Source: a virus. From it: 62,493 nt of DNA. The notes under the pieces were generated by a model. That model had not been told where the DNA came from. It worked only from the letters and a program-made list of their open reading frames with translations, and did not search any database. A program made the position numbers and the translations under genes. Positions 1-62,493 of the stretch are shown here, one piece after another. The first letter of the stretch is position 1; the number at the start of each line of letters is the position of its first letter. The DNA is taken from the IMG/VR virus record IMGVR_UViG_3300042934_000841, positions 1 to 62,493 of that record. One strand, given 5' to 3'.

Positions 1-1027
1 GACCCATGGTCTGCTTGGAAGCGATCAGCTGTTGGCCGATGGCGATGACCTTGTCAGCAATGGCCGATACGTCGGCAATGCTCACGTCGCTCGAGGAGAC
101 TTCTTTCTGAGCAGCAGGCTTTTCACGACCCAGCTTCAGGGAAGTCTTCGACAGCATGGCCAGGCCTTCGCCGTCGCCGATGGTCAGGTCGAAGAAGTAA
201 CCGCCAGGCAGTTTGCCCTTCATGTCTTCGGTCAGGCAGGCGTCAGCGTCGACTTTCGAAGCCGCTTCGTTCAGGCGCTGAGGAGTGACCTGGCCGCTTT
301 CAACGACAGCGATCAGCGGGGACAGAGCCGACAGCATGCGAGTGCTGTAGTTCTTGACGCCGACGTCGTAGCCTTTGACCACGTTTTCCAGAGCAGCAGC
401 AGGAGCGAATGCACCGCCAGTGCTCAGCGCGTCGATAGCGCCCGAGGACAGCTTGCCGGTCTTGTCGGTGATGGTGCCTTTGGTCGCAGCAGCTTTCTGC
501 TTCAGCGATTTACCAGCGGCCACAACAGCAGGACCCGACTTGCCGATGCGCTCGTAGAAGCCTTTGATGGCGTTCCAGGCGTTCAGCACGGCAGTCTTGA
601 TGCCGTTCCACAGTTTTTCCAGCAGGGCCTTGGCGCCTTCCAGAGCTTCCATGGACGCTTGCAGTTTGTCGCCAGTGCCGCCGAAGGATTCGACCGACAG
701 GGTGTAGTCCGACTTCTGGACTGGCAGACGGCGCATGGCGATGGACATGGCGCGGTTGTGGGTGTCAGCAGTCTGAGGGCTCATGCCGCCAGCGGCAACA
801 GCGCTTTCCAGGGCAACAACCAGGCTTTCCAGGGAATCAGCGGCGTCGGACAGGGTGTCAACGGCTTCTTCCTGGCCTTCGACTTCAGCACCGGCTTCGC
901 GGACTTCTTCCAGGATTTCGTCCAGTTCGATGACGGTTTCGCTGGTCACCGGGTTGATTTCCGGCTGGGCGTCGTCGAATGCCTCGAGAGAGACGCTCAG
1001 GGCGGTTTGAAGGATGTTCGATCGCAT
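1..1027 (-). CDS. Internal head-type virion protein, 3' end cut by window edge
   Basis: The frame is open from an ATG at 1027, with CGGAG about 8 nt upstream, to the left edge, giving about 342 residues without a stop. The N-terminus (MRSNILQTALSVSLEAFDD) carries S13-L14-E15, which matches the S/A/G-x-E cleavage rule known for the phiKZ prohead protease. It is followed by an acidic helical stretch and an Ala/Lys-rich body. This layout fits the phiKZ internal head proteins, which are trimmed and ejected with DNA. The metallopeptidase at 9917-11245 starts with a similar ASLEA segment. The family call is inference. The C-terminus is outside the window. Confidence 0.6.
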   Translation of the reverse strand, partial: MRSNILQTALSVSLEAFDDAQPEINPVTSETVIELDEILEEVREAGAEVEGQEEAVDTLSDAADSLESLVVALESAVAAGGMSPQTADTHNRAMSIAMRRLPVQKSDYTLSVESFGGTGDKLQASMEALEGAKALLEKLWNGIKTAVLNAWNAIKGFYERIGKSGPAVVAAGKSLKQKAAATKGTITDKTGKLSSGAIDALSTGGAFAPAAALENVVKGYDVGVKNYSTRMLSALSPLIAVVESGQVTPQRLNEAASKVDADACLTEDMKGKLPGGYFFDLTIGDGEGLAMLSKTSLKLGREKPAAQKEVSSSDVSIADVSAIADKVIAIGQQLIASKQTMG

Positions 1028-1060
1028 CGTGTGTTACTCCGTACGGATAAAAGGTTTTCT

Positions 1061-1076
1061 TTCTCATCGATGAGAA
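1061..1076. promoter_or_regulatory. Perfect 16-bp palindrome upstream of the head-protein gene
   Basis: TTCTCATCGATGAGAA reads identically on both strands. It lies 34 nt upstream of the start at 1027 and 77 nt beyond the stop of the gene at 1153. It could be a short terminator stem or an operator; there is no T-tract to decide. Confidence 0.3.
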
Positions 1077-1152
1077 GAGATGCCGCCACAGAGGGTTAAC
1101 TCAGTAGCGGAACATCTCCTGCACACCATAGGTGTCTTTTTCGAAACACGGG

Positions 1153-1677
1153 TTACATCGGTGTTGGGTGATCAGACCACTGCTCAGGCAGCGTGCCTGC
1201 GATCAGGTAGAGCGAACTCACCAGATCGAACAATCCCGATTCTTGGCTCAACCATAGGGATATGAATTCCTCGGCAGGCAGACTCAGGATTGAATCCCAT
1301 TGACGCAGCTTGTCACGGTTGCCCGAAGCGTCGAACTGGGTGTTCAGCTTCGGGTGGAACTCGAGCAGGTCGGCGTAGTTATTCACCGAGATCACACGCG
1401 GGTAACCGTTGACGAAATCCAAGGTTGAGGCGACAAACGACAGTACCCACTGACTTGATGGGTTCCACAGTTGGTCTTTCAGGAGGTTGGAACCTTTGGC
1501 GAACAGCAAGCCTTTGGCATGAGTCACTGCATCGGCGACAAAGCCGAAGTCCTCATGCGGCGAACTGTGGGTCCGGTAATGCTCGAACATCGCATCGAAC
1601 ACAGGGTTCGAGAGATAGCCAGGTGCCTTGGCATTTCGAGTGACCAGAAACCCTCGGTGGGTCCTTACGTCATTCAT
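1153..1677 (-). CDS. Hypothetical protein, 174 aa
   Basis: A 174-residue protein with no motif I recognise. The start ATG overlaps the stop of the upstream gene as ATGA (1674-1677), so translation is probably coupled. It contains hydrophobic helices in the second half (LFAKGSNLL, WVLSFVASTLDFV, LFDLVSSLYLIAGTL) and ends in a Pro/Thr-rich tail. Its placement as the last gene of a leftward structural cluster (3929 to 1153) suggests a virion or assembly role, but that is position only. Confidence 0.7.
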   Translation of the reverse strand: MNDVRTHRGFLVTRNAKAPGYLSNPVFDAMFEHYRTHSSPHEDFGFVADAVTHAKGLLFAKGSNLLKDQLWNPSSQWVLSFVASTLDFVNGYPRVISVNNYADLLEFHPKLNTQFDASGNRDKLRQWDSILSLPAEEFISLWLSQESGLFDLVSSLYLIAGTLPEQWSDHPTPM

Positions 1678-2567
1678 GCGTATTTCTTCTCCATCTTGGC
1701 GATCTTCTCAGCCAGATCATTGAGGTACTCTTCGTACTTCTTGATCGACTTTTCGAGGACAGCGTCCTCTTTGCCCTGCGCTTGAAGGCGCAGTTGCTCG
1801 ACGCGGTATTCGATGGTACGAACGTCTTCTTTCATCCGCTCGTAACGCGCCACTTGAAGCTGCGCCCATGCGATACCGAAACTCATGAACATCGGGGTGA
1901 CGCCGGGGATGAAGTTGCTCTTCAGTGGGTCCAGACGGTTGATGCCCACGGTAGGCACGATGGTGATCTCGTCATTCTCACCGACGCCGATGTCCGGGAT
2001 GTCCTCGATCTTCTTCACGATGTCACGATCGGCTTGAGCGAAGGTGTTGAGCAACCGGAAGAACGTCTCTTGGTTGGCTTCCAAGAAGGCCAGCTCAGGC
2101 TTCGGACGTTCGGCCCCAGGGGTCAACGTCTTGGCTTGAACGTTGGCTTCAGTCACCAACAGGTAATGCAGCATCTGGCGCGAGTAGGTCACGGTGAAGT
2201 CCATGAACCCCAAGATGCGCAGGATCTCTGCACGCTTGTAGGTGATGCCTTCGACGACGATGTCCTTGTTGTAGGACTTGTCGATCAACCCGCCGAGCAG
2301 ATCACTGATGCCGCTGATGTTCAGCAGGATTTGCAGGATGATCTCGGACGGGGTGCCGCGGTACTGAACCTTGACGCTGCGTTTAAAGGCAGAGTCGAAG
2401 TCCTTACCCGCTTTGGACTTGAAGGCCGGTTTACCCAGCACTTCATTGGCGTTGGTGTAGCAGGCGATGCTTTGCTGGAGGGCTTGCGAGATAAGGCGCA
2501 GCTTCTCCTTCACGTCGTCCTTGGTGAAGGACGGCACGAGTTGACGCAGGAAATTGATGATACGCAT
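1674..2567 (-). CDS. Probable virion-associated protein, 297 aa
   Basis: A predominantly helical 297-residue protein. A hydrophobic stretch near residues 80-95 (IILQILLNISGISDLLGGLI) and a charged coiled-coil-like C-terminus (about 245-297, rich in K/E/R, ending KMEKKYA) are visible. I do not recognise a domain. It sits between two other leftward genes of a structural cluster, 24 nt downstream of the gene at 2592 and overlapping the next by ATGA. A virion role is inferred from position only. Confidence 0.75.
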   Translation of the reverse strand: MRIINFLRQLVPSFTKDDVKEKLRLISQALQQSIACYTNANEVLGKPAFKSKAGKDFDSAFKRSVKVQYRGTPSEIILQILLNISGISDLLGGLIDKSYNKDIVVEGITYKRAEILRILGFMDFTVTYSRQMLHYLLVTEANVQAKTLTPGAERPKPELAFLEANQETFFRLLNTFAQADRDIVKKIEDIPDIGVGENDEITIVPTVGINRLDPLKSNFIPGVTPMFMSFGIAWAQLQVARYERMKEDVRTIEYRVEQLRLQAQGKEDAVLEKSIKKYEEYLNDLAEKIAKMEKKYA

Positions 2568-2591
2568 GTCGGTCTTCCTAGGTGCGAGGGG

Positions 2592-3929
2592 TTAGATACG
2601 GCCGGGCGCTTTGCCAAGCTGGTAGGATTTGAGAATGTCCATCAGCTCTTTGCTGTCGGACTTGCCCGCCGTCTTCATCATGTCTTTCGACAGTTTGGTC
2701 GGCATGTCGATACCACGAGTGTAAATGGTGACCGATTCCCAATCCGGGTCCACCACAGCGAGCAGCATGCTGTAGGTCTGGCCGAAGATCCCTTGGCGCA
2801 CTTTGAAGCTGGACAGTTGCCCACCAATCTGACGTTCCAGTTCTTCAGCGGTTTGCTGAGTGATCACAATGATCGAACTGGCTGTGCCCAGGGAAGGGCC
2901 GGAGGTCAGGATTTCTGCCATGCCATTACGCTTGGCACGGTTGTAGACGGTTTTGTAGTAACCGGTTTCGTCATTCATCGACGCCGCACGGTGAGCATCC
3001 ACGCGGTCCATGGCCATGACGAAGTCAGACCAGAAGCGCAACTCACCGGCACGCCATGCGCGCCACCGGCCGCGGAAGGACATGTCCACGCCACCCAGAG
3101 CCAGCGTCTGTACCATGGCAGTCGGGTTCATGCCAGCGACCCGTAGACGGATCATGACCGGGACCTTGGCTTCTTTGCCGTCTTCGGAGATGGTCACTTC
3201 CACGATGTTGCCCACAGCGAGGTTGGTGATGGACTGAACGATCTTGTTCGGGTCGGTCACACGGTTACTGTCGGAAGTACCGTAAGTCGCTTTGGTCAGA
3301 TCCTTCTTGTACTTCTCGCCTTCAACTGCGTCTTCGATCTTTTGACGGTCAGCATCAGCAAGGGCCTCGAAGGAAGCGCCGTAACCTGGGTTGACACCTT
3401 CCATGGCTTCAAACGAAGCGCATTGTTCGGCGAACTCTTTCAGGTAGGCCAAGTTGGCCGATTCGAAACTGGCGCGCTGCACGTCTTTGGCAAACGGCAG
3501 ACCGATGTCCATCGACTCGAATGCCGAGCCAATAGCAGTGGCGGTCGCATCAGCCAAATCACGGTCAGTGGCAAACTTGTCTAGACGACGACCCACGCTT
3601 ACACCGTTGATGGTGGTGTCGAGGGAAACCGACAAAAGCCAATATCCGGTGAAGAGGTTGTAAAGACTATGTACAACGTCTTGAATGAACGGAACTTGCG
3701 ATGCGCGCTGATCCATCAAGAGAATTGGCTCAACACGGGCAGATTGTGTGACACGAACCAGATCGGTCTGCTGGCTGGCTTTCAAGGTGGCCTTCGCGCC
3801 CTCGATTACCTTACCTGCCGCGTCGTCCCCAATCTTATTCACAATCGCTTTGGCGACCATGGGGCCCACAAGAGCTACTGCCGCAGCCCCAAGCGCTACC
3901 AGGGATTCCTGAGAGGCTGTTTTGTTCAT
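2592..3929 (-). CDS. Virion structural protein with four candidate prohead-protease sites
   Basis: A 445-residue protein. The N-terminus has a hydrophobic Ala/Val-rich segment (about residues 10-32). Between residues 135 and 190 the motif [AS]FE[AS] occurs four times (glutamates at 138, 156, 174, 188), spaced 18, 18 and 14 residues. This fits the S/A-x-E cleavage rule of phiKZ-type prohead proteases, so a spacer or propeptide may be chopped out during head maturation. The C-terminal 240 residues look like a compact alpha/beta domain. It is divergent from the rightward gene at 3962 with only 32 nt between starts. The function is inferred and no named family is claimed. Confidence 0.7.
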   Translation of the reverse strand: MNKTASQESLVALGAAAVALVGPMVAKAIVNKIGDDAAGKVIEGAKATLKASQQTDLVRVTQSARVEPILLMDQRASQVPFIQDVVHSLYNLFTGYWLLSVSLDTTINGVSVGRRLDKFATDRDLADATATAIGSAFESMDIGLPFAKDVQRASFESANLAYLKEFAEQCASFEAMEGVNPGYGASFEALADADRQKIEDAVEGEKYKKDLTKATYGTSDSNRVTDPNKIVQSITNLAVGNIVEVTISEDGKEAKVPVMIRLRVAGMNPTAMVQTLALGGVDMSFRGRWRAWRAGELRFWSDFVMAMDRVDAHRAASMNDETGYYKTVYNRAKRNGMAEILTSGPSLGTASSIIVITQQTAEELERQIGGQLSSFKVRQGIFGQTYSMLLAVVDPDWESVTIYTRGIDMPTKLSKDMMKTAGKSDSKELMDILKSYQLGKAPGRI

Positions 3930-3961
3930 GAGAGATTCCTTTATTAAGGCGGTATGAAAGA

Positions 3962-5095
3962 ATGGACAGCGATTACAAATTGATGAAAGACGTTCTTGAC
4001 GTTATTGCCAAGAACGGAGGGTTTGAAAGCGATGATGGGTTGATGCGTAGACTCTCTCGCGAACAAGGACAGGGTTCCATCGGTGCACAGTTTCACGACC
4101 TCTTGGGTGGTTTCAACCGGGGGCAACAAGGTAACCCATTGCCTGTCAACACTGACATGCAGGGACTTACGTTTTTTACACGTCCGAACTTGAATTTGTC
4201 ATACGATAACGTCATGGCGATCCGCCAATTGTCGGTTTTGGCCAGTAAGATCCCTGCGTCATACAGCCGGGTAGTGCGCCGGATGTTGTGGCCCGATGGG
4301 AAATACTCAGACATTTCTGGGGATAAAGCACTCTTCGACAACCGACACGCTTTTATGCCGTTGCTCAGTAACTCGATTACCAGCATGTCTGGATGGCCCG
4401 ACATGACGTTGCACGCCTACAGCAGTAACGAAGGGATGGCCAAAGAAGTCTGGATGATGAACGACTCGATCGCAGAGATCAACGGGCGGTTTGACCTAGA
4501 CTGTACTTTCGAAAATACGCTAGGCGATCCTATATCATTGACTTTCTTTGCTTGGCTTCTCTACATCGGTGGCGTGTATTTGGGGACAAAAATCCACACC
4601 TCAGGCTACAACATTCTGCAAGTAGAGATGGATTACAACACACGGATTTACCGTTTCCTGACTGACTGGTCGGGACGCTACATCCAGAAGTGGGCCGCCT
4701 GTGGTGCTGCTTTCCCCACCGGTCTTTCGATTGGTTCGGGTTTTAACTTCAACCGTGACCAACCGTACTCCGAAGCCAACAAGTCGATCCAGATTCCGTT
4801 TGCCTGCACCGTGGCTGAATACAATGACCCGATCACCCTCTGGGAGTTCAACAAGGTCACTGTGATGCACAACCCGGACATGGGAGATGACGTGCGGGAC
4901 AACCGCATGCAACAGATCACACCCGAAGAGCGCAAGCTGTTCAACTACCGGGGGTTCCCATGGATCAACCTGGACAAGAACAACGAATTGGAATGGTGGG
5001 TGGATAACGACGTGTACATCGATTTCACCAAAGGCAAGATCATCGGTGACACCGTTTCCCGGACCACGCCGATTCAAACCACTGTAGGGAATTAA
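3962..5095 (+). CDS. Virion structural protein, probably tail or baseplate
   Basis: A 377-residue protein rich in aromatic residues and turns (FFTRPNLNLSYDNV, GWPDMTLHAYSSNEG, FPWINLDKNNELEWWVDNDVYIDF), typical of phage structural proteins. The ATG at 3962 is the first in frame; an upstream GGCGGTATG at about 3948-3956 could be a TATG-type late promoter, by analogy with the phiKZ late motif. The stop is 2 nt before the next gene, so the pair is an operon. No enzymatic motif is seen. The tail/baseplate suggestion comes from its partner at 5098. Confidence 0.7.
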   Translation: MDSDYKLMKDVLDVIAKNGGFESDDGLMRRLSREQGQGSIGAQFHDLLGGFNRGQQGNPLPVNTDMQGLTFFTRPNLNLSYDNVMAIRQLSVLASKIPASYSRVVRRMLWPDGKYSDISGDKALFDNRHAFMPLLSNSITSMSGWPDMTLHAYSSNEGMAKEVWMMNDSIAEINGRFDLDCTFENTLGDPISLTFFAWLLYIGGVYLGTKIHTSGYNILQVEMDYNTRIYRFLTDWSGRYIQKWAACGAAFPTGLSIGSGFNFNRDQPYSEANKSIQIPFACTVAEYNDPITLWEFNKVTVMHNPDMGDDVRDNRMQQITPEERKLFNYRGFPWINLDKNNELEWWVDNDVYIDFTKGKIIGDTVSRTTPIQTTVGN

Positions 5096-5097
5096 TC

Positions 5098-8025
5098 ATG
5101 GCAAATCGCAGTGACCTGTCCGCCTTGATTGACAGCGCGCGGATCAACCCGATGGCTGTTCAAAAGGCAGGCATCAGCTTCTTGGAAAAGGTGCGCAATG
5201 GCGAAGTCGAAATCGTCGACGCCAGTAACGCTTTTGTGTACATGGGGGAGTTTGCAGCCACCTTGTTCACCAACTCGATTCGTCGCAATGAATTGAGCAT
5301 GTCCCGTCAGTACCCTGAACTGGCCAACACCCGCAAAGACCTGTACCACCACATGGCGAACATTGATTACGTCAACACGTTCTCAACGCCATCAGTGGCC
5401 ACGATCAGTTTCAACTTCAATAAGGAAGAACTGATCAGCAAGGCCGTTGCCACAGGTGTCGCTGGGATCAAGAAACTGGTCATCGGTCGCAACACCCAGA
5501 TCATGGTGGGCGCGGTCCCGTTTACCTTGCAATACCCGATCGAGATTCGTGTGCTGTCTCACGGCGGTCTTCAGATCGTTTACGACAACAGCCGTCCAAG
5601 TCCGTTGCAGTTACTCGAAAGCAACAACGTGACATGGTCCACGGAGAACTACAACACCGGTCACACGGACTACATCCGCATTGACGTCCCAGTGAACCAG
5701 ATGGAGTTGAAGTCCTACACCGCACCGTTGATGGCCTCCAAGGTGTTCGACAAGACCTACTCCTACACGGACACCTTCTACCATTGCCGGGTCTACGCCT
5801 CCAATGCTGCCGGTGGTTGGGATGAGATTGGCACCACGCATTCGGATCAGGTCTTTGACCCATTGACCCCCACGGCGATGCTGCAAGTGCTCGACGGCGG
5901 TCAGTTGAACGTCTCCATCCCTCAGGTCTATTACTCGACCGGTCTGGTCACTCGGACCTTGCGCATTGACATCTTCACCACCAAGGGTGCGTTGGAGTTG
6001 GCACTGGGCACGTACGGAGCAGACATGTTCCTGCCAACGTGGCGGGATCTGGACAAGGATGACAACGGCAAGTACAGCGCGCCGATTGCGCAGATGGTCG
6101 ATGGGTTCATTGTGTCGACCAGTTCGGCCACCGGCGGTTCGAATGAGATCTCGTTTGAGAAACTCAAGGCCCGTGTGATTGCCAACGCGTTGGGTCCGAT
6201 CGATGTGCCAATCACCAACGTCCAGATTCAATCGCAGTTGGACCGTTTGACGGACGCCGGGTTCAGTGGTGTGGTCGTCGTGGATAACGCCACCAAGCGT
6301 CTCTACATCGCTACGCGTGAGTTACCAGCACCGGACATCGCTGAGATCTCCACCGGGATTGGCAGCAACGTGGTCACGCTGATGAAGACAGCGGCTGAGA
6401 TCCTGACTACAGCTGACGTAACGGACAACGGCACCCGGATCACTGTGCTACCTACCACACTCTACAAGAACGAAGGCGGTTACCTGTCGATCGTCTCTCC
6501 TGAGCAGCGCACCGAGTTGCTCTCGTACGAAGGCGACAGTCGTGTGGAACGCGTCACCGAGGGTAACTTCCTCTACAGCCCATTCCACTACGTCTACGAC
6601 TTCACCGACAACGTCTTCACGGTGCGTCCTTATTATTTCGGTGATCCTCTGATCTCCCGTAAGTTCTTCGTGGACGACAACGGCACGCTGGGTGTGGGCA
6701 TCTCGAACGGCAATCACGACTTCCGCCGTACGGACACAGGGTGGAGCCTGCGGGTAATGACCTCTTCAACGGACAGCCTGAAAGCGTTGGACGATGATTC
6801 GGTCGTGGCGCAACTGGCGTTCGTGCCAGTGGGTGAGATTGGCCGTTGCTACTTGAACGGTACGCTGGTCGGTCGGGATACCGTGACCAAAGAGTGGATC
6901 TTCGAATTCGCCTTTGACACTTCATGGGACGTGGACCCTGCCAACTCGATCTACCTCAATGGCTTTGCCGTGGATGGGATCGAGCCGCATCCTTACCCTG
7001 CGACCTTGAGCACGGTGTTTGACGTGTTCTTCGCGGTGGAAGAGGATGCTTTGGTGGAAGGCGGTGACACCGGCGACATCGATCTGGTCATGGGTAAGTG
7101 GTTGATTGATCGCTCAGTGATTGGTCTGTACCACGAGCAGTTGACCCTGACACTGGGGTCTGAACTGTCCGGCTTGTGGGTACCGGCACGCAGCACGATC
7201 GGTGAAGAATCCTACGCTCGCTACGAAGCCAACATTCCCAAGTACTACACCGTTGACGTCCCTAAAAAGGATGAGAACGGTGCTCTGGTGCTGGAGAAGG
7301 ACGGTAACGGTGTGCTGCGGATGGTCTACGAACATCGGGCAGGTGATCCTGAACTCAATGCCGACGGCTCGCCTGTCTGGCTCCATGAGAAAGGTCAGAT
7401 CATGTACCAAGACGGTCAGCCGATTGTGGTCTCGCCACGCACGATTACCCGTCAGGTCGATCTGTGTGTCTTTGACGGGGTGTACTACTTCGCCACAGCC
7501 ACCACTGACACCGACTACAAGGCCACTGTCCCGACTCAGATCGTTGAGTGGGTCAACGTCACCTTGGCCCCCATCCGCAAGAAGGTCCTTGAACAGACTG
7601 AGCTGCGCTTTCACCCTAAAGCGACCATTGGCCGTGTGGATGTGATCGTGGACAGCAGTGAGAAGACCTCCATGGAAGCGGCGCAAGGCCTGACCATCAC
7701 CTACTACGTCACCGACAAGGTCTACCGCGACGAGGCCCTCAAGACCGAGATCCGCAAGTCGACCCGTCGTGTGATCACCGCTGCCTTGGCAGCGCAGAGC
7801 ATCACCCGTGACAACATTGAGCAACAGCTCAAGTCGACCATGGGCGATGACGTGATCGGTGTGGACATGGAAGGGTTAGGTGGTACAGCGAACTACCGTG
7901 TGGTTTCCATGATGGACGATTCAGCGCGCCTGTGCATCGGTAAGAAGTTGACCTACTTGCCGAACAAGACGTACAGCGTTGAAGACAACATTGACACGTT
8001 GTTCGTGCGACATGCTGCTGAGTAA
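5098..8025 (+). CDS. Large structural protein, possible baseplate wedge component
   Basis: A 975-residue beta-rich protein. The N-terminal ~120 residues are helical (SDLSALIDSARINPMAVQK). A repetitive beta body follows, with many V-x-V and Y-T-D strands. The C-terminal part ends in an alpha/beta segment (TEIRKSTRRVITAALAAQS). Size and architecture recall baseplate wedge proteins of contractile phages (gp6/J-like), but I cannot prove homology. It directly follows the 377-aa structural gene, and the operon ends at the strong hairpin at 8034-8072. Confidence 0.65.
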   Translation: MANRSDLSALIDSARINPMAVQKAGISFLEKVRNGEVEIVDASNAFVYMGEFAATLFTNSIRRNELSMSRQYPELANTRKDLYHHMANIDYVNTFSTPSVATISFNFNKEELISKAVATGVAGIKKLVIGRNTQIMVGAVPFTLQYPIEIRVLSHGGLQIVYDNSRPSPLQLLESNNVTWSTENYNTGHTDYIRIDVPVNQMELKSYTAPLMASKVFDKTYSYTDTFYHCRVYASNAAGGWDEIGTTHSDQVFDPLTPTAMLQVLDGGQLNVSIPQVYYSTGLVTRTLRIDIFTTKGALELALGTYGADMFLPTWRDLDKDDNGKYSAPIAQMVDGFIVSTSSATGGSNEISFEKLKARVIANALGPIDVPITNVQIQSQLDRLTDAGFSGVVVVDNATKRLYIATRELPAPDIAEISTGIGSNVVTLMKTAAEILTTADVTDNGTRITVLPTTLYKNEGGYLSIVSPEQRTELLSYEGDSRVERVTEGNFLYSPFHYVYDFTDNVFTVRPYYFGDPLISRKFFVDDNGTLGVGISNGNHDFRRTDTGWSLRVMTSSTDSLKALDDDSVVAQLAFVPVGEIGRCYLNGTLVGRDTVTKEWIFEFAFDTSWDVDPANSIYLNGFAVDGIEPHPYPATLSTVFDVFFAVEEDALVEGGDTGDIDLVMGKWLIDRSVIGLYHEQLTLTLGSELSGLWVPARSTIGEESYARYEANIPKYYTVDVPKKDENGALVLEKDGNGVLRMVYEHRAGDPELNADGSPVWLHEKGQIMYQDGQPIVVSPRTITRQVDLCVFDGVYYFATATTDTDYKATVPTQIVEWVNVTLAPIRKKVLEQTELRFHPKATIGRVDVIVDSSEKTSMEAAQGLTITYYVTDKVYRDEALKTEIRKSTRRVITAALAAQSITRDNIEQQLKSTMGDDVIGVDMEGLGGTANYRVVSMMDDSARLCIGKKLTYLPNKTYSVEDNIDTLFVRHAAE

Positions 8026-8033
8026 GGCATAAG

Positions 8034-8072
8034 GCATAGAGCCCCGGAGCGCAGTGCTCCGGGGCTCTATGC
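8034..8072. terminator. Bidirectional terminator, 17-bp perfect stem
   Basis: GCATAGAGCCCCGGAGC pairs perfectly with GCTCCGGGGCTCTATGC around a 5-nt loop. It lies between the convergent stops at 8025 and 8075. The arm ends read TATGC outward on both strands, the same design as at 34124-34162. Confidence 0.85.
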
Positions 8073-8074
8073 TG

Positions 8075-9409
8075 TTACTTGACGTAACCTTTGCTGAATT
8101 GCCACAACGTTGCTGAGAGGTCCACACGGGCCGCTGCAACTGCATTGAGGACTTTACCGCCGTACAGCAGGATGTATTGCAGACGGAACATCTCAGCCAA
8201 CACGAGGTGTGCGTATTCGGCCACATCGTTACTGAGGTTCATCTTGCCGGAGTCCAGCAGCTTGGCGTCATGACGGAACGCATCGTGCAAGCTCTTTTGC
8301 TTGTCCATGATCGCAGTGCACTTGGCTACCGCGGTCTTGTACCAGGACGCATCGTTCTTGCCGATGAAATCACGGACGATCATCATCTCACCAACCGTGA
8401 ACCGGTCATGCGAGGCACGGTTAAACGCACGGCTGACTTGATCATCGAACGCAGCACCATTGACCAGACCGTGGAACAGCACTTCTTCAACCTTGTTAGG
8501 CTTGTGGAACTGCTTGCCCGGTGGGCACTGGACAGGGTCGAACGCTTTGTAGATGACGTCGTACAGCTTGGAACCCGGTTGTGGGTACAGCGCCACCTTG
8601 ACCAAACGGTTGGCCATGAGGTCTTCCCATGCAAACTGAAGACGACCGAGCATCTCGGAGATCTCAGGTTGAGCGGCCACAAAGATGTTCACGGCTTCGT
8701 TGATGCTCAAACCGGTGCCTGCCAAGTGCTTGTTGGCCAGCATGGCATCGGCCAAGACAGACTTCTTGCCCAGCTGCGGGTTGTTGAACGCAGGGGCCGT
8801 CAGGTTGAAGCGAGAAGACGTCATGTCTTCAAGTCCTACGTTGACGTTCGCTTTGTTATCCGCCTGCGCCTTGTCGAACAGCTTACACACCACAGGGTCA
8901 GCGCGTTCAGCCTCACCCAGCTTCTTACCAATGCCGAACAGGGCACGGATAACGGCAGTGATCAGGTTGATGACCGTGCTGATGACGCCCATGATCATCT
9001 TGGCAATCAGTTTGAGCACCGAGGAGATCAGGCCTTCACAGGTCGCGGTGTAGTTCACCTTCGAACCCATTTCGGTGTACGACTTCATCGGCGTCTTTTC
9101 AAAGAACGACTGGATCGATTCCACCGATGCCGTGATGTTCTTGATCATCTGCGCTTCAGGACGGCTGATGTGACCGGCCTTGGTGACTTCTTTGTACAGG
9201 CTTTGCAGGTGTTCGATCGACGCTTGCATGCTGACCGTGATGTCCATCGCTTCTTCAAGCGCTTGGGTCTGGTCTTCCAGCGGGTCTTCGGCCGGAATCA
9301 ACAGGGCATCAAGTTCTTCCATCGTCACGTCAGTGGAGATCTCATCGAAATGGATACCCGCGATCTCGTTTGGCTCTACGATGGCCCCAGATTCACTTAT
9401 CATGGTCAT
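8075..9409 (-). CDS. Probable internal virion protein, 444 aa
   Basis: A 444-residue protein. The N-terminus is acidic, as in phage head propeptides (about residues 1-60, rich in E/D). A hydrophobic membrane-like segment follows at about 131-160 (SVLKLIAKMIMGVISTVINLITAVIRALFGIG), and the C-terminal 250 residues are helical. A VGLED segment after it offers a G-x-E type protease site. The combination of acidic propeptide, membrane-active helix and helical body suits a protein ejected with DNA. It lies in a leftward block with the metallopeptidase at 9917. I do not recognise a named family. Confidence 0.65.
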   Translation of the reverse strand: MTMISESGAIVEPNEIAGIHFDEISTDVTMEELDALLIPAEDPLEDQTQALEEAMDITVSMQASIEHLQSLYKEVTKAGHISRPEAQMIKNITASVESIQSFFEKTPMKSYTEMGSKVNYTATCEGLISSVLKLIAKMIMGVISTVINLITAVIRALFGIGKKLGEAERADPVVCKLFDKAQADNKANVNVGLEDMTSSRFNLTAPAFNNPQLGKKSVLADAMLANKHLAGTGLSINEAVNIFVAAQPEISEMLGRLQFAWEDLMANRLVKVALYPQPGSKLYDVIYKAFDPVQCPPGKQFHKPNKVEEVLFHGLVNGAAFDDQVSRAFNRASHDRFTVGEMMIVRDFIGKNDASWYKTAVAKCTAIMDKQKSLHDAFRHDAKLLDSGKMNLSNDVAEYAHLVLAEMFRLQYILLYGGKVLNAVAAARVDLSATLWQFSKGYVK

Positions 9410-9428
9410 GTCACTACCTCGGAATAGG

Positions 9429-9454
9429 CCATGGCGCCCCTGAGAGCGCCATGG
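9429..9454. terminator. Intergenic hairpin with 9-bp stem
   Basis: CCATGGCGC and GCGCCATGG form a perfect stem with an 8-nt loop. It sits between leftward genes, just after the stop of the 149-aa gene at 9461, so it can terminate or attenuate transcription into 9409. Confidence 0.55.
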
Positions 9455-9460
9455 TGGGGT

Positions 9461-9910
9461 TTACGCTGCCTGAGCAGGGGCAATGTAGCGGGTGATGAAA
9501 TCCGCGAAGCTGCTACGCGCTGTGGAGGCGTAGTTGTTGAACACGGCGGACGCTTGGTCGTCGGTCAAGCAGGCGTTGGTTGCACTGCGGTTGAGCAGAG
9601 CAGCAACGTCGCTGTTGGTCAGCAGGCGCGGTTCGTGGACCAGTGCGTAACGGGACTTGTAGAAGTCCACGGCGGCGTTGTAGCAGGTCTGCACGGAGAT
9701 CGGGTACATCTCGTTGATTTCGCCGATGATGCGCTTGGCCAGAGGGCCGGTCATCTCTTCGAAGTATTGCACCACCGAGGCCACAGGCGACGATGGCAGG
9801 GCTGCGGAGAAACCAATCTCAACAGCCAGCGACATTTCAAGGAAGACCTTCTTGTTCTGGCCTTCCGGGCATGCTTGGTCCAAGCACTTCAACAGATCAG
9901 TGATTTTCAT
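9461..9910 (-). CDS. Hypothetical protein, 149 aa
   Basis: A helical 149-residue protein with no motif I recognise. It starts 7 nt downstream of the stop of the metallopeptidase gene and is followed by the hairpin at 9429-9454. It therefore seems to be the second gene of a peptidase operon. An Ala/Ser-rich C-terminus (SSFADFITRYIAPAQAA) is visible. It could be a partner or substrate of the peptidase, or a small virion protein; neither is shown by the sequence. Confidence 0.7.
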   Translation of the reverse strand: MKITDLLKCLDQACPEGQNKKVFLEMSLAVEIGFSAALPSSPVASVVQYFEEMTGPLAKRIIGEINEMYPISVQTCYNAAVDFYKSRYALVHEPRLLTNSDVAALLNRSATNACLTDDQASAVFNNYASTARSSFADFITRYIAPAQAA

Positions 9911-9916
9911 GGGGTA

Positions 9917-11245
9917 TTAGCCTTTCGCTTGAAGCTGGTTGGAGAGTTCGAAGAGGCGGTTGTTGGCCAGCTCTTCCAGTTGACGCATGAACTTCATCTG
10001 AGCCGTCTTGCCGGTGACCACACCTGCAATGAAGTTGCCGATAAAGCCAGGGCCGAATTTGTTGACTTGCACGCCTTCAAGCGCTTTGTCGATGATCTCG
10101 ATGTCCTGGATCAACCCGAGCCGTTGTTCACGGGTCAGGTGCGGTTCTTTGGACGAGGCGATCATTTCACGGCGCATGGCCTTGAAACGGTTCGGGACGT
10201 CATCGTAGATGTCACCGCCACCGATGAAGGTCACGAGGCAGCTGATGGCCACACCCAGTGCAATCCAGATGCCCGCACCGGCCAAGGCTGCAACACCGGC
10301 CGCCGAGCCACCAATGGCCCAGGTACCGCCGACGGCGAAGATGGTTTGCACTTGACCAGCCAGGGCTGCCATGAACTGACCGAAGTTGCTGGAGTATTCC
10401 AACGGCTTCCAGCCACCTTCACGGTACATGCGGTCCAGTGCCGAGACGATGTGCGCACCGGCGCCATGACGGGCAGCGAACTGGTCCGCCACGAATTCGA
10501 ATGCACGGGCATCGTAGAAACGAGTACCGAGGTCCGAGCGGATCTTCTCAACGAATTCCGCCATGATCACTTGCTGCACGACCAGTGGATCAGGGTTCTT
10601 GTCGATGGTCCCCATGTCCTTGATCTTGTAGCCGGTCTTTTGCTCAGCGATCTTGAGCACGTCACGCACGACCACAGGACTTGCGCCTTCCTGGATCTTA
10701 CGCACGATCTCTTGGACCACGATGTTGGAGATGACGATACCACCGAGGTAGTACAGGTACATCACGCCATGGCCGAGTTCGTGGATGATCACCGCGGCGA
10801 TTTCTTCCGGGGTGAAGTAGGTGTTCATGCGAGTCTTCTCAAGGAAGCCCACGGAGAAGAACACGTCGAGCGGGATATCGCAGTAGATGCCACTGACCTT
10901 GCCAGTGCGCAGGTCTACAGACCCTTGGAACATCTCACGTTCACTGGCGATGCCGCCAGCCTTGCGAAGACGCTCTTTGATGGCTTCAGGACGCATGGGG
11001 GCAGCAATGTTGCTGTCGGCCACGACGATGCACGCGTTGGGCTCTTTGCTCGCTTGCAGGTGCATGCGAAAGTCAGCGCCAGTGTGGTGCTTGCAGGTCG
11101 CACTCATGCGTTTGAGAATGGCCAAACGCTCGGTCATGTCCTTGGTACCCATCAGAGCAGAGATGTGCATCGACAGTTCTTTGAGTAGCAGACCTTCTCG
11201 TTGGAAGTCAATCGCTTCCAGAGAGGCTTTTAATACGTGGTTCAT
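9917..11245 (-). CDS. Zinc metallopeptidase, probably virion-packaged
   Basis: A 442-residue protein. HELGH at residues 155-159 is a canonical HExxH zinc site. About 95 residues later EFVADQFAARHG offers the third acidic ligand (E250 or D254), as in gluzincin-type peptidases. A Gly/Ala-rich hydrophobic region at about 301-344 could span a membrane. I chose the ATG at 11245 because AGGGAC lies about 10 nt upstream; an in-frame start at 11305 would only add a non-conserved leader. The N-terminus (MNHVLKASLEAIDF) has the S-L-E pattern seen in the head protein at 1-1027, suggesting packaging and maturation cleavage. The substrate is unknown: cell-wall or host-protein cleavage after injection are options. 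Confidence 0.75.
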   Translation of the reverse strand: MNHVLKASLEAIDFQREGLLLKELSMHISALMGTKDMTERLAILKRMSATCKHHTGADFRMHLQASKEPNACIVVADSNIAAPMRPEAIKERLRKAGGIASEREMFQGSVDLRTGKVSGIYCDIPLDVFFSVGFLEKTRMNTYFTPEEIAAVIIHELGHGVMYLYYLGGIVISNIVVQEIVRKIQEGASPVVVRDVLKIAEQKTGYKIKDMGTIDKNPDPLVVQQVIMAEFVEKIRSDLGTRFYDARAFEFVADQFAARHGAGAHIVSALDRMYREGGWKPLEYSSNFGQFMAALAGQVQTIFAVGGTWAIGGSAAGVAALAGAGIWIALGVAISCLVTFIGGGDIYDDVPNRFKAMRREMIASSKEPHLTREQRLGLIQDIEIIDKALEGVQVNKFGPGFIGNFIAGVVTGKTAQMKFMRQLEELANNRLFELSNQLQAKG

Positions 11246-11385
11246 GGTAATTTGTCCCTGACTGTGGGTATTCAAAGAAACAATCATAATGATTAGCGGG
11301 GACAAGCTGTCATTTCTTACTTAGGGTCGGTATGTTCTGTAGAGGAACTTCCTCACCAGAATTCATTTGTTAGAAAGGATCGGTC

Positions 11386-13122
11386 ATGTCAACCGAAATC
11401 GATCTTAAAGGCGTGGACGTGTCCCGCATTGTAGGCCGTGAGTGTAAGCACGCTATCCTCACCGATAGCCGCAAGAATGATGAAGATGATTGCTTGACCA
11501 TTAAAGAGCTGGTGTACGTCAAACAAGACGACGGCTCCATTGTGCCTGTTCCAAACCTGATCTTTGCCAAGAACTACCCGGTGCCTTTCTGGATCACCAA
11601 AGAGAAGTTCCGTAACCACACGGACAAGAAAGAAGTCGAGTACGTCGACAAGCTGCGTGAATGCAGCAGTAACCGGCGTATGCTGGGCAAGTCCATTGTC
11701 AAGCACTTGGGCTACGGCAACCCAAACCAGCAGTTACGTGTGATCAACCGCAGCCAGTACGTTTACGGCGCAGACATGACGCCTAGTACGCTGGTCAAGC
11801 GCAAGTACAAGGAAAAGTGGCCAGGTCTGTTCACCACCAACCGTGTGGCGGTGCTCGATACTGAAACCGACATGTGGAACGGCAACGGCAAAGACATCAT
11901 CATCTCTACGGTGACGATGAAGGACAAGGTGATCATCACCATCTTGGACACTTGGATCAAAGATATCCCGGATGCCGAGAACACCATTCGTAAGGCACTG
12001 GACTACCATCTAGGTCACTGGATCAAAGCACGCAACATGAAGTTCGAGATCGTCATCATGAAGTCGCCGGGTGCAATGGCTGCTTTATGCATGGAACGTG
12101 CCCACCAGTGGCAGCCTGACTTCCTCACCGCATGGAACATGGACTTCGATATCAAGGTCCTGACCCGTGCGTTGGAGAAAGAAGGCTACGACTTGCCGGA
12201 TGTGTTCAGCGATCCACGTGTACCGCCTGAGTTCCGTCACTTCCGTTACAAGGAAGGTCCGACCACCAAGGTCAAGGCTGACGGGACCGTGGAGAACTTG
12301 CCACCGTCTGACCGTTGGAACGTAGTGGAAGCTCCTGCCTCGTTCGTGTGGATTGACCCGATGTGCGTGTACCGCAAGATTCGGACAGCAGCCGGTAAGG
12401 AGCCTAGCTACGGTCTGGACTTCACCCTCAAGAAGAACATGGGTGAGGAACTGGGTAAGCTGTATTTCCCCACCGGTGACTCCACTGCATCCCCTGGTAG
12501 TGTCGAATGGCACATGCAGATGCAGAAGGACTGGAAAGTCAACTACGTCGTCTATAACGTCTTTGACTGCTTGGCGGTAGAGTTGCTGGATGAGAAGACC
12601 ACGGACTTGGGGACACAGGTATCCATCCTGTCTGAATCCTCCGAGTACGCAATCTTCAACTCCAACCCGAAACGTAACGTGAACGAATTCTACTTCGCGA
12701 TGCAACAGGACGGCTTGATTGCCGGTACGTGTTCTGACCGGATGGAAGACGAGAACGACAAGGTGCTGCTCGGTAAGGAAGACTGGATCGTTACGCTGCC
12801 AACGCACAACGTGGTGGCCAACGGTATCTTCCTCATCAAAGAGCTGCCCACGGTTCGCTCCTTCGTGCGCAAGGCGGTCTCTGACGCCGACATTGGTTCG
12901 ACCTACCCGAACGGGGAGATCATCATGAACCTGTCGAAGATGACCACCATGGTGGAAGTCGGACGGGTGGCTGGTGTACTGCCAGCCAAACAGCGTTTGC
13001 TCGGTATCAACCTCACAGGCGGTCCTGTGAATGCGATCGAGATCATGACCGACGTCATGAAGGCACCAAACTCCTTCGAGCTGCTTGAAGCGTTTGAAGC
13101 TGAACTGGCTGAAGAGATCTAA
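11386..13122 (+). CDS. Family B DNA polymerase, exonuclease half with palm motif A
   Basis: A 578-residue protein carrying the front half of a family B polymerase. Exo I is LDTET (D158/E160), Exo II is AWNMDFD (N251/D255) and Exo III is YNVFD (Y390/D394). Near the C-terminus ADIGSTYPNG (D502) matches palm motif A (DxxSxYP). Motifs B and C are absent here and are found in the gene at 57691-59928. Together the two make one replicative polymerase with proofreading. The upstream region carries GGTATG at 11330-11335, a possible TATG-type promoter. The gene ends at the 13144-13173 terminator. Codon use looks normal and there is no sign of a frameshift; the split is a clean gene fission. Confidence 0.85.
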   Translation: MSTEIDLKGVDVSRIVGRECKHAILTDSRKNDEDDCLTIKELVYVKQDDGSIVPVPNLIFAKNYPVPFWITKEKFRNHTDKKEVEYVDKLRECSSNRRMLGKSIVKHLGYGNPNQQLRVINRSQYVYGADMTPSTLVKRKYKEKWPGLFTTNRVAVLDTETDMWNGNGKDIIISTVTMKDKVIITILDTWIKDIPDAENTIRKALDYHLGHWIKARNMKFEIVIMKSPGAMAALCMERAHQWQPDFLTAWNMDFDIKVLTRALEKEGYDLPDVFSDPRVPPEFRHFRYKEGPTTKVKADGTVENLPPSDRWNVVEAPASFVWIDPMCVYRKIRTAAGKEPSYGLDFTLKKNMGEELGKLYFPTGDSTASPGSVEWHMQMQKDWKVNYVVYNVFDCLAVELLDEKTTDLGTQVSILSESSEYAIFNSNPKRNVNEFYFAMQQDGLIAGTCSDRMEDENDKVLLGKEDWIVTLPTHNVVANGIFLIKELPTVRSFVRKAVSDADIGSTYPNGEIIMNLSKMTTMVEVGRVAGVLPAKQRLLGINLTGGPVNAIEIMTDVMKAPNSFELLEAFEAELAEEI

Positions 13123-13143
13123 ACAAAGAAAAAAAGAAACAGA

Positions 13144-13173
13144 CATACAGCCCGGCTCACGCCGGGCTGTATG
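13144..13173. terminator. Bidirectional terminator, 13-bp stem
   Basis: CATACAGCCCGGC and GCCGGGCTGTATG pair perfectly around TCAC, between the convergent stops at 13122 and 13182. An A-rich stretch precedes the stem. TATG flanks it outward on both strands. Confidence 0.85.
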
Positions 13174-13181
13174 CTGTCTGC

Positions 13182-13943
13182 TTACTTACTCCACGGGAAC
13201 GTGTGGATCTTGAACTCATCAGCCATGGCGAAGAGATTCGTCATGTTCTTGATGATGGTGGATTGCAGATCAGCTTGATCTTTGTTCTCTACCGTTTCCA
13301 ACAACTGGTCAGGGTAGATGTCCAGCATCATCGCTGTGATCAGGGCTTCCACACCGTTCGGCCCTAAGGCGGGTTGTTCAAGGATGAACTCCCGTGTACC
13401 GAGGTCAAAGCAGATCAACACACGTTTGGGGTGCAGGTTGAAATTCCCTTTACGATGTGCTGGTTCTTCGAAGACACCGTAAACCTTGGAACCTTCGAAG
13501 ATCACCACCTTCATGACTTGCGGGCCTACAACGATGGTGTGGACTTTCTCACCGAAAGTTGTGTCCACCTGATCCCGTGCTGCGAAGTAGTCGATGAAGA
13601 CGTACGGGTCTTCTGGGAATACCAGCGAACCTTCAGGTGCTTTGATTGGCTGGATCGGAGAAGGCTGTCCACTTACAGGCGGTTGATGCGGGTGGTCGTC
13701 CAAGAAGCCATGAGCGGCTTCCAGTGCTGCCAATAACGTAACCGGACTCACGGTACTGGAAGCATTGATCCACTCGCTCTGGCGACGCGCCACGAGCTGG
13801 TAGAGTGCGTCAAAGGTCTCCGAACGCATCGGGTGTTCTAGCGGTTGAAGGTGCTTGTCGAATTCCTTCAACCGCTTGTGCAGGCTTTCGCTTTGGTTCA
13901 GGACGTTCAGAATGTCCGAACGTGTCGATACGGAATTGGTCAT
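13182..13943 (-). CDS. Hypothetical protein, 253 aa
   Basis: An alpha/beta protein without a recognised motif. The N-terminal ~60 residues are helical and charged. A Pro/Gln-rich linker lies near residues 90-110, and a beta-rich domain follows. I placed the start at the ATG at 13943 with a weak GAGACC upstream; a GTG four codons earlier is possible. It follows the 53-aa gene by 8 nt and is the last gene of the leftward operon that ends at the 13144-13173 terminator. Confidence 0.75.
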   Translation of the reverse strand: MTNSVSTRSDILNVLNQSESLHKRLKEFDKHLQPLEHPMRSETFDALYQLVARRQSEWINASSTVSPVTLLAALEAAHGFLDDHPHQPPVSGQPSPIQPIKAPEGSLVFPEDPYVFIDYFAARDQVDTTFGEKVHTIVVGPQVMKVVIFEGSKVYGVFEEPAHRKGNFNLHPKRVLICFDLGTREFILEQPALGPNGVEALITAMMLDIYPDQLLETVENKDQADLQSTIIKNMTNLFAMADEFKIHTFPWSK

Positions 13944-13951
13944 GGTCGGTC

Positions 13952-14113
13952 TCACTTAGCCTGTGCGGTTTGGTTAAGCTGCTCGGTGAGCAGTGCTGCG
14001 AACTTGTTCTTCTCCGCAAGGGAGAGGTTGTTGAAGGCTTGCAGTTCACGAGCCTTGTTGGTGAAGGTCGTTTGGATGAAGCGTGCAGCGCCACGACGTT
14101 TAGCGGTTTTCAT
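13952..14113 (-). CDS. Small basic protein, 53 aa, paralog of the one at 14538
   Basis: A short gene with a strong AAGGAG 8 nt before its ATG. The product is basic at the N-terminus (MKTAKRRGAARF) and contains FNNLSLAEKNKF at about residues 27-38. The 63-aa protein at 14538-14729 has FNNLSLTEKNRI, so the two are paralogs sharing a short helix-turn-helix-like or adaptor motif. Function unknown; basic composition suggests nucleic acid or protein binding. Confidence 0.75.
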   Translation of the reverse strand: MKTAKRRGAARFIQTTFTNKARELQAFNNLSLAEKNKFAALLTEQLNQTAQAK

Positions 14114-14191
14114 GCTCGTTGCTCCTTAAATTGGTTAGGGTGTTGCAGTAATAAAGGGTTAGGTGTACTGGAAATAAAGGTAAGCGCATAA

Positions 14192-14212
14192 AGCCCCAGC
14201 CGAAGCCGGGAG
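14192..14212 (-). terminator. UUCG hairpin followed by CTTTATGC
   Basis: Read leftward, CCCGGC-TTCG-GCTGGG forms a stem capped by a stable UUCG loop, followed by GCTTTATGC. It separates the membrane-protein gene at 14228 from the 53-aa gene. Confidence 0.65.
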
Positions 14213-14227
14213 TTTATGGTGTCAGTG

Positions 14228-14479
14228 TTACAGAAACGGTGCTACATACTTCATCACGTTGACCAGCAGTGCAGGTGAATTTGGAAAGAGTGTGACCCAG
14301 ACCAAGATAAAGAATATCCACTTGAACATGTCTCCTAGGGAGATTTCAACTTTGACTGATTGAAGTAACCACTTGACCCATTTATTTAAGGTCTTACGGT
14401 TAGGGATCAATCGCTTGTACCACGCAGGTTGTTTATTAGTCGGTCCCGCTACGACTTTCTTTGGTTTACATTTCTTCAT
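14228..14479 (-). CDS. Small single-pass membrane protein, 83 aa
   Basis: A very basic N-terminus (MKKCKPKKVV, then KRLIPNRKTLNKWVKW) precedes one clear membrane helix at about residues 53-75 (WIFFILVWVTLFPNSPALLV). An AGAGGAA Shine-Dalgarno sequence lies 5 nt before the ATG. The positive-inside rule puts the N-terminus in the cytoplasm. It is an accessory protein in a cluster of very small genes; superinfection or membrane functions are possible but not shown. Confidence 0.7.
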   Translation of the reverse strand: MKKCKPKKVVAGPTNKQPAWYKRLIPNRKTLNKWVKWLLQSVKVEISLGDMFKWIFFILVWVTLFPNSPALLVNVMKYVAPFL

Positions 14480-14537
14480 GATTTCCTCTTGGGTTAATGA
14501 AAAGGCAGGGGCTTAATTGCCCCCGCCAGTTTGCTTC

Positions 14538-14729
14538 CTATACCTGAAGCGTAGGTTTACTGCCTTCGTTTGCTCGTTTCAGATCCTTGCGGACCTTACG
14601 AATCCTGTTCTTCTCAGTGAGAGACAGGTTGTTGAAGCGATGGCGCTTCATTTTCCTGTACGCCTTCTTGGACACCAGCGTTTGCCGTTGTCGTCGAATG
14701 GGTACATCCAGAACCAAGTAACTGGTCAT
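14538..14729 (-). CDS. Small basic protein, 63 aa, FNNLSL family
   Basis: A highly basic 63-residue protein (many K/R in both halves) with FNNLSLTEKNRI at about residues 32-43, shared with the 53-aa protein at 13952. GAGGGA lies upstream of the ATG. It is probably a nucleic-acid or protein-binding accessory factor; nothing more specific can be read. Confidence 0.7.
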   Translation of the reverse strand: MTSYLVLDVPIRRQRQTLVSKKAYRKMKRHRFNNLSLTEKNRIRKVRKDLKRANEGSKPTLQV

Positions 14730-14739
14730 TGTTTATCCC

Positions 14740-15093
14740 TCAACGCAGGGGCGGCGGTGGATAGTTCTGCGGGTTGAGTTGGCGATCCACGTGTGCTCGC
14801 TTCTTTTCCCACTCCTCCATCCACATGACATCCCCGATGCTGGGATCAGCGACTGGCATAATCTCATCCAGTTCAATCTGCACATTGGGGTTGACGACCT
14901 CCATGGGATAGCCTGAGTAGAACACCATCTCGCCTACGCCATTGACGAAGGCGGCCCGGAACTCAACCAGCTTCATGTCCGGGTAAGGATTGCGGTGAAC
15001 AATCCTCAGCAACAACTCAGGAGCCCGCTTAAGCCTGAACTCCACGTTGGGAGTCAGGCGGGCAAGCTTTTGCTTCGCGAAGAAGTCTTGCAT
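14740..15093 (-). CDS. Hypothetical protein, 117 aa
   Basis: A 117-residue alpha/beta protein with an acidic middle (VQIELDEIMPVADPSIGDVMWMEEWE) and a Pro-rich end (NPQNYPPPPLR). No family recognised. It is part of the leftward accessory operon, 10 nt from the next start at 15104. Confidence 0.7.
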   Translation of the reverse strand: MQDFFAKQKLARLTPNVEFRLKRAPELLLRIVHRNPYPDMKLVEFRAAFVNGVGEMVFYSGYPMEVVNPNVQIELDEIMPVADPSIGDVMWMEEWEKKRAHVDRQLNPQNYPPPPLR

Positions 15094-15103
15094 GAATCAC
15101 CCC

Positions 15104-15256
15104 TTACGAAGTGAACTTGACTTCTTTCAACTGCTCACGCAAATGGGCCACAGCCAGTTCGTTCTTGGCTTGACGGCGTTCGGCAAGCTTCTTGCCGCCG
15201 AAGAAACCGGCGACACCGACCAACAGGCCAGTTGCAGCGTACAATGCATTGTTCAT
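15104..15256 (-). CDS. Small membrane-anchored peptide, 50 aa
   Basis: MNNALYAATGLLVGVAGFFGG is a glycine-rich membrane helix, followed by a charged amphipathic tail (KKLAERRQAKNELAVAHLRE). It lies tightly between the genes at 14740 and 15260 (3 nt gap to the latter), so it is very likely translated. The GxxxG pattern suggests helix packing or oligomerisation. Function unknown. Confidence 0.7.
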   Translation of the reverse strand: MNNALYAATGLLVGVAGFFGGKKLAERRQAKNELAVAHLREQLKEVKFTS

Positions 15257-15259
15257 GAC

Positions 15260-16624
15260 TTACTCCATGTCAACCGGTTTGGTGACGTAATGGGTGTTGA
15301 GGGTTGAGATCAGCTGCGAGAAGAACCGACTGTTCACTTCGCCTTGATCACGGTTGTTGGTGAGTTGTGGGGAGAAACGACCAGCGCACCACATTGGCTG
15401 CACGATGATCTTGGGGTCGCGGTTGTTCACCTTGACTTCGATCTCAGCGTCGTGGTACAGGTTGACTTTGCAGCGCAGGTCCAGCTTGACGCCTCCCGGC
15501 GTGGTGGAGGTCAGGGCCTTCAGGTGGTTCTTCAGAGGTTTCATGATCCCCTTGACACCTGTGCGGATTTCCCACTCGACGCCATGGCTGATCGCGTTCT
15601 CGACAATGATGTCGCCACCGGACCACACGATGTTCAGTGCAGTCAGGTTGAACGTCGGCATCAGCGAGGCCATCGCTCGAATCGCTTGGTCGGCGATGTA
15701 CGATTCGATTTCCTTGTTCATGCCTTTGTGGGTGTGGTCTGTCAGCGCCGCGTCCACGTAGATGGCCACGTCTTGTTCACGGATGTTGAAAGCCGAGATC
15801 AGTTCGTGATACGCGACGCTGCCGTGGCCATTCATGAAGTTGGTCATGTTCACCAATTCACGGAAGACTGGATCGACAGACAGGTTGGCGTTGGGCAGCA
15901 TGGCCAGTGCATTACCGGCAACACCTTCTTCGCCTTCCTCCATAGGGTTCATGTCACGCATGCTGGCTTCATACGTGCGCAAAGCGCGGTTGACGTACCC
16001 GTAGGTAGAGTCGTCTTTGCCGAGCACCAGTTTGACCGGAGTGTGACGGAACATGCTGCGTATGTCCAAGATCTCGTGGCCACCTTGCATGCGGTCGAGC
16101 AGAGTGCGCGTTTGCATCGACGAGAAGATCTCGTTCACCCGGTTAAGGGATTGCTCACCCTCGCCGTAGATGATCAGCGTGTCCTTGATCAACTCGGTTC
16201 TGTGGTGAAGGTTACCCTTACCTTCTGGACCTCCGGGGATATAGGGATCTCTGGCAAAGATCGTGTTGCGATCAAAGTAGAGCTTGAGGTTGGCGTGCAG
16301 TTCAGTGGCAGGTTCCGTGTAACCGGAAACCACCTGCACTTCTTTGCGCCCTCCACCATGCTCGGTTTCCAACGTCATGACGAAGGAGAAGCGCTGAGCA
16401 TTCAGATCCATCTCAACTGGCTGCCCTTCCGGATAGCGCTGATGGAACGTACGGGTGACCAGCGAGACCACTTCGTTGCTGGCCATGCCTTTACGCTGAG
16501 CATGCTCAGCCAAGGTGATGAGCGAACTGACGTGGTTCGGTGCAGCGGTCGGGAAGGAGAGTTGAGCCCCATATCGCCCGACGGTGTGGAAGTGCAGACT
16601 TTTGACAATCGGTTGCGGTTTCAT
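15260..16624 (-). CDS. Paralog of the gp69-like protein at 42921, 454 aa
   Basis: I start this at the ATG at 16624, preceded by AAGGAAA. Several blocks align with the 504-aa protein at 42921-44435. QVVSGYTEP corresponds to HEISGYTDG, a following LKLYFDRNT to MCLYFNSVT, LSVDPVFRELV to VTVDPVFEEMS, and a C-terminal beta-rich section also matches. The two therefore arose by duplication. By gene order the other copy matches phiKZ gp69, a protein reported to license protein import into the phage nucleus (Imp1/PicA); this copy sits apart in an accessory operon and may have specialised. The function is inferred. Confidence 0.7.
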   Translation of the reverse strand: MKPQPIVKSLHFHTVGRYGAQLSFPTAAPNHVSSLITLAEHAQRKGMASNEVVSLVTRTFHQRYPEGQPVEMDLNAQRFSFVMTLETEHGGGRKEVQVVSGYTEPATELHANLKLYFDRNTIFARDPYIPGGPEGKGNLHHRTELIKDTLIIYGEGEQSLNRVNEIFSSMQTRTLLDRMQGGHEILDIRSMFRHTPVKLVLGKDDSTYGYVNRALRTYEASMRDMNPMEEGEEGVAGNALAMLPNANLSVDPVFRELVNMTNFMNGHGSVAYHELISAFNIREQDVAIYVDAALTDHTHKGMNKEIESYIADQAIRAMASLMPTFNLTALNIVWSGGDIIVENAISHGVEWEIRTGVKGIMKPLKNHLKALTSTTPGGVKLDLRCKVNLYHDAEIEVKVNNRDPKIIVQPMWCAGRFSPQLTNNRDQGEVNSRFFSQLISTLNTHYVTKPVDME

Positions 16625-16634
16625 GCAGGTTTCC

Positions 16635-17255
16635 TTAATCGTCGGATTGCAGGGCTTTGAAAGCCAGGTGGAGTTTCTCCAGCTTCTCCGTTTTCTTCTT
16701 GTTCGCAGCACGCTCTTCTTCGAGCTGGGCGGCGAGGTCTTCGATCTGCTTGGCCATGGCCTTGATCGTTTCCCCAACGTTACCCAAGCTCTCTGCAAAG
16801 TTCAGCAACGACAGGAGGGAATCGGTCGCAGCAGCGGGTGCAGCAGGTTTTTGGGCAACAGAAGCAACGAGGGTAGCGGACATAGCAGGGCTCTCTTCAA
16901 CAGGGGTAGGGGTGGCTACTTCTTCTACAGCAGGTACGACGTGCAACTCTGGTACATGACGTCTGACGTTCTCTGGCTCAAGGTTCTGAGTCGGAGTCGG
17001 CATGACCAGTTTGCGGATTGGTGCACGGTGGTAGTGATCACGTCCCGTGCGTTTAAGTAGACCGGAGTCCGTGAGGTCATTCAAGCACCCCGAGATAACT
17101 TTCAGATCAGGCACGTTACCGCCGTTACGTGTTTTGATCTCCTGCACAATCGCCTTCACGGCCCACGGCTCTTGTATCGGTGTGGCTTCGTACACCTTAC
17201 GAGCAGTGGCGCTCTGGGTCCTGAGCATATTCTCAGCTTGACGACTAGATAGCAT
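16635..17255 (-). CDS. Winged-helix DNA-binding protein with C-terminal coiled coil
   Basis: Residues about 15-80 have a winged-helix pattern (helix, then VPDLKVISGCLNDLTDSGLLKR as recognition helix and wing). A Pro/Ala/Thr-rich linker follows (about 85-150). The last ~55 residues are a strong coiled coil (IEDLAAQLEEERAANKKKTEKL). This suggests a dimeric or tetrameric regulator or a nucleoid-type protein. It lies 11 nt upstream of the gp69-like paralog in the same operon, so the two may be co-expressed partners. Confidence 0.7.
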   Translation of the reverse strand: MLSSRQAENMLRTQSATARKVYEATPIQEPWAVKAIVQEIKTRNGGNVPDLKVISGCLNDLTDSGLLKRTGRDHYHRAPIRKLVMPTPTQNLEPENVRRHVPELHVVPAVEEVATPTPVEESPAMSATLVASVAQKPAAPAAATDSLLSLLNFAESLGNVGETIKAMAKQIEDLAAQLEEERAANKKKTEKLEKLHLAFKALQSDD

Positions 17256-17275
17256 GGCATTCCCTTAATGCGAGG

Positions 17276-18220
17276 TTATTCGGAGACTGGTTGAATCTTG
17301 ATCCACTCATGGTTCACGACAGGCACCATGTGTTCGTCAAGCAGCTCCTCGTTCAGCGAGGTGTAGAACTTGACCGCGGGCTGATCAGGCTTGGCCGGAT
17401 CTTTGACTGCAATCAGCATCACCACGTTTTGCCAGCCTTTGTCCTTGTCGTAGAAGTTGACCGACTCAACAGGGACAGGCCTTTGGGTTTCACCCCAGTG
17501 CGGATGCACGATGGAAATCATCGAGCCTGCACGCAGGTTCTGAAGCAACAGAATCCACGCTGCACGAGCAGGGGTCGCGTGTTTCAACGCCAACACCATG
17601 GAGGTGCCGACTTCAACACCGCCTACCCATGGAATGAAACGCTGTTCCATGGTCAAGCGCTCTTCTTCTGCGGCCAGCATGTGGTCCTTAGCTGTGCGAC
17701 GAAGTTCGAGACCTTCTTCGATGAACTCGGCCATTGTTGGTTTATGGACATCAGGGGCATGATCGCGGTAGTAGTCACCCAGTCGCTTCACAGCGTCTTC
17801 TTCGCGAGGGGTCATAGGGCGATCCATCTGAGGATGACGTTGCAGGATCTCCACCAGGTCACTGATGTCCTTCTCCGGTAGTGGTAGTAACGCCGCCAGT
17901 TCAGCGAAGGTATCAAGCGGTGCTGGAGCTTCAGTCACCAGACGCGTCATGGCCTCTTGCAGCGATGGACTGAGCGAATCACGTGTGCGCAGCTCACGGA
18001 TAGTCGCCAGCTTACCTTGCAGCCCAATCTCACTGACGACGGGGGCAGAGGCACGAGGCATGATCTGCTCCACGCCCATGTCAAACGTACGCAGCTTAGG
18101 ACGGATGGCGTGGGACTGGTAAAGCAGGTGACCACGATTCGTCAGTTCGTTGTCAACCACGCGCTTGATTTCCATCAGGTTGTCGGACTTGATGTCTTTA
18201 ACGGTTTCGGCGTTAATCAT
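17276..18220 (-). CDS. Hypothetical protein, 314 aa
   Basis: The start chosen is the ATG at 18220, with AAGGGGAAA upstream. The N-terminal half is helical and charged (residues 70-170, with MTPREEDAVKRLGDYYRD). The C-terminal half is mixed alpha/beta (HATPARAAWILLLQNLRAGSM). No motif recognised. It follows the 106-aa gene by 25 nt in the leftward operon driven from about 19050. Confidence 0.7.
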   Translation of the reverse strand: MINAETVKDIKSDNLMEIKRVVDNELTNRGHLLYQSHAIRPKLRTFDMGVEQIMPRASAPVVSEIGLQGKLATIRELRTRDSLSPSLQEAMTRLVTEAPAPLDTFAELAALLPLPEKDISDLVEILQRHPQMDRPMTPREEDAVKRLGDYYRDHAPDVHKPTMAEFIEEGLELRRTAKDHMLAAEEERLTMEQRFIPWVGGVEVGTSMVLALKHATPARAAWILLLQNLRAGSMISIVHPHWGETQRPVPVESVNFYDKDKGWQNVVMLIAVKDPAKPDQPAVKFYTSLNEELLDEHMVPVVNHEWIKIQPVSE

Positions 18221-18245
18221 GGGTTGTTTCCCCTTAAGGAATAGG

Positions 18246-18566
18246 TTATTCCGAGAAGACTCGGATGTCGCGAATGGGTACAAACATACGAGGGTTGATG
18301 CCCTGAGGCATTTTACGTGCAATGGTCATGACGAAGAAGCCGCCGCTGATTAACTCGGTGGCTTCGACCGAGAAGGCCATGTCACCAAGGCCATTGGTGT
18401 CCCACATGCGAAAGTTATCCATGCGGTACACACCGTCACGCTCAAGGACCCGATACCGAGTCCCCAAGGGCAAGGTCATGAACTCAGCGTCCTTGACCTT
18501 GCGCCCATCTTGCATTTCTACAGGCTCTGGCTTCTTGCCAAACAGCTCCTTTAACCACTTCAACAT
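18246..18566 (-). CDS. Hypothetical protein, 106 aa
   Basis: A short beta-rich protein starting at ATG 18566 with a strong GGAGGTGA. The amphipathic N-terminus (MLKWLKELFGKK) is followed by beta strands (GTRYRVLERDGVYRMDNF). The start overlaps the stop of the nucleotidyltransferase-like gene by 7 nt, indicating coupling and perhaps shared function. Function not recognised. Confidence 0.7.
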   Translation of the reverse strand: MLKWLKELFGKKPEPVEMQDGRKVKDAEFMTLPLGTRYRVLERDGVYRMDNFRMWDTNGLGDMAFSVEATELISGGFFVMTIARKMPQGINPRMFVPIRDIRVFSE

Positions 18567-19012
18567 GCCTTCACCTCCGATGGCATTGGAACGACCCAAT
18601 CTGTCTGCGCATTCAATGCATGCAGCATCTGAAGGTCATTCCAGTCCCGTGCAGCTTTACCTTCTGCCCGATCAGGCATTTGGTGCAACTGCGTCTTTTG
18701 ATCGATCAGGTCCACTGTGGAATACAGCCACACCCCATCGACTTCCTGCTTGCCAATGTCATCCGGCATTTCATGAAGGCTGATCACGTCACTGTAATCA
18801 ACGTACTCAGCCATCGAATTACGGCGGACATTGTCCTTGTGCTTGTAGAGGTCATACACCTCCGGACGCACATCGAGATCCAGATCACTGGTCTCTTCCC
18901 TCATCCCCAGCATCAACAACGCTCCACCGGCACTGACCAGAACATTCTCTGGCCTTTCACCGACTTCGCTACAGAAGTTGAAGTACAGTTTGACAAACGT
19001 TGTACGGTCCAT
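18560..19012 (-). CDS. Nucleotidyltransferase-fold protein, 150 aa
   Basis: VLVSAGGALLMLGMREETSDLDLDV (about residues 24-48) reads as the Pol-beta-type nucleotidyltransferase signature: a GG-x-hydrophobic turn, then (T)SDxDxD with acidic residues at 43, 45 and 47. The rest resembles the small domain of AbiEii/DUF1814-like enzymes. Such proteins transfer nucleotides to RNA or protein. A role in modifying host targets or in defence and counter-defence is inference. A TACATTAC promoter core lies 40 nt upstream and the next gene overlaps its stop. Confidence 0.6.
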   Translation of the reverse strand: MDRTTFVKLYFNFCSEVGERPENVLVSAGGALLMLGMREETSDLDLDVRPEVYDLYKHKDNVRRNSMAEYVDYSDVISLHEMPDDIGKQEVDGVWLYSTVDLIDQKTQLHQMPDRAEGKAARDWNDLQMLHALNAQTDWVVPMPSEVKAC

Positions 19013-19051
19013 TAGGCCTTTTCCCTAGGGGTTAGTGATGTTATCCCCCGA

Positions 19052-19059
19052 GTAATGTA
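19052..19059 (-). promoter_or_regulatory. Putative early promoter core TACATTAC
   Basis: TACATTAC on the minus strand, 40 nt upstream of the start at 19012. It resembles the phiKZ early promoter core TATATTAC and matches four other sites in this window. Confidence 0.55.
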
Positions 19060-19089
19060 TGGCTGAAATAAAGTCGAGTCGAGGGCATA

Positions 19090-19113
19090 GACGAGAGGGT
19101 TTCCCCTCTCGTC
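19090..19113 (-). terminator. Terminator hairpin, 10-bp stem
   Basis: GACGAGAGGG and CCCTCTCGTC pair perfectly around a 4-nt loop just past the stop at 19117. On the minus strand the stem is followed by TATGC, then CTTTATTTC, and then the TACATTAC promoter. Confidence 0.75.
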
Positions 19114-19116
19114 CAC

Positions 19117-19392
19117 TTATTCCCTCACCAGCTGTGGTTCACTTTTACGGGTGAACAGAATAGAAAGATTGGCTTCGGTCTTCTGAACACTGGTCTTGTA
19201 GTACAGATCCACGCCAACGTCTTCACGCACCACCGAGAAGTCATCCCGATGAATGGGGATCTGCAACTCACGGTACTGTATGCCCGGTCGTTTGCCTTCA
19301 TCGGCCATCTTTTGCAGGTAGATCGCGGTCTCAGGTTCAAGGATCGCAATGACCACACCATTGAGCACCAACGCGTTTTGAGGATGGGTCAT
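19117..19392 (-). CDS. Hypothetical protein, 91 aa
   Basis: The start is ATG 19392 with AGGAG. It is a beta-rich 91-residue protein (NALVLNGVVIAIL, YRELQIPIHRDDFSVV, ANLSILFTRKSEPQL). No family recognised. It is a single-gene unit bracketed by hairpins at 19090 and 19426. Confidence 0.65.
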   Translation of the reverse strand: MTHPQNALVLNGVVIAILEPETAIYLQKMADEGKRPGIQYRELQIPIHRDDFSVVREDVGVDLYYKTSVQKTEANLSILFTRKSEPQLVRE

Positions 19393-19425
19393 GACGACTC
19401 CTAAAAGAAAAGAGAGAGCATAAAG

Positions 19426-19451
19426 CTGAGATGCCCGTGAAGGCATCTCAG
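19426..19451 (-). terminator. Terminator hairpin followed by CTTTATGC
   Basis: CTGAGATGCC and GGCATCTCAG form a 10-bp stem with a 6-nt loop. Leftward it runs into AGCTTTATGC. It lies directly after the 53-aa gene at 19458. Confidence 0.7.
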
Positions 19452-19457
19452 ACAGGT

Positions 19458-19619
19458 TCAGCAGACCATCTGTGGAACACGGATACCAAGTTCAGCACAG
19501 ACCCGTTCCAGCTCCTTCTGCGCGGCTTGAAACTGAGCAACACGCTCGAGTGTCTTTTGCCGGGCATTGGGGTCAACTGGAAACGGAGCGAGGTCTGACA
19601 AGCGGACAGGACGAATCAT
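19458..19619 (-). CDS. Small hypothetical protein, 53 aa
   Basis: MIRPVRLSDLAPFPVDPNAR is followed by one amphipathic helix (QKTLERVAQFQAAQKELERV) and a short end (PQMVC). The ATG at 19619 is preceded by AAGGAGG, which supports translation. Function unknown. Confidence 0.65.
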   Translation of the reverse strand: MIRPVRLSDLAPFPVDPNARQKTLERVAQFQAAQKELERVCAELGIRVPQMVC

Positions 19620-19837
19620 CAGCGCCTCCTTGTAGGCGGGGACCGCTGAGTGTGGACAAGTATTGGCCCCGACGGGAGAAGCCCTTGTCACGAGGTAGAT
19701 AGCCCTCTCACACCCGCAGTCCCCTGTTCGGGAAATCGGGAGGAATCCCTGCCGCTACGTTTTTCAGCCTACAACCGTTTTAAGGATTGGATTCTGACGG
19801 CAGGGGTTCTTCATACAGATGGGTGATCGGTATTTAT
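19620..19837. other. 218-nt noncoding, structured intergenic region
   Basis: No gene is seen. CCCTGCCG (19747-19754) and CGGCAGGG (19798-19805) can close a 59-nt structure containing several U-runs. GTTCGGGAAATCGGG nearby gives further pairing. An ATAAATACC sequence on the minus strand lies just upstream of this block's right end. It could be a 5' leader for the 53-aa gene or a small RNA. Confidence 0.35.
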
Positions 19838-20311
19838 TTACGCCGGGGCATCTAAAGCAGGCTCAGCAGGTGTCTCTGCCTTGGCTGCTTCTCGGGCTTC
19901 CAACCAGCGATGGAACGTGTGGCACGTCGGACGGTCCATCATGCCACCGGGGCCTGTCAGACCATCGATGTCTTCGATGTAGTACATGCGCAGCGCTTGA
20001 CGCAACAGCTTGGCCACGGTGAAGGAACGGCAACGCCCTTCAGTGCAGTGGATGTACAGGTTGCGACCTTTGTTCTCTTCAAGGAAGGTCAGCATCTCAT
20101 CGAGCTGTTCTTCCTTGAGCCCATATCCTGCGTCGACGGCCCAATCACCGACGTCGAAGTCCATGCGCAACACGGTGTGCTTGCTGCTGATGTCGGGGCG
20201 GCTGTCGTAGCGGCCTTTGATCGAGATGATCAATGACGGCTCCTTGAGCTTAGCGACTTTGCTCCCTGGGATGTAAGTAACGAAGTTGTCAGGTATCTTG
20301 AGTTTATCCAC
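19838..20311 (-). CDS. Cysteine-dependent protein phosphatase (PTP/DSP type)
   Basis: A 157-residue protein with HCTEGRCRS at residues 88-96, a full HCx5R(S/T) P-loop (C89 nucleophile, R95 phosphate binder). An upstream D-containing loop near residues 51-57 (MDFDVGDW) could supply the general acid. Size fits a minimal dual-specificity or tyrosine phosphatase. The last ~20 residues are Ala/Glu/Pro-rich and disordered. It likely dephosphorylates host or phage proteins or nucleotide-like substrates; the target is unknown. It is in a leftward unit with the XRE gene upstream (gap 11 nt). Confidence 0.75.
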   Translation of the reverse strand: MDKLKIPDNFVTYIPGSKVAKLKEPSLIISIKGRYDSRPDISSKHTVLRMDFDVGDWAVDAGYGLKEEQLDEMLTFLEENKGRNLYIHCTEGRCRSFTVAKLLRQALRMYYIEDIDGLTGPGGMMDRPTCHTFHRWLEAREAAKAETPAEPALDAPA

Positions 20312-20322
20312 GGTTGAATCCC

Positions 20323-20859
20323 CTATGACACGTAATAAAGGGTGTTATGGTCTTCCAGTGCTTCAGTGATCGAGAGGATACCCTCTTTGAGCATCATGCC
20401 CTGGATCATACCAATGATGAGACATTGGCGTTGACAAGGGATGGTGACGGGGCTTTTCTCTTGTTGCGTGATCAGCTGTTGCGCTATGACCAGGATGGGC
20501 TCTACGGCCCCTTTGGCTGGATAGCTCTTTTGCCAAGCTTCCAATCGAACTTTGTAGCGGTGTGTCAAGTCCGTCAGGGCGTACTGCTCGTCTTTGATGG
20601 AGACAGGCAACTCGACCTTGGCGAACTGGCTTTCTTGCTTCTTGCGTCCCAATGCCGGTAAAGGCTGACCGGGGTGAACATCGCGCTTCTTCAAAGCCGC
20701 TACGAACGGATCACACGTGGATTTCGCCAGTTTCTGACCTTCTTCCAAACGGGTAAGGCTGCGAGACGATACCCCGATGCGTTTGGCGAAGTGAGCCCTG
20801 GACAATCCAGTGTAAGCGCGGTAGGCGATAATACGTGAAGAAAGGAGTGGTTGATCCAT
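20323..20859 (-). CDS. XRE-family helix-turn-helix protein, 178 aa
   Basis: Residues about 7-50 fit an XRE/Cro-like HTH: SSRIIAYRAYTGLSRAHFAK is helix 1-2, IGVSSRSLTRLEEG is the recognition helix. The remaining ~120 residues are a helical domain that may dimerise or bind an effector. It is probably a transcriptional regulator, of phage or host genes, and lies immediately upstream of the phosphatase gene. Confidence 0.75.
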   Translation of the reverse strand: MDQPLLSSRIIAYRAYTGLSRAHFAKRIGVSSRSLTRLEEGQKLAKSTCDPFVAALKKRDVHPGQPLPALGRKKQESQFAKVELPVSIKDEQYALTDLTHRYKVRLEAWQKSYPAKGAVEPILVIAQQLITQQEKSPVTIPCQRQCLIIGMIQGMMLKEGILSITEALEDHNTLYYVS

Positions 20860-20894
20860 GTTGTGTTTTCTGCGTGCAGGTGCTGGTTAAGAAA

Positions 20895-20916
20895 CAGGCA
20901 GGCCGAAGCCCACCTG
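20895..20916 (-). terminator. UUCG-loop hairpin with T-rich tail
   Basis: Read leftward, CAGGTGGGC-TTCG-GCCTGCCTG forms an imperfect stem with a UUCG loop followed by TTTCTT. It sits between the gene at 20928 and the XRE gene. Confidence 0.6.
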
Positions 20917-20927
20917 CTCGTTGCTTA

Positions 20928-21452
20928 TTAACGAACGATGTAGGTCTCGTTCTTGAGGTTCAGGTAGTACAGCTCGCGGTATGCCGGTTCCGCGTGCACA
21001 TTCTTCATGAAGACATCGATCTCGACATCCCCACGATCACCGGCGTAGGACAACAAGGCCCCGAACACTGAGTTGCTCTTCATGATCGTTTCAAAGCGAT
21101 CAGTCAGTTCATCGGACATCGACGGATCGTTCTCGAGAAAGTCGGCCAAGGAATTGCCTAGCTCGTTAAGATCAGGCATGTCCAAGCGCTGCTCAACCAT
21201 CTCACGCAAAGCGAAGAACGCACGCTTCAACGTTTGACGCTGAGCGAACTCCTCGCCCATGGGCATCTCTTTAAACAGGTGCGTTGGGATCTGATCAAAG
21301 CCGCCGTATTCGCGCAGCAGTTGAGACAGTACCAACGCACTCATCTCCCCTTGCTTCTTGCCTTCCTCAAGGCCTTTAGCGAACGATTTATCGTAGCCTG
21401 ACTTGTAGCCAAGCGCGTAACCCAGTTTCATTGCCCAGTTGCGCCAATTCAT
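20928..21452 (-). CDS. Hypothetical protein, 174 aa
   Basis: A helical 174-residue protein. The Gly/Tyr/Lys-rich start (LGYALGYKSGYDKSFAKGLEEG) repeats a G-Y pattern. No known motif. The start overlaps the upstream stop by 4 nt (ATGA), so it is coupled to the 355-aa gene. It ends at the UUCG hairpin at 20895-20916. Confidence 0.7.
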   Translation of the reverse strand: MNWRNWAMKLGYALGYKSGYDKSFAKGLEEGKKQGEMSALVLSQLLREYGGFDQIPTHLFKEMPMGEEFAQRQTLKRAFFALREMVEQRLDMPDLNELGNSLADFLENDPSMSDELTDRFETIMKSNSVFGALLSYAGDRGDVEIDVFMKNVHAEPAYRELYYLNLKNETYIVR

Positions 21453-22516
21453 GCAGCCACCTCAGTACGTTCAATAACAACCAGCGGAGTCGTATCTTCG
21501 CTCTTAAGATAGATGTAGCTGGAGCTATCGTAGATGTCCACTTGGAACACCGCGGTGAATGGAATCTTCAACTCAGTGACCTTGTTCAAGAACTTCTGGT
21601 ACTGCGCAGGACTGGAACAGAACTGCTTGGCGATGTCCTGAGCCGTTACATTGTGCCAGCGCTCATCAGGGTCACGGGTGTGGTCGTCCCGGCTTGGCAA
21701 CGTGCCCATGATCTTGCGAGGCTTAAGGTCACCCGCTTTGTCCTTGAGCGCGTAGAAGAACTCCCCGGCTTGAGTGTTCAGCTCGTGGTGATCGGTGGCC
21801 AGTTTGGTGTTCATGTGAATCGCCATGCCATCCCGTCGCAGGAACGGCCAGTGCTTGGTAATGTGATCGAAGTACTGCAACACCAGTTCAGACGCATCCG
21901 AGATGATGTAGTCGTGACCCGAGTCCGGCATCAGCGTACGCAATGGGACAGTCATCCCGTCGATGATGAAGTAGCCCACCTCGTGACCGACCTTGAAGAA
22001 GCCGGTGATTCCGTAGATGTGCTGTTGCTTCATGCGCTCGGCCATGCCTTGGCAATAGCGGAAGGCTCGGAACGTGGTGGTCTCTTTACCGCAGCGCAGG
22101 ATGCGTGGGGCGAGCACACTGTCCACCATGTGACGACTGCCCAGATGCGGGGACCACAGGCTGTCTGCCAAATCCTTGATCCGACCCCGCAAGCCTTTGA
22201 CATTGGAGTTGTGCGGGCGCTTCAGAAGCGTCAGGTTGTACGCTTCGCCTACCCGTGTGGCAAACTCGACGACCTTCTCTTCAAAGCCGTAAGAACGGTT
22301 ATGCGGACCCTCACCTACCAGACGGATGTTGAAGTGCACGCACAGGGTATCCCCTGACTTATCGCGGTACTCCAGTTCCAGGTTCGGCAGGTCAATGGCT
22401 TTCATGGGCCAGTTGGCAGGGTTGTACGTGCTGCGCACTGTACGCATTTCCACCTTCATGCTCGGGACGGGCATGGTCTGTACTTCACCGTTTACAACAT
22501 CATCACGGAACAACAT
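21449..22516 (-). CDS. Hypothetical protein, 355 aa
   Basis: The start is ATG 22516 with AGGAGAG. It is an alpha/beta protein with an N-terminal beta-rich part (residues 1-80) and a helical centre containing many His/Arg/Asp residues (HITKHWPFLRRDGMAIHMN, KLATDHHELN). No catalytic motif is clear. It is the first gene of a leftward unit with a TACATTAT promoter core 80 nt upstream. A weak similarity in layout to the 399-aa protein at 22656 (internal TIWSPNKYW versus DLPNLELEY-type strands) is not convincing. Confidence 0.7.
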   Translation of the reverse strand: MLFRDDVVNGEVQTMPVPSMKVEMRTVRSTYNPANWPMKAIDLPNLELEYRDKSGDTLCVHFNIRLVGEGPHNRSYGFEEKVVEFATRVGEAYNLTLLKRPHNSNVKGLRGRIKDLADSLWSPHLGSRHMVDSVLAPRILRCGKETTTFRAFRYCQGMAERMKQQHIYGITGFFKVGHEVGYFIIDGMTVPLRTLMPDSGHDYIISDASELVLQYFDHITKHWPFLRRDGMAIHMNTKLATDHHELNTQAGEFFYALKDKAGDLKPRKIMGTLPSRDDHTRDPDERWHNVTAQDIAKQFCSSPAQYQKFLNKVTELKIPFTAVFQVDIYDSSSYIYLKSEDTTPLVVIERTEVAA

Positions 22517-22595
22517 AGGGACTCTCCTATCAACTAAACACCTAGCCACTATTGGCATCCTGGTGTGGGCGATAAACGATCGGCTTATCCTCTAG

Positions 22596-22603
22596 ATAAT
22601 GTA
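22596..22603 (-). promoter_or_regulatory. Putative early promoter core TACATTAT
   Basis: TACATTATC on the minus strand, 80 nt upstream of the start at 22516. The spacing to the terminator at 22621-22650 resembles that at 19052-19113. Confidence 0.55.
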
Positions 22604-22620
22604 CGGCCATAATAAATTAA

Positions 22621-22650
22621 GACTAGGACAGGGTCTCCCCTGTCCTAGTC
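22621..22650. terminator. Terminator, 13-bp perfect stem
   Basis: GACTAGGACAGGG and CCCTGTCCTAGTC pair around TCTC. It follows the stop at 22656 for leftward transcription, with TTAATTTATT after it. TATGC borders it on the plus strand. Confidence 0.8.
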
Positions 22651-22655
22651 TATGC

Positions 22656-23855
22656 TCACACTTCGGTTTCGTTGCGGTCTGGCAAGTTCAGCTCTTGCAC
22701 AATCCCGTTGGCCCATGCAGAGAACTTGGTCTTGAACTCTTCCATGTACTCCAGTGGGATACGGGCTGAACGCGAGGCACAGTCCCAACCATTGATTGCT
22801 ACCTGCTCAACCTTGAACGTCTTGCGCTCACGAGCCCAGTGATCCTTTTTGAGCTTCTCAACGAGCTTGTCGTAGGACCAGCAGTCGCTGTGATCGGTGT
22901 AGATCGACACGTCACCGAACGAGCAGGGAATGACCACCCCTTTGATGTTGTCTCGGCGGTTGTAGTTCTGGCACAGGTTGAAGAGCTTGCTCAGGATCGC
23001 ATGCTTGTCCTCCTCGTGTACCCATTCAAAGCGGTTAACGACAGAGTCCACGACCTGCTGCCACGTCTCGTGGGCGTACTCGTAATCCACGAAGACCAGT
23101 TCCAAGGGTTCGCAGATATGATCCAACACGGCGTGCCAAAACTCCTCGTGGTGCACCAGACTGATATTCCCACTGTGGCACTCGAGCATGTGGAATGCAG
23201 ACGCCGAGTTCACGTTCATGGTGTGGACGTGACTGAACATGACGTGGGGCGACATCGCCTGGGTGATGAACCAGTACTTGTTCGGCGACCAAATGGTCAC
23301 GTCGATGGACTTGATGCGATAACGATGCTCAGCATCAAACGCCGGGTCCGTGTACTGGATGTCCGCTTTGCGCAGCGATTCACCATTGACCTTGATCTCC
23401 ACCGAACACCCTTGATGCTCCATCTGGTAGATGTTCTGGTCGACTTCGCTTGAAGCAAAGAGCGTGTAGGGGTAGGTCTTTTCAAACAACCGGGACAGGC
23501 GGCGGGTGAGCAGTTCTCGATAGGGGTCGCCTTGGTCAGTACGGGGTGCTTCACGGAAATCGCGCCGTACTGCCAGATCCTTAAGCTGAGCCGCTCGCTC
23601 TTCTTCCAACCCCAGCACTTTGGCACTAGCCGCAGCTGCCCGACACGCTGGACCCTGACCATCCATAACGAGGTTACTGTGCATGTCCATCAGTGGACGG
23701 CTGTACATTTGCATGTGCATGGCCAACTGTTCGAAGCTCTGTTTGAGCATAGGGGGCAATGCTGGGTTATTGGCGATGTCTCGGAAGAATTGCTCTTGCT
23801 GCATTTGACCGTAGGCCAGTTGCAGGACAGGGTTGAAGTGGTGGTCCTGATACAT
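22656..23855 (-). CDS. Hypothetical protein, 399 aa
   Basis: A 399-residue protein. The N-terminal 90 residues are Gln/Met-rich and helical (QLAMHMQMYSRPLMDMHSN). A cysteine/histidine-rich middle (MLECHSGNISLVHHEEFWHAVLDHICEP) and an acidic-aromatic segment (YEYAHETWQQVV) follow. The histidines could bind metal, but no family signature is seen. It lies 3 nt downstream of the macro-domain gene, so the two form an operon. Confidence 0.7.
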   Translation of the reverse strand: MYQDHHFNPVLQLAYGQMQQEQFFRDIANNPALPPMLKQSFEQLAMHMQMYSRPLMDMHSNLVMDGQGPACRAAAASAKVLGLEEERAAQLKDLAVRRDFREAPRTDQGDPYRELLTRRLSRLFEKTYPYTLFASSEVDQNIYQMEHQGCSVEIKVNGESLRKADIQYTDPAFDAEHRYRIKSIDVTIWSPNKYWFITQAMSPHVMFSHVHTMNVNSASAFHMLECHSGNISLVHHEEFWHAVLDHICEPLELVFVDYEYAHETWQQVVDSVVNRFEWVHEEDKHAILSKLFNLCQNYNRRDNIKGVVIPCSFGDVSIYTDHSDCWSYDKLVEKLKKDHWARERKTFKVEQVAINGWDCASRSARIPLEYMEEFKTKFSAWANGIVQELNLPDRNETEV

Positions 23856-23858
23856 GGG

Positions 23859-24299
23859 TTACCTTCCTAATACGACAACGAACTCACGCGGATGATCATC
23901 GAACAACCGCTTGTAGACGTGCCGGATATCTGAATAATAGTTAAGGCCGCCATTGCCACAGCCAAAGGGAGGCAGTGCAATGACACCAAATTGGGGTTTG
24001 TCCCGACTGATGTCAGCCAGTTTCTCAAGGTTTGCAATCACCAGATCCCGAGGGGAGTCATCCCGCCAGTCAATCTTGGTGGGGATCATCAAATGCACTT
24101 CACCGTTGGAATTGAACACGATGAACTGGTTCGGGGTAATCTGGGTGTACATCTTCTTGTAATGCTTGTACCAGCCTGGCACACGGTTACGGAACTCCTT
24201 GGCTACGCCAGCACCTGCGGCACCGACCAAGTTAATGGTACAGATGCGGGTGTTAGCAGGGACTTCAAGGATGTCCTCATACACCTCTCTCATCGACAT
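23859..24299 (-). CDS. DarG-like macro-domain protein (ADP-ribose hydrolase candidate)
   Basis: A 146-residue protein that follows the DarG/ALC1-like macro-domain pattern. It has CTINLVGAAGAGVAKEF (20-36; typically N..G.MG.G.A..F), PTK..WR (73-79) and LPPFGCGNGGLNY (109-121; typically PPLGCGNGGL.W). DarG removes ADP-ribose from DNA thymidine and neutralises DarT toxins, which defend against phages. A free-standing phage copy is therefore a good anti-DarTG or general de-ADP-ribosylation candidate. I start it at ATG 24299, with GGGTGG upstream. It is followed directly by the 399-aa gene and preceded by a UUCG hairpin. Confidence 0.8.
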   Translation of the reverse strand: MSMREVYEDILEVPANTRICTINLVGAAGAGVAKEFRNRVPGWYKHYKKMYTQITPNQFIVFNSNGEVHLMIPTKIDWRDDSPRDLVIANLEKLADISRDKPQFGVIALPPFGCGNGGLNYYSDIRHVYKRLFDDHPREFVVVLGR

Positions 24300-24319
24300 T
24301 TTTATACCACCCGAATAAA

Positions 24320-24343
24320 GAGCTGTGCCCGAAGGCACAGCTC
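24320..24343 (-). terminator. UUCG terminator followed by CTTTATTC
   Basis: GAGCTGTGCC-TTCG-GGCACAGCTC is a perfect 10-bp stem with a UUCG loop, then TTTATTC on the minus strand. It closes the unit that ends with the gene at 24357. Confidence 0.8.
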
Positions 24344-24356
24344 GAGGGATCGCCAG

Positions 24357-24878
24357 TTACCGCTTATTACGCTGTGTAGCAGGACGGTGGCGCACTGGAA
24401 TCTTCTGCCGCAGTGGGTTCATTGCAGCTTCAGCTTCTTCGGCTTCCTTGGTCGCTAACTTGTCACAGCGCTTAAGCAGCTTGTCGCACTTGTCGCGGGG
24501 CAACATGAGGAACGCATCGAACGTGGTGCCGGTGTACTTGAGCACGTTCGCATTCAAGTACTTATCCAGCTCACGGTCGAAGGGGTCCACAATCGACAGG
24601 TCTTCAGCTTCATGCAGGGACGAGATGGAAAACATCGTGTCCCCGATGGTGCTGCTAGCTTCAATGCCCATCTCCTCATCGTAGATCTCATTGGTGACGA
24701 TCTGGGCAGCGATGCTGCCGATGGGGTTCTGGGCCTCGCTCAGCACTTTGTCAATCAGGGGCAGGTAGCCCTTCTGAAAGAGGTGAAGACCGAACTGACG
24801 ATCACCGACGTGGAAACCACGTTCTATGCTTCGTCCGCCGCGTCCTCGATCCCCTTGATCTTCAGACCGGCTAGGGTA
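24357..24878 (-). CDS. -1 frame extension of the 24824 gene (frameshift product C-terminus)
   Basis: This frame is open from the slippery run at 24878-24885 to a stop at 24357 and encodes 173 residues. Protein-like sequence (GFHVGDRQFGLHLFQKGY, then LIDKVLSEAQNP) begins before the first usable start, a GTG at 24746. There is no ATG, and no ribosome-binding site is evident. It is in the -1 frame of the 550-aa gene, whose codons GTT TTT TTT form U UUU UUU. A ribosomal -1 shift would join residues 1-533 to this segment for a 706-aa protein. The C-terminus is basic (RHRPATQRNKR). Alternative: an independent gene starting at GTG 24746 (129 aa). Confidence 0.55.
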   Translation of the reverse strand, partial: YPSRSEDQGDRGRGGRSIERGFHVGDRQFGLHLFQKGYLPLIDKVLSEAQNPIGSIAAQIVTNEIYDEEMGIEASSTIGDTMFSISSLHEAEDLSIVDPFDRELDKYLNANVLKYTGTTFDAFLMLPRDKCDKLLKRCDKLATKEAEEAEAAMNPLRQKIPVRHRPATQRNKR

Positions 24879-26476
24879 AAAAAAACGTAGCCAATGTCCA
24901 GAGGAATGAGGTGAGGGTGCTTGGTCAGGTCTTCAGCCGGTTCTTTCTGGCACTTCGGGCACGGCGACTTCGGCAGACCGATGACGGTTACCGAACAGGC
25001 GTCGATCCACTTCATGATGCTGTCATCCAGCAACTTGAGGGCCGACTTGTCACCCGAGATGACTTCCAGCGCTTCGTCCTTCTTGACGGGATCGTCGACG
25101 ACGTTCGGGTCCAGGCCTTCCTGCGTTTGGATCTCGACACGCTCGATCCAGTGGCTGTATTGACGCAGGCTGGTCATCATGCTGGAACGCACGATGTGGC
25201 GATAGCGGTCCACTTCCGTCAGCTTCAGGCCGAAGGCACGGTTGGTCGCATCGGCAATGCCGTCGACCCAGCGATAGCCCGCATCGATCTGGTCAGCCAG
25301 CGTCGGCACAGCCAGGAAGGCGGTGACGGACTTGTTCAACTTGATCGAACGGTTGTCGAACGGGAACTCGGCTTGGTATTCAGCCAGGCCTGCACGGTCC
25401 AGTTTCGCTGTACGCGAAGCCATCATGCGCTTTTGCTTCGGCGTCAGGCGGTCACGGTCGGTGTACGACAGGCGAGCGATCGAGAGGATGGTCTCGTCGA
25501 GGTAGTCGCACTTGAGCGGGTTGGCCACGCATGGTTGACGGAACGGGTAGCCGTCCGGGTACATGGCAGTCAACAGGCCGTACATCAGCTGCGGGAAGTC
25601 GGTGGACTTGATGATGCTCAGCAGCTCTTGCGTGTGATCGACGGTGTCGAACTCGTAGGTCACCGCGTACATGTGATCCAGCGCGAACTTGGCATACGCG
25701 GCAGTGGTGTACACTTCGGTGTTGGAGAACGCCATGCCGTTGGAGTAACGGCCCAGGGTGGCCTTTTCCATGCGGATCTGCTGATCGAGGTCCAGCAGTT
25801 CAGCGTTGGACGGTGCGCGCAGGGTGATCCAGATGCCGGTGTGCCACAGCGGGACCTGCACCAGTGCACCTTGGCCCAGCGAGTTACGGATCTGAATGAT
25901 CGGGTCAGCGACGCGGTCGAGTTTCACACGGCGGGTGCTCAGCTCGGTGTCGTTGTGCAGGACAGACTGCTGCCAGTCGCCCTTGGTGAAGCTTTGGCCG
26001 AAGTACGAGGTCTGCCAGATCGGCGAGAGGGACCGTACGATGTTGACCAGACGACGCTCGGAGGCGCTCATCTTCTCGGCTTGCTCTTCGGTGATCTCGG
26101 TCAGGCCATGGGCCTCGAGGATCGCTTCTGCTTCTTCAATGCCCACACGCATGGCCGCCAAAGCCGTGCCCACTTTGGACAGGTCTTTCTTGATGGTAGG
26201 CGGTGAAGCCATGGTTACGTGCTTGTTGGGAGTAAAGAAGTCTTCCCACATGCTTTCATCGATCTGAGCTTCAGCATCAGCCTTCAGGTCGACGTTGTCA
26301 GCTGCTTCGTCGGTGGCCATGGCAAAGGCGTCTTCCAGCGATGCAGGTTGTTGTTCAGGTGTTACGGCGCCACTGATACGGGAAGCAAGGGATTGCTCTT
26401 CGGACTGAACGGGGTTCAGCTCGATATCAATCTCATCCATGCCACCGTCGCCAGCGGGTTGTTGTTCATCAGCCAT
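24824..26476 (-). CDS. 550-aa protein with C-terminal slippery site, candidate tail assembly chaperone
   Basis: A 550-residue protein starting at ATG 26476 with AAGGAAG. The N-terminal ~95 residues are acidic and disordered (EEQSLASRISGAVTPEQQP). The middle is a folded helical domain. Near the end CPKCQKEPAEDL (about 502-513) has a Cx2C pair. The codons encoding V-F-F at residues 531-533 contain eight U; beyond them the 0 frame adds LAGLKIKGIEDAADEA and stops, while the -1 frame stays open for 173 codons. Two-product -1 frameshifting with an acidic first product is typical of phage tail assembly chaperones. That role is inference; size is larger than usual. Confidence 0.65.
   Translation of the reverse strand: MADEQQPAGDGGMDEIDIELNPVQSEEQSLASRISGAVTPEQQPASLEDAFAMATDEAADNVDLKADAEAQIDESMWEDFFTPNKHVTMASPPTIKKDLSKVGTALAAMRVGIEEAEAILEAHGLTEITEEQAEKMSASERRLVNIVRSLSPIWQTSYFGQSFTKGDWQQSVLHNDTELSTRRVKLDRVADPIIQIRNSLGQGALVQVPLWHTGIWITLRAPSNAELLDLDQQIRMEKATLGRYSNGMAFSNTEVYTTAAYAKFALDHMYAVTYEFDTVDHTQELLSIIKSTDFPQLMYGLLTAMYPDGYPFRQPCVANPLKCDYLDETILSIARLSYTDRDRLTPKQKRMMASRTAKLDRAGLAEYQAEFPFDNRSIKLNKSVTAFLAVPTLADQIDAGYRWVDGIADATNRAFGLKLTEVDRYRHIVRSSMMTSLRQYSHWIERVEIQTQEGLDPNVVDDPVKKDEALEVISGDKSALKLLDDSIMKWIDACSVTVIGLPKSPCPKCQKEPAEDLTKHPHLIPLDIGYVFFTLAGLKIKGIEDAADEA
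24878..24885 (-). promoter_or_regulatory. U UUU UUU slippery run for -1 frameshifting
   Basis: On the minus strand TAC GTT TTT TTT ACC places T TTT TTT in the canonical X XXY YYZ register of the 0 frame. It is the only run of this kind seen at a gene end with an open -1 frame downstream. Confidence 0.6.
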
Positions 26477-26525
26477 TATTGACTTCCTTTGACCACGGGT
26501 TGACTTACTTTGATATGACTGATGA

Positions 26526-26921
26526 TCAGACTTGTTGCTGCTGTTGTTCAGCAGCGATGATCTGGTCGTTCAGAATGCTGGTCAGCTCGACAGCGGCTGG
26601 ACCCATGACGCCATGAATGTCTTCGATGATGCCAATATAACGGCCACCCACATCCATGGCCTGGCTATAGTGGCTCAGGCGTTTTGGCACAGCTGGCCAC
26701 TTCGCGTGCTTGGTTTCGATTTGTTGGATCTGGTCGGTGAACTCGCGAGTATCACGGGTGATCACTTCAACGAGTTCTTCGACTTTGGCTTTGACTTCGG
26801 GATCAGCGATGTTGGCTTCTTTGGCCACCAGCGCTTGTCGACCGAAACGAGCAAGCAGTTCTTTGGAGGAGAGATTGAGGGCCTTGACATCGTCGAAGGC
26901 CTTACGATTTGAATTGGACAT
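26526..26921 (-). CDS. Hypothetical protein, 131 aa, poly-Gln tail
   Basis: A helical 131-residue protein ending EQQQQQV. The ATG at 26921 has AAAGGAA at 8 nt; one two codons earlier is less well placed. It lies 49 nt upstream of the frameshift gene in the same leftward direction, so the two may act together, as small tail-chaperone partners do. No family recognised. Confidence 0.7.
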   Translation of the reverse strand: MSNSNRKAFDDVKALNLSSKELLARFGRQALVAKEANIADPEVKAKVEELVEVITRDTREFTDQIQQIETKHAKWPAVPKRLSHYSQAMDVGGRYIGIIEDIHGVMGPAAVELTSILNDQIIAAEQQQQQV

Positions 26922-27018
26922 TTTCATGTTCCTTTTAAATTAATAACCTTGACGGCCAATGATTTGTATTTCACCCATAGTAGGTCGGGTAAACTTTTTA
27001 TTTTAAGTCGGGGCAACC

Positions 27019-27849
27019 ATGTTTGAAGATCTGGATAAAATCGTTAAAGGTCAAGTTGAACCGACCATGTGGACGGGCATCAGTGCGCTGGTAGAGGCCT
27101 TCGAATTGCACAAGGCGACCCTGTGGAAAGAACAGGTCACCAACTTGGTGATGATCGGGGATAACGAAGAAGCTTCGACCTTGGTGGACCGTGTGTTGGG
27201 TATCCTGTACGGGCAAGCCGAAGCGCTGTTTCAACAGATGCTGATCCGGGTAGAGCTGGAAGATCTGCGGGTCGGTAAGTTGGCTGAACTGGTGGAAGCC
27301 TTGGCCTTCGAACCCAACGATCAAGACGGTGAGATCTTGGCGGCGATGATGGCGTCTGAAGATGCCGTTGAAGCGCTCTGTGATGCGGTCGCGATCAAGA
27401 CTGGCATGGAGGGTGTGGAATGGATGGAGTTCATTCAAGAAGTCTCCCCGTTCACCATCGAAGCCCTGACCAAAGTTGTTAACCGTTCGGTCGAGCGTCA
27501 ACAGGTCACCCAAGAAGATGTTCAAGTCATCTTGGGCCGTGTGAACAAGTACACCACCCTCATTCCAGCAGGCACCTCGATTGCCATGGAAGCGTTGGGC
27601 ACCGGTGTTCAACCCGGCACTTCCATGTCCACACTGGTCGATAAGTACAAAGACCGTATGGATGTGGCCAACCATGAAGCTGTCGTGGATCACATGATCT
27701 CACTGGCACTGTTATCAAACACCCCACCAGACTGCGTTGAAGAGGAAGTTCAGTTCTTCCTTGAGCAAGTCTACCCTGATCTGTTCGACATGCAAAAGGC
27801 CAACAAGATCCTGACCAAACGGCTGGGTGCGTTAGCTGAGGAGTTCTAA
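27019..27849 (+). CDS. Hypothetical protein, 276 aa
   Basis: An acidic, almost all-helical protein (FEDLDKIVKGQ, LVEAFELHKATLWKEQ, LEDLRVGKLAELVEALAFE). No motif is recognised. Its stop is directly followed by the ATG of the virion RNAP beta'-C gene (TAAATG, with GAGGAG inside its last codons), so the two are tightly coupled. It could be an assembly partner or packaging factor for the virion RNA polymerase, but this is position only. Confidence 0.7.
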   Translation: MFEDLDKIVKGQVEPTMWTGISALVEAFELHKATLWKEQVTNLVMIGDNEEASTLVDRVLGILYGQAEALFQQMLIRVELEDLRVGKLAELVEALAFEPNDQDGEILAAMMASEDAVEALCDAVAIKTGMEGVEWMEFIQEVSPFTIEALTKVVNRSVERQQVTQEDVQVILGRVNKYTTLIPAGTSIAMEALGTGVQPGTSMSTLVDKYKDRMDVANHEAVVDHMISLALLSNTPPDCVEEEVQFFLEQVYPDLFDMQKANKILTKRLGALAEEF

Positions 27850-29235
27850 ATGGACAAGTCCCTCTTTTACAAGATGGCATTAAAGGGAGGCGCGTACCAG
27901 CGTAAAGAATGGGTGCTGGCGGCCTTCTCGGTCACTCGTCGTCCTGTGGCTAAAGCTGCCCCTGTCAAAACTGCCAACCCGTTGATGAATGCATTGAATG
28001 GCATTGACGATGCGGCTACCCCAACGCTGACCAGCTCTGATCTGCTGTACGACATCCGGTACAACCGTGAAAGTACCGAAGTGTTCGTGCCGATCAGTGA
28101 GAGCGAAAACGGCTGGGTGAGCATCACGGACCACACGCCGATGACAGCGTTGTTCGTGGCCGGTCAGGCGTTGACCGTGAACCCGGACGATGCGATCAAC
28201 TGCACCGCTTCCGTGGAAAGCACTTACGGCGATCTGCTGTTCAACTACATTGCGCTGATCCACCCGTTCGAAGCGCGTATCCCGTATCAAGTGGGCCCAG
28301 TGAAGATTCGCAAGATTGAAGCGATGATTGCTGAGCGTCTGTGCGACAACGTGGAGATTGCAGGCGTTGAACCTCAGCCTCACCAGATCCCGGTCTGGAT
28401 GTACATGAAGTTCGGCCGTTGCATGGGTGCACTGGCAGGTTACACACAGCTCTTTGTACCGACGTTGACGCCCAAGTCGTTGTCCACTAACGCTGCGATC
28501 ATGAAACGTCGTGGCGAGCTGTTGGAAGAGCACAAGGACCGTCTGCACGACCCTGTTGTGGTCTCTCGCATTCAAGATGAACTGATCCAGATGGACAAGG
28601 ACAGCCTCAAAGGCGATCCGTCCGAAGGCTTCTTCATCTCGAACAAGACGTGGGGCACGGCGCGTAAGCGGATGTTCGTTATTCACGGCCCAGAGGCAGG
28701 CTTTAACGAAGGCGGTAACGCTGAGTTGGTCGTCAACTCGTTGAACGAAGGGTGGGACACCACCAAACTGCCTGCGATGTTCAACTCCACGCGTGCCGGT
28801 TCCTTCTACCGCGGTGCATTGACCGCGTTGGGCGGGGAAGCCGTGAAGTTCTTCATGCGTGTCTTCCAGAACACGCAGATCAGCGGTGACGATTGCGGCT
28901 CTACCTTGGGCTTGCAGCGCTTCATTGACCCGGATCGCTTGGACTACTACGAAGGCTTGTGGGAAATGTCCAGCAGCGGCCTCATCCAGTTGGATAAAGA
29001 GCGCCTCAAGGCGGTCGCTGGCAAGACCATTCTGACCCGCAGCCCCAATTACTGCAAAACTGGTCACACCGATTACTGTGCCAAGTGCGCAGGTGGTCGA
29101 CTGGCGGCTAACCCGTACCGCATCGGGGCAGAGAACACCGCCGTCGCATCGACCTTCATGAACATCATGATGGCATCGGCGCACGCCAAGGAACTGAAGA
29201 CAGCGCCTTTGGATTTCAGAACAGCATTTAGCTAA
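27850..29235 (+). CDS. Virion RNA polymerase beta' C-terminal fragment (phiKZ gp80-like)
   Basis: A 461-residue protein with two beta' landmarks. NSTRAGSFYRGALTALGGEA followed by NTQISGDDCGSTLG parallels the cellular trigger-loop/DDCGT region. TRSPNYCKTGHTDYCAKCAGG parallels the RS..C.T..GVCA.CYG zinc-binding segment. The protein ends soon after, where cellular beta' continues. A second, different beta'-C protein lies at 36896. phiKZ-type phages carry separate virion and non-virion polymerases, and this gene's position corresponds to gp80 of the virion enzyme. That assignment to the virion enzyme is by gene order. Confidence 0.75.
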   Translation: MDKSLFYKMALKGGAYQRKEWVLAAFSVTRRPVAKAAPVKTANPLMNALNGIDDAATPTLTSSDLLYDIRYNRESTEVFVPISESENGWVSITDHTPMTALFVAGQALTVNPDDAINCTASVESTYGDLLFNYIALIHPFEARIPYQVGPVKIRKIEAMIAERLCDNVEIAGVEPQPHQIPVWMYMKFGRCMGALAGYTQLFVPTLTPKSLSTNAAIMKRRGELLEEHKDRLHDPVVVSRIQDELIQMDKDSLKGDPSEGFFISNKTWGTARKRMFVIHGPEAGFNEGGNAELVVNSLNEGWDTTKLPAMFNSTRAGSFYRGALTALGGEAVKFFMRVFQNTQISGDDCGSTLGLQRFIDPDRLDYYEGLWEMSSSGLIQLDKERLKAVAGKTILTRSPNYCKTGHTDYCAKCAGGRLAANPYRIGAENTAVASTFMNIMMASAHAKELKTAPLDFRTAFS

Positions 29236-29247
29236 CAGGTGCAACCC

Positions 29248-32200
29248 ATGGCTGACAAATACAACGGTAAATACCCCGTAGCTTGGACGGACGCAGAAGT
29301 CGATGCGTACATCGAGTCCGGGGTGGAACCGGCTAAGACCAAGAACGGCGTTTGGGTGGTCGACATCACCCGTGATGAGAAGGACTTTGTCCAGTGGACC
29401 GTGGCGGAAATGTTTGCGCTGTACAACGGCGAACTGATCAGCAACTACTCGGCTGGTGATGAGGCATTCCTCGTCGCCTTGCGAGTCAAAGCCCGGTTGT
29501 CCAACGCTGAAGCAGGTAAGTGGTCGGACGATGAGCTGTACGAATGGTTGGTCTCGGGCAAAGAACCTGAGAAGACCAAGTCGGGCAACTACAAGAACGA
29601 CCCTGAGCGTTTTACCAAGGACGTTCATCTGCTCAATGACAGCGAACTGATCGATTTCGGGTTGGGCGAGTTCGGTGACTTCGACCGGTCACGTGAATAC
29701 GTGCTTGTGGAGGCCCTGGATCGCTTCTCGCTGCCGTTGGGCACAACCTTTGAAGACTACGCCGCTTATTGCAAAGACCGCGCACAGCCGCCTGTAGCGA
29801 CTCATGGCTCATTGATCCGTGATCGTATCCGGGATGGCAAGTTGGTGAGCGAGTGGACCAACGATGAGTTGGCTGACTGGGCTGTCGGCGAAATCGGTGA
29901 AGGGTCATTGACCGTTGCCGAGTTGCTGGTCGCGGCCATCAAGTCCGTGGGCGGTGAATGGTACTGGTCCAAGGCGGACGTCGGGGCTTACTTGGCCACA
30001 GGCGTGCTTCCTGAACCTGGGTTGGTGGACCTCACGGCTTTCCATCCGGCTGAGTTGCTTCAGTTCTTCCGGGAAACCGGCGTTGAAGAAGCGTACGACA
30101 AGTGGAAGAAGCTGTGCACGGTAGAGAAACTCTCCCCTGCCCAAGTCAAAGCCACTGCGCCGGTGGACAAGATCCCCGAAGCGTGGGACAGCGTGGCGCT
30201 CTACACCTACGCGGACAAGAGCCTGTTCCCTGTCGCTTACACCGAGAACACGTGGTACAACGACGTCACCCGTGAAGCGCGCATTCCCAATGACCTGACG
30301 GCTGAAGAGATCGAAGGCTGCTGGCACGGGAAGCTGCACTACACCGAAGATCAGCAAAAAGCGATCATCGCCAAAGCCGCAGAAGACCTGCGTGTCCACG
30401 GTGATGAGAAGTACGCCGATCTGTACGACGATGAAGCGATGTGGTTGTACTTCGACGGCATCGAGCCTCATGTCTTCGAAGGCCTGCTGGTGCGCTCCAA
30501 GACCCGTGATGAAATGGCGGTGGAAGAATGGACCGATGCTGAAGTCCGGGCGTGGTTGCAAGACCTGATCGTCACCACCAAGCCCATCAACCGTGAAGAA
30601 CTGGTCACCATGCGTACCCTTCAATGGGCAGGCTTGGCTGATGTGGCGACGCTGGAACAGTGGTTCATTGCGGACTCGGGCCCTGCGCTGACGCCGAACG
30701 GGGTGATCGTTGAAGACCCTCGCCGCTGCATGGACACGGTTGGGAACTGGTCGGATGCTGAAGTGGTCGCGTTGGCTCACGGTTGGATCAAAGGGCTGGA
30801 GAACGTCTCGGAAGAGTCACTGCTGGCTGAACTGGCTCACCGTGGGCTGATCAAGTCTTCGGACTGGTCCCTCAAGCAAGCGGTCAAGTTCCTGACCGAT
30901 GGCACTGAACCGGTGAAGACCGAGTTTGGTAACGATCGCGTCAAGTACGACGAGTTCACCATCACCCGCAAGACTGATCTGAAGTTCTATTCGGATTGGG
31001 CTAACGGGAAAGTCAAGCTGCCCAACAGCAAGGCTGAAGTGCTCAACCGCGTGCGTTCACTGATCGGGGCTTCTACCGCGTCCGATGTTGAAATCATGCA
31101 GATGCTCAAAGCCTTTAAAGGCGATGGCTCGGATGGGTTCAAGGAACTGCCGCTGCACGAACAACTCAAGGATGGTTCGGCTGAGACCTTGGCCAAAGTG
31201 ATCGACCTCTGGGACCTTACCAAAGGCTCCTCGGTTGAGAACTGTCTGGAAGCCTATGAGGCCATGGACAAGTCCACCCTGGCTCGCAACGATGTGCTCC
31301 TGGTTGACCCTCGGCGAGACATGAAGGCTGCCTACAACTGGCACTTGGAAGAACTGCGTGCTTGGGCTCGCGGTGAGATCAGTCCAGGGCAAGCGTCTGA
31401 CATGGCGTCGCTGTGCAATGCGCTGCGCAAGAAGATCAGCATGATCGGGATCGGTTGGGACAATGACTCGGTGAAGAAGTTTGCTGCGACCGGTGAAACG
31501 CCTGCGTTGACCAGCACGGGTGTATTGGTCGTCGACTTGGTGCGGGACTTGAAGTTCCCTACGGACTGGTCGGATGCAGACCTAAAAGCGTGGGCAGGCG
31601 GTGAGATCAAGACGCCGGTCCAAGTGGCTGCGGACATCATGCTGACCCTGCGTTCACGTTTCAAGGTACCGCCTTCGTACAACAACCAGCAGATGATTCA
31701 GTTCGTCTTGACGGGGGAAGTACCGCCAGAACCTGAGAAGACTTTCACCAACGCCATCTCGGCCACCGACAACCAGATCAAGGCGTTCCTGCGCCGTGAG
31801 TTCGAGTTGCCTGCGGACGTGGCTGAAGTCGCCTTCAAGGAAGCACGGGCACGGTTCAAACTGGACGTCCATTGGACCGACGTGGCCATCCGTGACTATT
31901 ACGCTTCGGGCATTCTCCCGGCCAAGACGTCGAACGGTCTGTACGCGGTCGATCGTCTGCGCGATGTCACCTCCTGTGCCAAGTGGTCGTACGCGGAAGT
32001 CGAAGCGTTCGCCAAAGGGGAAATCAAGGCGATCGGGATTCCGGCCAAGAGCGCTGCCTTTGTTGAGAAGGCTCGGGTGCTGATCTCGGTGGAGAAAGGC
32101 TTGCCTGCGAGCAAGTGGTCCGTGGATGAAGTCCTCACTTACCTGATCACCGGTGTCCCGCCGAAGATTCTGGTGGGCAACGTCTTTGCCAATGACCCGA

Positions 32201-33042
32201 TCCGTGAAGCCAAACTCGCGGCCAGCTGGTCTAACGACGAACTGAAGGCGTGGTTGCGTGAAGAGATCAAAGCCTCGGTCAAGGCCCCTGAGGCTGACCT
32301 GTGGGCCGTGGTGTACTCTCGGTTCCAAGTGCCTAACGCTTGGTACACCGTTGATGCACGATCCTATGTATTGACGGGCGCAACTGTACCATCGACCCCT
32401 TCCGGCATCTGGGTGCGTGATCGTGAACGCGATCAACGCACGGCGTGGACGTGGACGCGTGCTGAGGTGAAAGCCTGGGCCCGTGGTCAAATCCTGCCGG
32501 GACTCAATGCCCCTGAAAAGGACTTGGTCCAACAAGCCACCATCTGTTTCAACTTGTCGACTTCTCTGTCTCCTGACTTTATCAAGGAGAAGGTAGCGGC
32601 CATCACTGAGGATACTACTCCCATGACTGTAAGTTTCGTGCGTGACGACCTGCTCTCGTTTGCAGCCGGTATGAAGAAAGAAGGCGCTGACGAAGTCAAA
32701 GCCGCGGGCTACCAGTCCATGCTCAACCGCTGCATCGTTCGTGTCTGCGCCCTGCGCGGTCAGGACTTCGTGGACGGTTGGACTGAACTGCTCAAGTTCT
32801 ACTTCAACCAGAAGAACTCGATCTTCACCCCAGGCAACCTGTACAACGGCGTTGCCATGATGAACATCACGGCCAAGCAGCAAAAGAACTTCCAGCACAT
32901 GACCACCATCCTGTTCAACACGTGCGATCCTGCCACGCGTGAAGCAGCGGTCAAATCCCGCATCGACTGGGGCATTGCACTGGCTGGCCTGCCTTCAGAT
33001 GAAGCGCGTCATCAGCTGCTCTCGTTTTACAACGTGAACTAA
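29248..33042 (+). CDS. 1264-aa protein of tandem Trp-rich SAP/Ish1-like repeats
   Basis: Built almost entirely from repeats of about 100 residues. Each has a W-S/T-x-A/D-E-hydrophobic-x-A-W helix (WSDAEVVALAHGW, WSDADLKAWAGGE, WSYAEVEAFAKGE, WSNDELKAWLREE) and a second W..V..Y-(6)-G-x-x-P segment. The latter is often followed by GVxVxDxxRD (YASGILPAKTSNGLYAVDRLRD). About eight to eleven units are visible before a non-repetitive C-terminal ~150 residues. The helix pattern resembles SAP/Ish1/HeH-type folds that bind DNA or the envelope. The start is ATG 29248 with AGG 8 nt upstream. It follows the virion RNAP beta'-C gene by 12 nt, so it may be packaged or act with that polymerase. Confidence 0.75.
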   Translation: MADKYNGKYPVAWTDAEVDAYIESGVEPAKTKNGVWVVDITRDEKDFVQWTVAEMFALYNGELISNYSAGDEAFLVALRVKARLSNAEAGKWSDDELYEWLVSGKEPEKTKSGNYKNDPERFTKDVHLLNDSELIDFGLGEFGDFDRSREYVLVEALDRFSLPLGTTFEDYAAYCKDRAQPPVATHGSLIRDRIRDGKLVSEWTNDELADWAVGEIGEGSLTVAELLVAAIKSVGGEWYWSKADVGAYLATGVLPEPGLVDLTAFHPAELLQFFRETGVEEAYDKWKKLCTVEKLSPAQVKATAPVDKIPEAWDSVALYTYADKSLFPVAYTENTWYNDVTREARIPNDLTAEEIEGCWHGKLHYTEDQQKAIIAKAAEDLRVHGDEKYADLYDDEAMWLYFDGIEPHVFEGLLVRSKTRDEMAVEEWTDAEVRAWLQDLIVTTKPINREELVTMRTLQWAGLADVATLEQWFIADSGPALTPNGVIVEDPRRCMDTVGNWSDAEVVALAHGWIKGLENVSEESLLAELAHRGLIKSSDWSLKQAVKFLTDGTEPVKTEFGNDRVKYDEFTITRKTDLKFYSDWANGKVKLPNSKAEVLNRVRSLIGASTASDVEIMQMLKAFKGDGSDGFKELPLHEQLKDGSAETLAKVIDLWDLTKGSSVENCLEAYEAMDKSTLARNDVLLVDPRRDMKAAYNWHLEELRAWARGEISPGQASDMASLCNALRKKISMIGIGWDNDSVKKFAATGETPALTSTGVLVVDLVRDLKFPTDWSDADLKAWAGGEIKTPVQVAADIMLTLRSRFKVPPSYNNQQMIQFVLTGEVPPEPEKTFTNAISATDNQIKAFLRREFELPADVAEVAFKEARARFKLDVHWTDVAIRDYYASGILPAKTSNGLYAVDRLRDVTSCAKWSYAEVEAFAKGEIKAIGIPAKSAAFVEKARVLISVEKGLPASKWSVDEVLTYLITGVPPKILVGNVFANDPIREAKLAASWSNDELKAWLREEIKASVKAPEADLWAVVYSRFQVPNAWYTVDARSYVLTGATVPSTPSGIWVRDRERDQRTAWTWTRAEVKAWARGQILPGLNAPEKDLVQQATICFNLSTSLSPDFIKEKVAAITEDTTPMTVSFVRDDLLSFAAGMKKEGADEVKAAGYQSMLNRCIVRVCALRGQDFVDGWTELLKFYFNQKNSIFTPGNLYNGVAMMNITAKQQKNFQHMTTILFNTCDPATREAAVKSRIDWGIALAGLPSDEARHQLLSFYNVN

Positions 33043-33055
33043 GTTCACCGTACCG

Positions 33056-33073
33056 GGCAGGGGCAACCCTGCC
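33056..33073 (+). terminator. Short attenuator-like hairpin followed by TGTATGCC
   Basis: GGCAGGG-GCAA-CCCTGCC with TTGTATGCCC after it lies between co-directional genes at 33042 and 33098. The GNRA loop makes it stable; read-through is likely needed for the next gene. Confidence 0.5.
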
Positions 33074-33097
33074 TTGTATGCCCTTTAGGAGTGGGCC

Positions 33098-34114
33098 ATG
33101 TTTGATGAAATAGACGCGGTGATCAACCGCAGTGACTGTCAGATGACGGACGATGACATGTACCGTCGGGCCGTGATCTTGGACGGGTTCCAACGCACCC
33201 CGGAACAAGAGCAGGAGATCGTGGGCATCATCAAGCCACAGATCAACACGTTCACCGTGAGCAGTGAATCCTTGATCGGGTTCATCACGGACAAGCTGGT
33301 GGGTCTGTTCGGTACTCACGCCAACGGGCCTGCGCCTGATCCGCTCCTCTTGGCCACCAAGAGCAAACAGTTCCTGCGGGAGCTGGAGCAAACGTACGGC
33401 AACGTGAAGTGGATCGAGAACAAGCAGTTCGTGGACAGCCCGATCACGATTGGTGTCCTGTCCCGTGAATGGATGGTCGGCACAGTGGTAGCCGTTACCT
33501 TGACAAACTACCTAGAACCGATTCTGGAAGCCATCGAGAAAGACCTGGACATTCATGGTCAGAAGATCGATAACTACCTAGGATCGCTTCGTACGCTGTC
33601 TGAGGCTATCTATAAGGTCGATCCGGCCACAGCGGTTGCCATGGTAGAAGACCATAAGCGTAAACGCCCGGCACCGGAGACACCCAAGCCGATTGACGTG
33701 ACCTTCATTGGTAACTACCGTATCGGGCGGATGCACAAGTGGTACACGCTCGATGTGCACCCCAAGACTCCAGAGCCGCCTAAGTTGGTTGATCCGTTGA
33801 ACCCACAGTTCTTGGCCATTGCTGGCAAGGACATGGTCAACCTGATGTCGTGGCTTATTCGCTACGAGGAGAAGTACAACCGCTACAACTTCTCGTTGGA
33901 CGACAAGGCTACAGTGTACACCGACCTGGACAAGCGCAACTGGTGGCTGCAAGCGGAGAACGCATTGGGTAAAGCCAAAGCTGAAGCACTGTGGGAGATG
34001 TTCAACCCCTTTGCCGTGTTGCCGTTGGTGATGGGGCTGATTCCTGCCTATCGCTCCATTGGGTATCGCTACGCCAAGGCCATGTACGCTCGCATGCAGG
34101 CTTCGATCAAATAA
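33098..34114 (+). CDS. Hypothetical protein, 338 aa
   Basis: An AGGAG sits 7 nt before the ATG. The N-terminus is acidic and helical. The middle is rich in aromatic residues, and the C-terminus is basic with a hydrophobic stretch (FAVLPLVMGLIPAYRSIGY). No motif recognised. It is the last gene of the rightward unit started at 27019, ending at the strong terminator at 34124, and is probably expressed with the virion polymerase gene. Confidence 0.7.
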   Translation: MFDEIDAVINRSDCQMTDDDMYRRAVILDGFQRTPEQEQEIVGIIKPQINTFTVSSESLIGFITDKLVGLFGTHANGPAPDPLLLATKSKQFLRELEQTYGNVKWIENKQFVDSPITIGVLSREWMVGTVVAVTLTNYLEPILEAIEKDLDIHGQKIDNYLGSLRTLSEAIYKVDPATAVAMVEDHKRKRPAPETPKPIDVTFIGNYRIGRMHKWYTLDVHPKTPEPPKLVDPLNPQFLAIAGKDMVNLMSWLIRYEEKYNRYNFSLDDKATVYTDLDKRNWWLQAENALGKAKAEALWEMFNPFAVLPLVMGLIPAYRSIGYRYAKAMYARMQASIK

Positions 34115-34123
34115 AAAAAGAAG

Positions 34124-34162
34124 GCATACACCCCGGAGCCACTGCGGCTCCGGGGTGTATGC
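34124..34162. terminator. Bidirectional terminator, 17-bp perfect stem
   Basis: GCATACACCCCGGAGCC and GGCTCCGGGGTGTATGC are perfectly complementary with a 5-nt loop, between the convergent stops at 34114 and 34170. An A-run precedes it. Geometry is identical to 8034-8072. Confidence 0.9.
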
Positions 34163-34169
34163 TGATCGC

Positions 34170-35195
34170 TTAAGAGTTGTCGCCTTCACGCTCTTTGTGG
34201 ACTTCTTCGATCTTGGCCAGGACCGTGCCTTCCAGGTTGTCGTTGATCCACTGCTGAATGTAGGTCGGCAGGTTATCGAACGTCACGTGCTGATGGCTGG
34301 ACTGGTGCAGACCCAAGAACCGACGATCACCTTCCGGGTAGAAGTTGATGGTCAGTTGGTACTTGTCACTGCCAGCGTAGTAATGGTAGCTCACATCGAC
34401 ACGCCCGGCTGGCAGCATCAACGTTGGCTCACCATCAAAGCGCATGGTCATTTTGTGGAACTGGCAGATGCCTTCGATGCCTTCGATCTGGTTGATCTTG
34501 TCGAGCACGTCGTCCAGCTTGATCGGCTCAACTTCGCTTGGCTTGATCTCGTAGACTTCGCTGATCTGCTCGATGAAGTTGGTGTGCAGCCATTTCTGAC
34601 CGATCGAGTCAAATTCCAGGTCGAACGTCTCGTCCAGCCACAGCGAGGTGACCTTGTATTCATTCTTACTGGACTGGCCGAACAGCTTGGTCAGCAGCAG
34701 CTTGTGCTTGAAGCCGCCGTTGTCTTCGAAGGTGAAGACCATGTTGCCGTCTTCAATGTGGTAGCCGTCGACCATGCAATCAGGGTCGGACTTGAACAGG
34801 CGCCGTGCCAGCACTTGATCTTCCACACCGTGGTGGGCCCACATGCGGCGATAGAACACGCCAATGAACCGCTGGAACATGACCTTCTCAGGGCTGTCCG
34901 CATTGCCTGGGCTCAGAGGACGGTCATCATCCGACACCAGGTTCAGCATCTTCATGTGGTCCTTTTGGCCTTGCAGCCGCAGTAGCCGCTTGATCGGTTG
35001 CAGTGAAGGATGCGTGCCTTCCAAGATGCTGTCGATGCGCTGACGCTCCAGCTTATCGTTCAGCTGCTCCAGGTTCATCGAGATGTTCATCAGCGACGAG
35101 GCGGCCTGTGGAAGCGCTGAATTAAGGTTGCTGGCCGTCGTGTTGATCTGTTTGGCCAGGATCTTGATGGCTTCAAAAGCATTGGATTGCGCCAT
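34170..35195 (-). CDS. Hypothetical protein, 341 aa (phiKZ gp76 region)
   Basis: A coiled-coil-like N-terminus (residues about 10-60, NISMNLEQLNDKLERQRID) is followed by a mixed alpha/beta body. The C-terminal helix is charged (AKIEEVHKEREGD). No motif recognised. It follows the helicase gene by 54 nt including a hairpin and would correspond by order to the gene after phiKZ gp75. Non-virion replication or transcription role possible, by context only. Confidence 0.7.
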   Translation of the reverse strand: MAQSNAFEAIKILAKQINTTASNLNSALPQAASSLMNISMNLEQLNDKLERQRIDSILEGTHPSLQPIKRLLRLQGQKDHMKMLNLVSDDDRPLSPGNADSPEKVMFQRFIGVFYRRMWAHHGVEDQVLARRLFKSDPDCMVDGYHIEDGNMVFTFEDNGGFKHKLLLTKLFGQSSKNEYKVTSLWLDETFDLEFDSIGQKWLHTNFIEQISEVYEIKPSEVEPIKLDDVLDKINQIEGIEGICQFHKMTMRFDGEPTLMLPAGRVDVSYHYYAGSDKYQLTINFYPEGDRRFLGLHQSSHQHVTFDNLPTYIQQWINDNLEGTVLAKIEEVHKEREGDNS

Positions 35196-35219
35196 GGGTT
35201 TGCTCCTCAGGTGAATAGA

Positions 35220-35241
35220 CAGAGGGTGTCGCCACCCTCTG
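35220..35241 (-). terminator. Intergenic hairpin, 9-bp stem
   Basis: CAGAGGGTG-TCGC-CACCCTCTG, followed leftward by TCTATTC. It lies after the helicase stop at 35250 and may attenuate transcription of 34170-35195. Confidence 0.65.
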
Positions 35242-35249
35242 CTTAATGG

Positions 35250-36797
35250 TTACAGATAGACACCGCTGATCTCGATGCCGTGCTCGACTACCTTGCCTTT
35301 AAAGAAGTCGCGCTTGTTGTTGTCGTACTTGATGTGCTGCTCGATGTCGCGACAAACGAAGTAGACAAACTCCGGCACGATCTCCGGGAAGTCCTTCAAA
35401 CGCCGAGTACGCCCCAGCACCTGTTCGTTCGACTGACGGGAGTCAATCGCGGTGGTCATCAGAGAGACCCGCAGGTTGGCCAAGTCGATGGCCGTACCGC
35501 CGGACCCAATGGTGGTCACACCGATGTCACATTCCAGCAGTTCATCGTAAGGATCGTTCAACGAACCGACGTAACGCACGGTGTCAAACTCGGGGTACTT
35601 CTTCCTGAACCGGTCGACCACGATGGTGCACAGGTCGATGGAGGCGCAGAAGATCAGCATCTTTTGCCCGTGTTGGAACGAGCTTAGGAAACGCTGGTAG
35701 ACCACCTTATCGATCATCGCCAAGTACGCCTTGAGCAGCGGTGGGCTGCGCATGATGGACTCTTCAAAGACGATGTGCGAATACCCTTGTGCCCCCATGT
35801 ACTTGATCCGGGTTTCCTCGTCCAAGTTGTACATGTAGGCCGTTACTGCAATGTACGCATCGTAACCCCCGCCGTCGTGCCGCTGGTTGGGCGGGTAGGC
35901 AATGGCGTACATCTTGTTCTTGAACTGGTCCGACGACTCCATGGTCGCTGACAACGACAGGGACTTGAACACGTGGGTGTACAGGTCGATCTTGAAGTTG
36001 TTGTGGAACTCTTGGTGGATCTCATCCCCGACCCGGAAACCAATGCCCAACGTGGGGTAGAAGTCAATGGGTTTGATCGGGTAGATGGTGGAGCGGCCGT
36101 TGGACTCCTCGTAGTTCTTGAAGTAGTCACGCATCGTGGCGGTCGTGATGATGATCACTTGCGCTTTGAGCGTGCCTTCCAAGTGCATGTTCATCAAGGC
36201 GATCAGGTCCTTAGACCCGCGCACGATGAGCAGCTCACCCCGTTTGAACTCGAACGTCTTTTCCAGATCCCCTTTCCACCGCTCCACGTAGCCACCTTTG
36301 AAGTGGATCGCAGTGCGCAGCTTCAACTCGTTCATGCAGTACTGTGCGATGTACGTCTTGCCCTTACCCGTCTGCAAGGCCACCATCTTGATGATAGCGT
36401 CCCACTTGGGGTGAAGGATGCCGTTGTCCAGCACGTATTCCAAGATCGCAGGTTGGTTCTCCCGCGGCGGGAACATGTGCTTGACCTTGAAGTCAAAGCG
36501 CGGGTAACTCTCAATCACCACCCCGTGATGGATGATGGTCACTTCCGTTTCGGTGAAAAACCGAGTCCTGAAGAGGTGAAACTTCAAGGCTTCGAGTTGA
36601 TTCCGATGGAAACTGAACTCCTTGCGGTCACGGGTGGCAGCGGCGTAAGTCCTCATGGGCTTGGGAATGAACTTACGTCCCTTCTTTTCAAAGCCCATCT
36701 CCACCAAGGGACGGCAGAAGGCCACAAGGGCTTGTAACTGTCGCTCAGTGTAGACTCGGGTCACCTTAATGCAGTGACTGTAAACATCAATTTCCAT
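35250..36797 (-). CDS. Superfamily 2 DNA/RNA helicase, UvsW-like (phiKZ gp75-like)
   Basis: A 515-residue protein with the SF2 motif set. Q-T-G-K-G-K-T at 142-148 is Walker A (motif I), DEIH at 258-261 is motif II, SATM at 283-286 is motif III, and QVLGRTRR at about 459-466 is motif VI. The first ~110 residues are an accessory domain. The layout fits T4 UvsW-like helicases that remodel branched DNA and R-loops. It lies immediately downstream of the non-virion RNAP beta'-C gene, the order seen for phiKZ gp74-gp75, and an interposed hairpin at 36865 may tune expression. Confidence 0.85.
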   Translation of the reverse strand: MEIDVYSHCIKVTRVYTERQLQALVAFCRPLVEMGFEKKGRKFIPKPMRTYAAATRDRKEFSFHRNQLEALKFHLFRTRFFTETEVTIIHHGVVIESYPRFDFKVKHMFPPRENQPAILEYVLDNGILHPKWDAIIKMVALQTGKGKTYIAQYCMNELKLRTAIHFKGGYVERWKGDLEKTFEFKRGELLIVRGSKDLIALMNMHLEGTLKAQVIIITTATMRDYFKNYEESNGRSTIYPIKPIDFYPTLGIGFRVGDEIHQEFHNNFKIDLYTHVFKSLSLSATMESSDQFKNKMYAIAYPPNQRHDGGGYDAYIAVTAYMYNLDEETRIKYMGAQGYSHIVFEESIMRSPPLLKAYLAMIDKVVYQRFLSSFQHGQKMLIFCASIDLCTIVVDRFRKKYPEFDTVRYVGSLNDPYDELLECDIGVTTIGSGGTAIDLANLRVSLMTTAIDSRQSNEQVLGRTRRLKDFPEIVPEFVYFVCRDIEQHIKYDNNKRDFFKGKVVEHGIEISGVYL

Positions 36798-36864
36798 GGG
36801 AATTCCTAAGCCTAGCCTGGGCGCATGTAAGTCTCGATCGTCAAAATTTAAGAGGAGGTTAGAA

Positions 36865-36886
36865 GCAGGGACCCGAAGGCCCCTGC
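36865..36886 (-). terminator. UUCG-loop hairpin between RNAP and helicase genes
   Basis: GCAGGGGCC-TTCG-GGTCCCTGC (read leftward) forms a nearly perfect 9-bp stem just after the stop at 36896, followed by TTCTAACC. Confidence 0.65.
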
Positions 36887-36895
36887 AACGATGGG

Positions 36896-38926
36896 TTAAT
36901 CGCTCACGTGTACAAAAGCATCCAGCACATGCGGCGGACGGCGTTTGATCAGGTACGAATCGACATCGTCGATCACGTCAGGCTGACGCTCGTAGGCCAA
37001 CAGCCCACCAGCAGAACGCATCGCCATCAAGCGGCCGTGTTCTTCGAACATGCTCGGCACGTCAATCGCAGGCAGACAGTAGTCGTCTGGATCATCGGCA
37101 GGGCGCATCAGAGAGAGCACGATCACTTCCAAGTGACAGATGTTTACGTGCAACTTGGAGCTAACCAGCTCATGGAAAGCGACAAGCGCCTCCACAGGAT
37201 CTGTATAACTCTTCAGTTTACGCACGGTGGACACGCGCTGATCGTCCTTCTTGCTCGGGGAGCGAATGAAGTGTTCGATCTCGGACATGTAGTCCAGCAT
37301 GTTGGAGTGACGCATCGGCAGTGCAAACGCAATGTCGGCGAAGTTCCAGTCTTTCAGGTCGATCAGGAACCGACCGTCTTCCATGACTTCGTAGCCGTGC
37401 TGCTGGATGTAACGCAGCATGGGCTTGGACAGGGAACCCAGACGGGCACCTTGGCTGACGGAGACGTGGGACTGGTAGACCTCATCACGCAGGTTGGTGA
37501 CTTGGATCTGTACTTCACGGAAATTGGTCACCCGGTGTACCGAGAGGTGCTCAATCGCCGTGTGCATGGTGATCGCCGCCAGACCCGAGGCGTTGTCCAC
37601 TGGAGGACGTGGCTGAGAATCCAAGATCAGCAATGGTTTCATCTTCGCCAGGCGAGGCTGGAACTTGATCGCTGAGGAGTCGGCGTTATCGGCCTCTTGG
37701 TTGCTCATGTCCGGCAGCGCCACCATGATGTACGCTTGGTCGTGTTCGGAGATCAGGATCTCGTCAACGACGGAGCTGCCATCGTAGTGCTTGGTAGACA
37801 GTACCAGCTGCGAACCTTCGTGGCACATCTCGGTGGAGGAGACATGACCCAGGTTGGTGTTGTTCGGGATAGACCAGGCGTTCTCGCCAAAGCACACCCG
37901 ACACACAGCGCCTTCGCCGCGGTGGTTGCAGAACATCGCTGAGCGCATCTGGATGGTCGTGCCCACGATCTTCTCGCGGTCAGCCATCGTGACGATCTTC
38001 AGCTTGCCGTTGTCGCCCTTGTAGTACTTGCCTTCAAGGGACGCGAACATGCCACTGTCCACATGGATATCGGCGTAATATTCCGATTTACAGTCTTTCC
38101 ACAGCAGCGTGTGCACCACCACCGTTGACAGCTGCATTTTACGGTTGAAGTACTCAACGATCCGCAGTGGCTTCTTGGTGGAGATCAACGCTTTCTTCGC
38201 CGAGCACGATTCGATCATGATGTCGTGCATCGACGTCAGGCCTTCAAAGAAGCCCACGGTGATCGGCTTGCGGAAGATGATCTGGTCGATGTCGGTCAGG
38301 TAACCCCGGCACACGAGGATCTGAAGCATCTGCGTCAACTTGATCTGCTTGGACCGCAGGCCGCGCACGATTGGGTTACGCAGCAGCTGCGGGTCTTTCT
38401 TCTTCATCAGCACGAACGTGGCTTCGTCGTACGCCTGGGTGATGGACATCTGGTTGGGCTTGAGGTTTGCCCGGATGACCGCCATTTCAGGGTAGTTGAA
38501 CAGCTCCAGCAAATGGAACGCGTTCGTGGAGGAGTGGTACTCCTCCAGGTTGATGGACAGCACGTTGTACAGCTCGTTCTCCACCCGGCCCACGATCTTC
38601 CAGACTTCCTCACGGTCGTACGCGGTTTCCTGATGGTCGATCAGGTTCTCGTCGAAGTACGCGTAGTGCAGGTCACGGATGATGTTACTCATCGCCACCA
38701 GCGTCGCTTGTGCGGTAAAGAAGTCATTGCCGATGTGGTGGTGTTTGTACATCGGGGTCAGCGGGAATTGCCGGTGCAGCTCCCAACAGAACCAGCTCAC
38801 AATGGTGCGGCGGGTGTTGGTCACCAGAATCCCGTCGTCGAACTCCACCTCCAACTTCTCGTCAGGTAATGGCCAATTACCAATGACGTCCAGATTCATG
38901 AACTCGCGGGATGTAATTCTACGCAT
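36896..38926 (-). CDS. Non-virion RNA polymerase beta' C-terminal fragment (phiKZ gp74-like)
   Basis: A 676-residue beta'-C protein. GFFEGLTSMHDIMIESCSAKKALISTKKPL (about 225-254) matches the bridge-helix/trigger-loop block F..GL...E.F...HGARKG..DTA. EGAVCRVCFG (about 345-354) matches the GVCA.CYG zinc segment. Further C-terminal blocks follow as in cellular beta'. The order beta-C then beta'-C reproduces phiKZ gp71-73/gp74, so it belongs to the non-virion enzyme that transcribes late genes. The start ATG is preceded by AGGAGT. The catalytic NADFDGD half is encoded separately at 52366. Confidence 0.85.
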   Translation of the reverse strand: MRRITSREFMNLDVIGNWPLPDEKLEVEFDDGILVTNTRRTIVSWFCWELHRQFPLTPMYKHHHIGNDFFTAQATLVAMSNIIRDLHYAYFDENLIDHQETAYDREEVWKIVGRVENELYNVLSINLEEYHSSTNAFHLLELFNYPEMAVIRANLKPNQMSITQAYDEATFVLMKKKDPQLLRNPIVRGLRSKQIKLTQMLQILVCRGYLTDIDQIIFRKPITVGFFEGLTSMHDIMIESCSAKKALISTKKPLRIVEYFNRKMQLSTVVVHTLLWKDCKSEYYADIHVDSGMFASLEGKYYKGDNGKLKIVTMADREKIVGTTIQMRSAMFCNHRGEGAVCRVCFGENAWSIPNNTNLGHVSSTEMCHEGSQLVLSTKHYDGSSVVDEILISEHDQAYIMVALPDMSNQEADNADSSAIKFQPRLAKMKPLLILDSQPRPPVDNASGLAAITMHTAIEHLSVHRVTNFREVQIQVTNLRDEVYQSHVSVSQGARLGSLSKPMLRYIQQHGYEVMEDGRFLIDLKDWNFADIAFALPMRHSNMLDYMSEIEHFIRSPSKKDDQRVSTVRKLKSYTDPVEALVAFHELVSSKLHVNICHLEVIVLSLMRPADDPDDYCLPAIDVPSMFEEHGRLMAMRSAGGLLAYERQPDVIDDVDSYLIKRRPPHVLDAFVHVSD

Positions 38927-38959
38927 GCTTACTCCTGAGCCGTCCTTGGCCCTTGTTGG

Positions 38960-41134
38960 TTAACGGTTGGTCAGCTCTTTACCCGAGCACTCGAAGATGT
39001 GGCGCATGTAGCTCAGTGGGCGGTGACCGCCACGGGGCACGATGTTGCGATCCAACACTTCGTCGACGTTCGTCGGTGTGTCATGGGTGAGCAGGGTGCG
39101 CAAGATGAACTTGTGCGCCAACGGGTTGTTACTGGCATCGGCTTGATCCGCTACTGCTTCGCCGCCACGGGTGGCTGCTTCCAGACGGACTTCGGACTCA
39201 CCCTTACGAACAGGGTTAGCACGGCCAGGACTGTCGTACTTGTTGTGGTTGGACAGACGCGCGGTGGTGCCGTACGCTTGCAGCGGTGCAGACGAAGCTG
39301 CCATCCAGCCGTCTTCGGCGGTCTTCTCCAGCGTGATGTAGTAAGACGAGGCGATCATCATCGCATCGCGGCTCACCTTCATCTTGCCGTCACGGCCCCG
39401 GAAGCGCACTGGAGTGATGAACGGCGGCCAGCGTTCCCAGATTTCCTGCAACATCGTTGGGATGTGCACAGGGTTGTCGGTTGGGAAGAACAGGTACAGC
39501 CCGTACATGTGGTCGTGCAGCACGTTGGCCACGTGGTTGTGCACATGGTCCGGGAACATCTCCAACAACTCAGGGTCGTTCATGTCCTCGTACTGGAACG
39601 GCGCCACGCACTTGTAGTACTCGAGCAGCTCGTTGTAGCACTCTTGCACCAAGTCCTTGTTACGGTTGTCCCACACGGCCGCTTGCACTTCGTCCCAGCT
39701 CAGCTGAGCGTTCATGTCAAAGCCAAAGCGCTTTTGCAGGCGCTTGCCCAAGTCACGACCGGACGCACTGATGGCCATTTCCACGGGAGACGCCGGGGTC
39801 ATCCGGTTCCAGCGGGAGTTCGGGTCCACTACGATGTCAGCGACCACGCCGTTCTCATCGACCGGCATATCTTCATCGTCAACCACTTCCACCACAACGG
39901 ACTTGTCGCCGCAGATGTCGGTGATCTTGTAGCCCTTGTTCGGAATGGAGTTGTACTTGAACGTAATCTCCACCCGCCATGCGTCCAGCGGCACACCACG
40001 GTATTGCTTGTTGACCTTGTTGGTCTCGTGGTCCATGAACTTGCCGAGCGACTTGTCTGGACGGATGTACTCGTTACCGACGCGAGCAATCGCTTCTACT
40101 ACCAGACGGCCGAATTCGGGTTCCAGTTCCAGCTTCACGTTCCGACGAGCACAGCTGACGCGCAGATCGTTCCAGCAATCCACGATCTTCTTGTAATACT
40201 CGGTGTCCGCGTCGTAGTACTTGAGCAGCTGTTCATCCATACCGACCGGCAGCGGCGGGATGTTGATGCTGGTGTTACGCTCAACGCGGATGTCGACCAC
40301 TTGCGCATCCGGGTGCTGGATGAAGCGCTTGCGGTCAAAGATGAAGTCCGGCATCAGCAGGGCTTCGGTGGTCATGTTGGACACGGCACTGATCGGGTCA
40401 TACTGCCGCATGGCCACCAGCAAGCAGTTGGTGTTGACCATGTCTCCCAGTTCCGGGAAGATCTGGTAGATCCCTTTCTCCGGGTCAATCTTCTGGGCAA
40501 TCGGGAAGTGCGTCTTGCCAAACTCAAAGACCCGCGTCTCAAAGCCCGTCGGCGCCAGACACTCCATGTAACCCCGGCGTGCTTTTACACCGTCTTCAGT
40601 CCCAGCCACGTCAGAGGACATCAACACGTTGGTCTCACGACCGTACATGTAGTTGCCTTCTTCGTCGAGTAGAGGGCTCTCGGCGATCTTGGTGCCTTTG
40701 GGGAACCGCGCCTTAGGCACGATACGGTTGAGGATGTCGTGGTTCTTACGGAACTCGGTCCCGAAGTGCTGGTGCGTCACGTTGTAATCCGTGATCATCA
40801 CCACCCCGATTTCCTTGGTGTTGAAGTTTTCGTAGATCACCGCCGTTTGCGGCGACTTGTTAATCCGGTTACGCCCAGTGGTGTGGGCAAACCGTGGGAT
40901 CACCTTGATGATTTCCACGTCATCGGTGAACTCGATTGAACAGGTGGCTTTACCGAACTCCCGCTCCATGCCCGACATCAGGCGCTTGCGCATGGGGTTC
41001 TTAATGACCACCATCTGACTCAGGTTACCCGTGAACATCGCAGCACGGGACGAGGAGATTCCCCGTGCCAGCGGGTTCAGGCCAAAGCTGGCCATCAACT
41101 CTGGGTGAATTTGGGGGTTAGCGTACTCTTGCAT
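38960..41134 (-). CDS. Non-virion RNA polymerase beta C-terminal fragment (phiKZ gp71-73-like)
   Basis: A 724-residue protein. The N-terminal NPLARGISSSRAAMFTGNLSQ (about 20-40) matches the beta segment in which cellular enzymes have SARxxMxxNxxxQ. GDKSVVVEVVDDEDMP and DIVVDPNSRWNRMTPASPVE (about 405-455) match the GDK...DMPF..DG..vDiilNP.gvpSRM block that contacts the active site. It is one uninterrupted gene here, whereas phiKZ gp71-73 was annotated as several. It heads a leftward operon, with a TACATTAT promoter core 48 nt before its ATG, and the beta'-C gene follows 33 nt downstream. Confidence 0.85.
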   Translation of the reverse strand: MQEYANPQIHPELMASFGLNPLARGISSSRAAMFTGNLSQMVVIKNPMRKRLMSGMEREFGKATCSIEFTDDVEIIKVIPRFAHTTGRNRINKSPQTAVIYENFNTKEIGVVMITDYNVTHQHFGTEFRKNHDILNRIVPKARFPKGTKIAESPLLDEEGNYMYGRETNVLMSSDVAGTEDGVKARRGYMECLAPTGFETRVFEFGKTHFPIAQKIDPEKGIYQIFPELGDMVNTNCLLVAMRQYDPISAVSNMTTEALLMPDFIFDRKRFIQHPDAQVVDIRVERNTSINIPPLPVGMDEQLLKYYDADTEYYKKIVDCWNDLRVSCARRNVKLELEPEFGRLVVEAIARVGNEYIRPDKSLGKFMDHETNKVNKQYRGVPLDAWRVEITFKYNSIPNKGYKITDICGDKSVVVEVVDDEDMPVDENGVVADIVVDPNSRWNRMTPASPVEMAISASGRDLGKRLQKRFGFDMNAQLSWDEVQAAVWDNRNKDLVQECYNELLEYYKCVAPFQYEDMNDPELLEMFPDHVHNHVANVLHDHMYGLYLFFPTDNPVHIPTMLQEIWERWPPFITPVRFRGRDGKMKVSRDAMMIASSYYITLEKTAEDGWMAASSAPLQAYGTTARLSNHNKYDSPGRANPVRKGESEVRLEAATRGGEAVADQADASNNPLAHKFILRTLLTHDTPTNVDEVLDRNIVPRGGHRPLSYMRHIFECSGKELTNR

Positions 41135-41181
41135 CTACTGCTCCCAGGGTGGTTAAAGACATAGCCTTCATTATCCAGTAG

Positions 41182-41189
41182 ATAATGTA
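41182..41189 (-). promoter_or_regulatory. Putative early promoter core TACATTAT
   Basis: ACATACATTATCTACTGG on the minus strand, 48 nt upstream of the RNAP beta-C start at 41134. On the plus strand it is immediately before the divergent gene at 41222. Confidence 0.6.
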
Positions 41190-41221
41190 TGTCTAAGATT
41201 CGGTTAATGAGGTCACGTGCG

Positions 41222-41563
41222 ATGGGCGCCCTTCTAGATTTATTGTCGATCAACGCAGGGAACACGCTCTTCCACACGGAAGAGTACATGCGTTACATCG
41301 ACACGCATTACAACTTCCTAAAAGAAAATGGGTCTGTGGTCGTGGACATTGATCCAGGACTGGCCTTCAAGTTCGAGTACAACTTCTTCTCCTTGCTAGT
41401 GGAGTTGAAGTACAACTTCGAAGACTTCGTGGTATTCCTGGTCATGAACCAGATGCGCAACCCCATGGAGATGACTCGAGACTTCAAAAGCCTCGTGGTA
41501 CCCAACCCTGAGGTGTTGTCTAACCTCAAGACGTTGTACCGTCACCAAAATAAACGGGTCTGA
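41222..41563 (+). CDS. Hypothetical protein, 113 aa
   Basis: A 113-residue protein starting at ATG 41222, with GAGGT 8 nt upstream; an ATG at 41189 lacks a site. It is helical with hydrophobic/aromatic helices (FEYNFFSLLVELKYNFEDFVVFLVMNQM, split here by no motif). It is the only rightward gene in this leftward block, lying between beta-C and the gp70-like gene, and shares a terminator with the latter. It could be a later insertion or a small regulator of the RNAP operon. Confidence 0.65.
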   Translation: MGALLDLLSINAGNTLFHTEEYMRYIDTHYNFLKENGSVVVDIDPGLAFKFEYNFFSLLVELKYNFEDFVVFLVMNQMRNPMEMTRDFKSLVVPNPEVLSNLKTLYRHQNKRV

Positions 41564-41569
41564 GCAAAC

Positions 41570-41597
41570 AGACAGCAGGGCTCGCGCCCTGCTGTCT
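41570..41597. terminator. Bidirectional terminator, 12-bp perfect stem
   Basis: AGACAGCAGGGC and GCCCTGCTGTCT pair around TCGC between the convergent stops at 41563 and 41604, followed on the plus strand by ATGCC. Confidence 0.85.
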
Positions 41598-41603
41598 ATG
41601 CCG

Positions 41604-42896
41604 TCAGTAGGACCGGCCGCGGCCAGAACTACGACCGCCACCACCGCCAAAGCGATCACGCCCGGAGTTGCGGCTCAAGCCACCCCCACGGTTGTCACGG
41701 CTATCACGGTTGCGCAGGATGCTGGTGCTGGACGTGCGACGTGCGTCACGGTCATCACCGCCGCGCAGGCGAGTCAGGTAGTCGCTTACGCCACTGCTCT
41801 TGACTTCCGGTTCACGCGAACGGGATGGGGTCTGACGCTGCTCTTGACGGTCATTGTCACGACTGTCAGCGAACTGGTCTTCGCCTTCCCACGGCATGTC
41901 GGCCGGTTCTTCTTTGACGCGGTCGGTCGGCGGAGCCAGGATCGGCTTCGGCGCTGCGGCCACTTTGCCCGGTTTGCTGTCTTTCTTGAGGGTGGACTTC
42001 AGGTCATCGACCTTGATCGCACCTTCGTTACCGGACTGCGGCGGTACCATGCTGCGGTACTTGGCGAACTCTTCCAGACCGGGTACCCACGAGAGGTCGG
42101 TGGTCAGTTGAGCAGTCGCTTCATCGCCCAGCAGCTTGGCATGAGTGGCCACCACTGCGTTCAGGTGAGCCGCAATACGGCTGTGGCTGGTCAGCAGGGC
42201 GTGCAGGTACGGGGCTTCCATGTTGCGGCTGCCGTAGCTGAAGCTTTCACGGGTTTCCGCATCGCCGAGGATGATCTCGAACAGCTGCTGAATACGCGCC
42301 TTGGCTTTCTTGGATGGCATCTTCATTTCGAAGACTTCCAAGTCATCCTTTTCCAGATCTTCAAGGATCGGGAAGTGCACGTTGGCCGAACGCAGGGTGC
42401 CGTCGTCCTTGGACTTGGAACCTTGACGCAGGCTGATGCTCAGGATGCGACGGTCCGGGTCAGGCGAGACACGACTCAGCAGCTTGATCAGCGCGTTGTA
42501 GGTCTTCTCATCGAAGTCGGTAACCTTCTGCAAGTACTTGGACGCTTTCGGGCCCAGCTTCTTGTGTTCGGTTGGACTGGCTGCGATGCGGCCCATTTCG
42601 CTGGCCAGGAACACCACGACAGACTGGTTGCGCCACTGGATGTAGTCACGCAGTGCCTTGATGATGTCCGACTCGCCGCGGGTGACGTTCTCCGACAGCG
42701 GGTGAAAGACGATCTGGTCGTCCTTCTTGCCCGCACGCAGCACGTCTTTGATCGGCAGTACCAGTCGCTTACCGCCCACAGTCACCGGTTGCGGTTTCTC
42801 TGGGTTGAAGGTACTGGACAGCAGGCCCGCGCCACTGAGGTCTTCGATCGACAGACCCTTGAGCAGTGGCTCGTAAAACAACTCAATGAGATCCAT
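41604..42896 (-). CDS. gp70-like protein with RG-rich disordered tail ending GRSY
   Basis: A 430-residue protein. Residues 1-300 look folded. The last ~110 are disordered and Arg/Gly/Asp/Ser-rich (SILRNRDSRDNRGGG, then GRDRFGGGGGRSSGRGRSY). RG-rich tails bind RNA or drive condensation. By order between beta-C and the gp69-like gene it matches phiKZ gp70. The final R-S-Y resembles the ends of the 42921 (GKRRSY) and 53945 (GRRNY) proteins, so these three may share a sorting or docking tail. The function is inferred. Confidence 0.65.
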   Translation of the reverse strand: MDLIELFYEPLLKGLSIEDLSGAGLLSSTFNPEKPQPVTVGGKRLVLPIKDVLRAGKKDDQIVFHPLSENVTRGESDIIKALRDYIQWRNQSVVVFLASEMGRIAASPTEHKKLGPKASKYLQKVTDFDEKTYNALIKLLSRVSPDPDRRILSISLRQGSKSKDDGTLRSANVHFPILEDLEKDDLEVFEMKMPSKKAKARIQQLFEIILGDAETRESFSYGSRNMEAPYLHALLTSHSRIAAHLNAVVATHAKLLGDEATAQLTTDLSWVPGLEEFAKYRSMVPPQSGNEGAIKVDDLKSTLKKDSKPGKVAAAPKPILAPPTDRVKEEPADMPWEGEDQFADSRDNDRQEQRQTPSRSREPEVKSSGVSDYLTRLRGGDDRDARRTSSTSILRNRDSRDNRGGGLSRNSGRDRFGGGGGRSSGRGRSY

Positions 42897-42920
42897 TGAT
42901 TTCTCCTTGTGAAACCGGCC

Positions 42921-44435
42921 TTAGTAAGACCGGCGTTTGCCGCTAGTGATAGGATTGGCCCGCAGGTCGGTGATAATACGGCTCTTGCCATCGTCACGAT
43001 CATTGTCGTAATTCAGGCCACTGCCGATGTTCTCAGCGATCTGGGAAATGGTACTGGCCATGTTGTCCATGTGCTCAGCCGACTCGGTCACGATCGGCGA
43101 CACCACGGAGTCACAGAACGTCGGGAAGACGTACTCTTCGTAGTTGTCGTTATCGAGCGAGATCTTGACATAGGTCTCCCCGGCAATGGAAGTTTCTACA
43201 GTCATGTCTACTGGGCAGTCCGGCCACGGCAGCATGTCCAACAGGATCTCGGTTTCCAGCCGCTGGCAGAAGATCGGAACGATCTCACGCAGGTCTGGGC
43301 CTTCAGCGATCGGGAACGCGTTGTCCGGCACAACGACCATTTCACCCATGCTGTCGCGATTGCTCGCGGTGAACGAGATCGATGCCAGCTGATGGTTGAT
43401 CAGGTACATCGGAAGCGCGTTCACCAGCATGGTCGTGGCCACGTCCACGTTTTCCATGCCGTCCCATGGACGATAGTCGCCACGCACGGATTTGCGCATG
43501 CCTTTCTCGTTGAAGTAAACCGGGATGCTGTCCCAGTCAAAATCAGGGTCCATCTGCATCAGTTCGCCAAAGGTGACGAACCCGTCCTGCAACAGTTGCG
43601 TGTCACGGGACATCTCTTCGAAGACAGGGTCCACGGTCACGGCGTCTTCACGCACTTGGCCACGGGCATCCTTGAAGATCTTGGTGGTGTCACGCTCGTG
43701 CTGATACTCATCGATCAGGCCGTCACCACGGTCGGCAGCGCCGATGGCGGTCAGGGAACGGGACATGAAGCGGGTTGAGCTGGTGTTCAGGCGGTTGGAG
43801 AACTTCATCGTTCCCATGGTGTAACCGCCGCGCAGGTCCATGCTGCCTTCTTGCCGAGCGCGTTGCTCGAACAGGCGGTTGGTCGTGTTGCGCGTGAACA
43901 GGTCTTCAGGTCGCATGGTCATCGTGCCTTGCGAGCCACGTGCCATGGTGAAGTCCGGGTTGCTTTGCTGGGAGATCACTTGGTTGGACCGCATGATCTG
44001 CGTCAACATGCGATTGCCCCGGCTGGTGTCTGTCTGCATACGCGACAGCTTGGTCACCGAGTTGAAGTACAGGCACATGCGCTCATCGATCAACACGCCC
44101 CGCAGCGAGTTGGTCGCACCCACACCGTCGGTGTAGCCGCTGATCTCGTGAATCACTTGCTGACGCGAGTGGCCACGAACCAGGCACGACATGGTGAACA
44201 TCATGCGTTGTTGCGAGAAGCCACCGGTAATGGCTGCCCGGCTCACTGAGTCCGCGATCGGACGAACGATACGACCCGCGACGCCTGCCAGAGCCGAAGC
44301 CGAGAAATCCCGGCCGTGGTCTGTGAACCGCTCAAGGTCGAGCAGGTTAGCAGGCGATGCGTTCCCGTTGTAGGAACGGATCACTTGATCGTCGTATTCC
44401 TTCATTTCCCGGAAAAGCATGGAGAGTACTTGCAT
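42921..44435 (-). CDS. gp69-like protein, candidate phage-nucleus import factor (Imp1/PicA)
   Basis: A 504-residue protein with no enzymatic motif. It lies second upstream of the beta-C gene, where phiKZ carries gp69, a protein reported to be needed to import selected proteins into the phage nucleus (named Imp1 or PicA). ISGYTDGVGA and VTVDPVFEEM blocks are shared with the 454-aa paralog at 15260. The C-terminus (about 470-504) is charged and ends GKRRSY. Identity with gp69 rests on gene order and size, since I cannot align sequences here. Upstream and downstream genes are nearly contiguous (1 and 24 nt). Confidence 0.5.
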   Translation of the reverse strand: MQVLSMLFREMKEYDDQVIRSYNGNASPANLLDLERFTDHGRDFSASALAGVAGRIVRPIADSVSRAAITGGFSQQRMMFTMSCLVRGHSRQQVIHEISGYTDGVGATNSLRGVLIDERMCLYFNSVTKLSRMQTDTSRGNRMLTQIMRSNQVISQQSNPDFTMARGSQGTMTMRPEDLFTRNTTNRLFEQRARQEGSMDLRGGYTMGTMKFSNRLNTSSTRFMSRSLTAIGAADRGDGLIDEYQHERDTTKIFKDARGQVREDAVTVDPVFEEMSRDTQLLQDGFVTFGELMQMDPDFDWDSIPVYFNEKGMRKSVRGDYRPWDGMENVDVATTMLVNALPMYLINHQLASISFTASNRDSMGEMVVVPDNAFPIAEGPDLREIVPIFCQRLETEILLDMLPWPDCPVDMTVETSIAGETYVKISLDNDNYEEYVFPTFCDSVVSPIVTESAEHMDNMASTISQIAENIGSGLNYDNDRDDGKSRIITDLRANPITSGKRRSY

Positions 44436-44436
44436 G

Positions 44437-45984
44437 TCACTTAGCCTTATTGAGATTGTTCACGTGGATGATCATGGCGGCGAGCTGTTGCTTGATGTCA
44501 CCTGAGATGTACATGAAGCCCATCGCTTGCACCATGGGAAGCTTTTCAATGATGTTCCGGGGCGCCAGCGGCTTCCATTGCATCCCGGACATTTGTTCGA
44601 CCACATCGTCAATCGCTTTGACCGCTTCATTGCGACGCTTTGTGGGATCGAGCTTCTTGGTTTCCTGACGATAGTAGGGATATTGCTCGTTCAGGATAGC
44701 CAGTTGCTCTTTGGTGATCTTGTTGCGGGTCTCAGACGGCAGATAGACTTCCTCGCCGTCGTTGTGCAGCCGCTCAGCACTCACCAGCACCGCCAGCTCT
44801 GGGAAACCCCAGTGATCCAGCGTCGCCTGCACCAGCCCCATCAAGCGAAGGATCGCCTTCTTGGACAACAGATCACGCGCCTGTGGTGGAATAGTCCGCA
44901 CTACCCACACAATCAACGCTTTCTGAAACGGTGCCACGATACGCGCTTCATTACGAGAGCACGCCGAGATGCACTGTTGGACACGGCTCAGTTGCAGCTC
45001 AGGGCAGGTCCGCTCGATCAGCACTTCAAGGTTCTCGGTGTAGACCTCAATGGTCGACCGGTCACCGTCAGTGATCTCTTGCGTTTGGGTCATCATGTCC
45101 CAGACCGAGGAGTTGTCTTCCTCGTTCTCGCTCATGCGCATGCGCTTGGCCACGATGGGTCCGCTTGCCCCGGTGAAACGACTGTCCAACCGGCCATGGG
45201 TGCCCGTGACATAGTTGAACAGAATCCGTGCCAGGCTGTCTTTCTCAGACGTGACCGACAACGGACCTACTGCGATCTTGCGTACCAGCGCCAGCGCCAG
45301 CAAGTGATCCGGAATCTCTTCGCTCGAGAGTCCGCCCATCAAGGTCGACAGCGACGCGTCGCCATCCACCGATGCCGCCACGTATTCTTCCATACGCGTG
45401 TACGGCGGCCAAGTCTTCACCCCGGCTTCTTCCAGCAAGTCGACCGCTTCGGACTCCTTGTAGTAGTTGCCGTTGCGAGGCAGGATCAGGACGATGTACA
45501 TGCCCCAGATCGGGATCATGAACCGCAGGCCCAAGGCCAGCGCGACCAGTTCCTTGTATTCGTTCTTGATGTAGGTACGTTCGCGGTAGTTGCGACCACG
45601 CGGCCCATACTCCTGATACGTGTCACTCAGGTCGTCAGGCAATTGCAGGTCTGCACGGTATACGAACGTTTTCAAGTTCTCGTACGTGGCCAGCTTGTAA
45701 ATCTCAGCGACCAAGTGCGACAGGTTGGACGTTAAGGTTTCCGAGTTGATGTTGCTGTCTTGCAGGTTGTGCACGATCTCGACGTAAATGTCCCAGAGCT
45801 TGTCTTGCCTCTCGTCAGACCAGGTGGCGATGTACGCGTTGAGTTCATCGAACAGCGTGTCACGCGGCAAAATAGCAGCTGACGAATAATTACCTGCCGA
45901 GATAATCAAAGGCGTTTCGCCGTCGTGCTCGATACGGATGATGGAAATGCCGCGGTTGATGACCGCTTCGACTTCAATCCTCAT
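44437..45984 (-). CDS. Candidate fifth subunit of non-virion RNAP (phiKZ gp68-like)
   Basis: A 515-residue helical protein starting at ATG 45984; a longer in-frame extension to 46320 overlaps the SSB-like gene and is discarded. phiKZ gp68 is about 520 residues, is the fifth subunit of the non-virion polymerase and acts in promoter recognition. Size and position, third before beta-C in the same operon, agree. No motif in the sequence itself proves it. A TACATTAT promoter core lies 42 nt upstream, so this gene opens the gp68-gp69-gp70 operon. Confidence 0.5.
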   Translation of the reverse strand: MRIEVEAVINRGISIIRIEHDGETPLIISAGNYSSAAILPRDTLFDELNAYIATWSDERQDKLWDIYVEIVHNLQDSNINSETLTSNLSHLVAEIYKLATYENLKTFVYRADLQLPDDLSDTYQEYGPRGRNYRERTYIKNEYKELVALALGLRFMIPIWGMYIVLILPRNGNYYKESEAVDLLEEAGVKTWPPYTRMEEYVAASVDGDASLSTLMGGLSSEEIPDHLLALALVRKIAVGPLSVTSEKDSLARILFNYVTGTHGRLDSRFTGASGPIVAKRMRMSENEEDNSSVWDMMTQTQEITDGDRSTIEVYTENLEVLIERTCPELQLSRVQQCISACSRNEARIVAPFQKALIVWVVRTIPPQARDLLSKKAILRLMGLVQATLDHWGFPELAVLVSAERLHNDGEEVYLPSETRNKITKEQLAILNEQYPYYRQETKKLDPTKRRNEAVKAIDDVVEQMSGMQWKPLAPRNIIEKLPMVQAMGFMYISGDIKQQLAAMIIHVNNLNKAK

Positions 45985-46025
45985 GGGTTGGCTTACTCCG
46001 CAATGGATGGTATTGACTCGGATGA

Positions 46026-46033
46026 ATAATGTA
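46026..46033 (-). promoter_or_regulatory. Putative early promoter core TACATTAT
   Basis: CCTACATTATTC on the minus strand, 42 nt upstream of the start at 45984 and preceded by an A-rich stretch (CTGAAAAAAGAAAC). Confidence 0.6.
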
Positions 46034-46082
46034 GGTCTGTTTCTTTTTTCAGTTTGATCGGATGTGATCGAGAGGGTAGAGA

Positions 46083-46109
46083 CGACAGTGAGCCATCGGC
46101 TCACTGTCG
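46083..46109 (-). terminator. Terminator hairpin, 12-bp stem
   Basis: CGACAGTGAGCC and GGCTCACTGTCG pair around ATC, 20 nt past the stop of the SSB-like gene at 46130, with TCTCTACCC after it on the minus strand. It separates that unit from the gp68-70 operon. Confidence 0.75.
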
Positions 46110-46129
46110 CTCTGAGAGGGTATTGGGCG

Positions 46130-46915
46130 TTACATTGGGACGTCGTCATCGAAGTTGAACGAGTCACCGCCAGACACCGAAGGAGCAGGTGCGCTGTTGT
46201 TGTTTCCTTGGTATCCGCCACCGCCACCGTTGTTACGGTTGCCGTAGTTGTTGTTGCCCCCACCGCCGTTGCCCTGGTAGCCACCGCCGTAACCACCACC
46301 GCCCTGACGCTGGCCGCCATTCTGGTTGTTGTTCTCGAAGCGGGTCATCCACGCCGGTTTGACGTAGTTGGCCGCACGCACGATGTTCATCAGGTGACGC
46401 AGTTCATCCACCCAGCCCAGCGCGTACAGTTTGGAAGCACGAGCCAGCGACATGCCTTCACCGTTCCCGTCACGGAAGTTGTGGTAGGTGTCGTCCAGGA
46501 AGTAGAACGGAATCAGAGGACGGCTCTTGCCAGCGCTGATGGTGATCGAGATCACACCCTTGTCATCCTTTTCGATCAGGATGCAGGACATGATGGAAGG
46601 GTTCGGATCACGCTTCTTATCAACGAAGCGGTGGCCCTTGTTGTCCATGAAGATCTTGTCAGGAGCCGGGTTTTCAGCGATCTCCTCGACAGCACGAAGC
46701 ACGGCGCTGAACGCACGACCCGACATGGCCGCTTCGATCTTGCCGTTGTTGCGGTCGTTCGGGACTTTGGTCTTGACCACGAGACGCGGGTTGTTCTCGT
46801 AGACAGCCGGACGCAGGGTGGGTTCCCCCTCCATGCCATCTTGCTTTTTGGCTTTCAGCCCGAGACTGGGATCGTCGAAGATCGTCTCGGCGCGTGGGGG
46901 CTTCTGGTCACTCAT
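46130..46915 (-). CDS. SSB-like protein: folded N-domain, Gly/Asn linker, acidic tip
   Basis: A 261-residue protein starting at ATG 46915 with GGAGAA upstream. Residues ~1-195 form a folded region with an SSB/OB-like mix of strands (PRLVVKTKVPND, GVISITISAGKSRPLIPF). A ~55-residue Gly/Asn/Gln linker (GGGGYGGGYQGNGG) follows and ends in FNFDDDVPM, closely like the DFDDDIPF tip that lets bacterial SSB recruit partners. It is probably the phage single-strand binding protein for replication. By order it may match phiKZ gp67. I do not claim OB-fold homology without a structure comparison. Confidence 0.6.
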   Translation of the reverse strand: MSDQKPPRAETIFDDPSLGLKAKKQDGMEGEPTLRPAVYENNPRLVVKTKVPNDRNNGKIEAAMSGRAFSAVLRAVEEIAENPAPDKIFMDNKGHRFVDKKRDPNPSIMSCILIEKDDKGVISITISAGKSRPLIPFYFLDDTYHNFRDGNGEGMSLARASKLYALGWVDELRHLMNIVRAANYVKPAWMTRFENNNQNGGQRQGGGGYGGGYQGNGGGGNNNYGNRNNGGGGGYQGNNNSAPAPSVSGGDSFNFDDDVPM

Positions 46916-46981
46916 TTTCTTTAATTCTCCGAGCGAGGGCAATAGTCAAAAGATAGGGACTATCTGTATTTTATTACGAGG

Positions 46982-47854
46982 CTACTTGTTGCCGCCGTAA
47001 AGGTTACGAATGAGAGCCTCGAGAACGGGGTCTCTCTCCTTAGTGATCGAGTCTACGATGTACGACTTGGTCGTGAGGGGTGTCCAGCTGTTCTTGGTAG
47101 CGATCTCGACCATGTGCTTCCTGATCTTGATGGGGAACGGGCTGAAGAGGTTGGAACCGTCGCCGAACATTTGCACGGTCATGCGGTCAAAGGGGATGTT
47201 TGTGAGTTCCTTGCCGTTATTTAGCTTGGTATACCACATAGCAGGTGGCTTCACAGCGCCTGTGTGCGACTCTACGAGGCTTAGCGACCGGAACTTGTAC
47301 CTTTGTAGCAGGTCGATCGCATAGTTCGTCAGAATGAGCCCTGCGCGGTCGTCCTTGTCAAACTCGATGTCGAACTTCTTGGAGTAGATCCAACCCATCT
47401 TCTCTTCGAAGTCCACCAACGCCTGTTGCTCCCGAAGGAAGGCAATGCCGCCCTTGGTCTCAGGTTTGGTCTCTTTCAGCATGGCGTGCGGGAACAAGCG
47501 CTTTAAGGACTTGTACTCGCAGTAGTAGGGCACGATTTCCACCTTGCCCCCTGTCACCTGCTTGACCGACGCTTCAATGATCTGCAACTCGTTGACCAGC
47601 GTGGCCACGATGTCCTCGGAGGTGAGGATCATGGCGGTGTCAGAATCGACAGCCCCCACGATGTTGCGGATCAGCGTGCGGATGTTAATGTACAGCACTT
47701 CCACCTTGTGAATGATGGGCGACAGGTTCGGATGGTCCTCAAGGATGCCGTAGGCACCCTCAAAGGCCAAGCTGGTGCCGATGGAGACCGGGAGTTGCCC
47801 CAGTTCACGACCTGTCAGCGCTGCTTGTACCCGTTCGTTGTAAGCAGTACTCAT
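46982..47854 (-). CDS. Hypothetical protein, 290 aa (gp66 region)
   Basis: An alpha/beta protein with an Ile/Val-rich helical section (YINIRTLIRNIVGAVDSD) and a Lys-rich C-terminal half (KKFDIEFDKDDRAGL). No motif recognised. Its ATG overlaps the stop of the SbcD-like gene (ATGA), so the two are co-translated and may act together in DNA end processing, as SbcC-like partners would. However there is no Walker motif here, so it is not an SbcC ATPase. Confidence 0.7.
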   Translation of the reverse strand: MSTAYNERVQAALTGRELGQLPVSIGTSLAFEGAYGILEDHPNLSPIIHKVEVLYINIRTLIRNIVGAVDSDTAMILTSEDIVATLVNELQIIEASVKQVTGGKVEIVPYYCEYKSLKRLFPHAMLKETKPETKGGIAFLREQQALVDFEEKMGWIYSKKFDIEFDKDDRAGLILTNYAIDLLQRYKFRSLSLVESHTGAVKPPAMWYTKLNNGKELTNIPFDRMTVQMFGDGSNLFSPFPIKIRKHMVEIATKNSWTPLTTKSYIVDSITKERDPVLEALIRNLYGGNK

Positions 47855-49047
47855 GCTGCCCCCGGATAACGGTATTTTTCCAGCATCTGCATCATGTGCT
47901 GCATCTGGTGCGCGTCAGCGTTGGGCAGGACACGAGGTGCCCGGTCCTTGACCAAATGATCGATGTTGGTTGGGGTGATGCTGATGGGCCTCTCGATGGA
48001 TTCGCCGGTCTGTCGAAGCGTCTGGGCCTCGGGTACCTTGAGTTCATCAGCTTGGGTTGTGATCTTGAACTGTGGGAATGCCCGGCGAATCTCGCGCACA
48101 TCCCGGAACAGCTCACTCTCACGCTGGATAAGGAACCGCAAGGCGGTGCCGTGGCGCAGGTCTTCAATGGAGCGCATGTACTTGAACAGCTCTTCCACCG
48201 TCATTTCCCGGCAGTCAACCGTCATGTACAGCTTGGCGTCCTTATTCTCCACAAAGTGCGAGTGATTGCCTTTGGGGGAGATGGTCAGGCGGTAATGCCC
48301 TTTCGCCGACTCCTCGCCATGACTCAGCCGGTCGAACGACCCTTGAGCATGGATGATGCCTTTCTTGGAGCGGATGTGCACGTGACCAATGACAATGAAG
48401 TGATTCACGATCGACTGGTAGCGCTCAGCGCTGTGGTTCTTGATGGACTCAATCGGCAACTGGTAATCGAACGCCCCGTGCATACAGGCCACGTCGACCT
48501 TCTCCAGCCCGTGTTCCTTGAGCAAGTCACACACTTGCAGCCACGTCACGTTCGCGTCGTGGTTCCACTCATCCGGCACGTACAGCACGGTCAAGCCACC
48601 CAGTTCCTCGATGGTCTCGATCGACAGGGTCTCAACGTACTTAAGGTTGGCCGGTTGTTTCAAGCCTGCGTTGATGTTGGCAAACTGGCGAGACTGTTTC
48701 CAGTCATGGCTCGGTGTGCCTTCGAGCACGCGCAGGATGATGTTGTACTTGACGCACAGGTGCAGCAGCCACGCAATCCATTCCTGAATGGCGTCTACTT
48801 CCTCCTGTGGCAGCGTCAGAAGCCGATCGAAGACGTCCCCGGCCAAAAGGATCAAGTCCAGTTTGGCTGTCTCCTCGTTGTCCGGGAAGGCCTTGTACAG
48901 ATTGTCGACAATGGCAAGTGTTTCGGTACGCGGGTGACCCAGGTGAATGTCTGAGACCGAGGCAATGTTGATATCGCCGGACTTGGTGATCCCAGAGCCC
49001 TTGCGTACTGCTTCACATAGCTTCGAAGTCGTCGTCTGCAATGTCAT
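47851..49047 (-). CDS. SbcD/Mre11-like metallophosphoesterase nuclease
   Basis: A 398-residue protein with calcineurin-like phosphoesterase motifs: SDIHLGH (32-38), AGDVFD (69-74), TPSHD (111-115) in place of the usual GNHD, MHGAFD (189-194) and GHVH (221-224). This fits the SbcD/Mre11 nuclease or phage gp46/47-type end-processing enzyme. The substituted Asn to Ser/His in the third motif may alter metal binding. The start ATG at 49047 has a poor ribosome-binding site and overlaps the upstream gene by 35 nt. It is followed by the 290-aa gene with an ATGA overlap. Confidence 0.75.
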   Translation of the reverse strand: MTLQTTTSKLCEAVRKGSGITKSGDINIASVSDIHLGHPRTETLAIVDNLYKAFPDNEETAKLDLILLAGDVFDRLLTLPQEEVDAIQEWIAWLLHLCVKYNIILRVLEGTPSHDWKQSRQFANINAGLKQPANLKYVETLSIETIEELGGLTVLYVPDEWNHDANVTWLQVCDLLKEHGLEKVDVACMHGAFDYQLPIESIKNHSAERYQSIVNHFIVIGHVHIRSKKGIIHAQGSFDRLSHGEESAKGHYRLTISPKGNHSHFVENKDAKLYMTVDCREMTVEELFKYMRSIEDLRHGTALRFLIQRESELFRDVREIRRAFPQFKITTQADELKVPEAQTLRQTGESIERPISITPTNIDHLVKDRAPRVLPNADAHQMQHMMQMLEKYRYPGAA

Positions 49048-49603
49048 GGTTGATGTTACCGCTTGGAGCCGCCTCTGCCTTCTTGGCCTCGTTCGGGATC
49101 TGAGCATCCAGCACGGCACCTTTCTCACCGAACAAACGCTCGAGTGGGATGTTGTACCGGCGATAGATGTTGATCCACATGCGGGCGTAGAGATACATGA
49201 GGGACTGTTCTGGTGAATAGCTGCGGGAGACGAGGCTGGCAAAGTACCATTCGTTCACCACATGTGAGGGCTCGTTGCCGATGCGCATGTCGTAAATCGC
49301 GCCGATCTCACCCAGATCATTGTCCGGGTTTGTATCTTTTTCCGGCACCGCCGTGGGAGAACGGGACAGGATAGGCGGAACTGTGAACAGAACCACGCCA
49401 TTGCGGTCCACAACGTCGATCAGGCGCTGTGCGTGACCGGCTGCTTCCACCCAGATGGTCATGTCCTTCGGACGCTTGCTTGGCTCTTCTGGAGGGATCA
49501 GGTGCGGCAGCAGACGTTTGACAAAGTCATTCTCCTGCATGATTGCGTGTTCTTCTTTACCCAGATCGTCCAACGCGGCGAAGTCTTCTTCGTGCAGTTG
49601 CAT
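49013..49603 (-). CDS. Hypothetical protein, 196 aa, acidic tail
   Basis: The start is ATG 49603 with AGAGG. It has a helical N-terminus and a mixed body (EWYFASLVSRSYSPEQSLMYLYARMW). The C-terminus is acidic (NHDIADDDFEAM) and could bind a partner. It overlaps the SbcD-like gene by 35 nt, so coupling is likely. No family recognised. Confidence 0.7.
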   Translation of the reverse strand: MQLHEEDFAALDDLGKEEHAIMQENDFVKRLLPHLIPPEEPSKRPKDMTIWVEAAGHAQRLIDVVDRNGVVLFTVPPILSRSPTAVPEKDTNPDNDLGEIGAIYDMRIGNEPSHVVNEWYFASLVSRSYSPEQSLMYLYARMWINIYRRYNIPLERLFGEKGAVLDAQIPNEAKKAEAAPSGNINHDIADDDFEAM

Positions 49604-49630
49604 ACACACCTCTGCTAAGGGAATAAAGAG

Positions 49631-49654
49631 GCACTGGGCCACCCGGCCCAGTGC
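49631..49654 (-). terminator. Terminator hairpin followed by CTTTATTC
   Basis: GCACTGGGCC-ACCC-GGCCCAGTGC, 10-bp perfect stem. Leftward sequence after it reads CTCTTTATTCCC. It follows the stop at 49666. Confidence 0.8.
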
Positions 49655-49665
49655 TCTATGCCGGT

Positions 49666-50871
49666 TTAGGCCACAGCCGCTTCAGCGGTCTGCTCGACCG
49701 GTGCAACAGCCACTACGCTTTCACGCATCATGGCACCACCACGGGTCATGGTCACGATGTCGCCACGTTGCAGGTCCTGCGCCAGTTTGGTCACAGTGCC
49801 GGTTTCGGTGGTGACTTCGAACGAGGTGTCGTAGTCGGTGTTCTGACTGATGGTCGGTGCGTCAGCGTCGACTTCACCGCTCAGTGGCAGCGGTTTGAAA
49901 GTGATCGCCACCTGGGCTTTCTGAAGCGCGATGCCGCCATCGATCGGGCCTTCGCCCGGCTCGAGGGTGTCAGCACCAGCAGTGCCTTCGCCCGGTTCTA
50001 CCGAAGCAGGGTCAGCTTCTGGCTCAGCCGCAGGCAGGTCGGTGGCAGGTGCGCCAGTCGGTTCGTTTTCGGCAGCGACTTTCCAGTCGGAGGCGTTTTC
50101 AATCGACCTGACGGTGCCTTTGTAGGTCACTTCGCCTTGAGCCGGGACGTAGGTGAACTTGTCGCCCACTTCCAGCTGCGCTGCGATGATTTCCGCGGTG
50201 AGGTCACCACGGTAGACTTCGATGATTGCGTCGCCTTGAACCATCAGGCCGTTTTCCAGCACGCCTTCTTCTTCAACGTGGACGAGGAAGGTCAGGTCTG
50301 CCGGGTTAACGGTATCCTGTTCTTCGTCGATCGCAGGACCGGCTTGAGCGGCCAGTTCACGGGCCAGCTTTTCACGCGACTGTTGCAGGGTCACGGTGTC
50401 GGTGATGTAGTACACACGACCGGCGATGGCGCCGAAGGCGGCCAGCAGTTCGGTGAACGAGCCCAGGATGCCGCGCTCTTCGAACTCGGCGTTGGCCGAT
50501 TCCCACGAAGCACCAGCGTTCTTGGCGCCTTTGAGTTGCTGAGCGATTTCGATCGAGCCGTCTTCGTTCAGGATCGCGCGCAGGGCACCGGGGATGTAGC
50601 CTTCGACCACAGTCAGCTCAGGCGCACGGTCTTGCGAAGCGCGGGCCTTGAAGGCCAGGGCATTGGCAGCGGCGATCAGCACGGTGTGGGCGATCGAATC
50701 GACCATGACCGGGTTGGTGAAGAGGCTTTGAATCTGGGTCGCCACGACGTTGACGACGCCTTGTTGCAGGTTCTCGAGCTGGGCTTTCAGCTGAGGGATC
50801 TGCTTGTTCTCTTCTTCCAGAGCGTGGATACGTTGCAGGATCTCTGCGGTCTGGCTGAGTTTCTCGGACAT
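49666..50871 (-). CDS. Hypothetical protein, 401 aa, coiled coil and acidic linker
   Basis: An N-terminal coiled coil (residues about 5-40, ILQRIHALEEENKQIPQLKA) is followed by a hydrophobic Ala-rich helix. A long acidic Pro/Glu/Gly-rich linker lies near residues 270-320 (EPEADPASVEPGEG), with a beta-rich C-terminal part. Strong codon bias toward common codons suggests high expression. By position it falls in the region of phiKZ gp59-gp64, some of which are implicated in nucleus function, but no assignment is made. Confidence 0.7.
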   Translation of the reverse strand: MSEKLSQTAEILQRIHALEEENKQIPQLKAQLENLQQGVVNVVATQIQSLFTNPVMVDSIAHTVLIAAANALAFKARASQDRAPELTVVEGYIPGALRAILNEDGSIEIAQQLKGAKNAGASWESANAEFEERGILGSFTELLAAFGAIAGRVYYITDTVTLQQSREKLARELAAQAGPAIDEEQDTVNPADLTFLVHVEEEGVLENGLMVQGDAIIEVYRGDLTAEIIAAQLEVGDKFTYVPAQGEVTYKGTVRSIENASDWKVAAENEPTGAPATDLPAAEPEADPASVEPGEGTAGADTLEPGEGPIDGGIALQKAQVAITFKPLPLSGEVDADAPTISQNTDYDTSFEVTTETGTVTKLAQDLQRGDIVTMTRGGAMMRESVVAVAPVEQTAEAAVA

Positions 50872-50891
50872 CGGGTGTTTCTCCGTTGGGT

Positions 50892-51317
50892 TTAATTGAA
50901 CAGGTCGGCGTTGATGATCTCTTTGCCATCGTTCTGCAAATCGATAATCGCCTTGATTCTTGAATTGGTAGCGGACACGCTGTGAGCAATGTTCACTTCG
51001 TTATTTCCGTCTCGTAAGATAGCGTAGATCTGTAAATCAATACCCGATCCAGGCGTATCCACGGCTTTTACGTTCAACGTGGCTTCATCAAACTGCCGGT
51101 CGAAGTAGTCTTGCAGCAGCTGGGAGGTTTCCTCTTGCAGCTTGCGGGTGTTGTCACCGAAGCGACGCACCAGATCAGACAGGCTCACCAATTGGCCCCG
51201 GAAGGAGTCCGTCTGGCTGCGCTGTGTGATATAGAAGTTGGACATGGCTTGGTCGACCTTGATGATCAGATCCGTCACAAAGCCATTGGGGTCGAGTACA
51301 GGGATTACTTTAGCCAT
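50892..51317 (-). CDS. Hypothetical protein, 141 aa
   Basis: The start is ATG 51317. It has a coiled-coil-like centre (LSDLVRRFGDNTRKLQEETSQ) and a beta-rich C-terminus (SGIDLQIYAILRDGNNEVNI). It follows the 96-aa gene by 73 nt and precedes the 401-aa gene by 20 nt. No family recognised. Confidence 0.7.
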   Translation of the reverse strand: MAKVIPVLDPNGFVTDLIIKVDQAMSNFYITQRSQTDSFRGQLVSLSDLVRRFGDNTRKLQEETSQLLQDYFDRQFDEATLNVKAVDTPGSGIDLQIYAILRDGNNEVNIAHSVSATNSRIKAIIDLQNDGKEIINADLFN

Positions 51318-51390
51318 GGGACACTCCAAAGAAAAAGGTGCCCGAGGTGAATACGGCACACATACCATCTAAGGCATGTGCACCGTTTCA

Positions 51391-51681
51391 TTAGCAGCGT
51401 GGCGCTGACGCAATGATCTGGTGCCCGGTGACGTGCGGGTTTTGCTCCGCTATCTCCAGGATCAGGTCACCTTCATCAGCACGGCGCGGTGTGTTTTCCT
51501 TGCTCAGCAGACTGTAGTCCACCGAACCGTTGTGCTCCTGCATGTACGTGATTTGTTGAAACGTGTTGGTCAATGCCCAGTCCAGCAATGCCTTGGGACT
51601 GTTCTTCAGCTCTTCGGGCAGGGTGTCGAAGCGGGCATTGATCAGATCTTCGATGACACGCATCTCTGACGGTCGAATCAT
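51391..51681 (-). CDS. Hypothetical protein, 96 aa
   Basis: A helical 96-residue protein (MIRPSEMRVIEDLINARFD, PKALLDWALTNTFQQ) with no motif. It lies just after the UUCG hairpin at 51701 and could be a small regulator or subunit. Confidence 0.65.
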   Translation of the reverse strand: MIRPSEMRVIEDLINARFDTLPEELKNSPKALLDWALTNTFQQITYMQEHNGSVDYSLLSKENTPRRADEGDLILEIAEQNPHVTGHQIIASAPRC

Positions 51682-51700
51682 GGTGCAGCTCCAGGGGTTG

Positions 51701-51718
51701 AGGAGGCCGAAGCCTCCT
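51701..51718 (-). terminator. UUCG-loop hairpin, 7-bp stem
   Basis: AGGAGGC-TTCG-GCCTCCT read leftward, directly past the stop at 51727. It probably reduces transcription into the 96-aa gene. Confidence 0.6.
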
Positions 51719-51726
51719 ACTTAGGG

Positions 51727-52350
51727 TTACAGGGAACCGTTGTTACGGTCGGACGGGTCGTCCTTACCTTCGGCGATGATGGCTTCCAGGTTGGCCCAGA
51801 TCACATCACGAATCAGCGTCTGATCACCGAACTTCAGCTCTTCGCGGTAGTCGGCATCGTAGCAATCCATGTACTGCGTGAACGTGGTGTGACCGTGCTC
51901 ATCGGTCGCTGCCAAGCCATTGACCACACGGCGGTAGTCAGAGTGCTGTTCACCGAAGCGGCCTTTCTCCACGTCGATGTACGTTTCCTTCCAGCCGTGC
52001 ATGCGATCCGCTGCGACAAGGCGGCGGGTCTTGGTGTTAGCCATGCACCAGCGCTGCATGTTCAAGCCAGCTTGCTGGAACTGACCGATCCGGCTGATCG
52101 GTCGGATGCTGTCATCATCGAACGCGTGGCGGACTTTACGCTTGAGGGCATCAAGCTTACGGTCCAGCGCGTGCAGGTCGAACGAATCAAACCGTTCCCG
52201 TGCTCGTTCCAAGAAGGCCGCGCCGGATTTACCGAGTCGGGTTGCTGCCGACTCGATGTGGCTCCGGAGGAAATCACGGTCGTCGGACCGAGGAGAACCA
52301 TAAGCCAATGACCGAAACACATTGTCATCAGCGTAGACGGCAATTGCCAT
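51727..52350 (-). CDS. Hypothetical protein, 207 aa
   Basis: A charged alpha-rich protein (FLERARERFDSFDLHALDRKLDALKRK). The C-terminus is acidic then polar (GKDDPSDRNNGSL). It lies 15 nt downstream of the RNAP beta'-N gene and so is co-transcribed with it. By order it would be near phiKZ gp56. No motif recognised. Confidence 0.7.
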   Translation of the reverse strand: MAIAVYADDNVFRSLAYGSPRSDDRDFLRSHIESAATRLGKSGAAFLERARERFDSFDLHALDRKLDALKRKVRHAFDDDSIRPISRIGQFQQAGLNMQRWCMANTKTRRLVAADRMHGWKETYIDVEKGRFGEQHSDYRRVVNGLAATDEHGHTTFTQYMDCYDADYREELKFGDQTLIRDVIWANLEAIIAEGKDDPSDRNNGSL

Positions 52351-52365
52351 TGTCTGATCTCCACA

Positions 52366-53859
52366 TTAGATTGAAATTTCATCCCCTTCGATGATCCAGT
52401 TCACGATTGTCGCAACCAGTGGCGGCGGCAGGGTCGAGTTACGGGATACGGTGAAAGGTTTGTTCAGGTCCATGATGCCAGTGTACGGGGCAAGGCGGTC
52501 GAGGGAATCGGCGTTCTTGTTGTCCAGTGGCAGCTCACCCCACAAGGCGTCGCCGTCAAAGTCGGCGTTCTTGTCGATGAGGTTCAGCGGCGACAGAGAG
52601 ATCGTGTTGTCTGACGGATCATTCTTGATCGACTCGATCCCGTTGCACCCAATCGAACCCCGGCGCAGCGTAGGGTTACGACCAAAAGCCGTTGGGATAC
52701 GGCCATCACGGGATTCGTCGATCAATTCCTTGAACAACGCTTCCAAGTGCGGGTGGTGTCGCAGGGTGTTCTCGTACATCAGGGCCATCAGCTCGTTCGG
52801 CGTGAAACGCTGCTTGAGGAGCTTGTTGGTCAGGTGGACTTTGAACAGGAGCACCGACAGCGACCACGGCATGTCAATGCCATCGTAGTTGTGCGGCTTC
52901 TGCCGGGAGGTGATAACGCCCCGGAAGGTGAAGTGAGGACGGGTGCCGTACACCAGCTTACGGGCAATCCCCGGCTTCTTAAACGCAGTCTCGCTTTCGA
53001 ATTCTCGGTAGAACTCGACCAGCTTGCACATGGCGCGGACACACCGGCTTTCCTTACGCAACTGCGTAGGTTCACCGCGTTCGTCGTAGTCGTGCTCGTG
53101 CGAAGCCTTCTTGCGCTTTTGCTTCTGGTAGATGCCTACAATCGTCCAGATCGCGTCAATGGCCGGGGCCATCTTGTGGTCTGCACTGACTTTGCCGTTG
53201 TTCGTCTCGGTGATGAAGCCCATCTTGGACGGGAATGGCAGCACCGTAGTGAACGTCAGCGGCAGGTTCTCCATCAGGAAGCTGAAGATCTTCTTGCGAC
53301 GACGTGCGTTACCTGGGAACAGGTTCTTCTTGAACAGGAGGTGAATGATCTCCTCGTAGTTGTTCACGAAGTTGTTGTAGCCCCGCGGAATCCCCAGCGA
53401 CTCGAGCTTGCGCATCTTGTCAACCGGTTCTTTGTTCTGCGGGTGGTAGAACACGTTCGTCAGGTACTCAAGCAGGCTAAAGCCCGAATACGTGAGGTTC
53501 TTGTTCAGAATCCGCCAGATCTGCAAGTTGAAGAACGCAGGAACGCCGTCCGGCACCTTGATCCACAGGATAGACTCCAGCGGTTTCTCAGTAACGGGTA
53601 GGCAGACGGTACGACAGATTTTACAACGGATGCCGAGGTTGTCTTCGCCGGTAACAGCTTCAGGACCGGTGCAACCACAGCGCGGTACGTTGGACAGTGT
53701 ATCGCCATCGTACTTGGTATAGATGAGGGAGTTGAGCCGCTCCCGCTCAGATTCAAGCGAGATGTCAAACTCGTTAACGTGGATAGGCTCTTGGTTCAGA
53801 CCACGGTAGGCTCGCTCGTAGTCAAAGATCTTGAAATAGACCCCATTACGATTTTTCAA
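52366..53859 (-). CDS. RNA polymerase beta' N-terminal catalytic fragment (phiKZ gp55-like)
   Basis: NADFDGD at about residues 431-437 is the universal Mg-binding motif of beta', so this is the catalytic half. Cysteines at 61, 63, 79, 82 and 86 (CGC, CKICRTVC) form the N-terminal zinc-binding segment. The gene must be combined with beta'-C (36896) and a beta-N outside the window to make the non-virion polymerase. The only ATG at 53928 falls inside the terminator hairpin, so I prefer TTG 53859 with AAGGGTGG upstream (497 aa). The gene after it is ChmA, the gp54-gp55 order of phiKZ. Confidence 0.85.
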   Translation of the reverse strand: MKNRNGVYFKIFDYERAYRGLNQEPIHVNEFDISLESERERLNSLIYTKYDGDTLSNVPRCGCTGPEAVTGEDNLGIRCKICRTVCLPVTEKPLESILWIKVPDGVPAFFNLQIWRILNKNLTYSGFSLLEYLTNVFYHPQNKEPVDKMRKLESLGIPRGYNNFVNNYEEIIHLLFKKNLFPGNARRRKKIFSFLMENLPLTFTTVLPFPSKMGFITETNNGKVSADHKMAPAIDAIWTIVGIYQKQKRKKASHEHDYDERGEPTQLRKESRCVRAMCKLVEFYREFESETAFKKPGIARKLVYGTRPHFTFRGVITSRQKPHNYDGIDMPWSLSVLLFKVHLTNKLLKQRFTPNELMALMYENTLRHHPHLEALFKELIDESRDGRIPTAFGRNPTLRRGSIGCNGIESIKNDPSDNTISLSPLNLIDKNADFDGDALWGELPLDNKNADSLDRLAPYTGIMDLNKPFTVSRNSTLPPPLVATIVNWIIEGDEISI

Positions 53860-53900
53860 TCCGACCACCCTTAGCGCATAAAAAGAAAGGGCACAGACAA

Positions 53901-53918
53901 GGGGAGCCGAGGCTCCCC
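53901..53918 (-). terminator. Hairpin between ChmA and RNAP beta'-N genes
   Basis: GGGGAGCC-GA-GGCTCCCC, 8-bp stem, read leftward followed by TTGTCTGTGCCCTTTC then TTTTTATGC. It lets most ChmA transcripts end before beta'-N, which fits very different amounts of the two products. Confidence 0.65.
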
Positions 53919-53944
53919 CTGAATGCACTTTGCTGCACTAGGCC

Positions 53945-55846
53945 TTAGTAGTTACGACGGCCCAGGCCGTTGCCCAGAGGCGAACGACGGTTGTTGCGGT
54001 TGCCACCCACATCGCGAGCGCGGTTGAAGATACCGCCAGATACGTCGCCAGCGGCGAAGGTCTGGATGCGGCTGTTGCCACGCAGGCGACGGTTGCCGAA
54101 CGAGTACATGGTTTGGTTCTGATCGATGCCGACGTTGCAGTCGTCAACGGCCAGTGCCAGAGCCTGGATCGCGTCCGGGTTCACGTACAGCAGGTTCACG
54201 TAGCGAGCGAACTGGACGTTGTTGCCCAGTACCGATTGCAGCATGCGGGTTTGCTCGCTGACACGAACTTCCCAGTCCAGATCGACGTTGTCGAAGGTTT
54301 CCTGCCAGTCGATGGCCAGGTTCGGATCTTCGTTGCCGGTCTGTACCAACCAACGCAGCATGTCGAAATCGCGCAGGTCGCGAGTTTCGCCTTGGTCGTC
54401 GACGTAGGTACCGGACAGGTAGCGAGCACCCGACAGGCTGACGAACTTCTGCACGCCCAGATCGTTCGCACGACGGGTGAAGTTGCCCAGGGTCAGGCGG
54501 TCAGCGTAGTCCCACAGACGGTCTTCCGACGCACGGTCGCCTTGTGCAGCAGCCCACAGCAGGGAAGTGATCCAGCTGTTGTCGCCACCTTCTTCGACTT
54601 CGATACCCCAAGCCAGCTTCTCGCGAACCAGGCTGAAGAAGTAATCGGACCACTCGTCCAGATCCAGGTTGGTGCGGCTGCCCAGCTCGACGTATTCGCG
54701 AGTAGCGCCATGCAGAGCCAGGTAGCCCACATCGCGGTAGTCGGTCTTGCCACGCTGTTGGTCGTTCGGCAGGAACACTTGTGCCCAGTTCTGGTTACGG
54801 CTGATCACCGAAGCACCGGCCAGGCCGAGCAGCAGCAGCTCTGGAGTGATGGCGTTGCCGCCAGTGTCCAGGTTGTCGATGATGAACACCGGGGTGTAGA
54901 CCTGGGTGTTGTCGCGACGGTTGCGGCTGAAGCCTTCGCCTTCGCTGTCCGGCGAGTAGACCAGGTTCACGTAGCCGCCGACGGTGGTCAGGCGGTTGCG
55001 AACTTGCTGATCTTCCATCTGGATGGTGCCGCTGATGTTCACGACCAGATCGGAACGGCGTGGCAGTTGGTCAGCGGTCTGCACTTCGCGGCCCGAGACG
55101 TCGACGCTGATGTCCAGGTTCTCACCCTTGGCCAGCCACTCGAGGTCGAAGTACAGCTCTTGGTCGGTGTCGTTCACGACCATGGCGTTCAGGGAAGCCA
55201 GGGCGTAGAACGCGATTGCACGGACCGACGCGTTGTCTTTCAAGCTGAAGTCAACCAGCTTGGAAACGGTACGCCAGCCAGCGTCAACCACTTCGACCTG
55301 ACGACGGTTGTCGCTGAAGTGCTTGGCGACGATGTCGCTGGCAGTTTTCAGGTAGCCGTCGGTGACGAAGTCGCCAACCACGCCTGGGATCGGGTACTGA
55401 CGACGGTTGATGTCGTAAGTCTTGACCGGGATGTCGCCATCGACCGAGCTTTCCAGCACAGCGACGTAGGTGTAGACGTTCAGACGACCGTCTTGTTCGT
55501 TCGGGTAAGCGAAGATCACCGAGGACGCTTGAACGTTGTGCTCGCTGGCTTCCATACCGAGGATAACCAGTTTGTCCAGGGACACGGCGCCGTTGCCGCC
55601 AACGTTCTTTTCAGGCGACAGCCATTCTTTCAGGCTGGTCATGGCGTGAACGAGGGCTTCACCGCCGGTGTTACGGGCCAGAGGGCCGCCGAGCAGACGG
55701 TTAACGTCTTTCAGGGTGCCGCTGCGGCGGGTGGAAGCTTGCTCAGGAGCGGCACTGCGAGTTTCCTCACGGGCTGGGCGCTCTTGACGCTGAGAGTTGT
55801 TGTTCGAACCGGCTGGTTGACCGGTGTCTTTTTCGTTTACAGCCAT
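53945..55846 (-). CDS. chmA: Probable phage-nucleus shell protein, chimallin (ChmA)
   Basis: A 633-residue protein. Reported chimallin of 201phi2-1 (gp105) is about 630 residues. The first ~45 residues are disordered (GSNNNSQRQERPAREE), then come about 530 folded mixed alpha/beta residues and a basic, disordered tail (about 595-633) ending GRRNY. ChmA lattices join through flexible N- and C-terminal segments, so this fits. The strongest support is order: it precedes the beta'-N gene exactly as phiKZ gp54 precedes gp55. It stands alone behind a TACATTAT early promoter and before a hairpin, as expected for an abundant early protein. It could instead be another abundant structural protein. Confidence 0.65.
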   Translation of the reverse strand: MAVNEKDTGQPAGSNNNSQRQERPAREETRSAAPEQASTRRSGTLKDVNRLLGGPLARNTGGEALVHAMTSLKEWLSPEKNVGGNGAVSLDKLVILGMEASEHNVQASSVIFAYPNEQDGRLNVYTYVAVLESSVDGDIPVKTYDINRRQYPIPGVVGDFVTDGYLKTASDIVAKHFSDNRRQVEVVDAGWRTVSKLVDFSLKDNASVRAIAFYALASLNAMVVNDTDQELYFDLEWLAKGENLDISVDVSGREVQTADQLPRRSDLVVNISGTIQMEDQQVRNRLTTVGGYVNLVYSPDSEGEGFSRNRRDNTQVYTPVFIIDNLDTGGNAITPELLLLGLAGASVISRNQNWAQVFLPNDQQRGKTDYRDVGYLALHGATREYVELGSRTNLDLDEWSDYFFSLVREKLAWGIEVEEGGDNSWITSLLWAAAQGDRASEDRLWDYADRLTLGNFTRRANDLGVQKFVSLSGARYLSGTYVDDQGETRDLRDFDMLRWLVQTGNEDPNLAIDWQETFDNVDLDWEVRVSEQTRMLQSVLGNNVQFARYVNLLYVNPDAIQALALAVDDCNVGIDQNQTMYSFGNRRLRGNSRIQTFAAGDVSGGIFNRARDVGGNRNNRRSPLGNGLGRRNY

Positions 55847-55920
55847 GGGTGATACTCCTGGGTTGCATGTTTACTAGGGCCTAGTGAACGTCTAGAACAA
55901 TTGTTCCTTGATTCACGTTG

Positions 55921-55928
55921 ATAATGTA
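55921..55928 (-). promoter_or_regulatory. Putative early promoter core TACATTAT
   Basis: CTCTACATTATCAACG on the minus strand, 75 nt upstream of the ChmA start. The flanking AT-rich sequence (CATTCAAAAACTAATC) strengthens it. Confidence 0.6.
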
Positions 55929-56001
55929 GAGCTGATTAGTTTTTGAATGGAATTCTAATCTGGGCCTCATTACCATCTGCTAGGAAGGTATTAATTAACG
56001 C

Positions 56002-56077
56002 GTGCTCCAGCGAGGGAAAAACCGGATTAGGGTAAAGCCCTCCCATTAGACGATGACCGTTAAGTCACCGGGAGCAC
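56002..56077. other. 76-nt cloverleaf-like structured element
   Basis: GTGCTCC (56002-56008) pairs perfectly with GGAGCAC (56071-56077). Inside, GAGGG..CCCTC and TGAC..GTCA can form two further stems. Length 76 nt and a 7-bp closing stem mimic a tRNA, but neither strand has a proper T-loop or anticodon arm. It lies in the 340-nt noncoding gap between ChmA and the gene at 56187 and could be a small RNA or a leader element. Confidence 0.35.
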
Positions 56078-56186
56078 AACTCCTATACAATAGGGAGTAG
56101 TGTGTTATTTTTTACACGAATACTCTCCTTTACTCGCCATTGCTGGCTAATTGTTTGAGACTCTCAACTAACCTTTGGGTGTAGCC

Positions 56187-57302
56187 ATGTACACAGTTTT
56201 CAATACTGCCCCACGGGTTGGGTCAGTGAACATTGCCACCGTTGGACTGGACTACGTGAAGAACGTGGTCAGTGAGCAGGTGAGCCGCTATAAAGAGTAC
56301 CGCTTACAAACACCGGGCCACATCGAAAGCAACCACCTGCTGCTCAAGATCCTTAATAGCCTGATGGTGGACTTCGACGGTGACCTGATGAGTTATCAGA
56401 ACCGCGTCGCAGCACAGGTCAACCGTTTGTCCGGTTCCATGGGACTGTCCAACAGTGCCCACCACGGGCGGGTCTTTGATAAAGGCACCTTCTACGGGGA
56501 CGACGTCAGCGAGATCTATATCACCACTGCTGACACCACCAACCCCCGCGATCTGTGGAACAACTGGGAGAACATGTCCTGCGTACGCGTACTGGCTCAC
56601 CCTTGCCACGGCGCCACCGTGATTGAACTGGACGGGTCGCTCAAGATCCCGAACGAGTTCCGCATGAAGATCAACCTGGCTGTGCTGGAGATTAACATTC
56701 CCCTGCTGGCCTGTCAGTTCCAAATGTGGAAACTGGGCAACCGGATTCGCACCTCACAGGCCGACCGTATCCCGGACAGCTACTTCATCAGTCAGGTCAT
56801 CCTGCCGAACATGCTCATGAGCCACTTGGACATCTGCATGCTCAACGAGCTGGCCTACATGTTTGACATGAACGGCACCTTCGATCCGAAGACCAACATG
56901 CCTTACTATCAGACGGATGTGACGGGACGACTGGAAGATGGGGTGGATGATATCCTCAAGCGCTTCACCACGCAGACCACGACGTTTCCTGACATGCTGC
57001 GCAATGTCCCCTGCTTTGGAGCGAAGACGCTCCTAGAGGCTGTGAGGATGCCTGACATCGCCTTTACCAATCAGGTGATCTGGGCACTGACCGCGGCGCG
57101 CTTGCCGCTGGTGGCGTTCCTGCTCAAGTTGAACAAGGCGAACAACAACGCCAAGAACGACCTGTACGTGAACCGCTTCCGTCGCAGCATCATTGAAGCC
57201 CAATCCGGGAAGTACCTGTCCAACGGCGTACCGCCGGATGTGGCCGATTACTTCAAGGACTACTTGGCTACTCACATCGAGCCGTACTTGAAAGAGATAT
57301 AA
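56187..57302 (+). CDS. Hypothetical protein, 371 aa (phiKZ gp53 region)
   Basis: An alpha/beta protein. MVDFDGDLMSY (about 60-70) superficially resembles the RNAP NADFDGD motif but the surrounding sequence does not. Otherwise it has helices rich in Asn/Leu (LNKANNNAKNDLYVNRFR). The start is ATG 56187 with GGGTG upstream. It is divergent from ChmA and ends at the 57307-57338 terminator. A role is not clear; a virion or nucleus-related protein is possible. Confidence 0.7.
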   Translation: MYTVFNTAPRVGSVNIATVGLDYVKNVVSEQVSRYKEYRLQTPGHIESNHLLLKILNSLMVDFDGDLMSYQNRVAAQVNRLSGSMGLSNSAHHGRVFDKGTFYGDDVSEIYITTADTTNPRDLWNNWENMSCVRVLAHPCHGATVIELDGSLKIPNEFRMKINLAVLEINIPLLACQFQMWKLGNRIRTSQADRIPDSYFISQVILPNMLMSHLDICMLNELAYMFDMNGTFDPKTNMPYYQTDVTGRLEDGVDDILKRFTTQTTTFPDMLRNVPCFGAKTLLEAVRMPDIAFTNQVIWALTAARLPLVAFLLKLNKANNNAKNDLYVNRFRRSIIEAQSGKYLSNGVPPDVADYFKDYLATHIEPYLKEI

Positions 57303-57306
57303 GGTC

Positions 57307-57338
57307 TAGACCGAGGAGCCTACTGGCTCCTCGGTCTA
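57307..57338. terminator. Bidirectional terminator, 14-bp perfect stem
   Basis: TAGACCGAGGAGCC and GGCTCCTCGGTCTA pair around TACT between the convergent stops at 57302 and 57350, followed on the plus strand by TGCC. Confidence 0.85.
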
Positions 57339-57349
57339 TGCCGTGTTGA

Positions 57350-57700
57350 TCAACCTTGCTTGTTGGGTTGGTTCACCCGTTGGCCACGCGAATACAGGAT
57401 GTCCAAGCTCTGTGCCAGCAACTTGACCACCGCTGCGTTCTCTTCGCAGGCAAACGGTCCAGTCTGAAAGGTCTCCAAGCGGTGCTTGGCGATTTCCAGT
57501 AAAGACTCGAGGGTGTGGCCGTTACGCCCGACCGTGGCAGGGTTACCGTCTTGAAACAGCACGGTAAGCACCTGTTGGGCCTCCAGGTCCAGACGGAAGG
57601 TATTACTCTCCGTGTCCAGACCGGCTACATCGTAACGGTTATGGCTGTGCGCCGCTGTCATTTCCCCGACAGGGAACACATTAAGGCCATTTACGTCCAC
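57350..57700 (-). CDS. Hypothetical protein, 116 aa
   Basis: A 116-residue alpha/beta protein with a beta-rich first half (FRLDLEAQQVLTVLFQDG) and helical second half (LESLLEIAKHRLETF). Its start overlaps the end of the polymerase gene by 10 nt, so translation is coupled. It could be a small partner of the split polymerase, but no motif supports this. Confidence 0.65.
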   Translation of the reverse strand: MDVNGLNVFPVGEMTAAHSHNRYDVAGLDTESNTFRLDLEAQQVLTVLFQDGNPATVGRNGHTLESLLEIAKHRLETFQTGPFACEENAAVVKLLAQSLDILYSRGQRVNQPNKQG

Positions 57701-59928
57701 GCTTCTTCTCCTTCATGGATGATGCTATTCTGATCAGTAGGCGCAGGAATCTGGTTGACCTCACCCTCAGGACTGTAGATGTCGCTGATTAGGCGCACGT
57801 ACTTGCTGTCCACTTGGAAGATACCCACGGTTTCCAGGATCATGTAGAACGACTCCAAGATCTCGTAGGTCAGGCGGCGGATGTCAATGAACTCCATCAC
57901 CTCGTCTGGCATCCCTGTACCAGAGAGAATCTGGTGGGGCAATAGCAGGGTTGCGATTGTGTCCCGATTCTTCTCCAAAGCATAAGTCGTCATGCGCTTG
58001 CCAAAATCGGCATCGACCTTGGTCATGTGGGCCAGCCAGTCCTTCATGTCCGTCTTGTTCTTAATCCGCAGCGGCACCTTAATGATCGAGTAAGGGGGTT
58101 TATCGACCATGCCGTACTTAGGACCGAACACCTCGTTCCACATGAGGAAGTGACGGTAGTTGGACGTTTCCATGTTGGCGTAGCTTTCCTGGATCTGCCC
58201 GGACTTGAGGTACTTGTGCTCACCCTTCTTGATGGAGGTGTAGATGTCCTGTTCCCATTCCCACACGCAGTGGTACAGGTAATCCAAGGAGAACTGACGA
58301 CCTTCCTCGGCGGTTTCCAAGACTTCCTTCATCAGATCGGTAGCCCGTTGGATCACAGCAACCGGTACGGCCGAGGAACGCAGGGCTACACCTTTGATCT
58401 CCATGTCGTTGACCAGCTTCACGTTGCCTTCCTGCGCAGAGCGAGAAGCGTAGTAGTGCTTGGCACGGCTGGTCAGCACGAACACCGGGAACGCGAACTC
58501 GTTCTTCATGGACAGACGGTGCAGGTCTTCTGCGATCACACCCATGTTGGCCGAGAACATGGCCAGCACGTGGACAATGCACTGACAGGCAATGTACGTC
58601 GTGGTGTACCAGATGCCGTCGCCTTCTTTGGTCCGAGCGTCCGAGCCGGTGTACCACGTTACCCAGTCTTGGGTGGTGAAGATCGTGGAGTCGGTGTCAG
58701 AGGCCAGTACCACACGGCGCAGGATGCCCTTGATGTTCGCCACAGAGGGTGGCAACTGCTTAGGCGTCAGGAAGACCCGAATGAACGTGAAGTACTCTTG
58801 CAGCACGGTCACGATGTTCTTGGCAGTGCGGGCCAAAATGGTCAGCTTGTGGACAATCTCCGGCGTTTGCTCGGCGTCCACCAGCTTCTCAATGTTCGTA
58901 CCTTTCATCATGTCAGCGTTAAGGTACACGGCCAGTACGGCGGTATCCCCGTCCACAGACTTGTTCAGGTACTTGCCCGGATCGTCAAACACCTCAGTGT
59001 CGGCATACGGGTCGAACTTGATCATCTTGTCCATCCAACCGCGGACGAACTGCTCGTTGAGCTTGGTGATGTGGTGCAGGTCACCGGTGTACACGACGAT
59101 CGCGCGTTCTACCGGCTCCAGACGGACAATGAAGTCCACCAGCTTCTGGAATTGCGTGGCGTTACGCCAGTACAGGTCCGTAGAGCGCTTGATGCATTCC
59201 ACCGTGTCCTGTACGCTTGGGTAGACCAAGCCGCATTCTTTCAGGGCATTGTCGAACTCGTCATGCGGTTGGCTATCAATAAGCGACAGCATATTCGAGA
59301 GGGCAATGTCCACCGACCAGTAATGTCGGGAGCCTGCCAGTAACCGCTCGTTGTTGGCGTTACCGTAGCCGGTGGCCGTACGGCACATCGACGTCAGCGA
59401 GGAGTGACCGGACTTCACGTACAGGATGTTACCGGCAAAGCCGTGCATACCCGACAGGGAGTTGATCGCGATCTTCTTGGCGTTCTGCTCGGAGTTCTTG
59501 ATCTTCTCCAGCACTTTGTCGTTGTTAGTCCGGGCCCGGAACATTTCGTTCTTGGCTTTCTTCCGGCCAGCAATACCGGCCTCAACGAACTTGGCCGTGG
59601 GGGACTTCAGGACGTCGGGGCGCTCGTAGCACACCATGGAAGGAGACAGGATGCGCTTGGTCTCGGTGACTTCCTTGACGTACTGGAGCAGGGTGACTTC
59701 TGCCCGTACACGGTTGCCCGGTGATTCTTGGCGAAGCACCAGCATGTTTGGGTCTTTGATCGGGAATGACCCATTACGGGACACTTGCTTGCGGACGAAC
59801 TTTAAGCACTTGTCCTTGGGCTGACCGGTCATTTTGTGCAAAAAAAGAGTGTTCTGCGAGAAGAACCCCTTGAGCAAGTCAAGGTCTCGTTTGTACTCTG
59901 ACTTCTGAAGGACGAAGGGATTATCCAT
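57691..59928 (-). CDS. Family B DNA polymerase, palm/fingers half with motifs B and C
   Basis: A 745-residue protein. KIAINSLSG (152-160) is the fingers motif B KxxxNSxYG with Ser for Tyr. SDTDST (410-415) is the palm motif C DTDS that holds two catalytic metals. About 250 residues separate B and C, longer than in most family B enzymes, so an insertion is likely. The missing exonuclease motifs and palm motif A lie in the protein at 11386. The start chosen is ATG 59928; an upstream in-frame ATG at 59976 overlaps a hairpin region. The gene overlaps 57350-57700 at its end. Confidence 0.85.
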   Translation of the reverse strand: MDNPFVLQKSEYKRDLDLLKGFFSQNTLFLHKMTGQPKDKCLKFVRKQVSRNGSFPIKDPNMLVLRQESPGNRVRAEVTLLQYVKEVTETKRILSPSMVCYERPDVLKSPTAKFVEAGIAGRKKAKNEMFRARTNNDKVLEKIKNSEQNAKKIAINSLSGMHGFAGNILYVKSGHSSLTSMCRTATGYGNANNERLLAGSRHYWSVDIALSNMLSLIDSQPHDEFDNALKECGLVYPSVQDTVECIKRSTDLYWRNATQFQKLVDFIVRLEPVERAIVVYTGDLHHITKLNEQFVRGWMDKMIKFDPYADTEVFDDPGKYLNKSVDGDTAVLAVYLNADMMKGTNIEKLVDAEQTPEIVHKLTILARTAKNIVTVLQEYFTFIRVFLTPKQLPPSVANIKGILRRVVLASDTDSTIFTTQDWVTWYTGSDARTKEGDGIWYTTTYIACQCIVHVLAMFSANMGVIAEDLHRLSMKNEFAFPVFVLTSRAKHYYASRSAQEGNVKLVNDMEIKGVALRSSAVPVAVIQRATDLMKEVLETAEEGRQFSLDYLYHCVWEWEQDIYTSIKKGEHKYLKSGQIQESYANMETSNYRHFLMWNEVFGPKYGMVDKPPYSIIKVPLRIKNKTDMKDWLAHMTKVDADFGKRMTTYALEKNRDTIATLLLPHQILSGTGMPDEVMEFIDIRRLTYEILESFYMILETVGIFQVDSKYVRLISDIYSPEGEVNQIPAPTDQNSIIHEGEEAWT

Positions 59929-60016
59929 GGGCGCGTAAAACCTTTCTATCTGATTGACGGGTGGGAGCCGAGGCAACCACCCTGAGTCCTATAAGAAAGA
60001 GAGGGTCTGTATTTAT

Positions 60017-60445
60017 TCACTCTGCCGTGTCGAATGAATAGTACGTCCCGTCACTGTCCTTATCGAACGTCACGTCGATCAGGTAGCACTCTTCATGGAT
60101 ATCCCGGATGATCTGCCGCAACCCAAAGGGGTACAGCTCCATGTTGATCCAGTTGGTCAGCTCTTCGATGAGGTCGTGGGCCATCTCTTCCTCAAAGTCT
60201 TCGAAGATACCTTCAGTGACCACCTCTTCATGCTCCTGTAAGCCCCGCAGCTTATCAATGAGCAGTTCGACCAAGAGGTTGGTCTCAAAGTACACGTGCG
60301 GCTCCATGTCGCCTATGTAACGGTGACGGTGGATGATACGGCCGATGTTGTCGTGGAAGTGGTCCACGGCCTTGACAAAGTGCTCGTCGTAGTTGTAGAT
60401 GAACAGCTTGTGGGATGAACCGACAAAGGGATGTGGAAGTTGCAT
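60017..60445 (-). CDS. Small acidic protein, member of tandem family, 142 aa
   Basis: The start is ATG 60445 with GGAGA. It is very acidic (EHEEVVTEGIFEDFEEEM) and ends with ECYLIDVTFDKDSDGTYYSF. That C-terminal hydrophobic-D-acid-hydrophobic beta hairpin recurs in the products of 60882, 61454, 61866 and 62134. It is probably a lineage-specific duplicated family. Phage acidic proteins of this size often mimic DNA or bind host proteins; function not shown. Confidence 0.65.
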   Translation of the reverse strand: MQLPHPFVGSSHKLFIYNYDEHFVKAVDHFHDNIGRIIHRHRYIGDMEPHVYFETNLLVELLIDKLRGLQEHEEVVTEGIFEDFEEEMAHDLIEELTNWINMELYPFGLRQIIRDIHEECYLIDVTFDKDSDGTYYSFDTAE

Positions 60446-60466
60446 GAGGGTCTCCGTGGGGCATAA

Positions 60467-60487
60467 AGCAGGGGACCAGCCCCTGCT
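60467..60487 (-). terminator. Terminator hairpin followed by TTTATGC
   Basis: AGCAGGGG and CCCCTGCT with a 5-nt loop, just past the stop at 60490; leftward sequence continues TTTATGCCCC. Confidence 0.75.
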
Positions 60488-60489
60488 CT

Positions 60490-60891
60490 TTACTGGACGA
60501 CTTCGACCTTGAACGCGGTGATACCGTTCTGAGCCCATGCCGCACGAGCCAAGGTTTCAGTTTCGTCCGTCACGTTTTCATCGATGGTGAAGATCAGCTT
60601 GCGCGTGACCACAGCCTTGATAGAGCTGGCCTTGATCCACGGTTCGCCAATGTACTCCACCGAGCCGTCAGCGTAGATGAACTTGCCGTACATGTAGCTG
60701 CCTGCGTTGACCGGCAGCGAATTGTCCACGTTGCGCACTTGGGCGTGCTTGGCTTGCACGTCGCTGAAGTTCTTCACGGTGTCCAAGTCCAGCATGGCCG
60801 CCAGCCGGGCGCCTGTGCGGGTGGCACCCAGAATACCCGGCGCTACCGTGTCAAATGAAAGCTTCTGGCCGATAAATGAACTTAACGCCAT
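60490..60891 (-). CDS. Hypothetical protein, 133 aa
   Basis: The start is ATG 60891 with AGGAAC. It is an alpha/beta protein (TRTGARLAAMLDLDTVKNF; YGKFIYADGSVEYIGEPW). It overlaps the 104-aa gene by 10 nt. It lies inside the tandem acidic-protein array but lacks the shared C-terminal signature and is less acidic. Function unknown. Confidence 0.7.
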   Translation of the reverse strand: MALSSFIGQKLSFDTVAPGILGATRTGARLAAMLDLDTVKNFSDVQAKHAQVRNVDNSLPVNAGSYMYGKFIYADGSVEYIGEPWIKASSIKAVVTRKLIFTIDENVTDETETLARAAWAQNGITAFKVEVVQ

Positions 60892-61196
60892 GGTAACTGT
60901 TCCTGTGTAAGAATGATGAAGGTGCCCTCGACATCGAGGACATGAACCTCTTTCCAGTTCAAGACTGCCAAAGCAATCAAGGCTGGGTCGGCCCTCAGCC
61001 GTGTTATCCAATCGGGATCGTGCACATGCACATCGTCCACCAGAACGCGGTAGAACGCCATGCGTACAAGTTGGGCTAGATAGCGGCCCACGCTTGTCCC
61101 TAGATCAAAGTCCAACGGGGTGTCGGCTTCGATGTAGTAGTGTACTTCTGGGATAAGCGCGGCTAGGGTTGGTGACTCTTGGATGATCGCGACCAT
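60882..61196 (-). CDS. Small acidic protein, tandem family member, 104 aa
   Basis: A 104-residue protein ending KEVHVLDVEGTFIILTQEQ. The valine-rich strand, D-V and hydrophobic strand resemble the ends of the proteins at 60017 and 61454. Middle helices are hydrophobic (YLAQLVRMAFYRVLV). Function unknown. Confidence 0.6.
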   Translation of the reverse strand: MVAIIQESPTLAALIPEVHYYIEADTPLDFDLGTSVGRYLAQLVRMAFYRVLVDDVHVHDPDWITRLRADPALIALAVLNWKEVHVLDVEGTFIILTQEQLPWR

Positions 61197-61200
61197 CGCG

Positions 61201-61572
61201 TTAGTTCCCTAGGATGAATTCCAGATATTCTTCGTGTTCGTAATACGCCAAGTGAACGACCTGTACGGACGGGTCTCGGACCTGACGGTCGAGCGTCTTG
61301 TAAAGAGTCTCCATGGCACATACTAAAGTTGCCCAGTCATCGGCGCCGTCCTCCTGAGCCTTGTCAAAGAGGATGTCGCAATAGTCAGCCACGACATCAG
61401 ACTTACGCCGCTCAGAGCCTGCGTGTCGCCAACGTGGGTACAGTGCGAAGATTTCATCGACGTCGTAGGAGTGATCGAGCATCATTGAGACGCTCTCCCC
61501 GAATTCTTGGAAGATTTCCTTGCCATCGATTATAACGTATCGCTCGTTCGTTCGTAATGAGGAAAGAGACAT
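61201..61572 (-). CDS. Small acidic protein, tandem array member, 123 aa
   Basis: I start this at ATG 61572 because AAGGTGG lies about 7 nt upstream. The product is acidic and helical (YDVDEIFALYPRWRHAGSE) with a C-terminal VVHLAYYEHEEYLEFIL. It overlaps the gene at 61454 by about 120 nt in a different frame; the overlapped C-terminus of that gene looks unconstrained. Either genuine overlapping genes or a +1 shift at the GAACGAACGAGC tract is possible. Confidence 0.55.
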   Translation of the reverse strand: MSLSSLRTNERYVIIDGKEIFQEFGESVSMMLDHSYDVDEIFALYPRWRHAGSERRKSDVVADYCDILFDKAQEDGADDWATLVCAMETLYKTLDRQVRDPSVQVVHLAYYEHEEYLEFILGN

Positions 61573-61933
61573 TCCGAGCCACCTTGTCGTATTCCACATC
61601 CGTTACGTGAAACTCGTGATCACGGTAGATGGAGAGGATTCGTTCGAGAGCGTGAATGTTTCGATGACATTCCGCAAAGATCTCGTCAACGTATTTTAAT
61701 TTTACCTCGGCGTTGAGGGCTACACTGTCGTCGTTGTCGACAAAGTGCTGCACCAGACGGCCGTACTCGAAGAACAGGGTGTTGCGGATCAGACCGTAGA
61801 TCATCTGCCCTAGGATCAGCTGGATGTCTTCTTGATCGAAGTTGTCCAGCCAGCGGGAAAAGAAGTCAATCACGATCCTGCACGGGATTTTCGGGGTTGT
61901 CGAGCCAGACCCACAGTGATTCCGAGTCCTCAT
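61454..61933 (-). CDS. Small acidic protein, tandem family member, overlaps neighbours
   Basis: The start chosen is ATG 61933 with GGAGC; GTG 61873, overlapping the stop of the 61866 gene, is an alternative and would remove 20 atypical residues. The body (NFDQEDIQLILGQMIYGLI, VDEIFAECHRNIHAL) ends in EFHVTDVEYDKVARNVSFLI, the family-like hairpin. About 30 further residues (RIRGERLNDARSLLRRR) are arginine-rich and read like an out-of-frame tail. The gene is probably intact but weakly constrained at its end. Confidence 0.5.
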   Translation of the reverse strand: MRTRNHCGSGSTTPKIPCRIVIDFFSRWLDNFDQEDIQLILGQMIYGLIRNTLFFEYGRLVQHFVDNDDSVALNAEVKLKYVDEIFAECHRNIHALERILSIYRDHEFHVTDVEYDKVARNVSFLITNERAIRYNRWQGNLPRIRGERLNDARSLLRRR

Positions 61934-62222
61934 CGATTTCTGCTCCAATGATCAACACCTCAAAGGAGGCGTGCTTGTAAATGTACTCAAAGGCTTCGTG
62001 GAGCGCCATACGGCAATCCGTTAGCATGCTGCGCAGCGACAGTTGAGATTCTTCCGGGTGACGCCCATCAAATTCGAGGACGACGGGTTCCTTGCCCAGT
62101 ACATCGCGGGCCATTGCCCAAATGTCGACCTTTTTACCAAGGTGTACATTCGTCAGGTTCGCTATGGCTTCTGAGCACGCGTCTGCTTGAGGAAAGTCGA
62201 CGACGACTAGGTAACAGGGCAC
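61866..62222 (-). CDS. Small acidic protein, tandem family member, start uncertain
   Basis: The region from residue VPCYLVVVDFPQADAC to the stop reads as protein and ends FEVLIIGAEIDEDSESLWVW, the shared signature. GTG 62222 follows GGAACAGCGC and gives 118 residues; upstream ATGs at 62258 and 62291 lie in the overlap with the next gene and lack good sites. The stop overlaps the alternative start of the downstream gene. It could also be the +1 continuation of 62134. Confidence 0.5.
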   Translation of the reverse strand: MPCYLVVVDFPQADACSEAIANLTNVHLGKKVDIWAMARDVLGKEPVVLEFDGRHPEESQLSLRSMLTDCRMALHEAFEYIYKHASFEVLIIGAEIDEDSESLWVWLDNPENPVQDRD

Positions 62223-62493
62223 GCGCTGTTCCGGAGACGTAGAGCGCTTCGCCTTCATCGTCGAATACAACGTGCTCAAGGTTTTTGCCATGGTGGTACG
62301 TCCGTATATGTCCGAAGAGGTTATAAAGGTTGGAGTAGATGTCATCCAACCACCACATGATCTCCTCTTCCAGTTCTGGATTAGCGTCGATCATCGATTG
62401 TGCGTAGAACTCCTCATCGAACGAAAAGTAAGCTACAGCGGCATAAAGAAGCTCTGAGGCTCCTAGCTTGTCGGCTAAACTGCGACCGATCAT
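62134..62493 (-). CDS. Small acidic protein at right edge, tandem family member
   Basis: The ATG is the last codon in the window, so an upstream start cannot be excluded. Residues 1-87 look natural (DEEFYAQSMIDANPELEEEI, then EHVVFDDEGEALYV, the family C-terminal hairpin). The next ~32 residues are Arg/Ser-rich and overlap the next gene by up to 89 nt, so the functional end may be near residue 87. Confidence 0.5.
   Translation of the reverse strand: MIGRSLADKLGASELLYAAVAYFSFDEEFYAQSMIDANPELEEEIMWWLDDIYSNLYNLFGHIRTYHHGKNLEHVVFDDEGEALYVSGTARALLPSRRRLSSSRRVLRSHSEPDECTPW

What the first reader, a model, noticed from the sequence alone, without database searches (positions are those of the whole stretch)
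24357..26476. Candidate programmed -1 ribosomal frameshift making a 550-aa and a 706-aa product
Seen: minus-strand codons GTT TTT TTT at 24878-24885 put T TTT TTT in the canonical slippery register near the end of a 550-aa gene. The -1 frame is open for 173 codons with no ATG, and protein-like sequence starts well before the first GTG (24746). Known: many tailed phages use -1 shifts to make two tail assembly chaperones. Inference: this is the tail-chaperone pair of a nucleus-forming phage, with a longer first product than usual. I know of no published frameshift in this phage group.
Basis: partly seen in the sequence, partly recalled or inferred. Interest (0 to 1): 0.82.

Follow-up and report, generated by a model that had tools for sequence, protein, structure and literature searches.

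The report
Frameshifted tail chaperone in jumbo phages
A core gene of phiKZ-like giant phages very probably makes the ribosome slip back one base, giving a short and a long form of a tail-assembly helper protein; the site is conserved across the whole group but unannotated, so part of this protein has been filed as a separate gene or missed.

Summary
On the minus strand a 550-aa gene (26476-24824) ends near T TTT TTT (24884-24878), and the -1 frame then stays open for 173 codons (706-aa fusion). It is far beyond chance. All 83 distinct phiKZ-like loci examined (phiKZ, PhiPA3, Goslar, Moabite, IMG/VR contigs) have the downstream ORF in the -1 frame and a T5-T8 run at the same aligned place; 58 have a canonical T TTT TTN heptamer. 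The -1 frame between the 0-frame stop and the first possible start codon evolves as protein (pN/pS 0.256, against 0.259 later), although nothing there can start translation. Best explanation: programmed -1 ribosomal frameshifting. The 550-aa protein matches T4 gp26 hub-assembly chaperones by predicted fold (Foldseek E 1.7e-4) and by a colinear, moderate profile alignment. T4 gp51 is a gp26-like domain plus a C-terminal extension; more distant T4-like phages encode that extension in the -1 frame at the same FF codons (54/54 cyanophage-type loci T TTT TTC). So this is an enlarged gp26/gp51-type tail assembly chaperone pair (TAC-N/TAC-NC). TAC frameshifting, T4-like phages included, is published; no report for phiKZ-like phages turned up in the searchable library. 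Frameshifting has not been shown experimentally.

The parts
24824..26476 (-). 0-frame gene, 550 aa: T4 gp26-like hub/tail assembly chaperone, short form (TAC-N); homolog of phiKZ gp77, PhiPA3 gp74, 201phi2-1 gp136
   Evidence: phrog_4585 E 5e-90; homology notes of the PhiPA3 record; AF2 pLDDT 84; Foldseek; hhalign
24878..24884 (-). slippery heptamer T TTT TTT inside a T8 run (24878-24885), 0-frame codons GTT TTT TTT ACC (residues V531 F532 F533)
   Evidence: conserved in homologs
24357..24878 (-). -1 frame segment, 173 codons plus stop (C-terminal extension of the 706-aa long form, TAC-NC); phrog_12109
   Evidence: pN/pS
24824..24878 (-). dual-coding overlap between the slip site and the 0-frame stop (0 frame TLAGLKIKGIEDAADEA, -1 frame YPSRSEDQGDRGRGGRSI)
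   Evidence: pS 0.127, pN 0.069 in the overlap
24836..24871 (-). candidate stimulatory stem-loop about 6 nt after the heptamer (GCCG...CGGC outer helix); weak evidence
   Evidence: z -2.3; helix kept in close relatives, almost no covariation
26526..26927 (-). upstream 133-aa gene; a small gene lies just upstream of the 0-frame gene in the annotated homologs, many also beside a divergent gene pair ending in RNAP beta

Best explanation
The gene is decoded two ways. Most ribosomes read the 0 frame and make the 550-aa short form, a T4 gp26-like assembly chaperone ending in the conserved Cys-pair...FF.L motif. A fraction of ribosomes, with tRNA-Phe in the P and A sites, slip back one base on T TTT TTT and continue in the -1 frame, making a 706-aa long form with an extra 173-aa, mainly helical, C-terminal domain. 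The two forms would act as TAC-N and TAC-NC, a short/long chaperone pair for the tape measure and baseplate hub, equivalent to T4 gp26 and gp51. Shown by sequence: the slip site, register, conservation, and coding selection in the -1 frame before any start codon. Inferred: that slippage happens and how often, that the product is a chaperone, and that it acts on the tape measure.
For: 83/83 distinct loci have the downstream ORF in the -1 frame with the T-run at the aligned FF: T TTT TTT 39, T TTT TTC 18, T TTT TTG 1, G/A TTT TTY 20, other 5. The first Phe codon is TTT in 83/83 although TTT is only 30% of Phe codons in these genes. Between the 0-frame stop and the first possible start codon the -1 frame has pN/pS 0.256, equal to the rest (0.259). 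In 49 of 79 scorable loci no ATG of any kind precedes the conserved FG position. The AF2 model matches T4-like baseplate hub assembly proteins/chaperones at ranks 20-26 in BFVD, best E 1.7e-4; hhalign to the gp26 family is colinear, 204-534 on 9-240, E 4.8e-5 but probability only 68. T4 gp26 and gp51 both belong to PF12322, and gp51 carries an extension; in cyanophage-type gp26 genes 54/54 3' ends carry T TTT TTC with that extension (phrog_634) in the -1 frame, and T4 and Acj9, which have separate gp51 genes, lack the heptamer. T4 gp26 and gp51 are listed as hub assembly chaperones, and gp51 is required but absent from the particle (PMC3004832). PHIKZ077 lacks the structural note that its neighbours 079-081 carry.
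Against: No experiment or peptide. 20 of 83 loci have G or A instead of the first T, and 5 (L075, L076, L077, L081, L083) have only T5-T6 with a non-canonical heptamer. No universal RNA stimulator: mean z -0.85 for 70 nt downstream; SD-like sequence upstream in only 2 of 95 phiKZ-like loci, though in 53 of 54 cyanophage-type loci. The hhalign probability to gp26 is 68, and the -1 domain matches the gp51 extension only weakly (probability 26). PF12322 itself does not match any of nine phiKZ-like genomes searched. The gene is not next to a recognised tape measure gene. Pairwise tests are not corrected for phylogeny.
Confidence: 0.82

Rival explanations
1. The downstream ORF is a separate gene translated from its own start codon (internal start or reinitiation), as the public records annotate it; no frameshift.
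For: Deposited genomes annotate a downstream CDS with its own start. Some loci have an in-frame ATG upstream of the slip (MadMel), and the cyanophage-type genes have an ATG three codons after the slip.
Against: The -1 frame is under protein-level constraint before the first possible start codon (pN/pS 0.256). In the window the first GTG is 44 codons and the first ATG 69 codons after the slip. A separate gene would not need the T-run nor the -1 phase in 83 of 83 loci. phiKZ has no annotated gene there at all.
Confidence: 0.07
2. Transcriptional slippage: the phage RNA polymerase adds a base on the T8 run, so the mRNA itself is mixed and ribosomes do not slip.
For: The window run is 8 nt, long enough to be borderline for polymerase slippage; these phages use their own RNA polymerases.
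Against: Many homologs have runs of only 6 (PhiPA3, FLC9, Psa21, D6, pir03; all 54 cyanophage-type sites), too short for efficient polymerase slippage (general knowledge); canonical heptamer register in 58/83.
Confidence: 0.05
3. The frameshift is real but the protein is a structural baseplate/hub subunit (or has another function), not a chaperone; the long form is a minority structural isoform.
For: T4 gp26 has been called a hub component in some studies (PMC3004832); public annotations include 'baseplate protein'. The neighbourhood is RNA polymerase and virion genes, not a recognised tail cluster.
Against: T4 gp26 and gp51 are listed as hub assembly chaperones; short form plus C-extension by -1 shift is the TAC pattern (PMC12846349); PHIKZ077 lacks the structural annotation of its neighbours.
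Confidence: 0.2

Closest known systems
T4 gp26/gp51 and the tail assembly chaperones of T4-like phages (Vladimirov, Gautam and Davidson 2022, not held; cited in PMC12846349)
   Same: Predicted fold and colinear profile match to gp26; short form ends in Cys-pair...FF.L; long form = same domain + C-terminal extension; in cyanophage-type and Rhizobium T4-like phages the extension lies in the -1 frame at the same FF codons with T TTT TTC/G.
   Different: N part 550 aa instead of 208-245; C extension 173 aa instead of about 60; T4 itself uses two separate genes; not detected by PF12322; gene not in a recognised tail cluster.
Phage lambda gpG/gpGT and the Xu, Hendrix and Duda 2004 class of tail gene frameshifts (own knowledge)
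   Different: Sequence homology to lambda gpG/gpGT was not tested; not upstream of a recognised tape measure gene; slip site is a T-run rather than G GGA AAG.
Phage P2 gpE/gpE+E' (own knowledge)
   Same: T TTT TTG slippery site; pEa54 and RL38J1 carry the same heptamer.
   Different: P2 gpE was not compared here; size and operon differ.
Vandenendeviridae/Andersonviridae TAC frameshift (PMC12846349)
   Same: Conserved GTTTTT motif at the 3' end of TAC-N with uninterrupted -1 frame.
   Different: Different phage families; classic position upstream of the tape measure gene.

Membership tests
Programmed -1 ribosomal frameshift | In-register X XXY YYZ slippery heptamer | tested here: met
   T TTT TTT in the window; 58/83 relatives canonical, 20/83 differ at the first base only
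Programmed -1 ribosomal frameshift | Slip site and -1 frame conserved across divergent relatives | tested here: met
   83/83 loci
Programmed -1 ribosomal frameshift | -1 frame translated without its own start (coding constraint before any start codon) | tested here: met
   pN/pS 0.256 in that region
Programmed -1 ribosomal frameshift | Stimulatory element (downstream structure or upstream SD) | tested here: inconclusive
   no universal element; lineage-specific stems
Programmed -1 ribosomal frameshift | Trans-frame protein detected | not testable with these tools
   needs mass spectrometry or ribosome profiling
T4 gp26/gp51-type tail assembly chaperone (TAC) | gp26-like fold/profile in the short form | tested here: met
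   Foldseek E 1.7e-4, prob 1.00; hhalign E 4.8e-5, colinear, probability 68
T4 gp26/gp51-type tail assembly chaperone (TAC) | PF12322 model match | tested here: not met
   no hit at E <= 10 in nine phiKZ-like genomes, nor for the window protein at E <= 0.1
T4 gp26/gp51-type tail assembly chaperone (TAC) | Long isoform = short form + C-terminal extension homologous to the gp51 extension | tested here: inconclusive
   architecture met; homology of the extension weak (probability 26, P 7e-4)
[quoted passage not shown]
   window neighbours are a Macro-domain-like gene, hypothetical genes, RNAP beta and a virion protein
Nucleus-forming phage (chimallin encoded) | Chimallin gene | tested here: met
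   window 53945-55846, PF25677 E 7.8e-34

The most novel reading that the evidence does not exclude
A gp26-type chaperone gene with a -1 slip at the FF motif was present before phiKZ-like and T4-like phages diverged and has been kept since, T4 replacing the slip by gene duplication; in phiKZ-like phages it grew to more than twice its size and left the tape measure cluster. This would be one of the most deeply conserved recoding sites in tailed phages.
Probability: 0.5. Interest if true: 0.68.

Novelty: new variant of a known kind. Interest (0 to 1): 0.57.

Why it matters
It proposes an identity for a core phiKZ-like gene (phiKZ gp77, 201phi2-1 gp136, PhiPA3 gp74) labelled hypothetical, and suggests that the downstream ORF is not a separate gene in the 221 phage records with a match to the 550-aa protein. 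It supplies a candidate for the missing tail assembly chaperone pair of nucleus-forming jumbo phages, links their tail assembly to T4 gp26/gp51, and gives a site testable in phiKZ and Goslar.

Tried and rejected
Chance long -1 frame in a GC-rich genome: rejected by conservation and pN/pS. Homopolymer sequencing error: rejected, 83 distinct loci from many assemblies agree. Universal SD-type stimulator in phiKZ-like phages: rejected (2/95). Universal downstream structure: not supported; a strong stem exists only in the Psa21/D6 group (z about -3), with no compensatory pairs. Rfam: no match. PDB fold search: nothing significant. Pfam and single-sequence hhalign to T4 proteins were too weak until a gp26 family profile was built. 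First alignment query A1 was too divergent for the search for related loci.

Full report
Observation. The minus strand carries a 550-aa ORF (26476-24824). Sixty-one nucleotides before its end the codons GTT TTT TTT ACC put T TTT TTT (24884-24878) in the canonical register. The -1 frame is open from 24932 to 24357; the frameshift product is 706 aa, with 173 residues after the slip. The segment is not free of ATG (first at codon 69), but no ATG, GTG or TTG occurs in the first 44 codons after the slip, and none upstream in the open frame. Within the window the site is unusual: two in-frame T6-type heptamers in 14,509 codons, the other 2.1 kb from its gene end with 21 open -1 codons; Phe is TTT in 21% of cases.

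Relatives. tblastn finds the 550-aa protein in 221 phage records, the listed ones being phiKZ-like jumbo phages. I fetched 20 deposited loci and 74 IMG/VR loci, 95 with the window. The distinct loci (83) all have the downstream ORF in the -1 frame, 150-192 codons after the slip, and a T5-T8 run at the same aligned place, typically at 0-frame x-F-F-T-L and -1-frame F-F-Y-P. Heptamers: T TTT TTT 39, T TTT TTC 18, T TTT TTG 1, G TTT TTT 11, A TTT TTT 7, one each of G TTT TTC and A TTT TTC, and five of other kinds. The first Phe codon is TTT in all 83, against 30% TTT elsewhere in these genes (the sequences are related, so this is not a probability). None of the region tables read annotates a frameshift; phiKZ has no gene annotated in the segment.

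Selection. Across 124 pairs at 60-97% -1-protein identity, the -1 frame between the 0-frame stop and the first possible start codon has pN/pS 0.256, the same as the rest of the segment (0.259). Inside the overlap both pS (0.127) and pN (0.069) are low, as expected when two frames are used. A region with no start codon that evolves as protein must be entered from upstream. This is the strongest single argument for recoding.

Mechanism. Ribosomal slippage fits better than polymerase slippage because many sites have only six T and the heptamer register is kept. I found no universal stimulator. The close relatives of the window share a short GCCGC/GCGGC helix about six nucleotides after the heptamer, and the Psa21/D6 group, which has A TTT TTT, has a strong stem (z about -3). 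There is almost no compensatory change in either.

Identity. The AF2 model of the 550-aa protein (50-sequence alignment) has pLDDT 84. After phiKZ-like homologs and unnamed relatives, Foldseek ranks 20-26 are T4-like baseplate hub assembly proteins, baseplate proteins and a hub assembly chaperone, with one unnamed entry (E 1.7e-4 to 0.05). An hhalign comparison with a gp26 family profile aligns 204-534 with 9-240 in order, including the Cys pairs and the FF end (E 4.8e-5, probability 68). T4 gp26 and gp51 both match PF12322, and gp51 has an extra C-terminal part (phrog_634). In more distant T4-like phages that part sits in the -1 frame of gp26 at the same FF: Sf-FS3 AGT TTT TTC, IC12 GAT TTT TTC, RL38J1 GAT TTT TTG, and 54 of 54 distinct cyanophage-type IMG/VR loci T TTT TTC, 53 of them with an SD-like element beginning 12-15 nt upstream. 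T4 and Acj9, with a separate full-length gp51, have TTC TTT and TTT ATT and no -1 extension: a natural control. The T4-like part is prior knowledge in outline: Vladimirov, Gautam and Davidson 2022 (not held; known here by its title and its citation in PMC12846349). A T4 review lists gp26 and gp51 as hub assembly chaperones, with gp51 absent from the particle (PMC3004832).

Literature. Ten full-text searches and two reviews of phiKZ and jumbo phages (PMC13282480, PMC7909554) gave no frameshift in phiKZ-like phages. Subscription journals are mostly not held, so this is absence in the library, not proof.

Context. The window encodes a chimallin-family protein (53945-55846), so it comes from a nucleus-forming type; relatives with the same frameshift but no chimallin hit (Moabite, CR5, pir03) suggest that the recoding is not tied to the nucleus.

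Verdict. Programmed -1 frameshift: very likely. T4 gp26/gp51-type chaperone pair: likely. The kind is known; the phage group, the size of both domains and the separation from a recognised tape measure gene are new.

Noticed in passing
L105-L184 (gp26 3' ends), L099, L100, L101: T4-like cyanophage-type and Rhizobium phage gp26 genes end in T TTT TTC/G with the gp51 extension in the -1 frame; 53 of 54 cyanophage-type sites have an SD-like element beginning 12-15 nt upstream, as in dnaX. An ATG three codons later leaves reinitiation open there.
   Followed up: partly
L049, L046, L044, L045, L048, L050, L053 and L015 (D6), just after the slip: The group with A TTT TTT (G TTT TTT in L044) instead of T TTT TTT has a strong downstream stem-loop (z about -3), possibly compensating for the weaker heptamer.
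   Followed up: partly
L075, L081, L083 versus L072: A metagenomic lineage has replaced the second Phe codon (GTT TTT ACC/TCC/ATC); the slip would be G GTT TTT. The -1 ORF is intact.
   Followed up: partly
window 29239-33042 (+): 1267-aa virion protein (phrog_18270) with about ten repeats of a W-S/T-x-A/D-E motif unit; the gene at this place is 966 aa in DT01 and 473 aa (gp81) in phiKZ.
   Followed up: no
window 23859-24299 (-): Macro-domain-like gene (phrog_335; PF01661 below cut-off) directly downstream of the -1 segment; Goslar has a Macro-domain gene in the same place.
   Followed up: no
window 53945-55846 (-): Chimallin (nuclear shell) family protein, PF25677 E 7.8e-34.
   Followed up: yes
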